Shown: positions 1-64,000 of the stretch, in pieces
How positions within the stretch are numbered: the stretch's first letter is position 1
How the letters are laid out: each line of letters opens with the position of its first letter
From: an uncultured Tateyamaria sp.
Lineage (GTDB): Bacteria > Pseudomonadota > Alphaproteobacteria > Rhodobacterales > Rhodobacteraceae
Reading direction: 5' to 3'
NCBI RefSeq assembly: GCF_947488715.1
Contig: NZ_CANLAG010000004.1
Span: 248,001-312,000 of the forward strand
DNA: 64,000 nt
Notes under the pieces: generated by a model
Seen by the model: the letters and a program-made list of their open reading frames with translations, nothing else
Database searches by the model: none
Told to the model about the DNA's origin: nothing
Position numbers and translations under genes: made by a program

Positions 1-836
1 GCTTGGGTGACGTCGGCGCGGCGCTGGTCAGTGATCCGCGCGTCGACAAGGTGTCGCTGACCGGCTCCGTACCTACGGGCCGCAAGGTTTATGCCGCTGC
101 GGCGGCAGGTATCAAACACGTGACGATGGAGCTGGGCGGCAAGTCGCCTCTGATCATCTTCGACGACGCCGATCTCGAAAATGCTGTCTCTGGCGCGATC
201 CTGGGCAACTTCTATTCTTCCGGACAGGTCTGTTCCAATGGCACGCGCGTCTTTGTGCAAAAGGGCATCAAGGACGCCTTTCTCGCCCGGCTGTCCGAAC
301 GGTTGGCGGATGCGTTGATCGGCGATCCGCAAGATCCCGCAACCAGTTTTGGCCCGATGGTCAGCGCGCGGCAGATGGAGATCGTGCAGGGCTATATCGC
401 CAAAGGGCAGGACGAAGGCGCGCGGCTGGTCTATGGCGGCGACCGCGTTGCGCGGGGCGGGTTCTATCTGCAACCGACTGTGTTTGCCGATGTGACGGAT
501 GATATGACCATCGCACGCGAAGAGATATTTGGCCCTGTCATGGCTGTGCTCGATTTCGAGGACGAGGCAGAGGTGATGCCGCGTGCAAATGATACGGAAT
601 TTGGTTTGGCCGCCGGTGTGTTCACACGGGACCTGACCCGCGCGCACCGCGTGGCTGCCGGGTTCGAAGCGGGTACGTGTTACATCAACACCTACAATGA
701 CGCCCCGGTTGAGGCGCCTTTCGGAGGCTCCAAACAGTCCGGAGTGGGGCGCGAAAACGCCAGTGCTGCGATCGCGCACTACAGCCAACTCAAATCTGTC
801 TACGTGCGCATGGGTGACCTCGAAGCGCCATTCTGA
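1..836 (+). CDS. betB: Betaine aldehyde dehydrogenase, C-terminal part
   Basis: NAD(P)-dependent aldehyde dehydrogenase that oxidises betaine aldehyde to glycine betaine in the cytosol. The gene enters from the left edge, so its start and most of the Rossmann domain are missing; about 278 C-terminal residues are visible. The catalytic Glu lies in MELGGKSPL, the nucleophilic Cys in [11 protein letters not shown], and the EEIFGPV and PFGGSKQSG motifs typical of BetB follow. betA lies 142 bases downstream on the same strand, the usual bet order, so the substrate assignment rests on both sequence and context. An apparent TTG start at base 3 is only the window edge. Confidence 0.92.
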
Positions 837-847
837 GGCGTCGGGCC

Positions 848-900
848 GCCCTTTTTCGAAAGCCGGCCCACCCGCCCACCCCCGTCTTTCGAAAAAGGGC
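848..900. repeat. Perfect 15-bp inverted repeat between betB and betA
   Basis: Arms 848-862 and 886-900 are exact reverse complements (arm GCCCTTTTTCGAAAG) around a 23-base C-rich loop. The loop contains a CCCACCCGCCCACCCC stretch that resembles sequences at 23181-23206 and 46512-46538. It begins 11 bases after the betB stop. There is no T-run after the right arm on the plus strand, so it is not a classical terminator; it could attenuate transcription, protect the betB 3' end or be a dispersed palindromic element. Confidence 0.7.
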
Positions 901-978
901 GGGGTGTACATTTCTACCCCCTGTGCGGTGTGCTTGACCGCCGCATGCGGGCTTTGACGATCCTGGGAAAGGTGAAAC

Positions 979-2628
979 ATGGAAGCGGATTATGTGATTG
1001 TCGGTGCCGGATCGGCTGGCTGCGCTGTGGCTTACCGTTTGGCTGAGGCAGGGCAGTCGGTTCTGGTGATCGAGCACGGCGGCACGGATGCGGGTCCGTT
1101 CATTCAGATGCCTGCCGCACTGTCCTATCCGATGAACATGAAACGCTATGACTGGGGCTATCAGTCCGAACCCGAGCCGCATCTGAACAACCGTCGCTTG
1201 GCCTGCCCACGTGGCAAGGTCATTGGCGGGTCATCATCGATCAACGGCATGGTCTATGTGCGTGGCCACGCGATGGACTACGACCACTGGGCCGAGGCGG
1301 GTGCCGATGGGTGGGGGTATGCCGATGTGCTGCCCTATTTCAAACGGATGGAAAGCTGGGACGCCAACGGTCACGGCGGCGATCCGGGCTGGCGCGGCAC
1401 GGACGGCCCACTGCATGTCACGCGCGGGCCGCGCGACAACCCGCTGTTTTCAGCTTTTGTCGAAGCGGGCAAACAGGCCGGGTACGAAGCCACGGATGAC
1501 TACAACGGGCAAAAGCAGGAAGGCTTTGGCCCTATGGAGCAGACGGTACACAAGGGGCGACGCTGGTCAGCCGCCAACGCCTATCTGAAGCCCGCGTTGA
1601 AGCGTCCAAATTGTGACCTTGTGCGGGGGTTGGTCGAACGTGTGGTGATCGAGGACGGGCGTGCCGTGGCCGTTGCCTTGGCAGGGGGCACGCAGATCCG
1701 GGCGCGGCGCGAAGTCATTCTGGCCGCGTCGTCCATCAATTCACCGAAGATCCTGATGTTGTCCGGCATCGGCCTCGCCGCCCACCTGGCAGAGCATGGC
1801 ATCGACGTGGTTGCCGACCGGCCCGGCGTCGGCGCCAACCTGCAAGACCACCTCGAACTTTATATCCAGATGGCCGCCGCACAGCCCATCACGCTCTACA
1901 AGCACTGGAACCTGTTCTCGAAGGCGCTGATCGGTGCGCAATGGCTGTTCACCGGCACGGGGCTGGGCGCGTCCAACCAGTTTGAAAGCGCCGCCTTTGT
2001 CCGCAGTCGCGCAGGCGTGCCGTACCCGGATATCCAATACCATTTCCTGCCCATCGCCGTGCGTTATGACGGTCAGGCCGCCGCCGAAGGGCACGGGTTT
2101 CAGGCCCATGTCGGTCCGATGCGGTCGCCCAGCCGTGGTGCCGTCACCCTGCGATCCGGCAACCCGGCAGACGATCCCGTGATCCGGTTCAACTACATGA
2201 GCACGGACGAAGACTGGAACGATTTCCGCACCTGCATTCGCCTCACGCGCGAGATCTTTGCCCAGGACGCCTTTGCTCCGTTTGTCAAACACGAGATCCA
2301 GCCCGGCGCGCATGTGCAGTCTGACGCAGAACTGGACGCGTTCATCGCAGAACACGCCGAAAGCGCATACCACCCCTGCGGGACATGCAAAATGGGCGCT
2401 GCGTCCGACCCGATGTCTGTTGTCGACCCGCAGGGTCAGGTGATTGGCGTTGACGGGCTGCGTGTGGTCGACAGTTCGGTCTTTCCCCGGATCACCAACG
2501 GCAACCTGAATGGGCCTTCCATCATGACCGGTGAAAAGATGGCGGATCACATCCTGGGCCGCGATCCACTTGCCCGCAGCAACGATCAACCCTGGCTGCA
2601 TCCCGATTGGGAAACGTCGCAGCGTTAG
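979..2628 (+). CDS. betA: Choline dehydrogenase (GMC flavoenzyme)
   Basis: FAD-dependent membrane-associated enzyme oxidising choline to betaine aldehyde, the step before BetB. The 549-residue protein has the N-terminal dinucleotide motif [18 protein letters not shown] (about residues 5-22), the GMC signature [19 protein letters not shown] (about 79-97) and the C-terminal active-site motif [10 protein letters not shown] with His465, followed by [17 protein letters not shown]. Length is normal for BetA. The ATG has an AGG-type ribosome site (GGAAAGG) a few bases upstream. The likely role is osmoprotection and use of choline released from algae. The paralogous GMC alcohol dehydrogenases are the main alternative, but the neighbouring betB favours BetA. 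Confidence 0.93.
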
Positions 2629-2661
2629 TCACGGCATCGCTTTGGGTTTGCATTCCGAAGG

Positions 2662-3333
2662 ATGCGCCCCCAAATTAACCTAATGTTAAGAATTTGTTCC
2701 GCGCTTGTTCTCGCGCTCACACCTATCATGGCACAGGCGGAGATTTCTGGCGCGGTCCGGGTGATCGATGCTGACACGGTTGATGTCGGCGGGACACGCG
2801 TGCGTTTGCATGCCATTGATGCACCAGAGCAGGACCAAACCTGCCTCACGGAACACGGGCTGCCCTTTGCCTGTGGCCAGTGGGCATCGGCGCAGGTGGT
2901 TGAACGGTTTGGCGGGCGACATGCCACCTGCGAGCAGGTCGATACCGACCGTCACGGGCGCGCGGTGGCCAAATGCGCAGTGGATGCCGTCGATATGGGG
3001 GCCGAAATCGTGACGCAGGGCTGGGCCTTTGCCTATCGCCGCTACGGCATGGACTATGACCTCGACGAAAAAGCAGCCTACGTCACTGATCGCGGCCTGC
3101 ACGGTTTTCGGGTCCAATCGCCGGCACAGTTTCGACGCACGCGGGCAAAGGGGCGTATCCCACCCAACCCGGCCTGTCGCATCAAGGGCAATATATCAGC
3201 CAACGGCCAAATCTATCACGTGCCGGGGCAGGCGTTTTACGAGCGCACCGGGATCAACGAGGCGCGTGGCGAACGGTGGTTCTGTTCGGCAGCTCAGGCG
3301 CGCGATGCCGGATGGCGGGCAGCACTACGCTAG
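2662..3333 (+). CDS. Exported thermonuclease-like (SNase) protein
   Basis: A 223-residue protein with a signal peptide ending near PIMAQA and an SNase-like fold: RVIDADTVDVGG, RVRLHAIDAPE and the later GWAFAYRRY segment. This family cuts DNA or RNA with calcium in staphylococcal nuclease; many short alphaproteobacterial members are uncharacterised. The C-terminal third (after about residue 150) is an extension with a Cys-containing GERWFCSAAQARDAGW motif seen in excalibur-like or SPOR-like tails. The start could equally be ATG 2683, which gives a more compact signal peptide. It is convergent with pccR and shares the four bases CTAG (3330-3333) with its stop codon. Confidence 0.75.
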   Translation: MRPQINLMLRICSALVLALTPIMAQAEISGAVRVIDADTVDVGGTRVRLHAIDAPEQDQTCLTEHGLPFACGQWASAQVVERFGGRHATCEQVDTDRHGRAVAKCAVDAVDMGAEIVTQGWAFAYRRYGMDYDLDEKAAYVTDRGLHGFRVQSPAQFRRTRAKGRIPPNPACRIKGNISANGQIYHVPGQAFYERTGINEARGERWFCSAAQARDAGWRAALR

Positions 3334-4730
3334 TTGACGGCATACGGCAGAACGCCACGCACATCCGGGTCGACCGACAATTGCCGTTCCAGCGGCGGGA
3401 CAGAGCGTTGGTGGCAGCCCTTGCGCTCGCAGATGCGGCAGGAAATGCCAATGGGTTCAAATGCGACGTCACGTGCGATGTCCATCCCGTCGGCAAAGAC
3501 CAGATCGGGCGCATGTTTGACCTCGCACCCCAACGCAATGGCATAGCGGCGCACCGGCGCGCCAAAGCGCCCCCCGGTTTTCGATACATCCCGTGCCAGA
3601 CTGATGTAGCGCACGCCATCCGGGGTTTCGGCCAGTTGGCGCAGGAATTGTCCGGGCTGTTCAAATGCGCGGTGCACGTTCCACAGCGGGCACGCACCGC
3701 CAAAACGGGCAAATTGCAGGCGCGTGGCTGAATGTCGTTTGGTGATCGTGCCGGCCTGATCGACGCGGACGAAAAAGAACGGAATGCCCTTGGCGCCGGG
3801 ACGCTGCAAGGTGGACAGCCGGTGGCATACTTGTTCGATGGACGCACCAAACCGCGTCGCCAACTGTTCGAGATCGTGGCGCGTGTCCTGCGCGGCGCGT
3901 TGAAAGGCGGCATAGGGCATCAGGGCTGCACCGGCAAAATAGTTGGCCAGCCCGATCTTGGCGATGGCGCGCGCCTCGTTGGTGTGGAACCGGGCCAGAT
4001 CCAGCGTCGCCTCCAACAGTGGATCCTGCCGCAGCAGGGCGACTTGCAACAGCATCTGGAACGTCTGGCTTTGGGGCGTGGCGCGGGTCGAGATGTGCAG
4101 CAGTCCTGCTTCTGGTTCATGGCGGCGCAGGGTGTCCGTATCCGCAAAAACGACTTTGACCTTGATGTTGGCCAGCGCCGATACCGCGGCCACGCGGATG
4201 TTCTGGTGCCGCCCTTCGGCAGTGGCAAAATGTTCGGCGGCACGGTCTACGGCGTCGATATAGTTGTCGCAGTAATGGAAGAAATCGCGCACTTCCTCCC
4301 ACGGGCTGGGGCGGGCGCGCGCATCTTCGCGGCCCAGTGCCTCGTCGAGGGATGCCAGCCGTTCATGGGTCTGCCGGTAGGCGCGGTGCAAATCCAGAAA
4401 GGCATGGGCCAGCGCTGGCGCATTCGACGCCGCCAGACGCAGGTCCGCCAAGGGTGGCATATCCCCGGAGAACACCGGGTCCGCCAGCGCCTCGCGCATG
4501 TCCGATACCAGCCGTTCACCATCGCCAGAGCTCAACTCGGTCACGTCCAACCCGAACTCTTGCGCCAGACTGAGCACCACAGAGGTGCTGACCGGACGGT
4601 TATTGTTCTCCATCTGGTTCAAATAGGGCAGGGACACGCCCAGCTTGGCGGCGAAGTCCTTTTGCGTCAGGCCAACGCGCGTGCGCACCTCGCGCAGTTT
4701 CGCGCCAGCATAGAGTTTGGGAGCGGCCAT
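3330..4730 (-). CDS. pccR: PccR-type short-chain fatty acyl-CoA transcriptional regulator
   Basis: A 466-residue ScfR-family regulator. Residues about 9-65 are an XRE-type helix-turn-helix (LTQKDFAAKLGVSLPYLNQ), followed by an IrrE-like DUF955 domain (about 150-280) and the DUF2083 acyl-CoA sensing region, ending in a Cys cluster CRICERKGC. In Rhodobacter sphaeroides the homologue PccR controls propionyl-CoA carboxylase genes according to the intracellular acyl-CoA pool; that is family knowledge. Here pccB lies 1.5 kb away, and TTTGCA repeats sit 12 bases before its ATG (4742-4779) and before pccB, which supports both the name and autoregulation. Confidence 0.88.
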   Translation of the reverse strand: MAAPKLYAGAKLREVRTRVGLTQKDFAAKLGVSLPYLNQMENNNRPVSTSVVLSLAQEFGLDVTELSSGDGERLVSDMREALADPVFSGDMPPLADLRLAASNAPALAHAFLDLHRAYRQTHERLASLDEALGREDARARPSPWEEVRDFFHYCDNYIDAVDRAAEHFATAEGRHQNIRVAAVSALANIKVKVVFADTDTLRRHEPEAGLLHISTRATPQSQTFQMLLQVALLRQDPLLEATLDLARFHTNEARAIAKIGLANYFAGAALMPYAAFQRAAQDTRHDLEQLATRFGASIEQVCHRLSTLQRPGAKGIPFFFVRVDQAGTITKRHSATRLQFARFGGACPLWNVHRAFEQPGQFLRQLAETPDGVRYISLARDVSKTGGRFGAPVRRYAIALGCEVKHAPDLVFADGMDIARDVAFEPIGISCRICERKGCHQRSVPPLERQLSVDPDVRGVLPYAVN

Positions 4731-4741
4731 GATGATCCGTC

Positions 4742-4779
4742 TTTGCAGGTTTGCAGTAGTGACATGCTAGGTTTGCAAA
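4742..4779. promoter_or_regulatory. TTTGCA repeat array upstream of pccR (putative PccR operator)
   Basis: TTTGCAGG (4742-4749) and TTTGCAGT (4750-4757) are adjacent 8-base direct repeats, and the perfect palindrome TTTGCAAA occurs at 4772-4779. The same hexamer is arrayed before pccB. As remembered for R. sphaeroides, PccR recognises paired TTTGCAAA-like sites. The array lies between the MFS stop and the pccR start codon, so PccR probably controls its own transcription. Confidence 0.7.
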
Positions 4780-4795
4780 GCGCGGCGTGCAAGTC

Positions 4796-6013
4796 TCAAC
4801 CCAAGGCGATACGGCGTTCGCGACGGTACACCGCAGCGATGGACAGCAGGGCGCAGACCCCGACGGTACACATGATCAACAAGAGCGGATAGGCGCCCGT
4901 CTCAGGCGTCAGAAGGAAGCCCGCCAAGGCCGACAGGGCCGCGCCACCGCCGATCATGATCGCGCCGCCCAGCCCCGATGCCGTTCCGGCCAGATGTGGC
5001 CGCACCGACAACATGCCCGCCGTCGCATTGGGGATCACCAGACCATTGCCCAGCCCGACAAAGGTCATCATCCCAAAGAACGTCAGAGGGGTGCCCAGAC
5101 CCATGAGGAAAATGCCAAGCGAGACAAAGGTGCCAAACGCGTTGGCCAAACAGCCCCAAAGCACCAGCTTGTTCACCCCAAACGTGGTCGCAAACCGGCC
5201 GCTCGCCCAATTGCCAAAGAAATACCCGATGGCAGGCGCGCCAAAGTAAATGCCCAGCTCAAATGGCGTCATGCCAAACACCTGCGTCCCCACAAACGGC
5301 GCGCCACCCAAGTAGGCAAAGAACGAGCCGGAACAGAACGCAGCAGCCAGCGAATATCCCCAAAAGCGCGGGGACCGCAGCAGTTCCGGATATTCGCGGA
5401 ACTGGCCAATCAGCGACTTTGACGACGCCTTGGCCGTTTCGCCCAGGTCCATATAGACCAGCCACAACAGCAGCCCGCCGGTGGCAAAGAAGAACCAGAA
5501 CACCGATTTCCAACCCAGGTGCTGATCCAACAACCCGCCAAGGCCCGGCGACACCATGGGCACAATCGCCATGCCCATTGTCACGTATCCGATCATCGAC
5601 GCGGAATGGTCCTGGTCATACAGGTCGCGGATCACGGCGCGGCTCAACACCATGGCGACGGCAACCACCGCCTGACACATGCGAAAGAACAGGAACACCT
5701 CGACATTGGGGGCAAATATGCAGCCCAGCGTGGCGAGCATAAACAGGCCAATGCCCCACATCAGCACCTTGCGCCGCCCCAGATTGTCTGAAATCGGCCC
5801 TATGATCGTCTGCATGATGGCCGACACGGCCAGGTACAGCGCCACCGACAGCTGCATCACTTTGTATTCGGTGTCGAAATACTCGGTCATCCGGGGCAGG
5901 CTGGGCAGGAACATGTTCATGACCATCGCCGACACCCCGGCCAGCAGGATGAGCGTTGCGATATGAGGCGGAGTGGAGCGGTCCAGAAATCGGACCTTCG
6001 GCGGGGCTTGCAT
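4796..6013 (-). CDS. Bcr/CflA-type MFS drug efflux transporter
   Basis: A 405-residue inner-membrane protein with about 12 hydrophobic segments. The MFS loop motif GPISDNLGRRKVLMWG follows TM2, and the SRAVIRDLYD motif near TM4 is typical of the Bcr/CflA (DHA1) subfamily that exports drugs or amino acids. ATG 6013 is preferred to an upstream TTG at 6037. It lies between the two TTTGCA arrays, is divergent from pccB and is followed on the same strand by pccR, so its promoter region is shared with pccB. Substrate is unknown; a link to organic-acid or propionate stress is only inferred from position. Confidence 0.85.
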   Translation of the reverse strand: MQAPPKVRFLDRSTPPHIATLILLAGVSAMVMNMFLPSLPRMTEYFDTEYKVMQLSVALYLAVSAIMQTIIGPISDNLGRRKVLMWGIGLFMLATLGCIFAPNVEVFLFFRMCQAVVAVAMVLSRAVIRDLYDQDHSASMIGYVTMGMAIVPMVSPGLGGLLDQHLGWKSVFWFFFATGGLLLWLVYMDLGETAKASSKSLIGQFREYPELLRSPRFWGYSLAAAFCSGSFFAYLGGAPFVGTQVFGMTPFELGIYFGAPAIGYFFGNWASGRFATTFGVNKLVLWGCLANAFGTFVSLGIFLMGLGTPLTFFGMMTFVGLGNGLVIPNATAGMLSVRPHLAGTASGLGGAIMIGGGAALSALAGFLLTPETGAYPLLLIMCTVGVCALLSIAAVYRRERRIALG

Positions 6014-6075
6014 GCCACCGGAGGTAGGTCTGCGCAACTGAACTGTCCAGTGCAGTTATGCACGTGCATATGTGC

Positions 6076-6123
6076 TTTGCATATTTGCAGTTTGCATCTC
6101 TTTTGTGAAAACAGGTTTGCAAA
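6076..6123. promoter_or_regulatory. TTTGCA repeat array upstream of pccB (putative PccR operator)
   Basis: TTTGCA occurs at 6076-6081, 6084-6089 and 6091-6096 (spacing 8 and 7 bases), and the palindrome TTTGCAAA at 6116-6123, in an AT-rich patch 70-117 bases before the pccB ATG. It is the same hexamer and near-tandem spacing as in front of pccR. Because an MFS gene starts on the other side, one regulator could act on both divergent promoters. Confidence 0.75.
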
Positions 6124-6192
6124 TATTCCGAAAGGCCGTTCACCCGCCCGCGCGCGCCCTGTAAGGTGGCGCAAATCACCAGCGGGGACAGC

Positions 6193-7725
6193 ATGAAAGA
6201 TATCCTGACCGAATTGGAAGCGCGGCGCGCAGAAGCGCGTTTGGGCGGCGGACAAAAGCGGATCGATGCCCAGCATGGCCGCGGCAAACTGACCGCGCGC
6301 GAACGGATCGAATTGCTGCTCGATGAGGGGTCGTTCGAAGAGTTCGACATGTTCGTCACCCACCGCTGCACCGATTTCGGCATGGAATCCCAAAAACCCG
6401 CAGGCGATGGCGTTGTCACTGGATGGGGGACGATCAACGGGCGTCTGGTCTATGTGTTCAGCCAGGATTTCACCGTCTTTGGCGGGTCGCTGTCCGAAAC
6501 CCACGCCCAGAAGATCTGCAAGATCCAGGACATGGCGATGCAGAACGGCGCACCCGTGATCGGCATCAACGACTCAGGTGGTGCGCGCATCCAGGAAGGT
6601 GTTGCGTCGCTTGCTGGCTATGCCGAGGTGTTCCAGCGCAACATCATGGCCAGCGGTGTCGTGCCGCAGATCAGCGTGATCATGGGCCCCTGCGCGGGTG
6701 GCGCGGTCTATAGCCCGGCGATGACCGACTTCATTTTCATGGTCAAGGACACGTCCTACATGTTCGTGACCGGCCCCGATGTGGTCAAGACAGTCACCAA
6801 CGAGGTCGTCACCGCCGAAGAGCTGGGTGGCGCGTCGACCCACACCAAGAAGTCCAGCGTCGCCGACGGTGCATTCGAAAACGACGTTGAGGCTCTGGCC
6901 GAAGTGCGCCGCCTTGTCGACTTCCTCCCGCTGAACAATCGCGAAAAGCCGCCCGTGCGTCCGTTCTTTGACGAACCGGGCCGGATCGAGGCATCGCTCG
7001 ACACGCTGGTGCCGGACAACGCGAACACCCCCTATGACATGAAGGAGTTGATCCTCAAGGTCGCAGACGAGGCGGATTTCTACGAGATCCAGGAGGATTT
7101 CGCCAAGAACATCATCACCGGCTTCATTCGCCTTGAAGGGCAGACCGTGGGCGTCGTCGCCAACCAGCCGATGGTGCTGGCCGGGTGTCTGGATATCGAC
7201 AGCAGCCGCAAGGCCGCGCGGTTCGTGCGGTTCTGCGATGCGTTCGAAATCCCGATCCTGACGCTGGTCGATGTGCCCGGTTTCCTGCCCGGCACGTCTC
7301 AGGAATATGGCGGCGTGATCAAGCACGGGGCCAAGCTGCTCTTCGCCTATGGTGAAGCGACGGTGCCCAAGGTCACGGTCATCACGCGCAAGGCCTATGG
7401 CGGCGCCTATGACGTTATGGCGTCCAAGCACCTGCGTGGAGATTTCAACTATGCCTGGCCCACCGCCGAGATCGCGGTGATGGGCGCCAAGGGCGCGACA
7501 GAGATCATCCACCGCGCCGATCTGGGCGATGCGGACAAGATCGCGGCGCACACGGCGGATTATGAGGATCGGTTCGCGAACCCCTTCGTGGCGGCGGAAA
7601 AAGGGTTCATCGACGAGGTGATCCAACCCCGTTCCACCCGCCGCCGCGTCAGTCGCGCCTTTGCGTCGCTGCGGGGCAAATCGCTGCAGAACCCGTGGAA
7701 GAAGCACGACAATATTCCGTTGTGA
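6193..7725 (+). CDS. pccB: Propionyl-CoA carboxylase, beta (carboxyltransferase) subunit
   Basis: Transfers the carboxyl group from carboxybiotin on PccA to propionyl-CoA, giving (S)-methylmalonyl-CoA. At 510 residues it is full length for the family. Carboxyltransferase N and C domains are both present: the oxyanion-hole [12 protein letters not shown] near residue 130, [12 protein letters not shown], and in the C half [13 protein letters not shown] and [11 protein letters not shown], ending [25 protein letters not shown]-type as in alphaproteobacterial PccB. ATG 6193 is chosen over GTG 6166 because it matches family length. The upstream TTTGCA array implies regulation by PccR. A run of overlapping small genes follows, with pccA 4 kb downstream. 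Confidence 0.96.
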
Positions 7726-7728
7726 CGC

Positions 7729-8676
7729 ATGAACCGTAACTACGCAGATATTCTTGCCCTTGCAGGGCGTGATCCGGATTGGTTCGATGAATACGCGGTG
7801 CCGCGTTTCGAAGCCTTCGCACCAGACCGGATTGCGAACATCTATGCGTCGGAATGCGCTCTGGTCTTGATTGCCTGCCAAAGCTGCAAAGCTGAGTTTA
7901 AGGTCGCATTTTCCGAGGTGAATGCGACTAGCGCTGTTTCACGCTTTGATGGCCGGCGCAGTGCACAGCGACGCGCGTCCATTGCCGAAATGATTACGCG
8001 GGGACGGCTTCACTACGGTGATCCACCCAACACGAACTGTTGTGCAGCAGGTGCGTCGATGAATTCTGTGCCGCTGCGCGTGCTGGAATATTGGCAGACG
8101 CTGCGCCATGACTTGTCGCGCGTTGGTCAGCACTTGTCTCCCGAAGACATTGCGGATTTGTCCCCAAGATGGGAGCGCGACGCAGAGCTGGAAATTGAAA
8201 TAATCCGCCCGGAGCGACGTGTTGCGGGTGCACATCAATATGTGATCCAGCCGGTCAATGTGAAGGAACGCGACTTCCACCTCATCGCCAACGGTCCCCG
8301 CCCTGTCGCCCCGTTTTCCCATGCCGTCGAAACGGATGGCTGGGTGATCCTGACCGGGCAGATGCCGACCGATCCCAATGCGCCGGATGCGCCTTTGCCC
8401 GACGGGGTCGAGGCGCAAACGCGGCGGGTGATGGACAACCTTGAGATTGTCCTCAAAGGCGTCGGGCTGGACCTGAGCCATGTCGTGCAGTGCCGCGCCT
8501 ATCTGACCGCGTTCGAGCGTGACTATGCCGCGTTCAACGACACCTATCAGACCTATTTCCCGGCCGACCGCCGGCCTGCGCGCACCACCGTTGGTGTCAC
8601 GGCTCTGGCCGTTGGGGCGCTGGTGGAAATCGACTGCGTGGCGCGGCGTCCCCGCGGGGACGGTGGGGCGGCATGA
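7729..8676 (+). CDS. Fusion of a Cys-rich domain of unknown function to a RidA-family domain
   Basis: A single 315-residue frame with two parts. Residues 1 to about 175 form a domain I do not know by name, with a CQSC pair (C50, C53) and a later CC pair (C104, C105) in YGDPPNTNCCAAG, suggesting a zinc or disulfide site; similar stand-alone hypothetical proteins are familiar in proteobacteria. Residues about 185-310 are a RidA/YjgF domain (PVAPFSHAV, TGQMPTDP, VVQCRAYLT, VGVTALAVGALVEID), the family that hydrolyses reactive enamines and imines. A GTG at 8260 could allow the RidA part to be made alone. It starts 4 bases after pccB and overlaps the next start by 4 bases, so it is co-transcribed. 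Confidence 0.8.
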   Translation: MNRNYADILALAGRDPDWFDEYAVPRFEAFAPDRIANIYASECALVLIACQSCKAEFKVAFSEVNATSAVSRFDGRRSAQRRASIAEMITRGRLHYGDPPNTNCCAAGASMNSVPLRVLEYWQTLRHDLSRVGQHLSPEDIADLSPRWERDAELEIEIIRPERRVAGAHQYVIQPVNVKERDFHLIANGPRPVAPFSHAVETDGWVILTGQMPTDPNAPDAPLPDGVEAQTRRVMDNLEIVLKGVGLDLSHVVQCRAYLTAFERDYAAFNDTYQTYFPADRRPARTTVGVTALAVGALVEIDCVARRPRGDGGAA

Positions 8677-9011
8677 GCAAGGGCTGGCATATCCTGCGCG
8701 ATGGCGAGAGCGTGACGCTGTGCCGCCAGCTGCCGCCAAGGCTGGAGTTTGGCGTTCAAACCGTTCTGCCCAAAGCGGACCCGGTGCGGCTGGCGCATCA
8801 GATTCGGCAGGACATGTGGCGCGCTTTGCAAAATGTGCGTGGCTATGTGCCGGTGATCCGGCTTGATCCGGTGCCGGATGGATGGGCCGTGACGGCGGGT
8901 GGCGGTGCGTCGCGCCCGCTGGCTGCGCCTGTCATGGACCGGGCGCGCGCCGTGTTGAACGACCCCAAGAACCGGGCGCGGTGGGTGCGATATGCGGGGG
9001 GAGCGTCATGA
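8673..9011 (+). CDS. Conserved hypothetical protein of the pcc operon
   Basis: A 112-residue basic, apparently soluble protein without a signal peptide, membrane segment or motif I recognise. It overlaps the RidA fusion by ATGA at its start and the cupin gene by ATGA at its end, so the three are translationally coupled. Its pattern of DPVRLAHQIRQDMWRAL followed by a short beta-rich middle looks like a small folded domain. Function unknown; location suggests a role connected to propionyl-CoA carboxylation, but that is inference. Confidence 0.7.
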   Translation: MSKGWHILRDGESVTLCRQLPPRLEFGVQTVLPKADPVRLAHQIRQDMWRALQNVRGYVPVIRLDPVPDGWAVTAGGGASRPLAAPVMDRARAVLNDPKNRARWVRYAGGAS

Positions 9012-9403
9012 GCCTTTGGAAAGGTCAGTCCTTTGTGGTGTCGCATGCCGACAGCTCGGCGTTTGTCGGGCAGGGGCTGCGCCCGTTCTTTGAATACCGG
9101 AACATGGGCATACCCGACGCCACGGATGGGAAATTTGGTGCCCATGTCATCCGGGCCGTACCCGGCATGGAAAGCCCCGGCACATGGCACAGTCACGACC
9201 TCGACTTCCAACTGGTCTACGTGACCAAAGGCTGGGTCGTTTTCGAGTACGAAGGGCAGGGTGAACACGTTCTGCGGGAAGGTTCGTGTGTGCTGCAACC
9301 TCCGGGCATTCTGCACCGCGAGGTTCGACATTCCGACGACATGGAATTGATTGAAATCACCTCACCTGCGGACTTTACAACGCAAGAAGAAGATGCACCA
9401 TGA
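9008..9403 (+). CDS. Small cupin-domain protein
   Basis: A 131-residue single-domain cupin. The metal-binding motif 1 is present as WHSHDLDFQLVYVTKGW and motif 2 as LREGSCVLQPPGILHREVRH, giving His and Glu-like ligands for one metal. Such small cupins include dioxygenases, isomerases and sensors, and the substrate cannot be told. ATG 9008 is chosen because it overlaps the previous stop by ATGA and places the conserved WKGQSF start; the open frame runs further upstream without homology. It also overlaps the next gene by 4 bases. Confidence 0.85.
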   Translation: MSLWKGQSFVVSHADSSAFVGQGLRPFFEYRNMGIPDATDGKFGAHVIRAVPGMESPGTWHSHDLDFQLVYVTKGWVVFEYEGQGEHVLREGSCVLQPPGILHREVRHSDDMELIEITSPADFTTQEEDAP

Positions 9404-9891
9404 CGCCCGGACGGACGCGTATTACGCCGCGTAGAACAGTGCGACGGACTATCACCGCGCGCACAGCAACCCCGGAGGGAGGAGCTCGGACCTGGCGACA
9501 GGAATGGGTCCGGGGTTGCGCTACGCTGGCCGTCGTTTTCTGTGCCATCCCCGCGACAGCCCAGAACGTGCCCTCGGGCCAGGATCTGTCCCTGACCGAA
9601 GTGCTGATTGACGATGTGAGCGGTGAGGCGTGGCTGCGGTTCCGCTTTCTGGCACCGCAAATCTCGCGGCATTCCGGCACGGTGACCTACAGCGATGCCG
9701 AGGACGACTTTGCCCATCTGTGCGATGCCGTTGCGCGTCCCTATCTGCTGGAACATGCGCTGGCGGCTGACGTGATTGCCATCACTCTGATGGACCGTGC
9801 CGTACCATTTGGTCAGGCAGACCCGGACGCCACGCAATTCATCGAAGTGTTCAGAATTGAGAACGACGCTTGCGTCTGGGAGCTGCTCTAA
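9400..9891 (+). CDS. DUF6497 family exported protein
   Basis: A 163-residue protein with an unusually long Arg-rich N-terminus (about 27 residues, several RT/RR pairs) before a hydrophobic core CATLAVVFCAIPATAQ that looks like a signal peptide ending at about residue 50. The mature part (VPSGQDLSLTEVLIDD to the end) matches the DUF6497 pattern including SDAEDDFAHLCDAVARPYL and AVPFGQADPDATQFIEVF. I know of no function for this family, which is common in Rhodobacteraceae. Its start overlaps the cupin stop by ATGA. The true start may lie downstream of the Arg-rich stretch. Confidence 0.75.
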   Translation: MTPGRTRITPRRTVRRTITARTATPEGGARTWRQEWVRGCATLAVVFCAIPATAQNVPSGQDLSLTEVLIDDVSGEAWLRFRFLAPQISRHSGTVTYSDAEDDFAHLCDAVARPYLLEHALAADVIAITLMDRAVPFGQADPDATQFIEVFRIENDACVWELL

Positions 9892-10081
9892 TGCCTGTTG
9901 ATGCCATTCATGCGGGATGGGCCGCTGATGCTTTGCGGCCACAACCCGCGCAAGCCTTTGCTGTGCCGTTTCTTTTGGCGCTGAAATCACGTATACGGTC
10001 GCCGAGGGGTCCCCAAGACCGCCTTACCTCGCAGCGGGCGTGCGGTGACGTGCGTCAATTTGTTGACTACAGGAGAGACAG

Positions 10082-10228
10082 ATGTCGAAGAGCATCAAAG
10101 TATTGGGCATGGTTAGCCTCATGGTTCTGGTTGCCGCGTGCGGCCGCAACAACAACAACGAAGAGTTCGTGGTTGTTGAGCCCGAGCCCATCAGCCAAGA
10201 GCCTGTCCACACGGGCAAGTTCAAATAA
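10082..10228 (+). CDS. Very small lipoprotein in the pcc locus
   Basis: A 48-residue protein with a lipoprotein signal: positive start, hydrophobic core VLGMVSLMVLVAAC with the lipobox Cys at residue 20. The mature part is only 28 residues, with a poly-Asn patch (NNNN) and acidic EEF/EPEP stretches. A good ribosome site (AGGAGAGAC) stands 7-8 bases before the ATG. Function unknown. It follows a 190-base non-coding gap after DUF6497, so it may be a separate transcript. Confidence 0.72.
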   Translation: MSKSIKVLGMVSLMVLVAACGRNNNNEEFVVVEPEPISQEPVHTGKFK

Positions 10229-10233
10229 TTCGA

Positions 10234-10259
10234 CAGGGCGGGCCGCAAGGCCCGTCCTG
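10234..10259 (+). terminator. GC-rich hairpin after the small lipoprotein
   Basis: Arms CAGGGCGGGCC (10234-10244) and GGCCCGTCCTG (10249-10259) pair over 11 positions, one of them G-T, with a GCAA loop, 5 bases after the lipoprotein stop. No T-run follows, so termination would be weak or Rho-assisted; it may instead stabilise the upstream message. Confidence 0.45.
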
Positions 10260-10285
10260 ACACCCCCATCCGCGGGGGGCAGCGC

Positions 10286-10645
10286 ATGCTGAAACATCGC
10301 GGTTTTCCGGGTCGTTTGACCGGAACAGATTTCCAATTCACCATTCGCAGGCCAAACCCCAAAGGTGTCACGCCGTTGACTCGTCGGGAGCGTTTTGCCG
10401 ATCGCCGCCCGCCCGACAAACGTGCGGATGCCGCTTTTATGGCGGCCTTGTGGGCGCAATTCGGTGACGCACCTTTTGAGCGTGGCAATCTGGATGCCGG
10501 GCGCTTGTCCTGGCTGTTCGAGCGCGAGGTCAAGCCCGCCACTGATCCCTTTGACCCCGCCGATTACGAGGCGCTGCTGGTCATTGACGAAGCCGTGGCG
10601 CGCGCGTCCTTTCCCGATGCCTTTGCGGACGGATGGGAGGCATGA
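10286..10645 (+). CDS. Conserved hypothetical protein between pccB and pccA
   Basis: A 119-residue, charged, probably cytosolic protein: Arg/Pro-rich first half (FTIRRPNPKGVTPLTRRERFADRR) and a helical second half with DADRLSW-like and DPADYEALLVIDEAVARASFPDAF segments. No signal peptide or membrane segment. The family recurs next to pccA in roseobacters as far as I recall, but has no assigned role. The start lacks a clear purine-rich site other than a GGGGGG stretch. Confidence 0.65.
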   Translation: MLKHRGFPGRLTGTDFQFTIRRPNPKGVTPLTRRERFADRRPPDKRADAAFMAALWAQFGDAPFERGNLDAGRLSWLFEREVKPATDPFDPADYEALLVIDEAVARASFPDAFADGWEA

Positions 10646-11009
10646 TGGCCACAGCTTTCGGCGCAAACCTGCCAACGGATTCCCGGATTTGGCGAATGTC
10701 GGCTCATTTTTCGCGTCGCATGATGCGGCCCTATGCAGCACCGACAGATCTGTGCGAGCGTCAGTCCATGGCGGCGGTTCCCCAGGTTTACACCGCCGCT
10801 GTGTACCATTTCCGTACCCCTTCCCCTGGTGGGCAGCATGTGTCGCAAGGCGCATCGCTGCTCACCAATTTTTTTGTTGCAAGCCAACAGCCTGCGGCGT
10901 TTGTTTCAGCGCGTCACGCGATTGCGAATGTATGTTGCAGGGTCCCCCCCTTGGTTTTGGAACAACCGGTTCCCAACTGTTCTGCAGAGAACAGAAAGGA
11001 CCCAAACAC
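10646..11009. other. Intergenic region without a recognisable gene
   Basis: Open frames cross this stretch but none has a credible ribosome site, homology or codon pattern. The right end holds the ribosome site AGAAAGGA (10993-11000) of the next lipoprotein gene and a C-rich patch (GGTCCCCCCC near 10941). No tRNA or strong hairpin was seen. Confidence 0.5.
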
Positions 11010-11219
11010 ATGTCTCTCAAATTTGCATCTGTGGCGCTTGCAGCCACCCTCGGACTGGCCGCATGCGGCGACACCATCGGCGAGCAGGCCCTGTCAGGCG
11101 CGGTTGTCGGCGCGGCAGGCACGGCGCTGTTCAACGGCGACGTGGGCACCGGCGCGGTGGTCGGTGCGGTCGGTGGCATCGCCTATTGCCAGATCTACGA
11201 CGGCGCGCGCTGCAACTGA
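11010..11219 (+). CDS. Small glycine-rich lipoprotein, first of a paralogous pair
   Basis: A 69-residue protein with the lipobox LAAC (Cys19) followed by GDTIGEQALSGAVVGAAG. The mature part is a Gly/Ala/Val-rich hydrophobic stretch like glycine-zipper outer-membrane lipoproteins, with two further Cys near the C-terminus (YCQIYDGARC) that could form a disulfide. An AGAAAGGA ribosome site stands 9 bases before the ATG. The gene 11352-11555 is a clear paralogue, so a local duplication occurred. Function unknown. Confidence 0.75.
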   Translation: MSLKFASVALAATLGLAACGDTIGEQALSGAVVGAAGTALFNGDVGTGAVVGAVGGIAYCQIYDGARCN

Positions 11220-11351
11220 TCGTCGGCAAGGCTGCGCCGGTTGGTCCCCATTTCGGCGACCGATTGCGCAGCCTGCGGGCGGACGGATGGAACCATTGAT
11301 CTTTGAATGCGTTGTTCGCAAGACAAACGTGACACATTCAGGAGATCAGTC

Positions 11352-11555
11352 ATGCGGAAAAAGACACTTATCAGCGCGACCGTTGTCATGCTTGGCCTCG
11401 CGGCCTGTGGCGACACGGTGGGTGAACAGGCCGTCATCGGTGGCGCGGTTGGTGCAGGTGCCGCCGCAGTCACAAGCGGCAGCGTCATCACAGGTGCTGC
11501 GGTCGGGGCGGCTGGCAACGTGCTGGCCTGCGAACTCGACATCGCAAACTGCTGA
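11352..11555 (+). CDS. Small glycine-rich lipoprotein, second of the pair
   Basis: A 67-residue protein with the same plan as the gene at 11010: lipobox LAAC (Cys19), GDTVGEQAVIGGAVGAGAAA, a glycine-zipper-like hydrophobic stretch and a C-terminal Cys pair (ACELDIANC). The two share the CGDTxGEQA start of the mature chain. AGGAG at 11340-11344 is a strong ribosome site. An inverted repeat (GGCCCGGA/TCCGGGCC, 11566-11583) follows the stop and may end the transcript. Function unknown. Confidence 0.77.
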   Translation: MRKKTLISATVVMLGLAACGDTVGEQAVIGGAVGAGAAAVTSGSVITGAAVGAAGNVLACELDIANC

Positions 11556-11565
11556 TCTGACATTC

Positions 11566-11583
11566 GGCCCGGACATCCGGGCC
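11566..11583 (+). terminator. Short GC hairpin after the lipoprotein pair
   Basis: Perfect 8-bp arms GGCCCGGA and TCCGGGCC with a 2-base spacer, 10 bases past the stop. No T-run follows, so terminator function is uncertain. Confidence 0.4.
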
Positions 11584-11660
11584 CCCAATTCATTGCAACG
11601 CCGTTGCGCCCTCGGGTGCAGCGGCGTTTTGCGTCTGACGACTCAACCAAGTGAGGCCCC

Positions 11661-13682
11661 ATGTTCAAGAAACTGCTGATTGCCAACCGGGGCGAAATTG
11701 CCTGCCGTGTGATCAAGACCGCGCGCAAGATGGGGATACCCACCGTTGCGATTTATTCGGATGCGGACGCCAAGGCGTTGCATGTGCAAATGGCTGATGA
11801 GGCGGTGCACATCGGCCCGCCCCCTGCCAACCAGTCCTATATCGTCATCGACAAGGTGATGGAGGCGATCAAGTCCAGCGGCGCGGAAGCCGTACACCCC
11901 GGTTATGGCTTTCTGTCCGAAAACGCCAAGTTTGCCGAAGCGTTGGACGCCGCCGGTGTCGCCTTTGTCGGCCCGCCCAAGGGCGCGATCGAGAGCATGG
12001 GCGACAAGATCACGTCCAAGAAAATCGCCCAAGAAGCCAATGTGTCCACCGTGCCCGGCTATATGGGGCTGATCGAGGACGCGGACGAGGCGGTCAAGAT
12101 CTCGAACGAGATCGGCTATCCGGTAATGCTCAAGGCCTCTGCCGGTGGCGGCGGCAAGGGCATGCGCATCGCGTGGAACGACGCCGAGGCGCGCGAAGGG
12201 TTTCAAAGTTCCAAGAACGAGGCGGCCAATTCCTTTGGCGACGACCGGATTTTCATCGAAAAATTCGTGACCCAGCCGCGCCACATCGAGATCCAGGTGC
12301 TGTGTGACACCCATGGCAACGGCATCTATCTGGGCGAACGCGAATGTTCGATCCAGCGCCGCAACCAGAAGGTCGTCGAAGAGGCCCCCAGCCCGTTCCT
12401 GGACGAGGCCACGCGCCGCGCCATGGGCGAACAGTCCGTCGCTCTGGCCAAGGCCGTGGGCTATGCCAGCGCGGGCACGGTTGAATTCATTGTGGACGGG
12501 GACAAGAATTTCTACTTCCTCGAGATGAACACGCGCCTTCAGGTGGAACACCCGGTGACCGAGCTGATCACCGGCGTGGACCTTGTGGAACAGATGATCC
12601 GCGTCGCCGCCGGTGAGCCGCTGAGCATCACCCAGGACGATGTGAAACTGAACGGCTGGGCCATCGAAAACCGGCTTTATGCCGAGGACCCATATCGCGG
12701 GTTCCTGCCGTCCATTGGGCGTCTGACCCGCTATCGCCCCCCCGCCGAGACGGCCAGCTATACCCCCGGCGTCGTGCCCGACGACATCGTGGTGCGCAAC
12801 GACACCGGCGTCTACGAGGGCGGCGAGATCAGCATGTATTACGACCCAATGATCGCGAAGCTGTGCACATGGGGCCCCGACCGCGCCACGGCAATCGAGG
12901 CGATGCGCGTAGCACTCGACAGTTTTGAGGTCGAGGGCATTGGTCACAACCTGCCATTCCTCAGCGCGGTCATGGATCACCCGAAATTCGTAAGCGGTGA
13001 TATGACCACCGCCTTTATCGAAGAAGAATATCCCGACGGTTTCGAAGGGGTGACGCTGGCCGATGGCGAACTGGCCCGTGTGGCGGCGGCCTGTGCCGCG
13101 ATGCACCGCGTTGCGGAAATTCGCCGCGCCCGTGTGTCGGGCCGCATGGACAACCACGAACGGAAGGTTGGCACCGATTGGAATGTCACGGTGCAGGGGC
13201 AATCCTTTGATGTGACAATTGACGCCGACCACGACGGCGCAACCGTGCATTTCGGCGACGACCGCGCGCTGCGCGTGTCAGGGGCTTGGACGCCCGGCGA
13301 TCAACTGGCCGAGATGACGGTCGATGGTGCGCCGCTGGTGCTCAAGGTCGGCAAGATATCGGGCGGCTTCCGCATCCGCACCCGCGGGGCAGACACCAAG
13401 GTGCATGTGCGCACCCCGCGTCAGGCCGAACTGGCCCGCCTGATGCCCGAAAAGACGCCGCCGGACACGTCCAAGATGCTGCTTTGCCCGATGCCGGGTC
13501 TGGTCGTGAAAATCGACGTTTCCGAAGGCGACGATGTGCAAGAGGGCCAGGCGCTCTGCACCATCGAAGCGATGAAGATGGAGAACATCCTGCGCGCCGA
13601 GAAAAAGGGCGTGGTGTCCAAGATCAACGCCGGTGCGGGTGACAGCCTGGCCGTCGACGATGTGATCATGGAATTCGAGTGA
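11661..13682 (+). CDS. pccA: Propionyl-CoA carboxylase, alpha (biotin carboxylase/carrier) subunit
   Basis: Carboxylates its own biotin with ATP and bicarbonate and delivers it to PccB. The 673-residue chain has the biotin carboxylase N domain (LLIANRGEIACRVI), the ATP-grasp P-loop SAGGGGKGMR, the catalytic EMNTRLQVEHPVTE near residue 288, a linker BT domain and the biotinyl domain with EAMKMEN, whose Lys639 is 35 residues from the C-terminus as usual. Length and order match PccA. It is separated from pccB by about 3.9 kb of small genes, so the two subunits are probably made from one long or two coordinated transcripts. Confidence 0.96.
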   Translation: MFKKLLIANRGEIACRVIKTARKMGIPTVAIYSDADAKALHVQMADEAVHIGPPPANQSYIVIDKVMEAIKSSGAEAVHPGYGFLSENAKFAEALDAAGVAFVGPPKGAIESMGDKITSKKIAQEANVSTVPGYMGLIEDADEAVKISNEIGYPVMLKASAGGGGKGMRIAWNDAEAREGFQSSKNEAANSFGDDRIFIEKFVTQPRHIEIQVLCDTHGNGIYLGERECSIQRRNQKVVEEAPSPFLDEATRRAMGEQSVALAKAVGYASAGTVEFIVDGDKNFYFLEMNTRLQVEHPVTELITGVDLVEQMIRVAAGEPLSITQDDVKLNGWAIENRLYAEDPYRGFLPSIGRLTRYRPPAETASYTPGVVPDDIVVRNDTGVYEGGEISMYYDPMIAKLCTWGPDRATAIEAMRVALDSFEVEGIGHNLPFLSAVMDHPKFVSGDMTTAFIEEEYPDGFEGVTLADGELARVAAACAAMHRVAEIRRARVSGRMDNHERKVGTDWNVTVQGQSFDVTIDADHDGATVHFGDDRALRVSGAWTPGDQLAEMTVDGAPLVLKVGKISGGFRIRTRGADTKVHVRTPRQAELARLMPEKTPPDTSKMLLCPMPGLVVKIDVSEGDDVQEGQALCTIEAMKMENILRAEKKGVVSKINAGAGDSLAVDDVIMEFE

Positions 13683-13749
13683 CGTTTGCGGCGGGAATAT
13701 GTGTGACGCGGGCAAAGGTGGCGCCGCAAGGCGTGCCTGTGCCGCGCGG

Positions 13750-14199
13750 TCAGCCCTTCCCGTCGCGGCGTTCGCGGATTTCGCGTTGCCGCATTGGCAT
13801 TTTGTCGATGGTCCGGCTCAACTCGCGGACGTCCCATGGAAACGGTTTGCGCAGCTTCACGCCGCCATCTTTGCCGATGAGCACCAACATAAAGCCGCGT
13901 GGCCGTAGTTTCAGGCGCAGGTCAGAATTGGCCGACGGGTCGGTGTCCGTCAAAACGACCACGTCCCGCTCTGCCAGTTCGGCGGCGCGGTCTGCCAGCA
14001 AGTCCATTTGCTGCGAAAAGCTGGGGTCGTTCGGGCTGTCTGCAAAGACGATGATTGGGCGCTTTTCCCAGACGAATTCACTCAAATCTGACACATCTTG
14101 TTCCAGGAAAATGGTGCTTGGGGCCGTTGTGTCGCCTTCGGCGGCTGCAAGCGAACCCCCCAAAAGTCCCGCGAAAACAATAGGTAGTACGTGTTTCAT
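13750..14199 (-). CDS. DUF4174 exported protein
   Basis: A 149-residue protein with a signal peptide (MKHVLPIVFAGLLGGSLAAA) and a DUF4174 domain: FVWEKRPIIVFADSPNDPSF, RDVVVLTDTDPSAN, GFMLVLIGKDGGVKLRKPFPWDVRELSRTIDKMPMRQ. The fold resembles thioredoxin-like proteins but the redox Cys pair is absent. ATG 14199 has a GGAGACC ribosome site; the frame extends upstream but without a plausible start. It is the only minus-strand gene inside the pcc region. Biological role unknown. Confidence 0.82.
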   Translation of the reverse strand: MKHVLPIVFAGLLGGSLAAAEGDTTAPSTIFLEQDVSDLSEFVWEKRPIIVFADSPNDPSFSQQMDLLADRAAELAERDVVVLTDTDPSANSDLRLKLRPRGFMLVLIGKDGGVKLRKPFPWDVRELSRTIDKMPMRQREIRERRDGKG

Positions 14200-15245
14200 A
14201 TGGTCTCCTGTTGGGATCAATGTAGCGGCTTTTTTTGCGATTGCGACGGGCAGTGACATCAATTTTAGCTTTAATCCCTCTGCAAGCCCTGCTGTGCGAG
14301 CCTCCGGCGCGAACACAATGGGCGGCTTCGCCAGAAAGGCAGGGATGAAGGTCATTTTGCACATCGGGGCGCACCGCACCGGCACCACCAGTTTTCAGAT
14401 GTATATGCGCCGCGAGGCGGCGGGCTTGCAGGGGCAGGGCATTGGGTTTTGGGGACCCGCCCGGACGCGCAAGGGGCTCTTTGCCGGGATACAACCCGTG
14501 CCCGGTCTGGGCGCAACTGCGGCGCAGCGGGCGCGGGGCCGCATCCTGCTACAGATGGATCGCGCGGCGCAAAACGGTGTCGGCACGCTGGTGGTCAGCG
14601 ACGAAAACATGATGGGTTCGGTGCGTCGCAACCTGCGGGCACGTGCGCTTTACCCGGATGTGGGCGAACGGCTGGCGCGTTATGTCGGTGCCTTTGACGG
14701 GCGTATCGACACGGTGATCCTGTCCGTGCGCGCGCTGGATCATTTCTGGGCGTCCACCGCCGCTTATGGCGTGTCGCGTGGTCACGGGGTGCCTGATGCA
14801 CATGGTGCGATGCAGATTGCCATGGGCGCGCGGACATGGCGGGACGTGGTGCAGGATGTCGCCTGCGCGGCACCGGGTGCGCGTATCGTTGTGGCCCCGT
14901 TCGAGACATCTGCGGCCCGCCCTGACACAATGCTCGCCATCGGCACGGGCGTGTCCGTCCCGGTGGACCGGACGCCCGACCGCCTGAACAAGGCCCCCGG
15001 CCCGGACGCTTTGCGCAGTATTCTGATGGACCGCGGCGAAGACCCTGAACAGATCGCACGCGGCACTGGCCGTTGGACACCCTTCGATATCTCGGCCCGC
15101 GCGATGCTGCGCGAGGCCTATGCCGATGACATGCTGTGGCTCGTGGCCGGAGCAGATGGATTGGCAAACCTGACAGAGGATTTGGACCATGCACGCGCGG
15201 GGCAAACCCCGCCATATGGCCCACGGACAAGAGGACACCCACCAC

Positions 15246-17372
<2,127 letters not shown>

Positions 17373-17382
17373 CAGCAACAAA

Positions 17383-17416
17383 AAAGGCCGCCAGAGTTGG
17401 CGGCCTTTCTCTTTTT
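17383..17416 (+). terminator. Rho-independent terminator of the pcc/mutase operon
   Basis: Perfect 10-bp stem AAAGGCCGCC (17383-17392) and GGCGGCCTTT (17399-17408), loop AGAGTT, then CTCTTTTTG. The A-run on the left also gives a T-run in the other direction, so it may serve the convergent gene at 17430 as well. Confidence 0.9.
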
Positions 17417-17429
17417 GCGTGACGCCTGA

Positions 17430-18089
17430 TCAGTTGCGCGAGGGGAAAATCCCTTGCAGCGCGATACAGGTGCTGACGGTCACAAACGGGTTCTGGATCG
17501 AGAACGCCAAGTTGGCTGTTGAGTTGTTACCGATCATGTTCGGATGCATTGCCACATTCGGAGACAGGTTCGAATAGATGTTGATGTCCGGGTTGCTGTT
17601 GTTCGGATCGTTGAAGTCAGGCGTCGCCAAAGTGTCGCCACCAGGTCCGGCCGCATCCGCATAGCCACCGCCAGCGGACGTGTTTTTGTTCACAGCAAAC
17701 GCCGGGTGATTGTGTGCGGGCAGCTCGCTGGCGAACAGCGTTTTCGTAAACGTTCCACCACGTTGGCCGATCTGATAGGTCGGCAGGCCTGGGCCTGAGC
17801 CCAGGTTGAACATCATCCGGCCCCGTGTGTCGGGCAGAGCGAATGTCGTCCGTCCATCACCGCCGTAGATCGTTCCCAGCAACGAGAACAGGGCGCTGTT
17901 CTGAGCGATGGGCAGCAAAGCGCCATTGGTGTATGCCCATCCGCGAGGGCAAAAGTTGAAGCCGAAATGAGAAATCTGGCCAAGGAGCGGTTCAGCCTGC
18001 GCATGCGCTTTCTGCGGTGCAAAGCTGAGCGAGGCGGCGGCTGTGGCCGCGACAACCAGAGATGTTGTGAGTTTCAAGATTTTTTTCAT
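17430..18089 (-). CDS. Exported phage-tail-collar domain protein (Mdp-like)
   Basis: A 219-residue protein with a signal peptide (cleavage near KAHAQAEP) followed by a tail-collar module: GQISHFGFNFCPRGWAYTNG, ALFSLLGTIYGGDGRTTFALPDTRGR, then SELPAHNHPA, the usual histidine pair. The middle is Asn/Gly/Asp-rich (DFNDPNNSNPDINIYSN). Microcystin-dependent-like and tail-fibre proteins share this fold, but a secretion signal makes a cell-surface or extracellular role more likely than a phage tail. No phage genes are nearby. The AT-richer upstream stretch (18090-18353) probably holds its promoter. Confidence 0.8.
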   Translation of the reverse strand: MKKILKLTTSLVVAATAAASLSFAPQKAHAQAEPLLGQISHFGFNFCPRGWAYTNGALLPIAQNSALFSLLGTIYGGDGRTTFALPDTRGRMMFNLGSGPGLPTYQIGQRGGTFTKTLFASELPAHNHPAFAVNKNTSAGGGYADAAGPGGDTLATPDFNDPNNSNPDINIYSNLSPNVAMHPNMIGNNSTANLAFSIQNPFVTVSTCIALQGIFPSRN

Positions 18090-18353
18090 GAGGCGTGCCT
18101 TTCGTGCAGCGTGCCAAGGTATTGAGACCTTGTGTTCTTTTGAGTGGAGTTAAGCTTTGTAATCAATAAGTAAAAACACCTACATCTTGCGAGAGCGCCG
18201 GCGTACCTGTCAACATTTTTGACGGTCAACGGGTGTTTCGGGTGAATTAAATGTGCTTTCCATGGGGCCGGGGTTCTCAATCCTGGGTCGTTTTGCGATA
18301 CCTTCCCGGACTGGTTGTATTCCCTCATTGGACCGCATGAGCAGGAGCCGTTT

Positions 18354-18965
18354 ATGATTTTTGACCACCTTGTCGTTGGGGGATCTGACCTTGATGCGGC
18401 GCGTGCCTGTGTTGAAGATGCGCTTGGCGTGGCGATGCAGACCGGCGGTGCGCATGAGGTGTTTCAAACCCACAATGCGCTCATGGCGCTCGAGGATTGT
18501 TTGTACCTTGAGGCGATTGCACCCAATCCGGCCGTGCCTGCCCCGGTGCGTCCGCGGTGGTATGACCTGGACCGGTTTTCGGGCCCTGCGCGGCTGTCCA
18601 ATTGGGCCTGCGCAGTGCGGGACATGGATCAGGCGTTGGCCGATATGCCCGAGGGTGTTGGAGCGCCGGTCGAGGTGCGACGCGGCGACCTGAATTGGCG
18701 TATGGCCGTGTCAGAGGCGGGGACCACGCCGTTCGACAACCTGTGGCCCGCCTTGATCGAATGGCCCGAGGGTGTGCATCCTGCGGGCCTGTTGACACCG
18801 ACGGGTGTGCGCCTCAGACGGTTCACGATTGTGCATCCGCGCGGCACCGAGATGTCTCGGGCCTTGTATCACCACCTGACCGATGACCGCGTTGCCGTTG
18901 AGACCGGTGATACCCCCGCTTTGCACGCTGTGTTTGATACTCCGCACGGGGAGCGGGCGCTGTGA
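18354..18965 (+). CDS. VOC-superfamily (glyoxalase-like) protein
   Basis: A 203-residue protein with the Glyoxalase_3-like pattern: FDHLVVGGSDLDAARACVEDALGV at the N-terminus, HEVFQTHNALMAL and a C-terminal module. These proteins bind small ligands, often through a metal, but no enzyme activity can be assigned. ATG 18354 carries an AGGAG site at 18343-18347. Its stop overlaps the GTG start of the acetyltransferase gene (GTGA), so the pair is coupled. Confidence 0.78.
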   Translation: MIFDHLVVGGSDLDAARACVEDALGVAMQTGGAHEVFQTHNALMALEDCLYLEAIAPNPAVPAPVRPRWYDLDRFSGPARLSNWACAVRDMDQALADMPEGVGAPVEVRRGDLNWRMAVSEAGTTPFDNLWPALIEWPEGVHPAGLLTPTGVRLRRFTIVHPRGTEMSRALYHHLTDDRVAVETGDTPALHAVFDTPHGERAL

Positions 18966-19465
18966 TACGTCCCGCCGTTGCTGCGGACGCAAGCTGGATC
19001 GCGGACATCTGGAACGGCATCATCGCAGACACGCTTGTCACTTTTACCACCGTCCCCAAAACGCCGGACGCCGTGGCCGAGATGATCGCGGAACAGACCG
19101 TGTTGGTGGCCGACACCCAGGCGGGGTTTGCAACCTTTGGCCCGTTTCGGTCCGGTCCCGGCTATGCCGCAACTGTAGAGCACACTGTTCTATTGTCGCG
19201 GGCGGCGCGTGGTCAGGGCATCGGCACCGCGCTGATGCAGGGCCTGATCACCGAGGCGCAGGCCGCCGGACACCGCGTGATGGTGGCCGCCATCAGCGGT
19301 GAAAATCCCCCTGCGGTCGCCTTTCACGCGGCACTGGGGTTTCAGATGGTGGCGCACATGCCCCAGGTCGGGCGCAAATCTGGCCGGTGGCTCGACCTGA
19401 TCCTCATGCAAAAGGTGCTGACCGGGGTGCATGATGGTGATGCGTTGCCCGCTGATCGGGTATAG
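18962..19465 (+). CDS. GNAT acetyltransferase, phosphinothricin-acetyltransferase-like
   Basis: A 167-residue N-acetyltransferase with the acetyl-CoA loop RGQGIGTALM and the C-terminal GFQMVAHMPQVGRKSGRWLDL motif found in the Pat/Bar subgroup, which acetylates phosphinothricin, methionine sulfoximine or related amino acids. The GTG start overlaps the VOC gene stop. True substrate unknown; housekeeping detoxification is the common assumption for this subgroup. Confidence 0.83.
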   Translation: MIRPAVAADASWIADIWNGIIADTLVTFTTVPKTPDAVAEMIAEQTVLVADTQAGFATFGPFRSGPGYAATVEHTVLLSRAARGQGIGTALMQGLITEAQAAGHRVMVAAISGENPPAVAFHAALGFQMVAHMPQVGRKSGRWLDLILMQKVLTGVHDGDALPADRV

Positions 19466-19474
19466 GCTGCGCGT

Positions 19475-20155
19475 ATGAGCCTTTGGTCCCGCATATCTGA
19501 CGCCCTCGCGGCGCTGTCCTCTGGCGAGGGGTTGGCCGCAGTATTTGACAAACTGCGCGCCCCGCCCGAGCGCAGCGTGGCCTTTGCCATTGCCGTGATC
19601 GCGCTGGGGGCCAAGATGGCCAAGGCCGACGGACATGTGACGCGCGACGAGGTCACCGCCTTTCGCGAGGTGTTCCACATCGCCGCAAAGGACGAGGCGG
19701 GTGCCGCGCGTGTGTTCAACCTGGCGCGCACTGACGTTGCGGGTTTCGAGGACTACGCCACCCGCATCCACGCCATGTTCGCCAGCCAGCCCGAGACGTT
19801 GACGGACCTGCTTGAGGGGTTGTTTCATATCGCGATGGCGGACGGGTTTTATCACCCGAACGAAGACGCATTTCTGGAAGAAGTCTCGCATATCTTTGCG
19901 ATTTCCGACAGTGATTTCAAAGCGTTGCGGGCGCGGTTTGTACCGGACGCGGTGCCCGATCCCTACAGCGTTCTGGGTGTGGCATCGGATATGGATCTGG
20001 CGGACATCCGCACCGCCTGGCGCAAGCTGGTGCGCGAAAACCACCCCGACGCAATGATGGCGCGCGGCGTTCCCGAAGAGGCTGTGCGTCTGGCCGAAAA
20101 GCGGATGATCGACATCAATCGCGCGTGGGAAGACATCCAGAGCGAACGCGGCTGA
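19475..20155 (+). CDS. TerB-DnaJ (DjlA-like) co-chaperone
   Basis: A 226-residue protein with a TerB-like helical domain (residues about 35-150; GAKMAKADGHVTRDEV and IAMADGFYHPNED are its acidic metal-binding motifs) and a C-terminal J domain (DPYSVLGV to RAWEDIQ) carrying the HPD tripeptide in ENHPDAM. Unlike E. coli DjlA it has no N-terminal membrane segment. It likely stimulates DnaK on unknown clients. Its stop overlaps the next start (TGATG). Confidence 0.87.
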   Translation: MSLWSRISDALAALSSGEGLAAVFDKLRAPPERSVAFAIAVIALGAKMAKADGHVTRDEVTAFREVFHIAAKDEAGAARVFNLARTDVAGFEDYATRIHAMFASQPETLTDLLEGLFHIAMADGFYHPNEDAFLEEVSHIFAISDSDFKALRARFVPDAVPDPYSVLGVASDMDLADIRTAWRKLVRENHPDAMMARGVPEEAVRLAEKRMIDINRAWEDIQSERG

Positions 20156-21156
20156 TGCGGTTGGCCACTTACAATATCGAGTGGATGAACAACCTGTTTG
20201 ACGATCACGGCGCGCTGTTGCCTGACGGCGCGCGATCGGCGCGCCACGGCGTGACGCGGGCGGAACAGATACAGGCCGTGACCACCGTGTTTCAGGCGCT
20301 GGACGCGGATGCGGTGATGATCATCGAAGGGCCTGACGATGGCCGACATCGCAACACGGTCACCGCGCTCGAGACCTTTGCCGCCCATGCCGGTGTGCGG
20401 GCGCGGCGCGCTGTGCTTGGGTTTTCGAACGATACCCAGCAAGAGATTGCGCTGCTCTACGACCCGGACGTCATGTCAGTGCGCCATGATCCCCAGACGC
20501 ACGCGGATGCGCCGCGTTTTGACACCCGCTTTGCCATTGACCTGGATGTTGACGCGACCCAGGACGAGGTGGTGTTTTCAAAACCGCCGCTGGAACTGGC
20601 CGTCGAAACCGCATCAGGCCACCACTTGCGTCTGATCGGTGCGCACCTGAAATCCAAGGCGCCACACGGGGCCAAGACGCGGGACGAGGTGATGCGCGTG
20701 TCTATTGCCAATCGGCGCAAGCAACTGGCCCAAGCCATCTGGCTGCGCGCCCGGATCACCGCACATCTCGAGGCGGGCGATGCGCTGATGCTGATGGGCG
20801 ATCTGAACGACGGACCGGGCCTTGATGCCTACGAGGACCTGTTTGGCCGCTCGTCGGTTGAGATCATCCTTGGAACCGGCGGGCAGGCGCTCTTTGATCC
20901 ACATGCGCGGCAGGCGCTGCAACGGCGTTTGGGGGCGGCACCGACAACGGCCCGGTTCTGGATCAAACCCGAGCAACGGTTTCTTCAGGCCTTGCTTGAT
21001 TACATCATGGTCTCGCCGGATCTTGCGGCACGCGCGCCGCGCTGGCGCATCTGGCATCCGCTGGATGATCCCGACTGTTGGGCGCAACCCGCGTTGCGTG
21101 ACGCGCTGGTCACGGCGTCCGACCATTTTCCGGTCAGTTTGGATATCGACCTCTGA
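20155..21156 (+). CDS. Endonuclease/exonuclease/phosphatase-family protein
   Basis: A 333-residue protein of the EEP fold: RLATYNIEWMNNLFD (metal-site Asn/Glu), DAVMIIEGPDD, GAHLKSK, LMGDLNDGPG and the final SDHFPVSLDID. All catalytic motifs (N, E, D, N, D, H) are visible, so it is probably an active phosphodiesterase; substrate (DNA, phospholipid or nucleotide) cannot be inferred. No signal peptide. ATG 20155 overlaps the DnaJ stop by one base, with the frame extending 10 codons further upstream. Confidence 0.85.
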   Translation: MRLATYNIEWMNNLFDDHGALLPDGARSARHGVTRAEQIQAVTTVFQALDADAVMIIEGPDDGRHRNTVTALETFAAHAGVRARRAVLGFSNDTQQEIALLYDPDVMSVRHDPQTHADAPRFDTRFAIDLDVDATQDEVVFSKPPLELAVETASGHHLRLIGAHLKSKAPHGAKTRDEVMRVSIANRRKQLAQAIWLRARITAHLEAGDALMLMGDLNDGPGLDAYEDLFGRSSVEIILGTGGQALFDPHARQALQRRLGAAPTTARFWIKPEQRFLQALLDYIMVSPDLAARAPRWRIWHPLDDPDCWAQPALRDALVTASDHFPVSLDIDL

Positions 21157-21173
21157 GGCCCCATATATCCCCC

Positions 21174-21542
21174 ATGAAACGTGTTTTGATACCGCTCTTG
21201 CTGATCCTTGCCGCACCTGCCGCTGCGCAGGATGACGCGACGCCGGACCAAGGGCTGTCGCTGATGGAACGCGGCGCGCAGATGCTCATGGAGGGGCTGC
21301 TGCGCGAAATGGAACCGGCATTGGAAGACTTGCAGGGCATGGCCGAAGATGTCGGCCCAGCCTTGCGCGATTTCGCGCAACAGATGGGGCCGGCATTGCG
21401 GGGCCTGTTGGACGATGTGCAGGATTGGAGCGTCTATGAGCCGCCCGAGATGCTGGACAACGGCGACATCATCATTCGGCGCAAACCCGCGCCAGACCCT
21501 GCGCCCGTCCCGTCGCCCCCCGGAGCCGAGATCGAAACCTAG
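21174..21542 (+). CDS. Small exported acidic protein
   Basis: A 122-residue protein with a signal peptide (VLIPLLLILAAPAAAQ) and a helical mature part with near-repeats (EPALEDLQGMAEDVGPALRDF, QMGPALRGLLDDV) followed by a YEPPEMLDNGDIIIRRK motif and a Pro-rich tail. This pattern recurs in Rhodobacteraceae proteins of unknown function that I would place in the periplasm. It begins 17 bases after the EEP gene and shares CTAG (21539-21542) with the ppx stop. Confidence 0.72.
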   Translation: MKRVLIPLLLILAAPAAAQDDATPDQGLSLMERGAQMLMEGLLREMEPALEDLQGMAEDVGPALRDFAQQMGPALRGLLDDVQDWSVYEPPEMLDNGDIIIRRKPAPDPAPVPSPPGAEIET

Positions 21543-23086
21543 CGGCGGCGGCGCTTGACCTTGACGCTGGCATCCATGGAGGCGGCAAGGGAATTGAGCC
21601 GGGCTTCGGCGACTTCTCCGAACAGGGGCATGGCGTCCGGGGACAGGTGCAATTCCAGCACTTTCTTTTGCGGAAACCAGCGGAAAGCCCCGCGTTCGGC
21701 GTCTTTTTCCATCCACATCATCGCGCCGAACCGCATCGCTTTGCCGACGATTTCCGCCTCACGCTGGGTGCGCGCGTCGATGAGGTCATAGAGCCCCTCG
21801 AAATGAGTGCCTTCGCGCTTGTTGGAATAGCGGTGCAGCAGGGCCAGACCGAGAAAGATCCGTTCCGCATGTTTCAGTCCGCCCAGATTGGCGCGCGTGG
21901 CGTTGTCAAAACAGACCTCGGCCCGGTAGTCGGGATGCGCCCGCCAGCTGACGTCGTGCAGCAAGCAGGCGGCCTTGATCAGCCGCTTGCGCGCAAACGG
22001 AGCGGATTTGAACAGCGGCTCGATGAACTGATACAGCAGCTTGCCAAAACCGGGCATGCGCGCGTCCTTGGCCTCTGCAAAGCGGCACGCTTCGATCAAC
22101 GGGTCCCGGTCCCGCAGACGTTGCGGCATCTGTTCATAAAGCATGCCTTCGCGGATGCCGTAGCTCGAGACGGCGATGTCCTTGGGACGGAATGTCTTGA
22201 CCAAACGGGCCAGGACTTCGACGGCCAGCGGGACCAGCGCCATGCGGGTCGACGAGATGCCGCAGGCGCTGCGCAGCGCTTCGTGGTCGGGATGTTCGGC
22301 GATGAATTTTGCGGTTTTCTGAACGGAACGCGGTGACATGCGGTATTCGTGCAGGACGTGCAGCGGGTATCCTTGGCGGTGCATGTCCACACGAGCGATG
22401 GCGCGCCACGATCCACCCACCAGGAACAGGCGGTCCCGTTGGGTGCCCATTTCGGCCTGCATGGTTTCCATGACGGCCTTGATATGCGCCTTACGCCCCT
22501 TCTTGCCGCCTTTGAGGCCTTGCAATTTGAGGGGGCCCAGGTCGGAGGTCATGCGCCGCCCGACCGTGCCGCCGGAGATTTCGGCAAGCTCCATCGAAGA
22601 TCCGCCGATGTCGCAGACAAGCCCGTAGGATCCCGGCCAGCCCAGCAGGACACCCTGGGCGGACAGGCGCGCCTCTTCGCGGCCGTCAATCGTGCGCACG
22701 GTCAGACCGGTTTCGCGCAGGACGTCGGCGCAAAAGGCAGCCCCGTCGCTGGCATCGCGCACTGCGGCTGTCGCGACAACTGACAGTTCGGACAGGCCCA
22801 TGCCTTCGGCGAGGCATTGAAAGCGGATCAGCGCGTTGAGCGCGCGCACGCGGCCTTGTGGGTTCAGGTGACCGGTGTCCGACAGCCCGGAGCCAAGTGC
22901 ACACATGATTTTTTCGTTGTAGAAATAGGCGGGTGACCGCGCGGCCCCGTCAAAGACAACCAGTCGGACCGAGTTGGAGCCGACATCCACCACGCCCACA
23001 CGCGACAAGGCGCGCGCGGATGGGTCTTCGAACAGGGGGCGGCCAAAAAGGCCGCCGTCCTGATGCGGATCGGTCAAAGCGTTCAT
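21539..23086 (-). CDS. ppx: Exopolyphosphatase / guanosine pentaphosphatase
   Basis: Degrades polyphosphate from the chain end and may also hydrolyse pppGpp. The 515-residue protein has the ASKHA-fold motifs VGVVDVGSNSVRLVVFDG and DIGGSSMELAEI, the middle RMTSDLGPLKLQG region and a C-terminal HD-like helical domain (LIKAACLLHDVSWRAHP). It ends in a basic VKVKRRRR tail. It lies in the same direction downstream of ppk, so synthesis and breakdown enzymes are probably co-transcribed through the small lipoprotein gene. ATG 23086 is preferred over an upstream start at 23104. Confidence 0.93.
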   Translation of the reverse strand: MNALTDPHQDGGLFGRPLFEDPSARALSRVGVVDVGSNSVRLVVFDGAARSPAYFYNEKIMCALGSGLSDTGHLNPQGRVRALNALIRFQCLAEGMGLSELSVVATAAVRDASDGAAFCADVLRETGLTVRTIDGREEARLSAQGVLLGWPGSYGLVCDIGGSSMELAEISGGTVGRRMTSDLGPLKLQGLKGGKKGRKAHIKAVMETMQAEMGTQRDRLFLVGGSWRAIARVDMHRQGYPLHVLHEYRMSPRSVQKTAKFIAEHPDHEALRSACGISSTRMALVPLAVEVLARLVKTFRPKDIAVSSYGIREGMLYEQMPQRLRDRDPLIEACRFAEAKDARMPGFGKLLYQFIEPLFKSAPFARKRLIKAACLLHDVSWRAHPDYRAEVCFDNATRANLGGLKHAERIFLGLALLHRYSNKREGTHFEGLYDLIDARTQREAEIVGKAMRFGAMMWMEKDAERGAFRWFPQKKVLELHLSPDAMPLFGEVAEARLNSLAASMDASVKVKRRRR

Positions 23087-23180
23087 GGACCCCCCGTGGC
23101 ACATGTGGTCCGTCGTTGATGGACCAGTGTGCCGTTCGGGTCAATGCGCGAGGGGCGCCGGGTGGCTCTGTTTCGGCTGC

Positions 23181-23206
23181 GCCGAAAGGCGCCCACCCGC
23201 CGACCC
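23181..23206. repeat. Short GAAA-hairpin plus CCCACCCGCCGACCC element
   Basis: GCGCCGAAAGGCGC forms a short GAAA-capped hairpin followed by CCACCCGCCGACCC. Related sequences follow betB (856-882) and the MATE gene (46512-46538), all outside genes. It may be a dispersed repeat of this genome; a genome search is needed to know. Confidence 0.45.
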
Positions 23207-23548
23207 TTAGACGGTGAGGGTTTCGACCAGTGTGCCGTTGATGAACACGTCGATCTGCGTATAGGCGGACATGAAGTTCTGGACCCGTGTGGCGCGTGCG
23301 ACGACCTGTTTGCCTTCCCAGCGTCCTTCAAAGTTCTGAGCCGATCCGCTGAACGCCTGCGAGCGTTGTTGGATCACCCGCTCGCCGTTGAAGAACAGTT
23401 GCAGTTCGCCGTCGAACATGCCCGGTTCGATCTGTGCCGCAATTTGCAGCCGTTCTTTGCCATATTGCGCGGTTTCCGGCGCGCTGTATTGTGTGCAGCC
23501 GGCGGCCATGAGCAGACCCAGGGCACTGCAGAACAAGAGGGATTTCAT
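23207..23548 (-). CDS. Small lipoprotein between ppk and ppx
   Basis: A 113-residue lipoprotein with the lipobox LMAAGC near residue 18 and a mature beta-rich domain (DGELQLFFNGERVIQQR, TQIDVFINGTLVETLTV) like other small periplasm-facing lipoproteins of this group. It lies between ppk and ppx on the same strand; a role in polyphosphate metabolism is possible only by position. ATG 23548 or the in-frame ATG 23557 could start it. Confidence 0.75.
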   Translation of the reverse strand: MKSLLFCSALGLLMAAGCTQYSAPETAQYGKERLQIAAQIEPGMFDGELQLFFNGERVIQQRSQAFSGSAQNFEGRWEGKQVVARATRVQNFMSAYTQIDVFINGTLVETLTV

Positions 23549-23648
23549 AGAGAACACATACCATTACTGATGCAATTGGCCTGCGTCTTACAGGGCAGTG
23601 TTTAAGGGCGGATCAAGATTTGTCTTTGCATTTTATCGACATGCGCCG

Positions 23649-25817
23649 TCAGTCTTCGGTGTGGGTCAGTTTGGGCACATCGGACGCGCCTGCGGACCCG
23701 CGCCCTGACAGGGACGGGTTTTCCATAAAGAAGCGGTGACAGTTGAACGCAAAGGTGCCTTCGGTCCATTCGGGTCTGGTGAACTGACCCTGTGGCCCCA
23801 TAACCCAGCTTTGGGCCACATCCGCGAGGTTTGCCGCCATGACCTGGCTCACGATTTGGGCCTTGACCGTTGGGTTTTCGATCTCGATCAGGGTTTCAAC
23901 CCGGCGGTTCAGGTTGCGGCCCATCCAATCCGCAGACGAGATGAAGACGCGCGCCTTTTTCGACGGCAAGCCGTGGCCGTTGCCAAAGCAGACGATGCGC
24001 GAATGTTCGAGGAACCTGCCCACGATCGATTTGACGCGGATGTTGTCGGAGAACCCCTTGATCCCCGGTCGCAGGCCACAGATGCCACGGATCACCAGGC
24101 TGATCCGCACGCCCGCCTGTCCGGCGGCATAGAGCGCATCGATCACCTCGCTGTCGATCAGCGAATTCATCTTGGCCCAGATTTCCGCAGGCTTGCCGTT
24201 GCGCGCGTGTTCGGCCTCTGCGGCGATCATGTCCAGCAGGCTCGATTTCAGCGTCATGGGCGAAATGGCGAGGTTGTCGAGCCCTTCGGGCGGCGCATAA
24301 CCCGACAGGTAGTTGAACACCTTGGTGGCATCGCGCCCCAGTTTCGCGTCGCAGGTAAAGAGCGACACGTCCGTGTAGATACGCGCCGTGATCGGGTGAT
24401 AATTGCCCGTGCCGTAGTGCGTGTACGTCACCAGGTTCTTGCCTTCGCGACGGACCACGGTGCTGATCTTGGCGTGGGTCTTGAGGTCGAGAAAACCGTA
24501 GACCACATGCGCACCGGCCCGTTCCAGCCTGCGTGACTGCCGGATATTGGCGGCCTCATCGAACCGCGCCTTGAGCTCGACCAGTGCCGTGACCGACTTG
24601 CCGTCCTCTGCCGCCTCGCACAACGCCTCGACGATGGGCGAGTTCTTGGACGTCCGGTAGAGCGTTTGCTTGATCGCGACCACCTGAGGATCGCGTGCGG
24701 CCTGTTGAAGGAAACGCACAACCATGTCGAACGTCTCGTAGGGGTGATGCAGCAGCATGTCCTTTTGCCGAATGGCCGCGAACATGTCGCCCTCGAAATC
24801 GCTCACGCGCTCCGGCACACGCGGTGTGAATGTGGGCCACAGCAGGTCGGGACGGTTGTCGAGGACCATCTCGCTCATGTCGGACATGCCGATCATGCCG
24901 TCGATCTCGATGACTTCCGCGTCGCTGACGCCGAGTTCCTCCATGATCACAGCCTTGAGCGCGCGGGGCGCACCGGCCGAGTGGGTCAGCCGGACCACTT
25001 CCCCCCGGCGGCGACGCTTCAGCGCGACTTCGAACTCGCGCACGAGGTCCTCGGCCTCGTCCTCGACCTCCAGATCGCTGTCGCGCAGCACGCGGAACCC
25101 GAAATGCGCCTTGAGCCGGTAGCCCGGAAACAGGTCGGGAATTTTGAGAACCAACAATTCCTCGAGTGGCAAAAAGCGCTGTCCCTCACCGGGCAGCGCG
25201 ATAAAGCGGTCGATCTGCGCCGGGATCGGCAGCAGCGCCTGCAGGACCCGCTTGTCGGACTTGCGGTCCAGTTGCAGCGCCAGCGCATAGCCCATGTTCG
25301 GAATGAACGGGAACGGGTGCGCGGGGTCGATGGCCAGCGGCGACAGAACCGCAAACACCTGGTTGAGAAAGACATCCTTGAGATGCACGATGTCAGCCGA
25401 TGTCAGATCATCCAGCGTCAGAATGTCGATGCCCGCCGCTTCCATCTCGATCTTGAGGGCGTTCAGAACCTTGGTCTGGCGGTGGATCAACGCGCGCGCA
25501 TCATCGTTGATCAGCGTCAACTGGTCCGCGGGGCTCAGCCCATCAGCGGCGGGCGTGGTGTTGCCCGCGATGGCCAGTTCGCGCAGGCCTGCCACGCGCA
25601 CGGTGTAAAACTCGTCCAGATTGCCCGCCGAGATGGACAGAAACCGCAGCCGCTCCAACAGCGGCACACGCGGGTTTTCCGCTTCTTCGAGAACACGCCA
25701 GTTAAAGCCCAGCCAACTGAGTTCACGGTTGTAGAACCGGCCCGGACCATCGGTGTCCAGATCAGGCAGCGATACGGGTTCGGGAAACGGGGCAGACAGG
25801 AAATCGGCGTTGGTCAT
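23649..25817 (-). CDS. ppk: Polyphosphate kinase 1
   Basis: Makes polyphosphate from ATP at the inner membrane. A 722-residue PPK1 with N, middle, C1 and C2 domains: NRELSWLGFNWRVLEEA at the start, HHPYETFDMVVRFLQQA, KQTLYRTSKNSPIV, and the two catalytic histidine regions LKTHAKISTVVRREG and YTHYGTGNYHPITARIYTD. Length is normal. ATG 25817 (MTNADF) is likely; a TTG five codons upstream is also open. It follows hdaA by 39 bases and precedes the lipoprotein and ppx genes, giving a polyphosphate operon typical of alphaproteobacteria. Confidence 0.95.
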   Translation of the reverse strand: MTNADFLSAPFPEPVSLPDLDTDGPGRFYNRELSWLGFNWRVLEEAENPRVPLLERLRFLSISAGNLDEFYTVRVAGLRELAIAGNTTPAADGLSPADQLTLINDDARALIHRQTKVLNALKIEMEAAGIDILTLDDLTSADIVHLKDVFLNQVFAVLSPLAIDPAHPFPFIPNMGYALALQLDRKSDKRVLQALLPIPAQIDRFIALPGEGQRFLPLEELLVLKIPDLFPGYRLKAHFGFRVLRDSDLEVEDEAEDLVREFEVALKRRRRGEVVRLTHSAGAPRALKAVIMEELGVSDAEVIEIDGMIGMSDMSEMVLDNRPDLLWPTFTPRVPERVSDFEGDMFAAIRQKDMLLHHPYETFDMVVRFLQQAARDPQVVAIKQTLYRTSKNSPIVEALCEAAEDGKSVTALVELKARFDEAANIRQSRRLERAGAHVVYGFLDLKTHAKISTVVRREGKNLVTYTHYGTGNYHPITARIYTDVSLFTCDAKLGRDATKVFNYLSGYAPPEGLDNLAISPMTLKSSLLDMIAAEAEHARNGKPAEIWAKMNSLIDSEVIDALYAAGQAGVRISLVIRGICGLRPGIKGFSDNIRVKSIVGRFLEHSRIVCFGNGHGLPSKKARVFISSADWMGRNLNRRVETLIEIENPTVKAQIVSQVMAANLADVAQSWVMGPQGQFTRPEWTEGTFAFNCHRFFMENPSLSGRGSAGASDVPKLTHTED

Positions 25818-25856
25818 GGGGGTTTGTGTCAAATCCGTGTGACGGTTGAATGACGC

Positions 25857-26540
25857 TTATCCCGCGTTCGGGGTGTCCTTGTCCAGCACCGTGGCCGCCA
25901 ATGCGCGGGTGACGGGCTGTTTGCGGGCCAGACTGGCGGCATCAAGGGCGGTGACCAACCGTTGCGCCGCGACAAAACTGCGCTCCATCCGGGGCAAAAG
26001 ATAGGGGATGACATCCGGGCGCGGCGTCAGTTGGCGGTCGGCGAACAGCTTGGCAATCACCGCCGTCAGCAGGCTGTCATCAGGCGCATCCAGTGCCGCA
26101 TGGCCTGCCGCCGCGATCCGGCTTTGCAGGTCGGGCAATGTCATGTGCCAGTGGGTCGGGGCCGCTGTACCTGTCATCAACAGCGGCGTACCTGCCGCCA
26201 GCAACAGGTTGTGCAGATGAAACAGCGCGGTCTGCGCGGGCATGTCTGGGGCAATGGTGTCGACATCCTCGACGGCCACGGGCCCTGTGGCAAAACCCAC
26301 AATGTTGTCGTCGGTCAAGGTTGCCGCATCCACGATCTGCCCACCGCATTGTTCGGCCCAGACATGCGCCAGATGGGTCTTGCCCGATCCTGTGGGCCCA
26401 CTCAGCGCCAGCTTTCCGGCAGGCCAGCGGCGCCAGTCGTCGATCATGGCCACGGCCACCGCATTAGACGGCGCAATCATGAAATCATCGCGCCCCAGCG
26501 CGGTGCGCGCGGGCAGATCAAAACCCAGTTGCGTGGCCAT
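25857..26540 (-). CDS. hdaA: DnaA-related inactivator protein (HdaA)
   Basis: A 227-residue AAA+ protein resembling DnaA without its DNA-binding domain IV. The P-loop is LSGPTGSGKTHLAHVW, with a VAVEDVDTIA Walker B and LPDLQSRIAAA arginine-finger-like region. HdaA-type proteins, with the sliding clamp, promote hydrolysis of DnaA-ATP and so limit replication initiation; the N-terminal QLGFDLP is a plausible clamp-binding motif, as in Hda. It sits between perM and ppk, the arrangement seen in Caulobacter and relatives. ATG 26540 is 3 bases after the perM stop. Confidence 0.88.
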   Translation of the reverse strand: MATQLGFDLPARTALGRDDFMIAPSNAVAVAMIDDWRRWPAGKLALSGPTGSGKTHLAHVWAEQCGGQIVDAATLTDDNIVGFATGPVAVEDVDTIAPDMPAQTALFHLHNLLLAAGTPLLMTGTAAPTHWHMTLPDLQSRIAAAGHAALDAPDDSLLTAVIAKLFADRQLTPRPDVIPYLLPRMERSFVAAQRLVTALDAASLARKQPVTRALAATVLDKDTPNAG

Positions 26541-26542
26541 GA

Positions 26543-27634
26543 TCAGTCCTGCGTCTCTGCGGCATCGTCCGGAGTGGCGTCCGCCGACAGCCCGCGATAC
26601 AGCCGACTGTCCTGATATTTTTCGATGAGAAAGCGCACAATCACACCCAGTGCCGCAGCCAGCGGCACAGCGACCAGCATGCCGACAAATCCAAAGAGCG
26701 CGCCAAAGACGGACAGCGCGAGGATCAGCCACACCGGATGCAAACCGACGCTTTCGCCCACCAGCTTGGGTGTCAGGATGTTGCCCTCGACCACCTGACC
26801 GATGCCAAAGACGATGGCAACGGCGACGATCCAATGCCACTCACCCCAGAACTGGAAAAAGGCCAGACCAATCGCCAGCGCACCACCAACCAGCGCACCC
26901 ACATAGGGGATAAAGGTCAGCAGGCCGGCGACAAACCCAACGACCAGCCCGAATTGCAGGCCCACAATCATCAGCGCAATGGCATAGTAGGTGCCGAGGA
27001 TCAGGCAAACGGTGCCCATGCCGCGAATGAACCCGGCAAGGGTCGCGTCAACCTCGGCGGCAAGGCGGCGGATGATTGGGGCGTGATCCAGCGGCAAGAG
27101 GCCGTTGACCCGCGCAATCATACGGTCCCAGTCCAGCAACAGATACACCGCCACCACCGGCACGATGACAAACAGAACCACGATGTTGATCAGGCTCGCC
27201 GCCGATGTCAGCGCCGAGTTCAGCAATTCGCCACCCCGGTTCGAAATCGTCTCACCCAGCGAATTCAGCGTCTGCCGCACCGTTGAACTTTCATCCAGCA
27301 GGCTGGGAAACCGTTCGGTCAAAAAGGCCCCCAGATCGCGCGCCAGTTGCGGTGCGGCGTTGAAGAGCTGGATTGCCTGCTCCACCAAAGTCGGAATGAC
27401 AAGCAGGGCAAGGATGACGAAAATGACGATGGCCGTGATGGTGATCAGACCGGTGGCCAGCCCACGGCTGCAGCCGCGTGCCTCGAGCCAGTCGGCCACG
27501 GGGTCGAGGAAATAGGCAATCGCTGCGCCCAGGAAAAAGGGCAGCAGTTGATCCCCCAGCGCATAGAGCAGCAGGAAAAAGACAGCGGCGGCGACGCCCC
27601 AATACTTGAACTGATCACGAACTGGCAGGGCCAT
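26543..27634 (-). CDS. PerM/AI-2E-family membrane permease
   Basis: A 363-residue inner-membrane protein with the AI-2E transporter family plan: several N-terminal helices, a periplasmic helical segment ([19 protein letters not shown]) and a C-terminal bundle containing [16 protein letters not shown] and [19 protein letters not shown], the signature region. Substrates of most members are unknown; sodium-proton exchange and autoinducer export have been proposed for some. It heads the perM-hdaA-ppk gene order. ATG 27634 (MALPVRDQ) has GGAGA upstream. Confidence 0.88.
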
Positions 27635-27857
27635 GGTGTCTCCGACGCGAATGAACGTCCTCACAAATGCGGGGTTTTGGGCCGTTCTTCAAGGGTTTTG
27701 CCGCATTGGTTTCGCCCCCAGGCTGTGCCGCCTGCAAAATTGGGCATCGGCCAGGATTTGCGTGCCGTTCCGCGCGATTTGCCGGAAACGGGGCAGGGGC
27801 CGTTGCGGGGGGGCGGCCTTTGGCCTAATCAGGGGCAAACTTGATGAGGAGCGCGTG

Positions 27858-29195
27858 ATGCGTTTGAGCCGTTATTTCCTGCCCGTCCTGAAGGAAAACC
27901 CCAGTGAGGCGCAGATTGTCAGCCACCGCCTGATGTTGCGCGCGGGCATGATCAAACAGTCCAGTGCGGGCATCTATTCGTGGCTGCCTCTGGGCTTCAA
28001 GGTGCTGCGCAAAATCGAGGACATTGTCCACGAGGAACAGCAACGCGCCGGGCACATGCCGATGCTCATGCCCACCATCCAATCCGCCGATCTGTGGCAC
28101 GAAAGCGGGCGCTATGACGCCTTTGGGGCCGAAATGCTGCGCATCAAGGACCGGCACGACCGCGAGATGCTGTTCACGCCCACCGCCGAAGAGCTGATCA
28201 CCGACATCTTCCGCGCCCATGTCGGCAGCTACAAGGACCTGCCGCTGACCATGTATCAGATCCAGTGGAAATTCCGCGACGAAATCCGCCCCCGTTTCGG
28301 CGTGATGCGGGGCCGCGAGTTCTACATGAAGGACGGCTACAACTTTGACCTGACCAAGGAAGACGCGCTGCACGCCTACAACCGGCACCTCGTCAGCTAC
28401 CTGCGCACCTACGAGCGCATGGGCCTGCAAGCGATCCCGATGCGGGCCGATTCCGGTGCGATTGGCGGCGACGACACCCACGAATTCCTGGTGCTCGCCG
28501 ACACGGGCGAGTCCGAGGTATTCTACGACAGCGCCGTCACCGACCTGACCTTTGGCGACCGCGACATCGACTATGATGACCACGCCCAGTGCGCCGCTGT
28601 GATGGAAGAGTTCACCAACCTCTACGCCCGCACGGATGAGACCCACGACGCCGCCCTGTTCGAACAGGTCCCCGAGGACCGCCGCCGCATCGCGCGCGGG
28701 ATCGAAGTGGGCCAGATCTTCTATTTCGGCACCAAGTATTCCGAGGCCCTGAACGCCGTTGTGCAAGGGCCGGACGGCAAACAATCACCCGTCCACATGG
28801 GCAGCCACGGCATCGGCGTGTCCCGCCTGCTCGGCGCGATCATCGAGGCGAGCCACGACGACAAGGGCATCATCTGGCCCGAAGGCGTGACGCCTTTCCA
28901 CTGCGGAATCGTGAACCTCAAACAGGGCGACGAAGAGGCCGACGCCGCCTGTGACGCGCTCTATGCCAGCCTGACCGCGCTGGGCCTCGAGCCGCTCTAT
29001 GATGACCGCAAGGAACGCGCGGGCGGCAAATTCGCAACCATGGACCTGATTGGCCTGCCCTGGCGCATCACCGTTGGACCGCGCGGATTGAAAAACGGTG
29101 TCGTCGAACTGACATCGCGCCGCACCGGCGAAAGCATCGAAATGCCACCCGAAGACGCCGTGCGCAAAGTGGCAGACATCTACGCGAACCTATGA
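27858..29195 (+). CDS. proS: Prolyl-tRNA synthetase
   Basis: Charges tRNA-Pro in the cytosol. The 445-residue class II synthetase has motif 1 around [17 protein letters not shown], motif 2 as [23 protein letters not shown], motif 3 as [13 protein letters not shown] and a C-terminal anticodon-binding domain. It is the short alphaproteobacterial form without the INS editing insertion, which is why it is about 120 residues shorter than the E. coli enzyme. ATG 27858 has GAGGAG upstream. Its stop overlaps the following hydrolase gene start. Confidence 0.96.
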
Positions 29196-30172
29196 TGGGC
29201 TGGGTCGATATCGCCCGGACCTGTGCGGCTGCGGCCTGCGCGGCACTTGTCGCAACGACGGCCATGGCGCAGGACCCGGTGCGGATTGAACGGATCCAGG
29301 CCGCGTTTGACGCCTGGACCGCAGAGCACGCGGCAAAAGGCACAGGCGCCATCGCCTACGAGGGCGACGTCATCGGCACTCTCGACAGCGGCATCGACCC
29401 CGCAACCCCGATTGAGCTTGCCAGCCTCAGCAAGGCCATCACCGGCGTCTGCGTGCGCGTCCTCTTCGAAGAGGGCACGTTGCACTACAACGACAGCACA
29501 GTGACCCTGCTGGACCGCGACCCACCTGCGACCGTCGGCCAGTTGATGACCCACAGCGCGGGCTTTGCCGACGATGTCACACAGCGCGCCATGCCCGGCT
29601 GGCTGGGCGACCCGACGCACCGCGCCGCAGAGGCGGCAGACATGCTGCAAGGCGCGGATGGCCCCCCGAACACCTTCATCTACAACAACGCAAACTACGC
29701 GTTGCTGGCCCTGATGATCGAGAAAGTGACCGGCACCACCTACGAAGAGGCATGCCGCAGCCGCGTGCTGGACCCTCTTGGTATCACCACGGCCAAACCC
29801 TCACCACAGTCCGGCGCGTTCCTCAGCTGGGGCGGCTGGTCCATGACGTCCGAGGACTATGCCCGCTTTCACGCGCATTGGTTCGGCGCTACGGTGCCCA
29901 CGGGGTTCGATCCCAGGGGGCAACCCAATGTCGATCTGGGCGAGAACGTATTCTACGGCACGGGCACGCTGTTTCGGTCCTACAATCGGCGGTACAACTT
30001 CTGGCATCACGGATCGCTCTGCATTCTGGACGGCCTCGAAGTGGGCGCCTTCGCCGTCACCTGGGAGGCCAAGTGGACGCTTGTGGTGGGCTATGACAAA
30101 TGCCTGCCCTGGGACGCGCTCTTTGCACTGGATGCCGCGCTGACCGAAGCCGTCTATGGGGCGATCGAGTGA
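29192..30172 (+). CDS. Beta-lactamase-fold serine hydrolase, exported
   Basis: A 326-residue protein with a signal peptide ([13 protein letters not shown]) and penicillin-binding-protein fold: SxxK as S78-LS-K81 in [14 protein letters not shown] in [14 protein letters not shown] and a late HHGS in place of the KTG triad. These features suit a class C-like esterase or D,D-peptidase. It overlaps proS by 4 bases and DUF2937 by 4 bases. The substrate is not predictable; periplasmic location follows from the signal peptide. Confidence 0.87.
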
Positions 30173-30675
30173 TCATACGCGCGCTGGCATTGGCCGGTGG
30201 CGTCTTGGGCGGGGCCACGGCGTCCCAATTCCCCGAGTATGCGCAGCAATACACCCAACGTCTCGGCGGTGCGGTGGACGCACTTGGGCAGGTGGTCGCT
30301 GACTTTGATGCGTCTGCGGCGGCGGCGGGCTTTGACCGGGCGCAGGCGCTGGCCCAGATGCAAGGCACCGCGTTCCTCGAACGCCGCCGCGCGGACATGG
30401 AACGCACATTTGAACGTCACGCACGTCTCAGCACCGATCTGGAAGTGTTGCAGCAATCCGGCCCGTTCATGCGCGCCTATCACGCCTCGCGTCTGACGGA
30501 TGGCGAGGTGGCACAGGCCGCACTGGCCGCATACGCGCCTGCCGTGCCGATCACGATGCCGGGATTGGTCTTTGCCGGCACCGGCTTTCTCGCGGGCCTC
30601 ATCGCTGTCTGGGCGGCGCTGCGTGCGTTGATCTGGCCCCTGCGCCGCAGGCGGTCCTCTGCCCAAGGGGCTTGA
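30169..30675 (+). CDS. DUF2937 family membrane protein
   Basis: A 168-residue protein starting GTG at 30169, overlapping the hydrolase stop (GTGA). Two hydrophobic segments lie at the ends (ALALAGGVLGGATASQ and PGLVFAGTGFLAGLIAVWAAL), with a helical middle including SQFPEYAQQYTQRLGGAVDAL, a signature of DUF2937. The C-terminal tail is basic (PLRRRRSSAQG). The family has no known function. Confidence 0.83.
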   Translation: MIIRALALAGGVLGGATASQFPEYAQQYTQRLGGAVDALGQVVADFDASAAAAGFDRAQALAQMQGTAFLERRRADMERTFERHARLSTDLEVLQQSGPFMRAYHASRLTDGEVAQAALAAYAPAVPITMPGLVFAGTGFLAGLIAVWAALRALIWPLRRRRSSAQGA

Positions 30676-30728
30676 CGCGCCCCCTGACGCCGGGCCACCT
30701 GTCACCAAAACCCGAGCAGGAGCCGTAA

Positions 30729-32018
30729 ATGGCCGCAACACCCGCCCCCTTTGCCCCGTTTGAATGGATGATCGCGTGGCGATACCTGCGCGCCCGCCGT
30801 GCCGAAGGCGGGGTCAGCACGATGACATGGATCAGCCTGATCGGCATCACCCTTGCGGTGTTCGCCCTGATTGCGACCCTGTCGGTCCGCTCCGGCTTTC
30901 GGGCCGAGTTCGTGGACACGATCCTTGGTGCCAATGCCCATGTCACCGTCTACCAGATTGGCGAGGTCTCAGCGGACACCGGGCGCATCGACCGGACGAT
31001 CGCCGACTACGAGGCCAAGGCCGAGGCCCTGCGCGCCGTCGACGGGGTCACGCGCGCCGCACCGCTGGTGCGCGGGCAGGTCATGGCCAACCTGCGCAGC
31101 CGCAACGCGGGCGTACAGGTCTACGGCATGAACGCCGCCGATCTGGCCGGTTTGCCGCGCATCGCGGACCCCGAAACATCGCAGGGCGACATCTCCCGCT
31201 TTGAACAGGGGGTGGCCATCGGGTCGGGCGTGGCACAGGAACTGGGCGCGCAAGTGGGCGACCGGATCAAGCTGATTTCGCCCAACGGGGTGCGCACGGC
31301 CTTTGGCACCAGCCCCCGCATCAACGCCTATGAGGTCACCTATATCTTCTCCGCCGGGCGCTACGACATCGACCGCGTGCGGGTCTACCTGCCACTGACC
31401 GAGGCGCAAAGCTTCTTTAACCGCGAAGGGGTCGTGGACGAGATCGAAGTCATGGTCGACAATCCCGAAGGCGTCGATGGCTACAGCCGCACGCTCTTGC
31501 AGACGGCAGGTGAACGGGCGCAACTCTGGACGTGGCGCGATGCGTCCGGCGGGTTCCTCCGCGCGCTCGAGGTCGAAGACAACGTGATGTTCATCATCCT
31601 CTCTATTCTGGTGCTGATCGCCGCAATGAACATCGTCTCGGGCCTGATCATGCTGGTCAAGAACAAGGGCCGCGACATCGGCATCCTGCGCACCATGGGC
31701 CTGACCGAAGGGTCCGTGCTGCGCGTGTTCTTTATCTGCGGGGCCTTTACCGGGATCATCGGGACGGCCATGGGCGTGATCCTCGGCTGCCTCTTTGCGA
31801 TCTATATCGACCCGCTCTTTTCCTTTGTGAACTACGTCATGGGCGGCGGTGTCTGGGACCCGTCCATTCGCGGCATCTATGCGCTGCCCGCACAATTGAA
31901 CGCCAGCGATGTGCTCAGTGCCGTGGCGCTGTCGCTGGGGCTGTCCTTTGTGGTGACGATCTTTCCCGCGCGGCGCGCGGCCCGCATGAACCCGGTCGAG
32001 GCGTTGCGCTATGAGTGA
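30729..32018 (+). CDS. lolC: Lipoprotein-releasing ABC transporter permease (LolC/E type)
   Basis: Inner-membrane component of the Lol system that extracts lipoproteins for delivery to the outer membrane. The 429-residue protein has an N-terminal helix, a large periplasmic domain, and three C-terminal helices, with the FtsX-like segment [27 protein letters not shown]. Alphaproteobacteria often have a single LolC/E-like (LolF) permease that forms the complex with LolD; that seems the case here. Stop overlaps the lolD start. The window encodes many lipoproteins that would depend on it. Confidence 0.93.
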
Positions 32019-32688
32019 TCCCGTACTGGCCCTCTCGGGCATCACCAAGACGTACAACGCAGGCCTGCCCGGACAGGTCGACGTGCTGCGTGGCATCGAC
32101 CTCACCGTCGGCGCGGGCGAGGTGGTGGCCCTGGTCGCACCCTCTGGCGCGGGCAAGTCCACCTTGTTGCACATCGCCGGTCTGCTGGACACGCCGGACG
32201 CAGGCACCGTGACACTGGGCGGCGAAAACCTGACCGGACAGTCGGACCGCAAGCGCACGCTGGCCCGGCGCGCGGATGTGGGCTTTATCTACCAGTTCCA
32301 CCACCTGCTGCCGGAATTCACCGCGCTCGAAAACATCTCGCTGCCCCAGCTCAGCGCGGGCACCGCGCGCGCGACCGCAGATGCGCGGGCGATGCACCTG
32401 CTGACACGTGTGGGCGTTGACCACCGGGCAAACCATCGGCCCGCCGAACTGTCGGGCGGCGAACAACAGCGCGTGGCCTTTTGCCGGGCGCTGGCCAATG
32501 CGCCGAAACTCCTGCTCGCGGATGAGCCCACCGGCAACCTCGACCCGGCCACCTCGGATCAGGTCTTCGAGGCGCTGATGACCCTGGTGCGCGACACCGG
32601 CCTGTCCGCGCTAATCGCGACACACAACCTCGACCTGGCCGCACGTATGGACCGCACCGTACGGCTGGATGCCGGACACCTCACCTGA
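32011..32688 (+). CDS. lolD: Lipoprotein-releasing ABC transporter ATPase (LolD)
   Basis: A 225-residue ABC ATPase that powers LolC/E. Walker A is APSGAGKST, the signature motif is LSGGEQQRV and Walker B is [12 protein letters not shown], followed by the H-loop [11 protein letters not shown]. It overlaps the permease gene by 8 bases. Length is typical of LolD/MacB-type ATPases. Confidence 0.94.
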
Positions 32689-32795
32689 CCGGCTTTGGGC
32701 CGCGTTTGGAAACAGAGTGTTTTGCAACCATTGGTGGGTCCAAAGCGACGACTGTGATAGAGCATCTTGGTTAACGCTTGCCGCTGGAGGCCCAA

Positions 32796-34304
32796 ATGTC
32801 GCCGCTCTTTACCTTGTTGTTCCTGACTTTCCTGCCCCTTTTCGCCGCTGTCGACGGCGATTCCGATCAAACTGCGGACACCACCGACCCCGATGACATG
32901 GGGGGCGAGGACACGCTCGACCCGGCTTCGCAGGGCTTTGACATCATGGGCGAGGATTCGTTGAACGACGACCTGCTGGGCACGATCTTCAATGACACGA
33001 TCAGCGGTCTGGGCGGGGACGACACGCTTAATGGCCTGAGCGGTGATGACATCATCGACGGCGGCGCGGGCGAGGACCTGCTTCAGGGCCGCACCGGGGC
33101 GGACACGCTTTCGGGCGGTGCCGGTGACGACAACCTCAACGGCAACGAAGACGACGACGTGCTGAACGGCGGCGCAGGCGCAGACCGCGCCGAAGGCGGC
33201 GACGGCAACGACAGCATTCTGGGCGGTGGCGATGCTGATGACCTGCGTGGCGGGGCTGGTGACGACACGCTGATGGGCGGCGATGCCACAACACCGTTTG
33301 ACGCGGCTGCCGACACACTTGCCGGGGGCGACGGCGCGGACGTGCTGTTCCTGTCGGACATGGACACGGGCGCAGGCGGCGCCGGTGCCGACAGCTTCCG
33401 CCTGGGCCAGGGCGAAACAGGTGCAGTGACGATCTCGGACTTCAACGTGGCCGAGGACATGCTGGTGGTCGAACAGGCCGCCGATGCGCCACTGACCGTT
33501 CAAAGCCAGGAAGCAACCACAGACGGCCTGCTCATCACCTTCGAAAGCGGTGCCACCGCTCTGCTGTCCGGCCTGACGGACCCGCTGGACGCGTCCCTGA
33601 TCTCATTCGTGGATGTGGAACCCGCGGATGAGGGCATGGGCGAGGACACCACCGACACCGGCGAGGACACGATGGACCCCGGCGAGGGTGAAGACACAAT
33701 GGACCCCGGTGAAGGCGAAGACACCATGGACCCGGATCCAGAACCGGTGACCGTGACCTCCTTCACAGGTACGGATGACGACGAAACGCTGACCCCACCG
33801 GGGCCGACCCAGTCCCTGAACGCCAACCTGCAAGGCGGCAATGACACAGCGACCGGTGACATTCAGGACGACACAATTGCCGGTGGCACCGGTGCTGACA
33901 CCCTGTCGGGTGCGGCGGGTGACGATCTGCTGCTGTCCACAGGCGGCGATGCAACATCTGCATCCGACACCGATGTCGACAGCCTGTCGGGTGGGCTGGG
34001 TGACGACACGCTGGTGCTGGGCGTGGGTGACATTGGCACCGGGGGCGAGGGGGCCGATACCTTTGCCCTGCGCAACGATGTGAATGACACGGTGACCGTC
34101 TCCGACTTTGACGTGACCGAGGACCGTCTGGTGGTCGAGGCGACCAACCCCGGCGATGTCAGCGTCCTGGATCAGACGGTGACAGCCGACGGCGTTGTGA
34201 TCAGCTTTACCTCGGGTGCAGACATCCTGCTCAGCGGTTTGACCGGGGCCATCGACCCCGCATTGATCACCATCGAAACACCGGGCACTTCAACAACGCC
34301 TTGA
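32796..34304 (+). CDS. RTX-like calcium-binding protein with internal duplication
   Basis: A 502-residue, very acidic protein. An N-terminal hydrophobic segment (LFTLLFLTFLPLF) is followed by nonapeptide GGxGxD-type repeats (about residues 60-165). Two homologous modules of about 85 residues occupy 187-272 and 409-494; each has AGADSF/EGADTF, a VxISDFxVxEDxLVVE core and an LLSGLTxxxDxxLI end. Between them lies an EDTMDPGEG tandem repeat (about 287-313). The repeats bind calcium in secreted RTX proteins, usually exported by type I secretion; no T1SS genes are near. Start ATG 32796 follows a GGAGG site. Confidence 0.85.
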   Translation: MSPLFTLLFLTFLPLFAAVDGDSDQTADTTDPDDMGGEDTLDPASQGFDIMGEDSLNDDLLGTIFNDTISGLGGDDTLNGLSGDDIIDGGAGEDLLQGRTGADTLSGGAGDDNLNGNEDDDVLNGGAGADRAEGGDGNDSILGGGDADDLRGGAGDDTLMGGDATTPFDAAADTLAGGDGADVLFLSDMDTGAGGAGADSFRLGQGETGAVTISDFNVAEDMLVVEQAADAPLTVQSQEATTDGLLITFESGATALLSGLTDPLDASLISFVDVEPADEGMGEDTTDTGEDTMDPGEGEDTMDPGEGEDTMDPDPEPVTVTSFTGTDDDETLTPPGPTQSLNANLQGGNDTATGDIQDDTIAGGTGADTLSGAAGDDLLLSTGGDATSASDTDVDSLSGGLGDDTLVLGVGDIGTGGEGADTFALRNDVNDTVTVSDFDVTEDRLVVEATNPGDVSVLDQTVTADGVVISFTSGADILLSGLTGAIDPALITIETPGTSTTP

Positions 34305-34365
34305 CGCAAGCGCATGGTTTTGCTCTGACTTCAGGTCGCGGCAAGTGCTGCAGGAGTAAGACACC

Positions 34366-35352
34366 ATGCCATCCGTCCCTATGGTCAAGATTGAACGCAC
34401 CGTGCAGGCCGCTCTGGTGCGCCACGGTGCGGGTGCGTTTGCAGCCGCCGAGGTCGCCCGCGCCACCGCCATGGCCGAAGCCGTCGGCAACCGCATCTGC
34501 GGGCTGTACTATCTGGAAAGCTATTGCCTCCAGTTGCAAAGTGGTCGGGTGCAGGGCGACGTTGTCCCGGTTGTGACCACGCCAAGACCGGCGGCCATTC
34601 ACGTCGACGCGCTCATGGGGTTTGCGCAGCCGGCCTTTGCCTATGGTCTGGCACCGGCGCTTGATGCCGCACGGCAATACGGGGTGGCGACGCTTGCTGT
34701 TGGACATGCGCATACCTGTACGTCTCTGGGCTATTTCACCGAACAGATCGCGCGTGCGGGCCTGATTGGTCTTGGTATGACCAACGCCTCACCGATCGTG
34801 GCCGCTCCCGGTGGCAAATCGCGCGTGATCGGCACCAATCCCATCGCGTTCAGCGTCCCGGACGGCGATGGCGGTCTGGCCATGCAGTTCGATCAGTCCA
34901 CCACGACTGTCGCGCTGGGCAAGATCACCATGGCCAAGGCCGCGGGCACTTCGATCCCCGAAGGCTGGGCGCTGGACGTCGATGGCAATCCCACCACGGA
35001 CCCCGAGGCGGCTCTGGCCGGATCGCTTGTGTCCATGGGCGGCTACAAGGGCTGGGGTTTTGGTATCATGGCCGAATTGCTGACCGCTGGTTTGGCCGGT
35101 GGCGTGCTCAGCCGTGACGTCAAACCGCTCAAAGCCGCCGAAGGCCCGCCGCACGATCTGGGCCAATTCTACATCCTGATTGATCCCAGCACGTCCGACA
35201 GTTTCGGCGCACGTCTCAGCGCGCTGTCAGAGATCGTGGCACAGGACGACGGCGCGCGACTGCCCGGTCAGCACAGAGTGGTGTCCGATCCGGTGGATGT
35301 GGACGATGCAGCCTGGGCGCAGGCACTGGAGCTTGCCGCCCTGCCGCAATAG
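34366..35352 (+). CDS. Ldh-family NAD(P)-dependent oxidoreductase
   Basis: A 328-residue protein of the malate/L-lactate dehydrogenase-like (Ldh, MDH2) family: the active-site His near GHAHTCTSLGYFTEQIA, GLGMTNASPIVAAPGG, GTNPIAFSVP, and GGYKGWGFGIMAELLTAGLAGG. Members reduce 2-oxoacids, ureidoglycolate, sulfolactate, delta-1-pyrroline-2-carboxylate or related compounds; neighbours here give no substrate. AGGAG stands about 8 bases before ATG 34366; an internal ATG 34381 is less likely. It is convergent with the DMT gene. Confidence 0.85.
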   Translation: MPSVPMVKIERTVQAALVRHGAGAFAAAEVARATAMAEAVGNRICGLYYLESYCLQLQSGRVQGDVVPVVTTPRPAAIHVDALMGFAQPAFAYGLAPALDAARQYGVATLAVGHAHTCTSLGYFTEQIARAGLIGLGMTNASPIVAAPGGKSRVIGTNPIAFSVPDGDGGLAMQFDQSTTTVALGKITMAKAAGTSIPEGWALDVDGNPTTDPEAALAGSLVSMGGYKGWGFGIMAELLTAGLAGGVLSRDVKPLKAAEGPPHDLGQFYILIDPSTSDSFGARLSALSEIVAQDDGARLPGQHRVVSDPVDVDDAAWAQALELAALPQ

Positions 35353-35372
35353 CGGCGGCGTATTGGCCGGGC

Positions 35373-35807
35373 TCAGGCCTGCTGGGTCAGCCAGACACCA
35401 GCCGCCATCAACGCAATGCCCCCCATGCGCGCCGCACTCAGCGAAGTCGCCTGCGCGCCGAATAGGCCAAAGTGGTCAATCGCCGCGGCGCTGATCAACT
35501 GGCCCAGCAGCACAAAGAACACTGCGTTTCCAACGCCGAAATGGGGCGCGATATAGGTGATGGACAGCACGTAAAAGGCAATCAGCACTCCGGCCAGCAA
35601 CAGGTGCTTGGGCGCAGAGGCAACCTTGCTCAAACCCTGCGCGCCCGTCAGCACAAAGACGATGCTGGCCGAGCTGAGTGCAATCAGAAACAGAACCGTC
35701 GCCGCTGCTGCCGGGCTGCCCAGCCGCGTGCCAAGGGCCGCGTTCAGCGCCGCCAGAATGGGAATGCCGATCCCGGCAAGCAACATGATCAGCGCGTATT
35801 GGGCCAT
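35373..35807 (-). CDS. YdcZ-type (DUF606) small membrane transporter
   Basis: A 144-residue protein with about five hydrophobic helices and the DUF606/YdcZ features: GIGIPILAALNAALGTRLGSP at the N-terminus and GNAVFFVLLGQLISAAAIDHFGLFG in the middle. This group of the DMT superfamily acts as small-molecule exporters in pairs or dimers. ATG 35807 follows a perfect AGGAGG, so the longer frame is not the start. No partner gene is nearby. Confidence 0.85.
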   Translation of the reverse strand: MAQYALIMLLAGIGIPILAALNAALGTRLGSPAAAATVLFLIALSSASIVFVLTGAQGLSKVASAPKHLLLAGVLIAFYVLSITYIAPHFGVGNAVFFVLLGQLISAAAIDHFGLFGAQATSLSAARMGGIALMAAGVWLTQQA

Positions 35808-35853
35808 GGCAACGCCTCCTTCTTCTTCTTTCGTGTCGGGCTGTGTCGGGAAC

Positions 35854-36534
35854 CTAGCCGCAAATTCCATTCAGTTCGACGCCGTCCCAGGGCAACCGCA
35901 CGTCGTGCTGACGCGACTGCGGCAGCGCCTCGACGGGCATGGCGCCTGCGATCAGGGCATGCAAGCGCTTGGTTCGCGGCGCTTGTGGCGCCAGCGCACG
36001 ACAGCACACGAACTCTTCCACGATCGACCCCTGCTGCTCATAGCCAAATTCCGAGAACGCCCGTTCCTCTGCAATATCAAACAGATAGGGATCACCGCCA
36101 AACTTGTGCTCCCGCGCGGCCTTGAGCGGGGAATACCCGGTCACCGCGCGGTTCTGCCATTGCCACACATGCGTCAACTCATGCGCCAGCAGCATCGCCG
36201 CAATCAGGTTGATCTCTCCGGGATAGTCGGGGACGTAGTCCTCCAGGTACCAATCCTCGTCAAACAGAACATGCGTCCACAGCGCCACGGCAGCGGGTTT
36301 TGCGGTCACGATTTCGTCCTTGGGCGGCGGGAGGATCAACTCGCGGCACGTGGTGCGCGGGCGTGCCTTGCGGCGGAAGGTGACCGCACGCGTCGGCGCG
36401 CCATCCACCAACCGCACCCGCGTCACATCCAGCGCATCACCATGCACGGTCCGGGCAAATGCAATCTCGGTCTCGGTCAGCGGACGCCCGCAACCGGCAA
36501 CAAGAACAAAAATAACGATCAGGCGCAGAAACAT
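35854..36534 (-). CDS. Lipoprotein with a HELTHVWQ metalloprotease-like motif
   Basis: A 226-residue lipoprotein (lipobox LVAGC, Cys15) whose middle holds HELTHVWQWQ (His118, Glu119, His122), the HExxH zinc signature, then a later GGDPYLFDI-EER-FSEFGYEQQ region that could give a third ligand. It would therefore be an outer-membrane-anchored or periplasmic peptidase-like protein; catalytic activity is not proven by the motif. The family recurs in Rhodobacteraceae as far as I recall. It lies 47 bases after the YdcZ start, reading the same way. Confidence 0.72.
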   Translation of the reverse strand: MFLRLIVIFVLVAGCGRPLTETEIAFARTVHGDALDVTRVRLVDGAPTRAVTFRRKARPRTTCRELILPPPKDEIVTAKPAAVALWTHVLFDEDWYLEDYVPDYPGEINLIAAMLLAHELTHVWQWQNRAVTGYSPLKAAREHKFGGDPYLFDIAEERAFSEFGYEQQGSIVEEFVCCRALAPQAPRTKRLHALIAGAMPVEALPQSRQHDVRLPWDGVELNGICG

Positions 36535-36585
36535 GGCCGCAGTAGGGGCCAGATTGCGCGCAGGATCAAGACGCGAAAACGTGAC

Positions 36586-36996
36586 TCACGCCGGAAGCGC
36601 AAAGGTCGCCGTCGCCAGGGCCACATCCTTGCGCGATGGCAGGGCGATCAACTGGCACTGGGCAAAGGCCAGCGCGCGGCCTGCGCGGGTCACCGTGGCG
36701 TGCGCGCGGATGGCGTCGCCCGCTCCGGGGCGCAGGAATTGCGTGTCCAGCGTGACTGTGGCCACAGGCAACATACGGCCCAGATGCGCCCCAACCGCCA
36801 GCACCATGGCCGTGTCCGCCAGCGTCGCCAGGGCTTGCCCGGACACAATGCCCCCAACGCGCGCGATCTGCGGCGTGATCGGAATATCCAGCGACACGCC
36901 ATCAGGTCCAACATCGGTCACCTGCGGGCCTAACGCACAGACCCACGGGGCAAAATTCTCGTCGAGAAAGCGTTGAACCTGATCCACATCCACCAT
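36586..36996 (-). CDS. PaaI-family hotdog thioesterase
   Basis: A 136-residue single hotdog-domain protein (starts MVDVDQVQRFLDENF). The signature GGIVSGQALATLADTAMVLAV carries the helix with the catalytic Asp-type residue of PaaI-like thioesterases, and GDAIRAHATVTRAGRALAFAQC is the second strand block. It probably hydrolyses an acyl-CoA, but the acyl group is unknown. The open frame extends far upstream in non-coding-looking sequence; ATG 36996 gives the family length. Confidence 0.85.
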   Translation of the reverse strand: MVDVDQVQRFLDENFAPWVCALGPQVTDVGPDGVSLDIPITPQIARVGGIVSGQALATLADTAMVLAVGAHLGRMLPVATVTLDTQFLRPGAGDAIRAHATVTRAGRALAFAQCQLIALPSRKDVALATATFALPA

Positions 36997-37191
36997 TGTG
37001 CCATGGTGCCGGTCCACGGCCACGCTGACAACCCTGTCGCGCGCCCGTGAACCCAAGTGATGAGCGTGTCCCTTTACCTGACAGCTTGTCGCACCCACCT
37101 CGATTGCATGAACGCAGGGCAAAGCGCCCCGCGGCACGCACCGCAGGCCACCACTCACGGGTTCCCGGCCTGCCTGGAAAGGAGAAAGACA

Positions 37192-37272
37192 ATGGAAAAA
37201 GTGATCATTCCCACTGTTTTTGGGTTTGCCAGCATGATGGGCCTGTGGGCCGTTGTTGGCGCAGTGATCTGA
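37192..37272 (+). CDS. 26-residue single-pass membrane peptide
   Basis: MEKVIIPTVFGF begins a 26-residue peptide that is almost all hydrophobic and would form one membrane helix (IIPTVFGFASMMGLWAVVGAVI). The start is supported by an AAAGGAGA ribosome site seven bases before the ATG, which is a good fit for such a short gene. It is followed by the hairpin 37287-37321. I do not recognise it; small regulators or accessory subunits of membrane complexes look like this. Transcription and translation are unverified. Confidence 0.5.
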   Translation: MEKVIIPTVFGFASMMGLWAVVGAVI

Positions 37273-37286
37273 GATCACACAGATAC

Positions 37287-37321
37287 GTTGCCGCCCTGTC
37301 ATGGACGTCTGGGGCGGCAAC
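37287..37321 (+). terminator. Hairpin after the membrane peptide gene
   Basis: Perfect 10-bp arms GTTGCCGCCC (37287-37296) and GGGCGGCAAC (37312-37321), loop of 15 bases, 14 bases after the stop. No T-run follows, so it may be a Rho-independent-like stop of low strength or a stability hairpin. Confidence 0.5.
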
Positions 37322-37684
37322 GGATGGGCGGCGGGTCAGGCGCAACTGTCCCCCCTTTTGAACGCTTCGTGCCCGCCGCCTCAAAATCGCCTTGGTGTTG
37401 CCCCGGTTTGGTAAACGCTCATTAACCTTTGACAGGGCATATGGAGGACAACACGGGCAGCGTATTGGCCCGTCTGGATTTAGCGAGTACCGGCGGGGGC
37501 GAAAGCCTCCGCCTTTTTCAAGCGTACAGCAACGCTGTGCGCGTCGCTCGCCAACTTGCTGGCGCGTAGCTTGGCAGCACATCGCAGCGCGATGTGTGAG
37601 AAAGCACGGAGCGATGCGCGAGAGGGTCCTCCGTCGCAATTCTTGAGCCGCACCACACCAAGCCCGTTCAATCTACGCACTCCA
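37322..37684. other. Non-coding stretch with a GAAA-capped hairpin and T-run
   Basis: No credible gene. At 37492-37518, GGCGGGGGC, GAAA and GCCTCCGCC form a 9-bp stem (one G-T pair) followed by TTTTTC: a good intrinsic terminator on the plus strand with no gene in front of it, so it may end a small RNA. Upstream lie TTGACA (37429-37434) and a CtrA-like GTAA-N7-TTAA (37411-37425). A 42-codon frame from ATG 37441 overlaps it but has no good ribosome site. CACATCGC/GCGATGTG near 37574-37593 is a further inverted repeat. Confidence 0.5.
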
Positions 37685-37744
37685 GGGCGGAATCAAGGCC
37701 GCAGGCCGCCGCCCCATCGCCGGGCCGCCCCCCGGCACGGCGAT
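37685..37744 (+). repeat. Two-hairpin element, copy A
   Basis: Hairpin 1: GGGCGG (37685-37690), AATCAA, GGCC-GCA-GGCC, G, CCGCCC (37709-37714). Hairpin 2: ATCGCCG (37716-37722), inner CC...GG around CCCCCC, CGGCGAT (37738-37744). The unpaired AATCAA and the inner GGCC/CC-CCCCCC-GG parts are the same in copy B (57718-57778), while outer stem bases differ in a pairing-preserving way. It lies 126 bases past the end of the minus-strand HEPN-like gene. Confidence 0.75.
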
Positions 37745-37869
37745 TTGGTTGATGTCTGCGCGTCGCTCTTATGGAAGATGTACGTGGCAGCTATAAAGTG
37801 CTGCCGCTCAGAAGTCAGATCGCCGTACCGCGGCCCGCCGATGGGGCGGGGAATAGGAACGAGCGTAGA

Positions 37870-38355
37870 TCAATCGGTCGACGTTTCGCAGAAACTGACC
37901 AGCGCTCGCAGGATTGCGTCTGCATTCTTCAAAACCGTTTCAATGTCATTCATTGTGCAGGGTGTTTCTCGGAGCCTATGATCCTTTGGTTGTGCATTAA
38001 TGTAGAAGGTGCTGCCCACCTGATAATGCCGCCCATGTATTGCTAGATGCCTTGCGTCAACGTTCTCTCTGGATAACCATCCAGTCAGTTCTTCGAAGTA
38101 CTTCTTCCACGGATCCATTGCTTCTAGTCTTGCCGAGCACTTCTTCAGTTCAGAGATTTGAGAACTAATTGCACTAACGCGTAGGGTATCGTGTCTAGGC
38201 AGCCATTGCTCGTCAGACGGGTTCAAGCCTTCCGAGATGCAAATTGCGCTGCAGATATAGTATTCAATTTGTGCGCAGGACTGAGCATAAACACCCAGTC
38301 GGTAAAGGTAACTTGCGGGCAGCTTTTCTTCAACGTACCTTACTGCTTCACTCAA
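37870..38355 (-). CDS. HEPN-like orphan protein coupled to parE
   Basis: A 161-residue protein, less GC-rich than its surroundings, all-helical in appearance. ENVDARHLAIHGRHY contains R102-x4-H107, the RNase motif of HEPN proteins, at the expected place after two long helices. The start is TTG 38355, overlapping the parE stop (TTGA) with GGAGGAG inside the parE tail as the ribosome site; no internal ATG is near. HEPN proteins are often toxins or defence nucleases, but stand-alone ones may do other RNA work. The gene is followed by two-hairpin copy A, an unusual context shared with the 56897 gene. Confidence 0.6.
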   Translation of the reverse strand: MSEAVRYVEEKLPASYLYRLGVYAQSCAQIEYYICSAICISEGLNPSDEQWLPRHDTLRVSAISSQISELKKCSARLEAMDPWKKYFEELTGWLSRENVDARHLAIHGRHYQVGSTFYINAQPKDHRLRETPCTMNDIETVLKNADAILRALVSFCETSTD

Positions 38356-40307
38356 ACATCCAACTCCTCCACAAACCGCGCGTTCTCCTGGATGTACTGA
38401 AACCGCATCTCCGGCTTCTTGCCCATCAGGCGCTCCACAAGGTCCCCGGTCTCGCCCGGTTCATCCTCGTCAATGCTCACCCGGATCAATTTCCGCGTCG
38501 CAGGGTTCATGGTGGTGTCTTTCAGGTCCTTCGCGTCCATCTCGCCCAGACCCTTAAAGCGGGACACGTCGATCTTGCCCTTGCCGCCCAGACCCGTCTC
38601 CATCAGCGCGGCTTTCTCGGCCTCGTCCAGACAGTACACACGCCGCGCGCCCTGGGTCAGGCGGAACAGGGGCGGGCAGGCGAGGTACAGGTGGCCCGCG
38701 TCGATCATCGGGCGCATCTGCGTGTAGAAAAACGTCATCAACAGCGCCGCGATATGCGCGCCGTCCACGTCCGCGTCCGTCATGATGATGACCTTGTCAT
38801 AGCGCAGATCGTCCAGGTTGAACTTGGTCCCCAGACCCACGCCAAGCGCCTGCGTCAGGTCCGAAATCTCGGCGTTCGAGCCCAGTTTCGACGAGGCCGC
38901 CCCGAGCACGTTCAGGATCTTGCCGCGCAGGGGCAACAGCGCCTGCGTCTTGCGGTCCCGCGCCATCTTGGCCGACCCGCCCGCGCTGTCGCCTTCGACG
39001 ATGAACAGCTCGGTGCCGTCGCGGTTGGTGGCGGAACAATCGACCAACTTGCCGGGCAGGCGCAGCTTTTTGGTGGCGGTCTTGCGCGCGGTCTCTTTCT
39101 CCTGACGGCGGCGCAGCCGTTCCTCGGCCCGCAGCACCAGAAAATCCAGGATTGCGCCCGCGGATTTCGTATCCGCCGCCAGCCAGTTGTCAAAATGGTC
39201 ACGGACAGAGTTTTCGACCATCCGCTGCGCTTCGACCGTGGCCAGACGGTCCTTGGTCTGGCCCACGAATTCCGGTTCGCGGATAAAGCACGACACCAAT
39301 GCGCCCGCGCCCGTGGTCAGGTCTTCGCGGGTGATCGTGCTGGCTTTCTTGTTGTTCACCAACTCGCCGTAGGCCTTTATCCCCTTGAGGATCGCGGCCC
39401 AGAACCCGGCCTCGTGCGTGCCGCCTTCGGGCGTGGGCACGGTGTTACAATAGCTCTGGATGAACCCGTCACGGCTGGGTGTCCAGTTGATCGCCCACTC
39501 GACCTTGCCCGGCACCTGGAATTTCTCGAACGACACCGACCCGGCAAAGGGGTTCTCGGCATAGGTGGTCGCACCGCCCATGGCTTCGGTCAGATAATCG
39601 GCCAGACCACCGGGAAAGTGGAACGTGGCCTCGCGCGGCGTCTCGCCGTCATCAATGCCGGACTTCCAGCGGATTTCAACGCCCGAAAAGAGATACGCCT
39701 TGGACCGCGCCATCTTGAACAGACGCCCGGGCTTCAGCTTGAGCGACCCGAAAATCTCGGCGTCGGGGTGAAAGGTCACGGCCGTGCCGCGCCGGTTGGG
39801 GGCGGCGCCGATCTTTGCCAGCGGGGCCTGCGGCACACCGCGCGAAAACTCCATCGCAAAGAGCTCGCGGTTGCGCGCCACCTCGACCCGCAAATGATCC
39901 GACAGCGCATTCACAACCGACGACCCAACCCCGTGCAGCCCCCCGGACGTCTCATAGGAATCGCCCGAAAACTTGCCGCCCGCATTCAACGTGCAAAAGA
40001 TGATCTCGAGCGCGGTCTTGCTGGGGTCCTTGGGGTGCGGACCCACCGGAATGCCCCGCCCATTGTCGCGCACCGACACATGGCCGTTCTCATGCAGCTC
40101 CACCTCGATCCACGTGGCATGGCCCGCAACCGCTTCGTCCATCGAGTTGTCGATGATCTCGGCCACCATGTGGTGCAGCGCGCGGTCATCTTTGCCGCCG
40201 ATATACATGCCGGGGCGCAGGCGGACGTGCTCCATATCCTCAAGGACCTGGATCGAAGAGGCGTCATAGTCCGAAGGCTCAGGCGCCCCGCTCAGTAGGT
40301 CTGTCAT
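38352..40307 (-). CDS. parE: DNA topoisomerase IV subunit B
   Basis: ATPase subunit of topoisomerase IV, which unlinks daughter chromosomes. The 651-residue protein has a GHKL ATPase domain (NSMDEAVAGHATWIEV, RDNGRGIPVGPHPKDPSK, GGLHGVGSSVVNALSD) and a Toprim domain (VEGDSAGGSAKMARDRKTQALLPLRG, DADVDGAHIAALLMTFF). Length and the lack of a GyrB C-terminal insertion fit ParE. parC is not in the window. The orphan HEPN-like gene is translationally coupled after its stop. Confidence 0.95.
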   Translation of the reverse strand: MTDLLSGAPEPSDYDASSIQVLEDMEHVRLRPGMYIGGKDDRALHHMVAEIIDNSMDEAVAGHATWIEVELHENGHVSVRDNGRGIPVGPHPKDPSKTALEIIFCTLNAGGKFSGDSYETSGGLHGVGSSVVNALSDHLRVEVARNRELFAMEFSRGVPQAPLAKIGAAPNRRGTAVTFHPDAEIFGSLKLKPGRLFKMARSKAYLFSGVEIRWKSGIDDGETPREATFHFPGGLADYLTEAMGGATTYAENPFAGSVSFEKFQVPGKVEWAINWTPSRDGFIQSYCNTVPTPEGGTHEAGFWAAILKGIKAYGELVNNKKASTITREDLTTGAGALVSCFIREPEFVGQTKDRLATVEAQRMVENSVRDHFDNWLAADTKSAGAILDFLVLRAEERLRRRQEKETARKTATKKLRLPGKLVDCSATNRDGTELFIVEGDSAGGSAKMARDRKTQALLPLRGKILNVLGAASSKLGSNAEISDLTQALGVGLGTKFNLDDLRYDKVIIMTDADVDGAHIAALLMTFFYTQMRPMIDAGHLYLACPPLFRLTQGARRVYCLDEAEKAALMETGLGGKGKIDVSRFKGLGEMDAKDLKDTTMNPATRKLIRVSIDEDEPGETGDLVERLMGKKPEMRFQYIQENARFVEELDV

Positions 40308-40372
40308 GGCAGCTGCTCTTTTTCATTGGTTGGCCGACAGTATGCCAGAGCGCGCGCATGTGGGGAAGGGGC

Positions 40373-41047
40373 CTAGCGCGCTGGCCAATGGCTCTCCAGC
40401 GCGCCATCCGCCTGCAATTTGGTCACCATCTCGCGGTAGCGCGCCATCTTGTGATCAAAACGCAGGAACTTGCGCTGGCCCACGCCTGTGCGGATGTTGC
40501 CCAGATGCTCGAACGACGACGGCAGGTCGCAGACCTTGTCGTCCAACCGGTTCAAACACAGGCACTTGGACGCGGGCGCTGGAACGGCTGTGCCACGCGT
40601 CACACGCGGCGCAGCAAAGGCGATGCCATGCACGTCATGGGTCCGCACCAGGATCTGTGTGGCCGCAGCGCCGAGGGAATGACCCACAATGAACTTGGGC
40701 TTGTACCCGTTCTGCCGCATCCAGTCGGATATGATCTTGGCGTGTTTCATGAACCCCTGATGCCAGGTCACATTCGATCCCCACGTCTCGGTCAGATCGT
40801 CATTCATGCGGTATTTCTTGCCGCCCAGGTTCAGAACCCGAAGGTTGAACATGATGTAGTCGCCAACCGAATTTGACCCGGGGATCAGCAGGATGTTCTG
40901 CGTCGTGAAGACTGCCTGCACGTGCCGGTCATTCAACGACCCCTTCACATTGCCTTTCAGCGAATTGCGCCGCTTGGGGTGTTTGAACAGCTCATAGGAC
41001 GCCTCGACCATCTTGGCCGCCAGCGCAATATCGTATCTAAAACTCAA
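40373..41047 (-). CDS. Class 3 lipase-family alpha/beta hydrolase
   Basis: A 224-residue cytosolic-looking protein with the lipase class 3 nucleophile elbow GHSLGAAATQ and a preceding FIV strand; the late DDKVCDLP and FDHKMARY parts can give Asp and His. TTG 41047 is favoured because a GGAAGG site lies about 9 bases upstream; the open frame runs on to 41209, but without a better start. An in-frame ATG inside (MVEASYELF) is an alternative. The substrate is unknown. Confidence 0.7.
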   Translation of the reverse strand: MSFRYDIALAAKMVEASYELFKHPKRRNSLKGNVKGSLNDRHVQAVFTTQNILLIPGSNSVGDYIMFNLRVLNLGGKKYRMNDDLTETWGSNVTWHQGFMKHAKIISDWMRQNGYKPKFIVGHSLGAAATQILVRTHDVHGIAFAAPRVTRGTAVPAPASKCLCLNRLDDKVCDLPSSFEHLGNIRTGVGQRKFLRFDHKMARYREMVTKLQADGALESHWPAR

Positions 41048-41126
41048 TGCAATCAGTCCCTTCCAAATCTGCACACGACTATGAAGCGAAAAATGCAACC
41101 TGTGAAGAGGCCGGGCGTGGATCGGG

Positions 41127-41993
41127 TCAGGCCAGCCAATCCCGTATGGCTTGTGCCACCTTTTCAGGCGCCTGATGCAACAGCCAGTGATCCGCATCCG
41201 GGATCGCAACGCGCGTCAGATCGGGGGCAAAGGCCTCCAACCCTTCGGTCGAGATCGGCAGCAATGCGGTGTCGCCGTCACCCCACACCAACAGGTGCGG
41301 ACATTGCACCCGCAACCGGTCCAAAGGCAGGTCCGGCATCGCCACAGGCACACCGGGGTCGGCCACGATCAGGGGCGACGCGCGATACCAGTTGATCATG
41401 CCGCGCAGTCCCGATTGCCGCCACACGGCCTTATAGGCATCCGCCCTGTCGCCCTGCATCCAGTCAAGGTCCATCTTGGCGGAGAAAAGCCGCAGCAAAC
41501 GCGCAAAATCATCTGCTGCCAACGCGTCCTCGGACCCTGCCGCGCGCAGGTGGTTGATGTATTGCGAGGCCTCGGATTGCGCACCACCCGCCGCCATGGC
41601 CCGTTGGAACGGCACGGGGTGGACCCCGTTCGCGATGATCAGACGGCTGACCAGTTCAGGCCGGAACATCGCCAACCCATAAGCCACCGATGCGCCCCAG
41701 TCGTGGCCCATCACGATCACCGGCGCATCGTCTCCGATCACGGCGGCCATGTCCCCAACCAGTTTCGACAGGGTATAGTCGGCCACATCTTCAGGGGCAT
41801 GGCTCGCGCCATAGCCGCGCTGGTCGGGTGCGATACAGTGATAGCTGTCGGACAACGCGGTGGCCACTTCGTCCCACGCCCCGCCATATTCGGGAAAACC
41901 GTGCAACATCAGGATCTTGGGCGCGCCGTCTTGGCCCCATTCACGGATGGTGAACGGTTTCCCGTCCAGATGCTGCGTGCGGACACGCATCAT
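41127..41993 (-). CDS. Alpha/beta hydrolase, epoxide-hydrolase-like
   Basis: A 288-residue enzyme with HGFPEYGGAW (oxyanion HGxP), the nucleophile elbow VMGHDWGASVAYGLA in which Asp is the nucleophile as in epoxide hydrolases and haloalkane dehalogenases, RLIIANGVHP, a lid, and a C-terminal DADHWLLHQAPEKVAQAI providing His. The Asp nucleophile makes an ether/halide/epoxide bond substrate likely. Its start overlaps the end of the following hydrolase gene by 4 bases, so the two are coupled. Confidence 0.85.
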   Translation of the reverse strand: MMRVRTQHLDGKPFTIREWGQDGAPKILMLHGFPEYGGAWDEVATALSDSYHCIAPDQRGYGASHAPEDVADYTLSKLVGDMAAVIGDDAPVIVMGHDWGASVAYGLAMFRPELVSRLIIANGVHPVPFQRAMAAGGAQSEASQYINHLRAAGSEDALAADDFARLLRLFSAKMDLDWMQGDRADAYKAVWRQSGLRGMINWYRASPLIVADPGVPVAMPDLPLDRLRVQCPHLLVWGDGDTALLPISTEGLEAFAPDLTRVAIPDADHWLLHQAPEKVAQAIRDWLA

Positions 41994-43285
41994 TCGTTGC
42001 GTGCCTTGCTTTCAAACCGCAGACCCTTTGCGGTGCGGGGGGCAAAGCCGCGCCAATAGGTATGATCCTCGGTGGGTGTGCCATTGTCGTCCAGATCGAC
42101 CAGCCCGTCGCCCGCATTGGGGATCAGGTCCAGGTAGGTCGCTGCGTCGCCGTCCGCCTTGAGGTGTTGGCCCAGGAACGCGGTGGCAAAGTGCTGCGCG
42201 ATGTTGTTCATGCGCACGCTGTCCCAGACGGCGTCGGCATAGTGCTCGAACGGCACGAAATCGAGCCCCTCAACCGGCGTCCAGCTTTCGGCAGGGGCGG
42301 GCATGGGGGCGGCGGCATTGTGGTTTGCGTGGTCAAAGGTCAGCAAATGGCGCTCGGTGCCGACCGCGCCGTCGAAAATGCCCCGGATCGCGTCATAGAC
42401 CGACACGTCATCGGCCCCTCCGGCCATCAACAGCGTCGGCACCCGCAAACCGGCCAGCCCGTTGGTGTCCCAAAAGCCCGCATTATTGCCCCAGGGGCCA
42501 ATGGCGATGATCGCCTTGACGCGCGGGTCCATCAGCGCCTCGTGGCTGTCGGACATCGCCATATGCTGGGCCAGCAGGCCGTTGGGCGTGCCCCAGCTGT
42601 ATTCCGTCGAGGCCTGCGTGACGCCCGCACCCCCAAAGACCAGCGCGCCGTAGCCGCCCATCGAATAGCCGACGACGCCGGTGTTGTCGGCATCGACCAG
42701 CGCGCCCAACGGTCCGTCCAGCGACGCCATATGGTCCAGCACAAACGCCTGATCCAGCGGGCGGTTCAACAGGGTCGAGCCAAAGGCCGCCTGGTCGGAA
42801 TAGGTGCTGTCTGTGTGGTCAATGGACACGGTGACGTATCCCTTGGACGCCAGGTTCTCGCCCAGATGGCTCATCAGATAGCGGTTGCCGGGATAGCCGT
42901 GGCTGATGATGACCAGCGGATAGCGTGCACCTGTGGCCGGTGTGGCATCGCGCATCGCCCGGCCCGTCAGCGTGACCTCGGTGGCCCCGTCGCGGATCAT
43001 CGCACGGTAGGTGCCGCCCTGTGGCGTGTCCGGTGCCGCAGGATACCACACCTCCAGCGTCAGGGGGCGGTCATAGGTCGGCACCGTGTTGCCCTCGATG
43101 CCGAGCACGTCAATGCTGCCCGGTATGGTGACCTCCAGCGTCTGAACCCCGATTGGCAGATCGCCAAAGGCCGCCAGCGCCGGGGCATCGGGGCGTATCT
43201 GGTCAATGGGATTGGCGTGTGCGCCGGAAATGGCTGCTGTCAGGGCAATGCCGAGCGCGGCGGTTTTTGCAGTCGAAGACGTCAT
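41990..43285 (-). CDS. Exported alpha/beta hydrolase
   Basis: A 431-residue protein with a signal peptide (LGIALTAAISGAHA) and an alpha/beta hydrolase core: YPLVIISHGYPGNRY (oxyanion), GVVGYSMGGYGALV (Ser nucleophile), KAIIAIGPWG, and a late DHANH-type His. It resembles dienelactone-hydrolase or PAF-acetylhydrolase-like secreted esterases that roseobacters often carry. ATG 43285 has an AAGGAC site. The stop overlaps the next hydrolase start. Substrate unknown. Confidence 0.83.
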   Translation of the reverse strand: MTSSTAKTAALGIALTAAISGAHANPIDQIRPDAPALAAFGDLPIGVQTLEVTIPGSIDVLGIEGNTVPTYDRPLTLEVWYPAAPDTPQGGTYRAMIRDGATEVTLTGRAMRDATPATGARYPLVIISHGYPGNRYLMSHLGENLASKGYVTVSIDHTDSTYSDQAAFGSTLLNRPLDQAFVLDHMASLDGPLGALVDADNTGVVGYSMGGYGALVFGGAGVTQASTEYSWGTPNGLLAQHMAMSDSHEALMDPRVKAIIAIGPWGNNAGFWDTNGLAGLRVPTLLMAGGADDVSVYDAIRGIFDGAVGTERHLLTFDHANHNAAAPMPAPAESWTPVEGLDFVPFEHYADAVWDSVRMNNIAQHFATAFLGQHLKADGDAATYLDLIPNAGDGLVDLDDNGTPTEDHTYWRGFAPRTAKGLRFESKARNE

Positions 43286-43450
43286 GTCGGTCAAGTCCTT
43301 GGATGGCCAAATTGGCTGGGATGCGCGGGCAACATGCTTCACCGTCTACAACCACACTGTGACAGAGCCATGCGAGGTCGATCAACCCGTGACCGATCAC
43401 CCATCCGCGCGACCTTGCGCTTACGTGATCCTTACAGGGTTGAGGCCGCC

Positions 43451-44110
43451 ATGACCACTCGCTACATCTGCGTTATGCAAATGCGCACCGCTCTCCTTTT
43501 GTCGTCCGTGATGTCGCTGGTCCCCGTCTGGGGCGCGGCCCACCCGCATGTCTTTGTGGACACCGAACTGACCGTCTATGTCGACGCCACAGGCCAGATG
43601 GAGGGGATCGAGGTCGCATGGACCTATGACGACTTCTATTCGCTGCTGATCCTCGCCGATCTCAAGCTGGACAATGACGGGGATGGGCGGCTCGACCCGT
43701 CCGAACTGCAACGGCTCGACGGGTTCGACCTGCAATGGGTCGAGGGCTATCAGGGCGACAGCTATGTCACCCGCAACGGCAAACCTGCGAGTTTGGGCGC
43801 GCCCGAAACGCGCGGCGTGTCGGTTGATCGCGGCCTGATCACCTCGCGCCACTTTCGCGCCCTGTCTGGCCCGGCCGATGGGGTCGAAATCAAGGCCTTC
43901 GACCCCACGTTCTACACCGCCTACAGCCTCACCGGGACCGTCACAGTCAAAGGCCCTTGCACAGCGACGCAGACACCTGCAGACCTCGACGCCGCCTACA
44001 CGCTGGTCGAAGAATTGCTCTATGCCACCCCCGCCGCTGACCTCGAAGAGGGCTACCCCGAGGTTGGCGAAGCCTTTGCAGACACAGTAAGCCTGTCATG
44101 CACAAGCTGA
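43451..44110 (+). CDS. DUF1007 exported protein, partner of the NicO exporter
   Basis: A 219-residue protein with a signal peptide near VMSLVPVWGAAHPHVFVDT and the DUF1007 pattern: AHPHVFVDTELTVYVD, AWTYDDFYSLLILADLKLDNDGDG (an EF-hand-like stretch DNDGDGRLDPSE) and VTVKGP near the end. DUF1007 proteins almost always precede NicO-family metal exporters and may load or sense metal in the periplasm. The exact start is uncertain: ATGs at 43451, 43475 and 43481 are possible. It overlaps the next gene by 13 bases. Confidence 0.84.
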   Translation: MTTRYICVMQMRTALLLSSVMSLVPVWGAAHPHVFVDTELTVYVDATGQMEGIEVAWTYDDFYSLLILADLKLDNDGDGRLDPSELQRLDGFDLQWVEGYQGDSYVTRNGKPASLGAPETRGVSVDRGLITSRHFRALSGPADGVEIKAFDPTFYTAYSLTGTVTVKGPCTATQTPADLDAAYTLVEELLYATPAADLEEGYPEVGEAFADTVSLSCTS

Positions 44111-45015
44111 GATTTGGCGTTCTGGCCGCCGTGGCAGTGGCGCTTGCGTGGCTCTTTGGGTTTGGCGGCATGGCCGACATCAGCGCATGGGCGGCAGAAC
44201 AGCAACGCAGCACCCAAACCGCCCTTGCACAAGGGCTGCGCGCTGTGCGTGCGGGTGAACCGGGGGCGTGGCTGGCGCTGATGGGAGTCTGTGCGGCCTA
44301 CGGGTTCTTTCACGCGGCGGGCCCCGGTCACGGCAAACTGGTGATTGGCGGCTATGGTGCTGCGGCACGTGTCACCGCGTGGCGCTTGTCTGGCCTTGCC
44401 GTCGCATCCTCGCTGGCTCAGGCAGTCATGGCCATCGTGCTGGTGGCGCTGGGCGCATTTGTGTTGGGCTGGGGGCGGACAGAGCTGACTGACACCGCCG
44501 AACGGGTCCTCGCACCGGCAAGCTATGCGGCGATTGCGCTGGTGGGCCTCTGGCTGCTGCTGCGCGGTGCGCGGCGGGTCTGGTCTGTGGCCCGGTCACA
44601 GGCCGACCATGCCCATACCCATGATCACGACCACGATCACACGGACGGGCACTGCCACACCTGCGGCCACGCCCACGGTCCCACAGTCGAAGAAGCCGCC
44701 GCCGTCACCTCTTGGCGCGACGCCGTCGCCATCGTGGCATCCATCGCCATACGGCCCTGTACGGGCGCGGTGTTCCTGCTGATCCTGTGTTTCGGCCTGG
44801 GCATCCCGCTTGCGGGTATCTCCGGTGCGCTGGTGATGGGCCTTGGCACGGCCAGCGTGACAGTGCTGGTGGCGCTGGCCGCTGTGGGCGCGCGCACATC
44901 CTTTCTGGCGAACTGGAGCGGGGCAGGCGCCCTGCGCGCCATGGCGCTGATCGAGATCGCCGCCGGTGGCCTGATTGCATTGGTCGCCACAGCCCTGCTG
45001 CTGCCCCTGATCTGA
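44098..45015 (+). CDS. NicO/RcnA-family nickel or cobalt exporter with a His-rich loop
   Basis: A 305-residue inner-membrane protein with about six hydrophobic helices, HAAGPGHGKLVIGGY (the NicO signature) and a cytosolic loop HTHDHDHDHTDGHCHTCGHAHG rich in His that likely binds metal. NicO proteins export nickel or cobalt in E. coli RcnA and import or handle other metals in relatives. The overlapping DUF1007 gene supports metal handling. No metalloregulator is next to it in this window. The exact metal is not predictable. Confidence 0.87.
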   Translation: MHKLRFGVLAAVAVALAWLFGFGGMADISAWAAEQQRSTQTALAQGLRAVRAGEPGAWLALMGVCAAYGFFHAAGPGHGKLVIGGYGAAARVTAWRLSGLAVASSLAQAVMAIVLVALGAFVLGWGRTELTDTAERVLAPASYAAIALVGLWLLLRGARRVWSVARSQADHAHTHDHDHDHTDGHCHTCGHAHGPTVEEAAAVTSWRDAVAIVASIAIRPCTGAVFLLILCFGLGIPLAGISGALVMGLGTASVTVLVALAAVGARTSFLANWSGAGALRAMALIEIAAGGLIALVATALLLPLI

Positions 45016-45117
45016 AAACGCATTTTTGGACCGCCTTGCCATGCGCCGGGGCGGCATCCCGTCACCCGTGGGGCAGGGGGGCTTTTATTGCACAAAAAGC
45101 AGGCTTAAGGGTGAGGG

Positions 45118-46506
45118 ATGTCCACCACACCCATGTCATATCCCGCGCACGCGCGCGCCTCTCTGGTTCTGGGCCTGCCGCTGATTGGCGGGCACCTGGG
45201 GCAAGTGGCAATTGGTGTGACCGACACGATGATGCTGGGCTGGTACGGGGTGCCGGAACTGGCTGCACTGACGGCGGCAGGGTCGTGGTTCTTTGTGCTC
45301 TACCTGATGGGGTCGGGCTTTGCCTGGGCGGTGATGCCGATGGTCGCGGCCTTTCACGCCGAAGGGGACGAGACTCGGGTGCGCCGCGCCACGCGGATGG
45401 GCCTGTGGCTCAGTCTCGCCTTTGCGGTGCTGTCGATGCCGCTGATGCTGTGGTCCGAACCGATCCTGCTGGCACTGGGCCAGACACCCACCGTGGCGGC
45501 CCTGGGCAGCGAATACCTGATGATCGCGGGCTGGGGCATCTTTCCGGCCCTGATTGTCATGACACTCAAGAGCTATCTGGCGGCGCTGGAGCGTACGCAG
45601 ATCGTGTTCTGGATCACTGCGCTGGCCGCTGCGGTGAACGCGATTGCCAATTATGTGCTGATCTTTGGATATTTTGGCGCGCCTGAAATGGGCATCACAG
45701 GCGCGGCGCTGGCGTCGGTCGCCACACAGATGGTGATGCTGCTGGGGGTGCTGGTCTATGCAGTCTGGGTCTTGCCGGAACACAGCCTGTTTCAGCGCCT
45801 TTGGCGCGCGGATTGGGACATGTTCGGGCAGGTGTTCCGCCTGGGCTGGCCCATTGGTCTGACCAGCCTGAGCGAAGTGGGTCTGTTTGCGGCCTCGGCC
45901 TTTATGATGGGCTGGCTGGGTGAGGTGCCGCAGGCCGCGCACGGGATTGCGCTGCAACTGGCGTCGATCACCTTCATGGTGCATCTGGGCCTCAGCAATG
46001 TGGCGACGATCCGGGCGGGCAATGCGCTGGGTCGGCACGATCTGCCGCATATGGTGCGGGGGGCGTGGACGGTCACGGCGCTGAGTGTTGCGATGGCGCT
46101 GGCCACGATTGTCCTGTTTGTGGCGGTGCCCGAACCGCTTGTGTCGCTGTTCATTGGCCGCGACGTAGATGCGCGGGCCGAGATCCTGTCGATTGGCGTG
46201 GTTCTGCTGGCGCTGGCGGCGCTGTTTCAACTGGTCGACGGGGCGCAGGTGATTGCGCTGGGCCTGTTGCGCGGGGTGCAGGACACGCGGGTGCCGATGG
46301 TTCTGGCGGGCGTGTCCTATTGGTTGATCGGGATGCCGGTGTCTTATGTGCTGGGCTTCGTTCTGGGCTGGGAAGGTGTTGGCGTGTGGCTGGGCCTTGT
46401 GTTTGGTCTGGCCTGTGCCGGTGTGGCGCTGATGTTGCGGTTCTGGACCGTGTCGGTGCCTGCCTTGCAACGCGCCGCCGGGTCGGACGCTGTTTCCACC
46501 CCCTGA
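45118..46506 (+). CDS. MATE-family multidrug efflux pump
   Basis: A 462-residue inner-membrane protein with twelve hydrophobic segments in two halves, beginning SLVLGLPLIGGHLGQVAIGVTDTMMLG and with the second-half GWPIGLTSLSEVGLFAASAFMMG, both typical of NorM-like MATE proteins, which export cationic drugs in exchange for sodium or protons. GTGAGGG just before ATG 45118 is the ribosome site. Convergent with the RTX gene. Confidence 0.92.
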   Translation: MSTTPMSYPAHARASLVLGLPLIGGHLGQVAIGVTDTMMLGWYGVPELAALTAAGSWFFVLYLMGSGFAWAVMPMVAAFHAEGDETRVRRATRMGLWLSLAFAVLSMPLMLWSEPILLALGQTPTVAALGSEYLMIAGWGIFPALIVMTLKSYLAALERTQIVFWITALAAAVNAIANYVLIFGYFGAPEMGITGAALASVATQMVMLLGVLVYAVWVLPEHSLFQRLWRADWDMFGQVFRLGWPIGLTSLSEVGLFAASAFMMGWLGEVPQAAHGIALQLASITFMVHLGLSNVATIRAGNALGRHDLPHMVRGAWTVTALSVAMALATIVLFVAVPEPLVSLFIGRDVDARAEILSIGVVLLALAALFQLVDGAQVIALGLLRGVQDTRVPMVLAGVSYWLIGMPVSYVLGFVLGWEGVGVWLGLVFGLACAGVALMLRFWTVSVPALQRAAGSDAVSTP

Positions 46507-46511
46507 CGGGG

Positions 46512-46538
46512 GCGGAAAGACGCCCCGCCCGCCGTCCC
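46512..46538. repeat. GAAA-hairpin plus CGCCCGCCGTCCC element after the MATE gene
   Basis: GGGGCGGAAAGACGCCCC forms a hairpin and is followed by GCCCGCCGTCCC. It lies 6 bases after the MATE stop, like the copy after betB, and resembles the stretch at 23181-23206. It may act as a 3' hairpin in the transcript. Confidence 0.45.
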
Positions 46539-46559
46539 GTTTGGTCTGTTGCGGCTGGG

Positions 46560-48260
46560 CTAGAGGATGAAGTCCGCCGCTTCGACCGCGTTCACCCATT
46601 CCAGCTCGATCATTTCGTCGACCACGCCGTCGCCATTGCTGTCGATCTGGACAAAGTCACCGTCGAAGAGCACCTCGCTTTGGGTGCCGGAAAAGGCAGT
46701 GCCGGTGACAAAGGTGAGGCCGCCGAAGTCCGTCAGGTCGATGCTGTCGATGATCGAGGTAAAGCCGCGGATGACGTCCATGGTGGCTGCCGTGGTGCCG
46801 CTGTCGCCCTGGTAGAAGACAAAGGTGTCGCGCGCCTCGATGTCTTCGTAGTCCAGCAGCAGATCGGCACCGGCGCGCCCCATGATGATGTCTTCGCCGT
46901 TGCCGCCCGACACCGTGTCGTTGCCGCTGCCGCCGGACACCGTATCGCGGCCATCGCCGCCGTGGATGTCGTCTGCGCCGCGCCCGCCAGAAATGCGGTC
47001 GTCACCGTCCTCGCCGCGCAGGCTGTCGTTGCCGCTGTCTCCGATCAGGCGGTCGTTGTCGTCGCCCCCGCGCAGCGTGTCGTTGCCGGAGCCGCCGTTG
47101 AGCAGGTCGTTGCCTTCCTGTCCGCCCAGGCTGTCGTTGCCCGCCTCTCCGAGCAGCGTGTCATTGCCGGTGCCGCCGCCCATGTCGTCATTGCCCGCCC
47201 CACCGCTGATCCGGTCATCGCCGTCGGCACCCCAGGCAGAGTCGTTGCCTGCGTTGAGGTAGATGAGGTCGTCACCGGCTCCGCCATCTGCGCGGTCATC
47301 GCCTTGTCCGCCAAAGATCCGGTCGTCGCCGTCATCCCCCCAGATGCGGTCATTGCCGTCGTCCCCGGTGAGATAGTCGTTGCCCGTCCCACCTGCGACG
47401 GTGTCTGCGTCCGCGCCTCCACGCAGCGTGTCATTGCCTGCATCGCCATAGATGCGGTCTTCGCCTGCGCCGCCTTCTGCGCGGTCGTCGCCGTCATTGC
47501 CGCCCAGCGTGTCGTCACCCGCCTCGCCAAAGAGCCGGTCATTGCCGGCATCGCCGTTCAGGTGGTCGTTGCCAGTGCCACCATAGAGGCGGTCCGCACC
47601 GTCACCGCCACCCGCGCGGTCGTCGCCCGCCCCGGCATAGATGCTGTCATTGCCCAACCCGCCCCAGACACGGTCGTCGCCGCCAAACGCCTGGAAAATC
47701 TCATCCGCCGCGGCATCCAGCGCGAAACTGTAGTGACCCGAATGCAGGGTCTCTCCGGCCTCGGTGCCATAGACCCGGTTCTGGCCGTTCACATAGTAGT
47801 TCATCCACCCCGCGATATCCTCGACCGTCTCATTGGCGTTGCCGTCTTCGTTCTGAAACCGCCCATCCACGATGGCGAACCCGACGTGGTAAATGGCATC
47901 CGCCACCGTATCCACAAAATCGCGCCCCTGGAAAATCAACGCGCCACCGTCGCCCTGCACCAGATGAAACCCGGTCTCCTCGTTGCCCTCGTCGTCGCCA
48001 TGCCCTTCCAGGAACGTGGCATAAAGCCCGGCATCCGCGCGGATAAAGGCCGACAGCGTATAAAGATCACCGGGGGTCAACTTGCCGTCCGCATTGACGC
48101 CCGTCGCGGCGATGGCGGTCTCGATCACACCGTTCATCAGACGGGCCGCATCGGCCCCGGCCTGTATCTCATCCGGGTAAATGTTGGCGATCAAACCCGG
48201 CTCGGTCTCTACGATTTCGGCAATGGTTTCGAGGCTGATTGCTGGCTGTGTGGCTGGCAT
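46560..48260 (-). CDS. Large RTX calcium-binding protein
   Basis: A 566-residue acidic protein. The N-terminal 180 residues form a globular domain with no secretion signal peptide. From about residue 185 to 445 it is a run of GGxGxDxxx nonapeptide repeats with few breaks (GGLGNDSIYAGAGDD, GGEGDD-like), which bind calcium and fold as a beta roll outside the cell. The C-terminal 100 residues are a non-repeat cap, ending in an acidic EF-hand-like DSNGDGVVDEM and AADFIL, as in T1SS substrates. No T1SS components lie nearby; they are expected elsewhere. Confidence 0.9.
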   Translation of the reverse strand: MPATQPAISLETIAEIVETEPGLIANIYPDEIQAGADAARLMNGVIETAIAATGVNADGKLTPGDLYTLSAFIRADAGLYATFLEGHGDDEGNEETGFHLVQGDGGALIFQGRDFVDTVADAIYHVGFAIVDGRFQNEDGNANETVEDIAGWMNYYVNGQNRVYGTEAGETLHSGHYSFALDAAADEIFQAFGGDDRVWGGLGNDSIYAGAGDDRAGGGDGADRLYGGTGNDHLNGDAGNDRLFGEAGDDTLGGNDGDDRAEGGAGEDRIYGDAGNDTLRGGADADTVAGGTGNDYLTGDDGNDRIWGDDGDDRIFGGQGDDRADGGAGDDLIYLNAGNDSAWGADGDDRISGGAGNDDMGGGTGNDTLLGEAGNDSLGGQEGNDLLNGGSGNDTLRGGDDNDRLIGDSGNDSLRGEDGDDRISGGRGADDIHGGDGRDTVSGGSGNDTVSGGNGEDIIMGRAGADLLLDYEDIEARDTFVFYQGDSGTTAATMDVIRGFTSIIDSIDLTDFGGLTFVTGTAFSGTQSEVLFDGDFVQIDSNGDGVVDEMIELEWVNAVEAADFIL

Positions 48261-48431
48261 GATGATGTCCCTGCATTGGTCTGTTGTGCAGACCGCCGTG
48301 GCACGGGACGCCCCAATTTCACAGCACCAGCAAAAGACCGCCGCCCCATCAGCGGGAAAGCGGTGTTTTACACTCGGAACTGAACATAACTTCGGTCAGG
48401 ATCTGCCGATGCCACACGGGCGCGGACGGCC

Positions 48432-48845
48432 TCAGCCGCGATCCACACCACTCAGCAGACGATCCGCCTTCTTGCGCACCAGCACGGACCGCAAATCATG
48501 CATCGCCAGCAACAGCGTATCGGTCACGTTCTCAAGCTGATCCTCGGTTGCGCGGCTTTGCGCCCACTGCGTCGTGAGGTTCAGGTAATCCACCGCGCGG
48601 TGAATGTCGTCAATGTCGCGGTGGGCCAGAACCTCGGCGCGGTCCGCCATCCATGCCTGAATGCGCTCCAGGTCCTCGGGCGACAACGTCCGGTCGCCAT
48701 GCGGCTTGATCTCGCCATTGCGGATGTTGACGATCGCGATCTGATCCATCTCGATCCGTCGCTGACGGTTCTCGGTGTCCACACGAAACACCGCCGCCCC
48801 ATTCTCGCGCACGCGGAAATAATAGTCAGGAAGCTCCGCACCCAT
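48432..48845 (-). CDS. Conserved hypothetical protein, roseobacter type
   Basis: A 137-residue acidic-basic mixed protein with a beta-rich first part (PDYYFRVRENGAAVFRVDTENRQRRIEMDQIAIVNIRNG) and a helical second part, no signal peptide or membrane helix. I know it only as a conserved hypothetical protein in marine Rhodobacteraceae. It reads toward the RTX gene and follows aatA on the same strand by 13 bases, so it is probably cotranscribed with it. Confidence 0.65.
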   Translation of the reverse strand: MGAELPDYYFRVRENGAAVFRVDTENRQRRIEMDQIAIVNIRNGEIKPHGDRTLSPEDLERIQAWMADRAEVLAHRDIDDIHRAVDYLNLTTQWAQSRATEDQLENVTDTLLLAMHDLRSVLVRKKADRLLSGVDRG

Positions 48846-48858
48846 AAAAAAACCCTCG

Positions 48859-50076
<1,218 letters not shown>

Positions 50077-50151
50077 CTAGGTCACTGTCGAACCCCTCAT
50101 AGGCGGCGCACCTTCTTCGATCAAGCGCTACCACCGAAACGGAGACACCCC

Positions 50152-50550
50152 ATGGACGATCTGCAAGACTGGTACGGCGCTGACGCAGCCACATTCGGAG
50201 ACCGGGTGGCCGGAGCACGCGAACAGGCGGGCATGACCCAAAAGCAGTTGGCCAAGCGGCTGGGCGTGCGCGTCGCAACCCTGCGCGCATGGGAAGAAGA
50301 CCTGAGCGAGCCGCGCGCCAACCGGCTGTCGATGCTGGCGGGTTTGTTGAATGTCTCGATGATGTGGCTGATCAACGGCGAGGGTGAGGGGCTGGATGGT
50401 CCGGACGAGGGCGGCGCGCTCAACGTCGAAATGCGCGACATCCTGACCGAGGTGCGGGACTTGCGCGCTGACCTGCTGGCGCGCGCTGAACAGGTCGGGC
50501 GTCTGGAAAAGCGTCTGCGCACAGCACTGGCAGGGGGACAGAATGACTGA
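50152..50550 (+). CDS. XRE-family helix-turn-helix protein
   Basis: A 132-residue protein. Residues about 15-70 are an XRE-type HTH (GDRVAGAREQAGMTQKQLAKRLGVRVATLRAWE), and the C-terminal half is a coiled-coil-like helix (RDILTEVRDLRADLLARAEQVGRLEKRLRTAL), which suggests dimerisation. It is divergent from aatA and overlaps sdhE by 8 bases. Target genes unknown; control of the neighbouring sdhE or aatA is possible. ATG 50152 follows GGAGA. Confidence 0.85.
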   Translation: MDDLQDWYGADAATFGDRVAGAREQAGMTQKQLAKRLGVRVATLRAWEEDLSEPRANRLSMLAGLLNVSMMWLINGEGEGLDGPDEGGALNVEMRDILTEVRDLRADLLARAEQVGRLEKRLRTALAGGQND

Positions 50551-50809
50551 AGAACTGCGCAAACACCGTCTCAAGCGGCTGCACATGCGGTCGATGCGGC
50601 GTGGAATCAAGGAAATGGACCTGATCCTGTCGGCCTATGCGGCGCGGCATTTGGCCGAGATGGACGGGGATGCCCTTGACACCTATGACGCTTTGCTCAA
50701 TGAAAATGATCAGGACCTCTATCGCTGGGTGACGGGCCAAGAGCCTGCGCCACAACAGTTTTCTGCGCTGATTGCCGATATTTCCCAGACCTTGCAGCGG
50801 CAGAACTGA
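50543..50809 (+). CDS. sdhE: FAD assembly factor for succinate dehydrogenase
   Basis: An 88-residue SdhE/SDHAF2-type protein helping to attach FAD to SdhA. The signature RSMRRGIKEMD is present, along with the long helical second half (YAARHLAEMDGDALDTYDALLNENDQDLYRWVTG). Length is normal for SdhE. It overlaps the helix-turn-helix gene by 8 bases, so they are translationally coupled. Confidence 0.93.
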   Translation: MTEELRKHRLKRLHMRSMRRGIKEMDLILSAYAARHLAEMDGDALDTYDALLNENDQDLYRWVTGQEPAPQQFSALIADISQTLQRQN

Positions 50810-50887
50810 CCGGTTTTTGGGGTTTAACCGAATATTTCCGAATCACGCGCATTTTCTGTGAAGAGCAGACAAGTTCGGAGAACGCGC

Positions 50888-51409
50888 ATGAGCATTCAGG
50901 AATCGATTGGCCCCAAATCGGGCCTGCCCGACAGTGGCGCCAAGGATGCCGGTTTTATGATCGGCTACCTGGAGGCGCTGTCTCTGGTGGAACGGCTGCA
51001 TCGGCTGTTGCTGGATGTGATCAAGGACGAATTCGAGCGGGTGGGCGTGTTGGAAATCAACGCTGTTCAGGCTTTGCTTTTGTTCAACATCGGCGACAAC
51101 GAGGTGACGGCGGGCGAACTCAAAAGCCGCGGCTACTACCAGGGCTCCAACGTCAGCTACAACCTCAAAAAGCTGGTCGAGATGGGCTACATGCACCACC
51201 AACGCTGCGAAATCGATCGCCGTTCGGTGCGCGTCAAACTGACGGAAAAAGGGCGCCATATCCGCGACGTCGTGGCCGAACTCTTTGGCCGCCACGCCGA
51301 GGGGTTGCAGGCCAAAGGTGTGCTGGGCCCCGAGGGCATCGTGGACATCACCGCCTCGCTCAAACGGATGGAACGCTACTGGACCGACCAGATCCGCTAT
51401 ATCTACTAG
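50888..51409 (+). CDS. ldtR: LdtR-like MarR-family transcriptional regulator
   Basis: A 173-residue protein whose winged-helix domain (LLLFNIGDNEVTAGELKSRGYYQGSNVSYNLKKLVEMGYMHH) resembles LdtR of alphaproteobacteria, which links L,D-transpeptidase expression to osmotic or envelope stress. AACGCGCATG with CGGAGAA before ATG 50888 gives the ribosome site. The name rests on resemblance; a generic MarR/MhqR-type regulator is the alternative. It shares CTAG (51406-51409) with the convergent DUF1194 gene. Confidence 0.72.
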   Translation: MSIQESIGPKSGLPDSGAKDAGFMIGYLEALSLVERLHRLLLDVIKDEFERVGVLEINAVQALLLFNIGDNEVTAGELKSRGYYQGSNVSYNLKKLVEMGYMHHQRCEIDRRSVRVKLTEKGRHIRDVVAELFGRHAEGLQAKGVLGPEGIVDITASLKRMERYWTDQIRYIY

Positions 51410-52164
51410 GGGTGTGTGTGACCGGTCTTGTGCGCTGACACCAGACCGTCCACCTGACCCAGGATCAGAGTTTCCAACTCACGTTCCAGCTTGCGCGCCA
51501 TCGCCTCGGCATAGTCCTCGAACCCCAGCGCCGTCTCGACAAAGCTGTCTGATCCCACGATGACATTTTTTTGGAAATAGGCGGACAGGCCCGAAATCTC
51601 CGCTTGCCGCAAATCGCCCAGGGCTGGGGCATCCGCACCAATCACCAACGCATTGATCGTGATCCCGGTGGGCTCAATCTCCGGCTTTATGTCAACGGGC
51701 CGCGGCCCGAGGTTCGACTTCCCGTCACCCGAAATGTCCAGGGTCAGCTTCCAGCAGTCGGATTTCTCCGACAAATGCGCGACACCCTCTCGCATCGCCA
51801 GCCCCAGCGCCGTTCCGGGCGTGGCCTGCCGACGCTCCGTGGCGCGCAACGCACCAATCACCGCATCCAGAACCGGCGCACTGGTCACCGCCGTCCACGG
51901 CAAAATCACCGTCGGATCCTCCGGCCCGCTCCACTCGTAGACCAGCAACTCAACCGGCGTGCCCGGCAGGATCAGCAGCGCCTGACGCACCTTGGGGCTG
52001 TCCAACGCAGCCGCCAAACCGTCCATCTGCAACCGGTACTCCCGCGCATCAACCGACCCCGAAACATCAAGCCCCAGCGCCAGCGCCTGCCTGCAAGCCG
52101 CCTGCGCGATATCCCCCACGATCACCGCGCCGCACAAGGCTATGGCAGCGCACCCGATCCTCAC
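51406..52164 (-). CDS. DUF1194 exported VWA-like protein, copy 1
   Basis: A 252-residue protein with a signal peptide (AAIALCGAVIVGDIAQAA) and a von Willebrand A-like domain: ALGLDVSGSVD (MIDAS DxSxS), LTLDISGDGKSN, and GITINALVIG. DUF1194 proteins are periplasmic, and I know no experimentally shown function. It shows clear resemblance to the next gene, from which it is separated by a 4-base overlap (ATGA), so the pair arose by duplication. The C-terminal tail TGHTHP is His-containing. Confidence 0.85.
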   Translation of the reverse strand: MRIGCAAIALCGAVIVGDIAQAACRQALALGLDVSGSVDAREYRLQMDGLAAALDSPKVRQALLILPGTPVELLVYEWSGPEDPTVILPWTAVTSAPVLDAVIGALRATERRQATPGTALGLAMREGVAHLSEKSDCWKLTLDISGDGKSNLGPRPVDIKPEIEPTGITINALVIGADAPALGDLRQAEISGLSAYFQKNVIVGSDSFVETALGFEDYAEAMARKLERELETLILGQVDGLVSAHKTGHTHP

Positions 52165-52889
52165 CCGGCCCGCTCCGGCACCGCCACCGCACCAATGACC
52201 GGCGGCGTCAACTCCCGCTCCAACTTCCGCCGCATGGCCCGCTCATAGTCCTCAAACCCCTGCGCCACCTCAAGAAACGCGCCAGGCCCGTGCAACACTT
52301 CTTTCTCGAAAAACTCGATCAACATGGTCTCCGATGTGAACTCAGCCGCATTCACAACCAGACCATTCACCGTCACCTCGTCAAATGCAAACTCACGGTA
52401 GGCCAACAACGGGCCAAACCCCTCGTTGTTCTGCCCATCGCCCGCCATATCAATGGTCTGCCGCAAGCAACGCGGCGCGCGCGCCAGCATCTCCGCACCA
52501 AACCCCAGCGCATAACCCATGGCCGTCGGAAACTCGGCATGTGACCGAACGCTGGCCGCCACAGTCTCCGCCGCAAACAGCAACGCCGCCGGGCTGTCCA
52601 CCAACGTCCAGTCCAGCACAACCTCCTGATTGTACCGCCCCGACCACTCGTAAACCGCCAAAGCCACAGGCATGTCATTGGCAAAAAACGCGGCCTGCAC
52701 CTCGGGTGCCGTCAGGGCGGATACCAGTCCGCCCCGCTGCAACTGATCCTCTGTCGCATCAACAGAGGACGACACGTCCAGCGCCAGCAGCAACGCCAAA
52801 CGGCACGCCGCCGCAGGCGAGGCCGCGACGCAGGCGGCCAAAATGGCCGCTGCTCTTACCAATGGCCCGTGTTGCCCATGCTGGCCCAC
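52161..52889 (-). CDS. DUF1194 exported VWA-like protein, copy 2
   Basis: A 242-residue paralogue of the gene at 51406, with signal peptide (AAAILAACVAASPAAA) and VWA-like motifs LALDVSSSVDATEDQ (MIDAS), TIDMAGDGQNNEG and VTVNGLVVNA. Its start overlaps gloA by 34 bases, and its end overlaps copy 1, forming one unit. Start ATG 52889 (MGQHGQHG) is uncertain because the first residues lie inside gloA; an in-frame later start would still leave a signal peptide core. Confidence 0.83.
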   Translation of the reverse strand: MGQHGQHGPLVRAAAILAACVAASPAAACRLALLLALDVSSSVDATEDQLQRGGLVSALTAPEVQAAFFANDMPVALAVYEWSGRYNQEVVLDWTLVDSPAALLFAAETVAASVRSHAEFPTAMGYALGFGAEMLARAPRCLRQTIDMAGDGQNNEGFGPLLAYREFAFDEVTVNGLVVNAAEFTSETMLIEFFEKEVLHGPGAFLEVAQGFEDYERAMRRKLERELTPPVIGAVAVPERAG

Positions 52890-53284
52890 GGCTCCTGAAC
52901 CGGCAAATTCTCACCCGCCTGCAAAAGCTCGACCGACACGTTGTCAGGCGACCGGACAAAGGCCATCCGCCCCTCGCGCGGGGGGCGATTGATCGTCACG
53001 CCATTGTCCATAAGATACTGACATGTCTCGTAAATATTATCGACACTATAGGCCAGATGACCAAAGTGGCGGCTGTCATCCGGCAGCGCGTCGTCGCCAT
53101 CCCAGTTATAGGTCAGCTCGACCGGGCAATCAGGCTGCTCAGGTGGTGCCATGAAAACCAGCGTAAACCGGCCGCCCTCGTTCTCGTGACGATGCGTTTC
53201 TTCCAACCCCAGCAAACGATAAAAGGCCATCGAGGCCTCCAGATCTTTGACGCGGACCATGGTGTGCAGATAGGTGATGGGCAT
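52856..53284 (-). CDS. gloA: Lactoylglutathione lyase (glyoxalase I)
   Basis: Converts the methylglyoxal-glutathione hemithioacetal to S-lactoylglutathione. The 142-residue VOC protein has THTMVRVKDLEASMAFYRLLG, HENEGGRFTLVFM, and FGHLAYSVDNIYETCQYLMDNGV, with metal-binding His and Glu in the usual places and a VELLQ near the end. Length is a little above the E. coli enzyme. It is followed by the DUF1194 pair on the same strand, with overlap. Confidence 0.92.
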   Translation of the reverse strand: MPITYLHTMVRVKDLEASMAFYRLLGLEETHRHENEGGRFTLVFMAPPEQPDCPVELTYNWDGDDALPDDSRHFGHLAYSVDNIYETCQYLMDNGVTINRPPREGRMAFVRSPDNVSVELLQAGENLPVQEPWASMGNTGHW

Positions 53285-53355
53285 GAGCGACGGCCTCCTT
53301 AAAGCAAATCGGGTATGCGCAACCTAGCATGTCCAGAGCAGGGGGCCAGCGTCTC

Positions 53356-54756
53356 TCAGAACTTTGATTGAATCCCGAGGCTGATCGTCGTTTCGCTGAT
53401 GTCGAAACGGTTGACGTTCGACGACCTCTGACCGCTGCGCAACCGGATCGTGGGCGCAAACCCGGCAAAGTCGTAATCCGCAAAAAACAGCGACACATCG
53501 CCGTAGACCGACGTGTCCTGCCGCCCCCCGGCCACGGGGCTGACCAGCCGGTACTGGTCGTAATCGGTATAGCCCAACGTCACGCCCGCGGTGATCTGCG
53601 CCGGGCCGATCTGTTTGCCAAACGTGTAACTCGCCCGCAGGCTGGCGGTCTGGAAATCGGCATTGACGAAATCGCCGTTCACATCCTGTAGCGTCAGGCC
53701 CAGATTGACCCGCGCGCCGCTGTCCAGCTTCTGACTGTATTGCGCGCCCAAGGTATAGACGTGGCTGTCGCGCAGGTCGGACACCGTGGATTGGCGTTGT
53801 TCGGCCCCGCCGCGCAGGCTGAATTGACTGTTTGGCGACAGGCGCACGCTGCGCGCCAGCCCGATCTTGGCAAAATCATAGTTGCGTTCGCCGCCATACC
53901 AGCTTGCGCCCAAGGCCCCCGAAAGGGTGACAGAATTTCCCGGCTTGCCCAGGGCAAATTGGTGGTTCAGGCCCGTCTCCACATAGGTGGACGCAAAATC
54001 GCCGTCTGACAGGGAGGGGGCAAGCGCTTCGGCGCTATCCGACAACTCGACCCGTCGGGTATAGATGCGGCCCGTGGCCGTGGTGCGTGACAGATCGGTG
54101 GCGCGCAGCCGGTATTGCAGGCGCACGTCGAGCGTGCCGACCGTCCCCGACAACGCGCGCGAGCTGTTTCTGAAAATCCCCTGGGTCGGGATGCCGTTGT
54201 TGACCTCCAGCACGTTGTCGGTGCCGTTGTTCACGTTGTTCGAGGGGGCAACCGACAGATTGATGTTGAAACTGAAGGGGTTGGCGGCCCGGACTTTGCG
54301 GTAATCCTGCGCCAGCAGCTTGTCTTGCGACGGGGTGTCCGCATGTGTGGCCGCCACCCGCAGCCAGGCTTGGCTGACCGTCGGCCGCTCTTGTTGATAC
54401 GAAATGCTCGCGGCGGTGCGCGCGGCGCCGAACTTGTCCTGTGGCGTGGTGCTGTACTTGTAAGACAGGCGCGCGGCGGCGCGCGCGAGGCGCGGATCGT
54501 TCAGACGCGAATGCGCCGCGGCAAGCACCCCGTAGGCATAGGCATCCTCAGGATCCGCCTGTAGCAGGCCCATGGCAATCTCGCGCGCCAGTTCAAACCG
54601 GCCTGCAAACAGCGCTTGCCGCGCAACCGCGCGGGCTTCGTCCAGGGTGATGGTTTCGGTGGGCGGCGGGGCGGTCTGCGCGGGCACGTGTGCCGTCGTG
54701 CCGCCGAGGCCCAGTGCAACAACCACCAGCCACAGTGCTGCGCGTCGTGTCAGCAC
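53356..54756 (-). CDS. Slam-type surface lipoprotein assembly modulator (DUF560)
   Basis: A 466-residue outer-membrane protein. After a signal peptide, residues about 40-160 are TPR-like helices (ARAVARQALFAGRFELAREIAMGLLQADPEDAYAYGVLAAAHSRL), then a C-terminal beta-barrel (about 170-466) of amphipathic strands ending in a terminal Phe (SKF), the usual insertion signal. This architecture is that of Slam proteins, which move specific lipoproteins to the cell surface in Neisseria and other proteobacteria. The start is GTG 54756, 4 bases past the lipoprotein stop, so the pair is coupled. Known Slam cargo is always neighbour-encoded; see next entry. Confidence 0.8.
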   Translation of the reverse strand: MLTRRAALWLVVVALGLGGTTAHVPAQTAPPPTETITLDEARAVARQALFAGRFELAREIAMGLLQADPEDAYAYGVLAAAHSRLNDPRLARAAARLSYKYSTTPQDKFGAARTAASISYQQERPTVSQAWLRVAATHADTPSQDKLLAQDYRKVRAANPFSFNINLSVAPSNNVNNGTDNVLEVNNGIPTQGIFRNSSRALSGTVGTLDVRLQYRLRATDLSRTTATGRIYTRRVELSDSAEALAPSLSDGDFASTYVETGLNHQFALGKPGNSVTLSGALGASWYGGERNYDFAKIGLARSVRLSPNSQFSLRGGAEQRQSTVSDLRDSHVYTLGAQYSQKLDSGARVNLGLTLQDVNGDFVNADFQTASLRASYTFGKQIGPAQITAGVTLGYTDYDQYRLVSPVAGGRQDTSVYGDVSLFFADYDFAGFAPTIRLRSGQRSSNVNRFDISETTISLGIQSKF

Positions 54757-54760
54757 CTGA

Positions 54761-55735
54761 TCAGGGCTGGAACGAATTGACGCAAATCGGGTCTGTGTCG
54801 GTCACCTGGCACTGGTCCAGAACGAACACGCCGTACTCGATTTCGTTTTCCAGCAGGTCGGTATATTCGGCGACGGTTGTACCGCCCACGATCGCATTGC
54901 CGCCTGGTCCGCCGATCACACCTGCGAACTCGCCAACCGCGTTGCCAACGTCTCCGTCCACTTCGAGCATTCCGGTAAAGCCGCCGTCGTTGTCAATGGA
55001 ACCATCGATCAGAACCAGGTCGGGCAGGCCAAGAAAGCCGGGCGTCGTGCTGTTTTCCGCAATCTGTCCTGTGGCCGGGTCCATGCCGAACACACCCGTC
55101 CGGTTATAGATCTCGCCCTCGATGGACATATCGTTCAGGTCGACGTTCACGAACATCAGCCCGCGCACATAAGCAGTCTGTTGCGGCAGGTCGACATCCA
55201 CGTCCACACCCGGCGCGACAGGAAACCTGTCGGTCAGAGGGCCGGGCAGGTTCAGCCCGCCCGCGTAGTTGCCCACATAAGTGACGTCAAAAGCGGCATC
55301 GGGTGCCACCGGCGCTTCATACGCGCCTGTGCGCTCAAAGAACGACCCGCCAAAGAAGCGGTTGAACTGCCCCCCGGTCATCACCACCCCGGCCTGCAAA
55401 CCGCCCTCGCGGCTGGCCACAAACGCCGTCGCATGGCGGCCAATGGGGTCATTCTGCCCGGTGAACGTCTCGAACCCGTCGACGAAACTTGTCGCCACAT
55501 GGCGATACTCGTTGACCAACGGCACCCCGTCCTGCGTCAGCCCCGTGACCGTCAGCGTGTTGTTGCTGGCGTCAAAGCTGATGCGCTCCAGATCATTCAG
55601 GATCGCGCTGGGCACCTCGGTGGTGGTCGTGTCAGGGGTTTGTGCCACAGGGGTCGTCACTGTGGTGAACGGATTCCCGTCCCCGCACGCCGTTACCCCA
55701 AGGGCAAGCGCGCATACTGCTGCTGTCCGTTTCAT
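54761..55735 (-). CDS. TbpB-like lipoprotein, likely Slam cargo
   Basis: A 324-residue lipoprotein (lipobox VTAC, Cys17, followed by GDGNPF). The N-terminal part contains a Thr-rich linker, then beta-rich blocks; the last third includes GEFAGVIGGPGGNAIVGG, a looser version of the GxFYGPxAxExGG signature of TbpB-like C-lobe barrels. A Cys pair (QCQVTDTDPIC) stands at the C-terminus. With a Slam gene 4 bases downstream, this protein is the natural cargo for surface display. Ligand (iron source, heme, other) is unknown; the transferrin name is only structural. Confidence 0.68.
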   Translation of the reverse strand: MKRTAAVCALALGVTACGDGNPFTTVTTPVAQTPDTTTTEVPSAILNDLERISFDASNNTLTVTGLTQDGVPLVNEYRHVATSFVDGFETFTGQNDPIGRHATAFVASREGGLQAGVVMTGGQFNRFFGGSFFERTGAYEAPVAPDAAFDVTYVGNYAGGLNLPGPLTDRFPVAPGVDVDVDLPQQTAYVRGLMFVNVDLNDMSIEGEIYNRTGVFGMDPATGQIAENSTTPGFLGLPDLVLIDGSIDNDGGFTGMLEVDGDVGNAVGEFAGVIGGPGGNAIVGGTTVAEYTDLLENEIEYGVFVLDQCQVTDTDPICVNSFQP

Positions 55736-55924
55736 GCCTGTAAAACCTTTTGCGGTTTATATGTCTGCCTCTTTTGCGGCCAGACTCTTCCCCAATCACC
55801 AAAAAGTCAACGAATTCTTGGCCCTGCCGCATCGCGCCTGACGGGAAGCGTTGCCAAAAAACGACCCCGATCTAGCGGTTCACGGATCAGCATCCACAAT
55901 ATAAGGTGAACCCCTGACAGATTC

Positions 55925-55933
55925 TGTGGATAA
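55925..55933 (-). promoter_or_regulatory. Consensus DnaA box before thyX
   Basis: TGTGGATAA is the reverse complement of the strong consensus TTATCCACA. It ends 11 bases before the thyX ATG, where DnaA could act as a regulator. A second perfect box stands at 58624-58632. Confidence 0.5.
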
Positions 55934-55944
55934 AGGATGGCCCC

Positions 55945-56850
55945 ATGCCGCTCAGCCCCGAACAACAGTCCGAAATCGACGCGTTGCGCAGCCAGTCCTC
56001 GCAGACCCTCCGCGCCACCGTGCCGGGGATGGAGGCGCATCTCTACAAGGCCCAACAGGTCCTCGACCACGGCTTTGTCCGCGTCATCGACTACATGGGC
56101 GACGACGCCGCCATCTGCCAGGCCGCCCGCGTCAGCTACGGCAAAGGCACCAAATCCGTCCAGAACGACGAAGGCCTGATCCGCTACCTCATGCGCCACT
56201 GGCACTCCACACCCTTCGAGATGTGCGAGATCAAACTGCACGTCAAACTGCCCGTTTTCGTCGCCCGCCAGTGGATCCGCCACCGCACCGCCAACGTCAA
56301 CGAATACTCCGCCCGCTACTCGATCCTCGACCGCGAATTCTACATCCCCGAACCCGACGCCCTTGCCGCCCAATCGGTCGTCAACAACCAGGGCCGCGGC
56401 GAAGCGCTCCAGGGCGAAGAGGCCCAACGCGTCCTCAACTACCTGCGCGACGACGCCATGCGCTCCTATGACCACTACGAAGAGATGATCTCCCAGGACG
56501 GCCAACAGGGCCTGGCCCGCGAACTGGCCCGCATGAACCTGCCCGCCAACATCTACACCCAATGGTACTGGAAAGTGGACCTGCACAACCTCTTCCACTT
56601 CCTCCGCCTGCGCGCCGACGCCCACGCCCAATACGAAATTCGCGTCTACGCCGATGCTATTTGTGAAATGGTCAAGGATTGGGTCCCCGCGGCCTACAAG
56701 GCGTTCGAGGACTACCGGATGGGCGGGGCGACACTTTCGGCAACGGCGCTGGAGTGTATGCGGCGGATGTTGAAGGGTGAAGAGGTCACGCAGGAGAACT
56801 CCGGCATGTCCAAGGGGGAATGGCGGGAGTTTATGGACGTGCTGGGGTGA
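55945..56850 (+). CDS. thyX: Flavin-dependent thymidylate synthase
   Basis: Makes dTMP from dUMP with FAD, NADPH and methylene-tetrahydrofolate. The 301-residue protein has the ThyX motif [15 protein letters not shown] (R112-H-R, followed by Asn/Ser) and [19 protein letters not shown] 55945 has AAGGA at 55933-55937. It is AT-poor and codon-biased like its neighbours, unlike the next gene. A consensus DnaA box overlaps its leader. No thyA was seen in the window. Confidence 0.95.
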
Positions 56851-56896
56851 ATTGATTTAGATTAAGTTTCGTTTCACTTTGTTTCGGAGGCGATTT

Positions 56897-57715
56897 TTGG
56901 GTATACTTAGTAGATTGAAAGAAAAAGTAGCTGGCAAGAAGCTGCGCGAACGAGATTACTATTCCGAAGAATCTCAGCATTTAGTAGACATAGCCGATTT
57001 TCGAAAATTTCCAATATTGGACCTTATTTCGAAAATTGAAATAAAGCTTAATCAACTTGAAAAGCGAACAAACCGAAAATATATTTTTGGCTTCGTTACG
57101 CTGGCAATTCTTTTTGCCTCGATGAATGGTGTGGAGATCGAGATATCTATAATTGGTCTGAAGCTCTCGGGAGTAGCTGATCTCAAGGAATTTACTGTGC
57201 TTGGTCTCGCTGCCATAGGTTTGATTTTTTATAACGATGATGATGACAAAATGATGCTTCAAGAGTTGAGAAAGAACCTATTGAAAAAAAAGTACGGGGA
57301 CGATTTGTACAACATATATAGCCTTGCTATCATGCCGGAAGCAACTGATCGACCAGCTGCCATGACTGGGTATGGCGAAAGGCTGATGGTTGGGGAGTTT
57401 GCCTCAAAACTCGCTGAGTGGAGAAGTTTCGCGGCACTCTCGACTGTTGCTCTAGTTATGATTGGTTTGTGTTATATGTATGCATTCATTCTCTCAAACA
57501 TATGGCTTGAGCCGAATTGGAGTTTTTTTTGGGCGAGGTCCTTGGTGATTTTTGCGGGCCTTATGTTTGCGTTGGAAATGGTTGATGGAATTATTTTCTC
57601 CAATATGAAGCTAGTCTACGTTGATCGAGGAAAGTGGAACGAGTTCCCTTTACTGGATGAAAATGGTGATTTGACTGAGAAAGCAAAGAATATGTTGCGA
57701 GAACTATCAAGCTAA
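56897..57715 (+). CDS. AT-rich orphan membrane protein
   Basis: A 272-residue protein of markedly lower GC content than any neighbour. Start is TTG 56897 with GGAGG at 56886-56890. About four membrane helices are visible (YIFGFVTLAILFASMNG, EFTVLGLAAIGLIFY, FAALSTVALVMIGLCYMY, SLVIFAGLMFALEM), with cytosolic or periplasmic charged parts. I do not recognise it. AT content and lack of relatives suggest horizontal acquisition; it might be a phage-resistance, toxin or transport accessory gene. It is immediately followed by the two-hairpin element copy B. Confidence 0.6.
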   Translation: MGILSRLKEKVAGKKLRERDYYSEESQHLVDIADFRKFPILDLISKIEIKLNQLEKRTNRKYIFGFVTLAILFASMNGVEIEISIIGLKLSGVADLKEFTVLGLAAIGLIFYNDDDDKMMLQELRKNLLKKKYGDDLYNIYSLAIMPEATDRPAAMTGYGERLMVGEFASKLAEWRSFAALSTVALVMIGLCYMYAFILSNIWLEPNWSFFWARSLVIFAGLMFALEMVDGIIFSNMKLVYVDRGKWNEFPLLDENGDLTEKAKNMLRELSS

Positions 57716-57717
57716 CG

Positions 57718-57778
57718 GGCACGGAATCAAGGCCAAAGGCCGCCGTGCCAGCGCCGGACCGCCCCCCGGGCCGGCGCT
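57718..57778 (+). repeat. Two-hairpin element, copy B
   Basis: Hairpin 1: GGCACGG (57718-57724), AATCAA, GGCC-AAA-GGCC, G, CCGTGCC (57743-57749). Hairpin 2: AGCGCCGG (57750-57757), CC-GCCCCCC-GG centre, CCGGCGCT (57771-57778). Compared with copy A, hairpin 1 changes G-C to A-T and G-C to C-G pairs and hairpin 2 changes T-A to G-C, all preserving pairing. It begins 2 bases after the stop of the AT-rich membrane protein gene. Confidence 0.75.
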
Positions 57779-57786
57779 ACGTCACC

Positions 57787-57897
57787 ACCACCACGCCGCC
57801 GAACCAAACTCACTAACATCACAACTATGAATCGCTGCAGCGCAACCCTAGCTGCGCCAACCCGCGGTCCGCCGCTGTCACGGCTCCGCGCTTAACG
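57787..57897 (+). repeat. Imperfect 111-bp direct repeat, copy 1
   Basis: Begins ACCACCACGCCGCC and ends at the CTTAACG. Copy 2 is at 57981-58090; they share GCCGAACCAAACT-like, CATCACAA, AGCTGCGCCAACCCG and TCCGCCGCTGTCACGGCTCC blocks. No open reading frame or transposase is recognisable inside. Confidence 0.6.
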
Positions 57898-57980
57898 GCG
57901 CTACGTCTCCGGGGCTTCGCCCGTCAGCCATTCAAACCGTCCCCCGGACGGTTTGCCGCTACGCGGACCATGGCTGACCC

Positions 57981-58090
57981 ACCACCACGCTGCCGAACCA
58001 AACTTACTAACATCACAACCATAAATCACGCCGCGCACCCGTAGCTGCGCCAACCCGTGGTCCGCCGCTGTCACGGCTCCACGCTCAACG
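57981..58090 (+). repeat. Imperfect 110-bp direct repeat, copy 2
   Basis: Same blocks as copy 1 (57787-57897), separated by 83 bases. The spacer contains AAACCGTCCCCCGGACGGTTT-type inverted halves (near 57934-57954). The repeat pair lies in the non-coding part of the accessory patch after thyX. Confidence 0.6.
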
Positions 58091-58105
58091 ATCCCCGGCC
58101 CTCTC

Positions 58106-58125
58106 ATGCATTGCAAGCAATGCAT
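58106..58125. repeat. 20-base near-palindrome ATGCATTGC/GCAATGCAT
   Basis: Arms ATGCATTGC (58106-58114) and GCAATGCAT (58117-58125) with a 2-base spacer. It could be an operator for a dimeric regulator or a short hairpin. It follows the direct-repeat copy 2. Confidence 0.5.
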
Positions 58126-58661
58126 TGCCGGGCGACGCGCCACCTGCGGTGACGCTGGTCCGGCGCGGCCACGGTTCAGTGCTCTGCCATTCAGACCCCC
58201 TCACACATCGAAGCCCGCCAACGCACCAGCACCGCCAACGCTTGTGCCTTTCCCTGCAAAAAACACGCCAATGCCTTTGCCTGCTTCCTCACAATCCAAA
58301 AACACGCCACCGGCCTCAAAAATGCGCTCCCCGCCGAAGCGGCAACGCCCCATGTTAACCCTTCGCCCGCACCCCGCGCCGTCCCGCATCCAAAACGTAC
58401 AGTTTCCGGCAACATCTGCACATTTTGCCAAAATGGCCCCATGTCGACCGATCCCACCCCCGCGATTTCCGTACAGATTTGGCCCAGAACTGTACGTTTT
58501 CTCGGAATATCCCTGCCAAACCATCGGTCCGGCACCCACAGTCCTATGTGTAAACACAAGGTGCGCTGCCGCCCCTTTTCCCGCAACGGACGCGGATCGT
58601 TTCATCAAAAGTGACCAAACTATTTATCCACAGCGCGTCATAAATCTGTTACGTTTGAAAC
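58126..58661. other. Gene-free region with inverted copies of AAAACGTACAGTT
   Basis: No open frame here is credible; apparent ones are Pro/Ser-rich translations of a C-rich stretch. AAAACGTACAGTT (58392-58404) and AACTGTACGTTTT (58488-58500) are exact reverse complements with a third CGTACAG at 58470-58476 between them. Such spacing would suit a dimeric regulator. The right end holds a perfect DnaA box (58624-58632) and the promoter of the next gene. Confidence 0.45.
58624..58632 (+). promoter_or_regulatory. Consensus DnaA box TTATCCACA
   Basis: The perfect E. coli-type strong DnaA box, 29 bases before the start codon of the gene at 58662. Together with the inverse box before thyX (55925-55933) it brackets the accessory patch. 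One box alone is not an origin. Confidence 0.5.
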
Positions 58662-58943
58662 ATGATCAGAGCAGCGTTTTTGGGCCTCTTTCTGACCGCC
58701 ACGTCAGCCGCGGCCACACCCATCGCAGAGGTCCTCTGCGCGCCCAGTCACGAGATGCAGAAAAAGCTGGAACAGCAGTTCCGGTCGTCCCGCGCGGCCA
58801 CGGGCATGCGCAGTCCGGATGAGATGATGGAAGTGTGGACGGACAAGCGCGGAGATTGGGCCATGGTCGTCCGTTACGCCGGTGGCACATCCTGCATCGT
58901 CGCGATGGGAGAGCATTGGGAAGTCACGGAAAATCCGGCTTAG
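58662..58943 (+). CDS. Small exported protein
   Basis: A 93-residue protein with a signal peptide (AAFLGLFLTATSAAATP) and a mature part containing a CAPSHEMQKKLEQQF segment and a WTDKRGDWAMVV strand pair, resembling small periplasmic proteins of Rhodobacteraceae without known function. One Cys in the mature part lies near the cleavage site and another near the C-terminal CIVAMGEHWEV. It overlaps the following minus-strand gene stop (TTAG, 58940-58943). Confidence 0.68.
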   Translation: MIRAAFLGLFLTATSAAATPIAEVLCAPSHEMQKKLEQQFRSSRAATGMRSPDEMMEVWTDKRGDWAMVVRYAGGTSCIVAMGEHWEVTENPA

Positions 58944-59179
58944 GGGGTGGCGCGGTCCCGCAATTGGGCGACCAGCACGCCGTTCTCGACTTCCCAGGTT
59001 TTCCAGGCGCGATATCCTTCGATCTGTGCCTGTGGTCCGGTCAGGTCCCCGGCGAAATGCGCCTTGACCGCGTGGTAGTGACCCATGCAGCGGGCCCATT
59101 CGGTCGGCGAGGGGAATTGCGTCTCTGCGGTCACTTCGCAGGCATAGTAGAGGGCCAACAGTCGGATCAATTCGGTCAT
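58940..59179 (-). CDS. Small conserved hypothetical protein
   Basis: A 79-residue, alpha-helical protein starting MTELIRLLALYYACEVTAE, with Trp-Ala-Arg-Cys and WKTWEVENGVLVAQL segments; no signal peptide is evident. ATG 59179 gives the compact version; the frame extends 15 codons upstream. Function unknown. Convergent with the preceding gene. Confidence 0.6.
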   Translation of the reverse strand: MTELIRLLALYYACEVTAETQFPSPTEWARCMGHYHAVKAHFAGDLTGPQAQIEGYRAWKTWEVENGVLVAQLRDRATP

Positions 59180-59352
59180 AGCGGTCACCGTTTGTGTCGT
59201 GGAGACTGTTTCCAGCTTAGCCACAAATCCCCAAAATTTGAGTAAATCATGCGCGCGCTGGCGTGAACGGGCAAATTTTCTGGACTTGTGACCCTGTCAC
59301 AGGCATCGTGTGCCCATAGATTTCGTGGTTAACATACCAAACGAGGGAAGAT

Positions 59353-59658
59353 ATGCGTTTTACACGAGTTATCGCCGCCGCAGCGGCTGTGACGGTGTTC
59401 GGAGCCGTTTCGGCGATGGCACAGGGGCAAACGGCTGGTCCAAAGATCTACAGCTATCACAGCACCCACAATTATTGCCCGGCTGGCCTGCAGCCCGTGA
59501 CCATGGACGGCAAAATCTGCTGTGGTCGTCCAAACCAGTCGATCAGCTACCAACAGGCGCTGGCCCATGCCGTTGCCAAGAAAAAGCGGGTCAAGCGCGT
59601 CCGTCACGTACGTCAGACGCATTGCCCCGTCGGCACCAAAGGCTGCACCTTCGACTGA
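59353..59658 (+). CDS. Small exported Cys-containing protein
   Basis: A 101-residue protein with a signal peptide (AAAAAVTVFGAVSAMAQ) and a mature chain with YHSTHNYCPAGLQPVTMDGKICCGRPN, a Cys-spaced pattern I have seen in many Rhodobacteraceae hypothetical proteins, then a basic KKKRVKRVRHVR stretch and a final CPVGTKGC. Four or more Cys suggest disulfides or metal binding in the periplasm. ATG 59353 has GAGGGAAG upstream. Function unknown. Confidence 0.78.
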   Translation: MRFTRVIAAAAAVTVFGAVSAMAQGQTAGPKIYSYHSTHNYCPAGLQPVTMDGKICCGRPNQSISYQQALAHAVAKKKRVKRVRHVRQTHCPVGTKGCTFD

Positions 59659-59681
59659 GCCTGACGGTTTTTTCTGGATTA

Positions 59682-59708
59682 CGGCGCATGGCGAAATGTC
59701 ATGCGCCG
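59682..59708. terminator. Hairpin between convergent genes
   Basis: Arms CGGCGCATG (59682-59690) and CATGCGCCG (59700-59708), loop of 9 bases, between the exported-protein gene and cspA. Lacks a clear T-run on either side, so a bidirectional terminator is only likely. Confidence 0.4.
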
Positions 59709-59727
59709 CAAATATGTGCTGTTGCGA

Positions 59728-59934
59728 TCAGAGCAATTTCAAATCGCCGGCCATCTGACGCCCATCGCGCCCTTCGAGCATCTCAAAGCTGACCTTTTGG
59801 TTGTCGGCAAGCCCGGTCAGACCGGACCTTTCGACGGCTGAAATGTGAACAAAAACGTCCTTGCCGCCCTCGTCAGGGGCGATAAATCCGTAGCCTTTTG
59901 TGGTGTTGAACCACTTCACGGTGCCAGTTGGCAT
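59728..59934 (-). CDS. cspA: Cold-shock-domain protein (CspA family)
   Basis: A 68-residue RNA- and DNA-binding protein with both RNP motifs: GTVKWFNTTKGYGFI and DVFVHISAV. Such proteins melt RNA structure at low temperature or act as general RNA chaperones. ATG 59934 is preceded by a perfect AGGAGG. Upstream frame extension is not used. Length is typical. Confidence 0.95.
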   Translation of the reverse strand: MPTGTVKWFNTTKGYGFIAPDEGGKDVFVHISAVERSGLTGLADNQKVSFEMLEGRDGRQMAGDLKLL

Positions 59935-60119
59935 ATCCCGTGCCTCCTTTTGCATTGCAGTCTGTCCCGCACGCGGGCCGTCACTGCGCCAGCCCGTGCT
60001 TTGATGCATCACGCGCCGCCGCCAGTTTAAAAGATTGCGCAGATGGCTTGAAAATCAAGTCAGAGGACATTCAAAGGGGCGTGCGTGCTGTATTATTCAA
60101 CGAAATCGTGAGGGATGTT

Positions 60120-60437
60120 ATGGAAATATACGGTTTGAAAACCTGCGATACGTGCCGAAAGGCGATCAAGGCCTTGCCGCAAGCGCGATTTGTCGATGTC
60201 CGATCAGAAGGTGTGCCGGACGCGGTTATGGCGGCCGCACGTGACACCTTTGGCGATGCGTTGGTCAACACCCGTTCGACCACGTGGCGCGGCCTCGATG
60301 AGGCGGCGCGGCGGGGGACACCAGAGGCGTTGTTGTCTGAACATCCGACGCTGATGAAACGCCCCTTGATCGCGGATGGCGACCGCCTGTTTCTGGGGTG
60401 GACCAAAGATGTGCAGGCGGCCCTGGGCGTGACCTAG
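60120..60437 (+). CDS. ArsC/Spx-family thioredoxin-fold protein
   Basis: A 105-residue protein of the YffB/ArsC/Spx group: YGLKTCDTCRKAIKAL contains the redox CxxC (CDTC), then FVDVRSEGV and the conserved MKRPLI cis-Pro-Leu region. No arsenate-specific Arg triad is obvious, so arsenate reduction is uncertain; some members bind thiols or RNA polymerase. ATG 60120 with GAGGGATG upstream. Its stop shares CTAG with the DoxX gene (60434-60437). Confidence 0.82.
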   Translation: MEIYGLKTCDTCRKAIKALPQARFVDVRSEGVPDAVMAAARDTFGDALVNTRSTTWRGLDEAARRGTPEALLSEHPTLMKRPLIADGDRLFLGWTKDVQAALGVT

Positions 60438-60991
60438 GCCGCAGGTGCGCGCGGTTTGAGGGCGCGGTCAAACGACAGCGGACCCGCTCCCTTGACCACC
60501 AACACGATCAGCAGGAACACCCAGAGCGACCGCTGGTCCATGATCAGGCTGTTTGAAGGCGCGTCAAACCATGCGCCCAGCACCAAACCGTCCCCCCATT
60601 TGTCGTGGCCATTCAGATCGGTCAGCGATTGCACAACGATGAATACAATCATCGCAAGCGAGGACAGCCGGGTCAAAAGCCCCACGATGATCAACAATGG
60701 CAGAATGAACTCTGCGACGGTGCCAACGGTCACGACAGCCCAATGATAGAAACTCAGCTGGGTGGTGTCATAGCCCACCGCCTCCATCGCCTTGGGGAAA
60801 ATCTGCGCATATGCGCCGAGCGAGGGTTGGAAAATGCCCAGCACCCCATCGCCCAATTTGGTCATCCCCGACACCCAGAAATACGCGGCCAGCACTGCGG
60901 CAAAGAGAAAGCGCGCCAGTGTGGGCAGGATCCAATCGTTGCGATCGAGCGGGGCAAACAGGGATGTGTGCAGGCGGGACAAGGCGGTCAT
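60434..60991 (-). CDS. DoxX-family membrane protein of the bufferin operon
   Basis: A 185-residue inner-membrane protein with four helices: LPTLARFLFAAVLAAYFWVSG, FYHWAVVTVGTVAEFILPLLIIVGLLTRL, the next pair, and the typical DoxX motif AEFILPLLIIVGLLTRLSSLAMI. It is the last gene of the bufA-bufB-bufC-doxX run; DoxX proteins are common companions of bufferin loci and are thought to interact with the membrane electron chain. It starts 3 bases past the bufC stop. Role in bufferin production is not established. Confidence 0.85.
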   Translation of the reverse strand: MTALSRLHTSLFAPLDRNDWILPTLARFLFAAVLAAYFWVSGMTKLGDGVLGIFQPSLGAYAQIFPKAMEAVGYDTTQLSFYHWAVVTVGTVAEFILPLLIIVGLLTRLSSLAMIVFIVVQSLTDLNGHDKWGDGLVLGAWFDAPSNSLIMDQRSLWVFLLIVLVVKGAGPLSFDRALKPRAPAA

Positions 60992-60994
60992 AAG

Positions 60995-61753
60995 TCAATC
61001 CTTCGGCGTGGTGATGTCGGCGATACAGCCCTGTTGCAACAACAGGGTCAGAAGCGGTGTGAGGTCAAAATCGGGGTCTATGCTGGCGGCGGCATCCTGA
61101 GCACCGGCCAAGGTGTTGCCGTCTTGCGTCGCCGCAACCCAAGCGGCCTGTGCCGTGGTGAGCGGGAAAGGCGCTGGGTCAAAAAGGCGGCGCGCCACGA
61201 GCACGGGTTGCGCGATGGCGCGCGGTTTGTCGGCACCTGCCTGCATGTTGTAGCGCCAGATATCAAAAAGCGGCCATTGCGAGGGAACCAGTTGGACAGC
61301 AGGCGCAAGGCGCAGGGTTGATGCCATCAGGCGGTCAGGCGTGATCTGCGACAGTCTTTCGGCGTCAAAGGGGGCCACGTCACCTGCATGATAAGCACGG
61401 CGCATTGCCAGTTCCAGGTGCGCCACGTCCGGCAGATAGCCGATATGGGCCAGCGGCTGAAACGCGGCCAGAAACTCCGGCATGTCCACACCATAGTGCA
61501 TCATCATCGGCGTTCGCGGCGGGTGCGCCCGCGCATAGAGACGGGCTAGTGACGCAAAGTTTTCGTCGCCCAACAGCTTTTCGAGAACCGGAAAGGCCGA
61601 CCGCAAGGCTTCGGTCAATGCCACGGTGACGTTGTTGCGGTAGACCGCAAAGCGTTTTTCAGTCGGCTGCCCATCGGCGCCGACGAGACCCTCGGGCACG
61701 GAGCGTTCAGGGTCAAGAAGTGCGGCCCGAAACTGTGATTGAACGCCGGACAT
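60995..61753 (-). CDS. bufC: Bufferin partner protein (BufC, DUF2063/HvfC family)
   Basis: A 252-residue protein. The N-terminal DUF2063 part (residues 1-90) contains RFAVYRNNVTVALTEALRSAFPVLEKLLGDENF and HPPRTPMMM, the HvfC signature, and the second half is a beta-rich partner domain (LVPSQWPLFDIWRYNMQA). In known bufferin systems BufC binds precursor and helps the MNIO enzyme BufB. ATG 61753 (MSGVQSQF) lies 4 bases after the bufB stop. Acts in the cytosol. Confidence 0.87.
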   Translation of the reverse strand: MSGVQSQFRAALLDPERSVPEGLVGADGQPTEKRFAVYRNNVTVALTEALRSAFPVLEKLLGDENFASLARLYARAHPPRTPMMMHYGVDMPEFLAAFQPLAHIGYLPDVAHLELAMRRAYHAGDVAPFDAERLSQITPDRLMASTLRLAPAVQLVPSQWPLFDIWRYNMQAGADKPRAIAQPVLVARRLFDPAPFPLTTAQAAWVAATQDGNTLAGAQDAAASIDPDFDLTPLLTLLLQQGCIADITTPKD

Positions 61754-61757
61754 GAGG

Positions 61758-62621
61758 TTACGATCCAGCGGTTGCGCTCTGCAACGCCAGTGCGGCGCGT
61801 TCGGCCTCGGCTTGCAGGATTGGCCATTCAGGTACGTCGTTGTCCCATTCCACCAGAACAGGCGCGGGCCCGGTGCGCTGTAGGGTATGGCGCAAAAGGT
61901 CCCAGACTGGTTCGGCGGTTTTGCGGCCGTGGCTGTCAATCAACAGCGGCGCACCCTGATCGTCGTGGTCATGGTCATGGCCGCCGACATGGATTTCCCC
62001 AACGGCGTCAATGGGGTAGGCATCGACGTAGCCTTGGGGCGTGTAGTCGAGATTGGTGGCGGAGATAAACACGTTGTTCACATCGAGCAGCAGCCCACAC
62101 CCGGTACGACGGACCAACTCGGCCAGGAAATCCGTCTCGGACCACGTGCTTTGTGAGAAGGCGAGGTAGCTCGATGGGTTTTCCAAGAGCAGGCGACGAC
62201 CCAGCCGTGTTTGCACCTGGTCGATATGTTCGGCCACACGCGCGAGGGTCGCGTCGGTGTAGGGCAGGGGCAGCAAGTCGTCGAGAAACTCGGCGCCGTG
62301 GGTGGACCAAGCAAGGTGTTCGGAAAAGCTTGCCGGTTCCAACCAGTCCAGCAAGTGTGCCAGCCGGGTCAGGTGGTCCTGATCAAGAGGCTGTTCACCG
62401 CCGATCGACAGGCCAACGCCGTGTACGGACACCGAAAACTGATCGCGCAGGGCGCGCAGTTGCGCGTGGGGGCGACCGCCGTCGCCCATGTAGTTTTCGG
62501 CGTGCACTTCGATCCATTTGACGGGACCCGGATCGTCACGCAAAGCATTGAAATGCTGCGCTTTGTAGCCAACGCCGGGTGCTGCTGGCAGGCGGGGAGG
62601 GGTCAGTGTCGCGTCCAGCAT
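61758..62621 (-). CDS. bufB: Multinuclear non-heme iron oxidase of the bufferin system (BufB, DUF692)
   Basis: A 287-residue DUF692/MNIO enzyme that modifies Cys of the BufA precursor. The metal ligands look intact in order: [59 protein letters not shown], and [12 protein letters not shown] 62621 gives [12 protein letters not shown]. The enzyme requires iron and oxygen in characterised members; in bufferin systems it makes heterocycles from core Cys, which then bind copper. Surrounding bufA and bufC genes fix the assignment. Confidence 0.92.
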
Positions 62622-62681
62622 GTCGAGGCTCCTGGCGGTGGGAGTGCTGCGCCACAACGGGGCGGCGCAGCGCGGTCCGCA

Positions 62682-62987
62682 TCAGGCGGGCAGGTCGCGG
62701 GTCAGTTCTTCGAGCGAACCGGTGCGTGCGGTGCCATCCGCCATTTGGGGCAGGTCGATTTCCGCGCATGTACCAGCGTCAACAAGGGTCCAAGCGTTGC
62801 CTTGGTAGTCCACAGTCGATGTGCCGGCGCAGGTGGTACCCGGTCCGGCGGCGCAGTCGTTTTCGCCTGCGAGCGAGATGCCATAGCATTTTTCCTTGGC
62901 GGCGGCTTCGGCGCTTGTGGCTGTGTGGGCGGTCATCGCGGCGGCGACGGCACCGACGATTGCTACTGTCTTCATGGTCTTCGACAT
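62682..62987 (-). CDS. bufA: Bufferin precursor (BufA1, DUF2282)
   Basis: A 101-residue ribosomal peptide precursor. The signal peptide reads up to about TATSAEA; the mature chain begins [18 protein letters not shown] and has four Cys at residues 34, 45, 53 and 74, the BufA1 pattern, with the conserved WTLVDAGTC block. Family knowledge: Cys are oxidised by BufB and the product binds copper, protecting the cell. ATG 62987 with AGGGA upstream. It heads a four-gene operon. The leader serves as a signal peptide rather than a cleaved RiPP leader only. Confidence 0.88.
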
Positions 62988-63103
62988 CTTCAACGTCCCT
63001 TTCGGATATCGGTTACAATACGGTCGTGCGCTTTACATAGGGCACCATGTTCCAAAGTTACCACCCACGCAGGGCTGTGTCACAGAGGCGTTATCAGATG
63101 TCA

Positions 63104-63138
63104 GCAAAAAGGCCGGAATTTGCGTAAATTCCGGCCTT
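63104..63138 (-). terminator. Rho-independent terminator after thrS
   Basis: On the minus strand, AAGGCCGGAATTT pairs perfectly with AAATTCCGGCCTT around an ACGC loop, followed by TTTTTGCTGA. It lies about 40 bases past the thrS stop and 117 bases before bufA, so bufA must start from its own promoter. Confidence 0.9.
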
Positions 63139-63178
63139 GCTGTGCGGTGTCATAGGCGCTCGCGGGGGTGAAACCGCG

Positions 63179-64000
63179 TCAGCGCAGGTCTGGTGGCGTG
63201 GCTTCCAGTCCCAATGTTTCAGTGATGTCTGCCAACGACTGCACGCTGGTTTGCTTTTCGCCCAACCGACGGACAGAGACGGTGCGTTCCTCGACCTCGC
63301 GCGCGCCAACGGCGAGGATCACGGGCACCTTGCCGACCGAGTGTTCGCGGACCTTGTAGTTGATCTTTTCGTTGCGGATATCCGCCTCGACTCGGACACC
63401 AGCGGCGCGCAGTGTCTCGACCACTTCGGCCACGTAATCGTCGGCCTCTGACGTGATTGAGGCCACAACCACCTGCCGGGGTGCGATCCAGAACGGCAGT
63501 TTGCCAGCGTGTTCCTCGATCAGAATGCCGATGAACCGCTCGAACGAGCCAAGGCAGGCGCGGTGCAGCATCACGGGGCGGTGCTTGGCGCCGTCGGCCC
63601 CGATATAGGTCGCGTCCAGACGCTCAGGCAGAACAAAGTCGACCTGGTGGGTGCCGCATTGCCAGTCACGCCCAATGGCGTCGGTCAGCACAAACTCCAG
63701 CTTGGGGCCGTAGAATGCGCCTTCGCCGGGGTTCAATTCTGGTTCGATACCCGCCGCGCGGGTCGCGGCCAAAAGTGCGGTTTCGGCCTTGTCCCAAATC
63801 TCGTCCGACCCGGACCGCTGTTCCGGCCGGTCGGAAAACTTCACGCGGAAGCTTTCGAACCCGAGGTCTTTGTACACGCTGGTCAGGTAGTCGATGTAGA
63901 CGGCGGTTTCTTCTTCGATCTGGTCCTCGCGGCAGAAGATGTGACCATCGTCCTGGGTAAAGCCGCGCACCCGCATGATGCCGTGCAGCGCGCCCGACGG
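63179..64000 (-). CDS. thrS: Threonyl-tRNA synthetase, C-terminal part
   Basis: Charges tRNA-Thr. The gene runs off the right edge; 273 C-terminal residues are present. Motif 2 is at [23 protein letters not shown], with zinc-site His in the DAHIF-like part, then [16 protein letters not shown], motif 3 [17 protein letters not shown], and the C-terminal anticodon-binding domain. It reads on the minus strand and is followed by a strong terminator. Start and editing domain lie outside the window. Confidence 0.95.

Follow-up and report, generated by a model that had tools for sequence, protein, structure and literature searches.

The four genes at positions 60434–62987 of the window, the term used here for the whole 64,000-nucleotide stretch of DNA analyzed, raise the question of whether they form an intact bufferin operon and, if so, whether that operon is built and controlled like the Buf1 operon of Caulobacter vibrioides. 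The core of bufferin clusters is described as a precursor, an MNIO, a DUF2063 protein, and a DoxX protein (PMC12452194). On the minus strand of the window, bufA (62682–62987) encodes a 101-residue DUF2282 precursor and is followed by bufB (61758–62621), which encodes a 287-residue bufferin maturase of the MNIO family (MbnB/TglH/ChrH, formerly DUF692), by bufC (60995–61753), which encodes a 252-residue DUF2063 partner protein, and by bufD (60434–60991), which encodes a 185-residue DoxX membrane protein of a long type that carries two inserts. The gaps between the genes are 60 bases (bufA–bufB), 4 bases (bufB–bufC), and 3 bases (bufC–bufD), and all frames are intact. These coordinates, the strand, and the spacings are those given by an earlier reading made from the sequence alone, and the positions of the open reading frames confirm them.

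The assignment of the gene products rests on profile matches. BufA matches DUF2282 with 85.2 bits (cut-off 22.4), and BufB matches PF05114 with 342.5 bits and the NCBI equivalog model NF050167, “MNIO family bufferin maturase”, with 365.3 bits (cut-off 310); the bufB frame contains no internal stop codon. BufC matches DUF2063 (PF09836) with 93 bits and BufD matches DoxX with 33.6 bits (cut-off 23.6), as expected from the sequence-only reading, which had placed a DUF2063 partner and a DoxX protein on this strand and had proposed a complete bufferin-type operon with an intact MNIO. Both proposals are supported. Judged by these matches, the core operon is the published Buf1 bufferin core, which is common in the lineage, and the genome that contains the window has a single match to DUF2282 in total, alongside two each to MNIO and DUF2063.

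The surroundings of the operon are conserved as well. Upstream lies the 3′ part of thrS (63179–64000, minus strand), which runs off the window and was recognized by profile match and synteny, and downstream bufD and a convergent arsC-like gene meet tail to tail, their last 4 bases (60434–60437) being shared. The thrS, bufA–D, arsC-like, and csp genes are all present in the 18 genus relatives that were fetched (18/18). The genes, their order, their intact frames, and their conservation together with thrS are directly observed, and the order and content of the locus are far beyond chance. Between thrS and bufA, inspection reveals an intrinsic terminator on the minus strand (63138–63106) with a stem of 13 perfect pairs and a 4-base loop; the segment 63160–63090 folds with −26.8 kcal/mol (z = −4.6), a value that 200 shuffled sequences all failed to reach. 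The perfect terminator that had been said to separate the operon from thrS is thus borne out. A simple pattern scan for terminators did not list this terminator, probably since its T run is already paired within the stem.

The precursor and its candidate modifying enzymes

BufA contains exactly four cysteines, as had been reported from the sequence: C34 (codon 62888–62886), C45 (62855–62853), C53 (62831–62829), and C74 (62768–62766). Residues 1 to ~28 resemble a Sec signal peptide when judged by eye, with a positively charged start, a hydrophobic stretch, and an Ala-rich, cleavage-like region. The EGKCG repeat is absent from the BufA sequence. A phmmer search (E ≤ 1) returned no solved relative of BufA, and the AlphaFold model has a mean pLDDT of 38.8, too low to judge the proximity of C34 and C74.

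The sequence-only reading had called for a search of DUF2282 homologues. A precursor match was found in 19 of 20 genus genomes and in 140 of 198 family genomes, both counts including the genome of the window, and an MNIO match was found in 139 of the 198 family genomes. Of the 140 family genomes with a precursor, 139 also have an MNIO match, the exception being genome G149, and an MNIO match in the absence of a precursor was seen in 0/198. Some of the MNIO genes in these 139 genomes are broken: those of G119 and G179 have an internal stop, and the match in G168 is in two pieces.

Two sets of loci were compared in detail. The first set comprises 58 precursor loci besides the window, namely the 18 other genus positives and 40 of the 139 other positives of the family sample; the named set comprises 80 loci from a separate collection, of which 76 have no exact match in the first set. 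BufB is found beside bufA in 57 of the 58 first-set loci, the exception being the locus of G149 (L106), and in 75 of the 76 named loci, the one that lacks it, L116, being truncated at the end of a contig. The spacing of the cysteines in the precursor, which the sequence-only reading had left open, can now be given as C-x10-C-x7-C-x20-C, as it is kept in 57/58 relatives of the first set and 76/76 of the named set; one of the latter, L154, begins inside bufA, and its available part is spaced as in the others. The sole exception to the spacing is again G149, whose DUF2282 protein has lost the two central cysteines while retaining the first and the last, and in whose genome no match to the MNIO profile was found. 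According to the legend of Fig. 3 of PMC12452194, the two central cysteines are the targets of modification and a disulfide joins the outer two. The loss of the central cysteines from a genome devoid of an MNIO match fits this assignment, as a single case, and G149 provides a natural check on which cysteines matter for modification.

BufB is related to the solved chain 3bww_A (2.5e-39), and other related solved MNIOs include 8hci and 7dz9. An alignment of 57 MNIO sequences (BufB of the window, 55 relatives, and the other MNIO encoded in its genome, after removal of two short pieces) contains 21 His, Asp, Glu, or Asn positions that are identical throughout. Eighteen of these are motif positions: H23, E38, E42, N43, H67, H102, D115, E147, N148, D180, N182, N183, H211, H215, D229, H231, E258, and D260. 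The invariance of these residues, like that of the precursor cysteines, is a direct observation, and it lends support to the earlier statement that the DUF692 enzyme has recognizable metal-ligand motifs, with 18 candidate ligands invariant in 57/57 sequences. For BufC, no solved relative was returned by phmmer (E ≤ 0.1).

The upstream element and proposed types of control

The Caulobacter homologues (DUF2282, DUF692, and DoxX) are reported to be copper-induced and under the control of the ECF factor SigF with NrsF (PMC8224329), and PMC3511200 gives GTAACC-N16-CGAA as the sequence recognized by sigma-F. The situation in the window differs from that of Caulobacter Buf1, in that its genome has no NrsF match (14 of the 19 first-look candidates were scored) and another conserved element lies upstream. 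NrsF matches are present in 29 of the 198 family genomes. No sigma-F promoter was found at bufA of the window, where the best GTAAC-N17-CGAA site has three mismatches (p = 0.865), and a sigma-70 scan did not find a promoter at bufA. The motifs GTAACC and CGAA are both present immediately before bufA, separated by 6 bases instead of 16, and may be the relic of a sigma-F site.

The control regions of the first set (59 regions, window included) were sorted by neighbors. A sigma-F-like site (GTAAC-N17-CGAA with at most one mismatch) is present in 7/7 NrsF-adjacent loci, in 3/47 thrS-linked loci that have no NrsF (L082, L090, and L098), and in 0/5 others. An array of approximately CGTGA-N2-CACGG-N3-CGTGA (p ≤ 0.05, from shuffles that preserve base composition only) is found in 38/47 thrS-linked loci without NrsF, 3/7 NrsF-adjacent loci, and 2/5 others; since the first set itself supplied the array consensus, this count is partly circular, and the named set provides the fairer test. 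In the named set, 74 of the 76 loci entered the control-region test, L163 and the L154 locus having no upstream DNA and being left out of the counts. There, the sigma-F-like site is found in 6/6 NrsF loci, 3/64 thrS-linked loci without NrsF, and 0/4 others, and the array is found in 58/64, 1/6, and 0/4, respectively, in both sets among loci that are related and not independent.

The nine first-set loci that fail the array test are the window, L050, L055, L058, L062, L076, L090, L098, and L099, the first five of which are genus members (5/19). The array core of the window (63084–63065) is degenerate, with five mismatches and p = 0.155 when taken alone. It is part of a conserved 62-base element on the minus strand (63098–63037) in which the CGTGA-type array is followed at fixed spacing by a CCTA-type end, CCTAT in the window, about 50 bases before bufA. 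Scored with a profile made from 30 loci of other genera, the site in the window reaches 16.3, above all of 500 shuffles (maximum 9.4). The conserved element is itself directly observed, and the window belongs to the thrS-linked, array-bearing type despite its degenerate core.

The block might alternatively be part of thrS or an RNA element rather than a promoter element of bufA, as could be suspected from its place between thrS and bufA and its co-occurrence with thrS linkage. We regard this as unlikely, however, since the block lies beyond the thrS terminator (63138–63106) and ends close to bufA, no Rfam family matches over its gathering score, and the same region houses a sigma-F-like promoter in NrsF-adjacent loci, including the thrS-bearing locus L078.

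The reading of the block as a control element of bufA was followed into 25 genomes, in which the array pattern with at most two mismatches has 89 matches vs 31 for a reversed-pattern control. All five exact matches are upstream of bufA, so that no wider regulon of the array was found when the exact and one-mismatch matches in these genomes were sorted. The nine one-mismatch matches consist of five at bufA and four elsewhere, and the latter four have one 20-base core in common. Two of these four (L190 and L191) and a related two-mismatch match in the genome of the window (L192) lie within a gene that we take to be rpsD.

A search of the bufferin literature, directed at thrS linkage and a second type of control rather than at the array letters or the long DoxX as such, found no description of either. 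The words “thrS”, “threonyl”, “Rhodobacter”, and “promoter” are all absent from the main text of PMC12452194, and no literature naming both DUF2282 and Roseobacter was found. Together, the differences in control region and DoxX protein could represent a variant worth describing.

Proposed function and related systems

The Buf1 operon of C. vibrioides (bufABCD, CCNA_03363–03366) shares with the window its core gene families, the four cysteines, the pair of MNIO and DUF2063 protein, and the position of DoxX as the last gene, as described in PMC12452194; the gene list of PMC8224329 gives the third gene as hypothetical. Conversion of Cys to thiooxazole by BufB–BufC, export by Sec, and copper binding are published steps (PMC12452194, PMC13097082), and bufferin 1 of Caulobacter has been assigned 5-thiooxazoles (PMC13097082). 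By homology, we infer the cysteine chemistry, the export, the copper binding, and copper tolerance for the locus described here. BufA would be made with a Sec signal peptide, and C45 and C53 would be oxidized to thiooxazoles in the cytoplasm by the BufB–BufC pair. The modified BufA would then be exported, a C34–C74 disulfide would form, and the mature peptide would take up excess copper in the periplasm. BufD would act as an accessory membrane protein of the operon, and, by comparison with Caulobacter, transcription would be set by an array-reading factor in place of sigma-F/NrsF. We consider it highly probable that this reading is correct as a whole, i.e., that the locus is an intact Buf1 operon with C45 and C53 oxidized, a periplasmic copper-binding peptide as its product, BufD as an accessory protein, and array-read transcription. 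With the window, the already large and known class of copper-buffering peptides would gain one more intact case, from a marine bacterium of the Roseobacter group.

The modified peptide could instead be directed not at copper but at a different metal or kind of stress (gold, silver, sulfur, or oxidative). The gig operons of Cupriavidus and Legionella, which can be set beside the window by description only, are themselves described as bufferin clusters (PMC12452194) and differ in that their response is to gold and copper (PMC5413113). The induction of gig by gold, the hint from doxX at protection against other stresses (PMC12452194), and the dissimilarity of the element in the window to the sigma-F promoter that drives the copper-induced genes in Caulobacter would all be compatible with such a role. 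The functional data on Buf1 nevertheless concern copper (PMC8224329, PMC13097082, PMC12452194), and the precursor retains the Buf1 cysteine pattern, such that a function outside copper seems quite improbable.

Also close to the operon are the HvfABCX oxazolin and other EGKCG captophorin systems, which likewise have an MNIO, a DUF2063 partner, a DoxX-like protein, and, as seems likely for BufA, a signal peptide, and for which a 5-thiooxazole chemistry common to EGKCG captophorins and bufferins has been argued (PMC13097082). That the cluster is of the oxazolin or methanobactin type is refuted by the model scores, as the matches of BufB, BufC, and BufD to the Hvf models (226.6 bits vs a cut-off of 360, 50.7 vs 142, and 27.8 vs 80, respectively) and of BufB to MbnB (53.8 vs 325) all remain below threshold, whereas NF050167 exceeds its own cut-off and the precursor is a DUF2282 protein with x10-x7-x20 cysteines that is devoid of the Hvf-type repeats, which leaves this alternative with hardly any probability.

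The long-type DoxX protein

Compared with the DoxX proteins of NrsF-type loci in the same family, rather than with the Caulobacter protein itself, BufD is long and has two inserts. Its long homologues span 171–207 residues (75 sequences from the named loci, window included), and in four DoxX proteins encoded at NrsF-type loci the length is 142–159 residues and both inserts are absent, a comparison that omits L080, whose start is uncertain, and L075. Seven residues, Y74, D75, D125, G128, H129, F142, and D143, are conserved in at least 95% of the 75 long sequences and are gapped in the four NrsF-type proteins; all seven sit in the inserts and at their edges.

The long and short forms were assigned by the better tblastn score in 138 loci (58 + 80, of which 4 are shared, the window not being counted). 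The long form is found in 116 of 118 thrS-linked loci, 112 of them without NrsF and 4 with NrsF (L078, L130, L166, and L183), these 4 being candidates for an intermediate between the two types, and the remaining 2 of the 118 have no detected DoxX. The short form is found in 9/9 NrsF loci that have no thrS. The 11 loci with neither thrS nor NrsF, some of which may merely be cut off before thrS, include nine with the long form, one with the short form, and one with none. The lineage has sigma-F-type and differently controlled forms of one operon, together with a variant of DoxX whose insert residues are invariant, and both the regulator and the role of DoxX therefore become testable.

We hold a more tentative idea to be possible although the odds are against it: the thrS-linked operons of the Roseobacter group may be a distinct sub-type, in which sigma-F/NrsF has been replaced by a copper-responsive regulator that reads the array and in which DoxX has gained two loops that, with their invariant Tyr, Asp, and His residues on one and the same, probably periplasmic, face, form a site for docking of the mature bufferin or for metal transfer. 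That BufD serves at the membrane as a partner for docking or transfer is our own proposal; if true, it would give DoxX a concrete role.

A search with the BufD sequence profile against the PDB returned nothing at E ≤ 0.1, and a Foldseek search of the PDB with the BufD model returned nothing at E ≤ 0.001 (best E = 2.3). The model (mean pLDDT 83.6) contains four long membrane-type helices (residues 21–43, 81–103, 107–128, and 145–167), and its loops at ~44–80 and 125–144 correspond to the two inserts, the second loop being modeled with low confidence (block means of 53 and 56). From the arrangement of the helices, the two loops would lie on one face of the protein. BufD carries positive charges in its short loop and at its C-terminus, and their positions weakly suggest that the face with the two loops is periplasmic, the side on which the mature bufferin would reside.

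Second MNIO cluster of the genome

The genome carries a second MNIO cluster on contig C5, beyond the window (fetched locus L108, positions 2601–6704). Within this interval lie the MNIO (351 bits), a DUF2063 protein (67.8 bits), a ferritin-like protein of 592 aa, and a Cys-rich protein of 188 aa in which a signal peptide is not evident by eye. PMC12452194 describes signal-peptide precursors as accompanying DUF2063 (PME-type 1) partners. Because a DUF2063 partner is present and the Cys-rich protein has no evident signal peptide, the cluster would be an exception to this pairing, the signal peptide being judged by eye. The word "ferritin" is absent from the main text of both PMC12452194 and PMC13097082.

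The 188-aa protein was found in three of 20 genus genomes, counting our own, and matches were present in 4/198 family-sample genomes, the strong ones being confined to our own genome and G145.

Neighbors of the bufferin operon

An ArsC/Spx-like gene (window 60120–60437, + strand) and bufD converge, and csp, at window 59728–59940 (− strand), encodes a cold-shock protein. Each of the 18 fetched genus relatives has both the arsC-like gene and csp close to thrS-bufABCD, as do 27 of 29 thrS-linked loci from other genera; in these other genera the closer neighbor is the arsC-like gene at 19 loci and csp at 8. A 101-aa reading frame at window 59353–59658 (+ strand), for which a Pfam search gave no match, has a signal-peptide-like N-terminus followed by several cysteines.

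Unusual bufA-like loci in relatives

Genome G149 (loci L106 and L193) encodes a DUF2282 protein from which precisely the two central cysteines are missing; no MNIO match was found anywhere in this genome, and the anti-sigma factor NrsF is present at another place in it. Paired adjacent bufA-like matches occur in two of the 140 precursor-positive genomes, G026 and G119 (loci L098 and L107), and in G119 a stop lies within the MNIO match.
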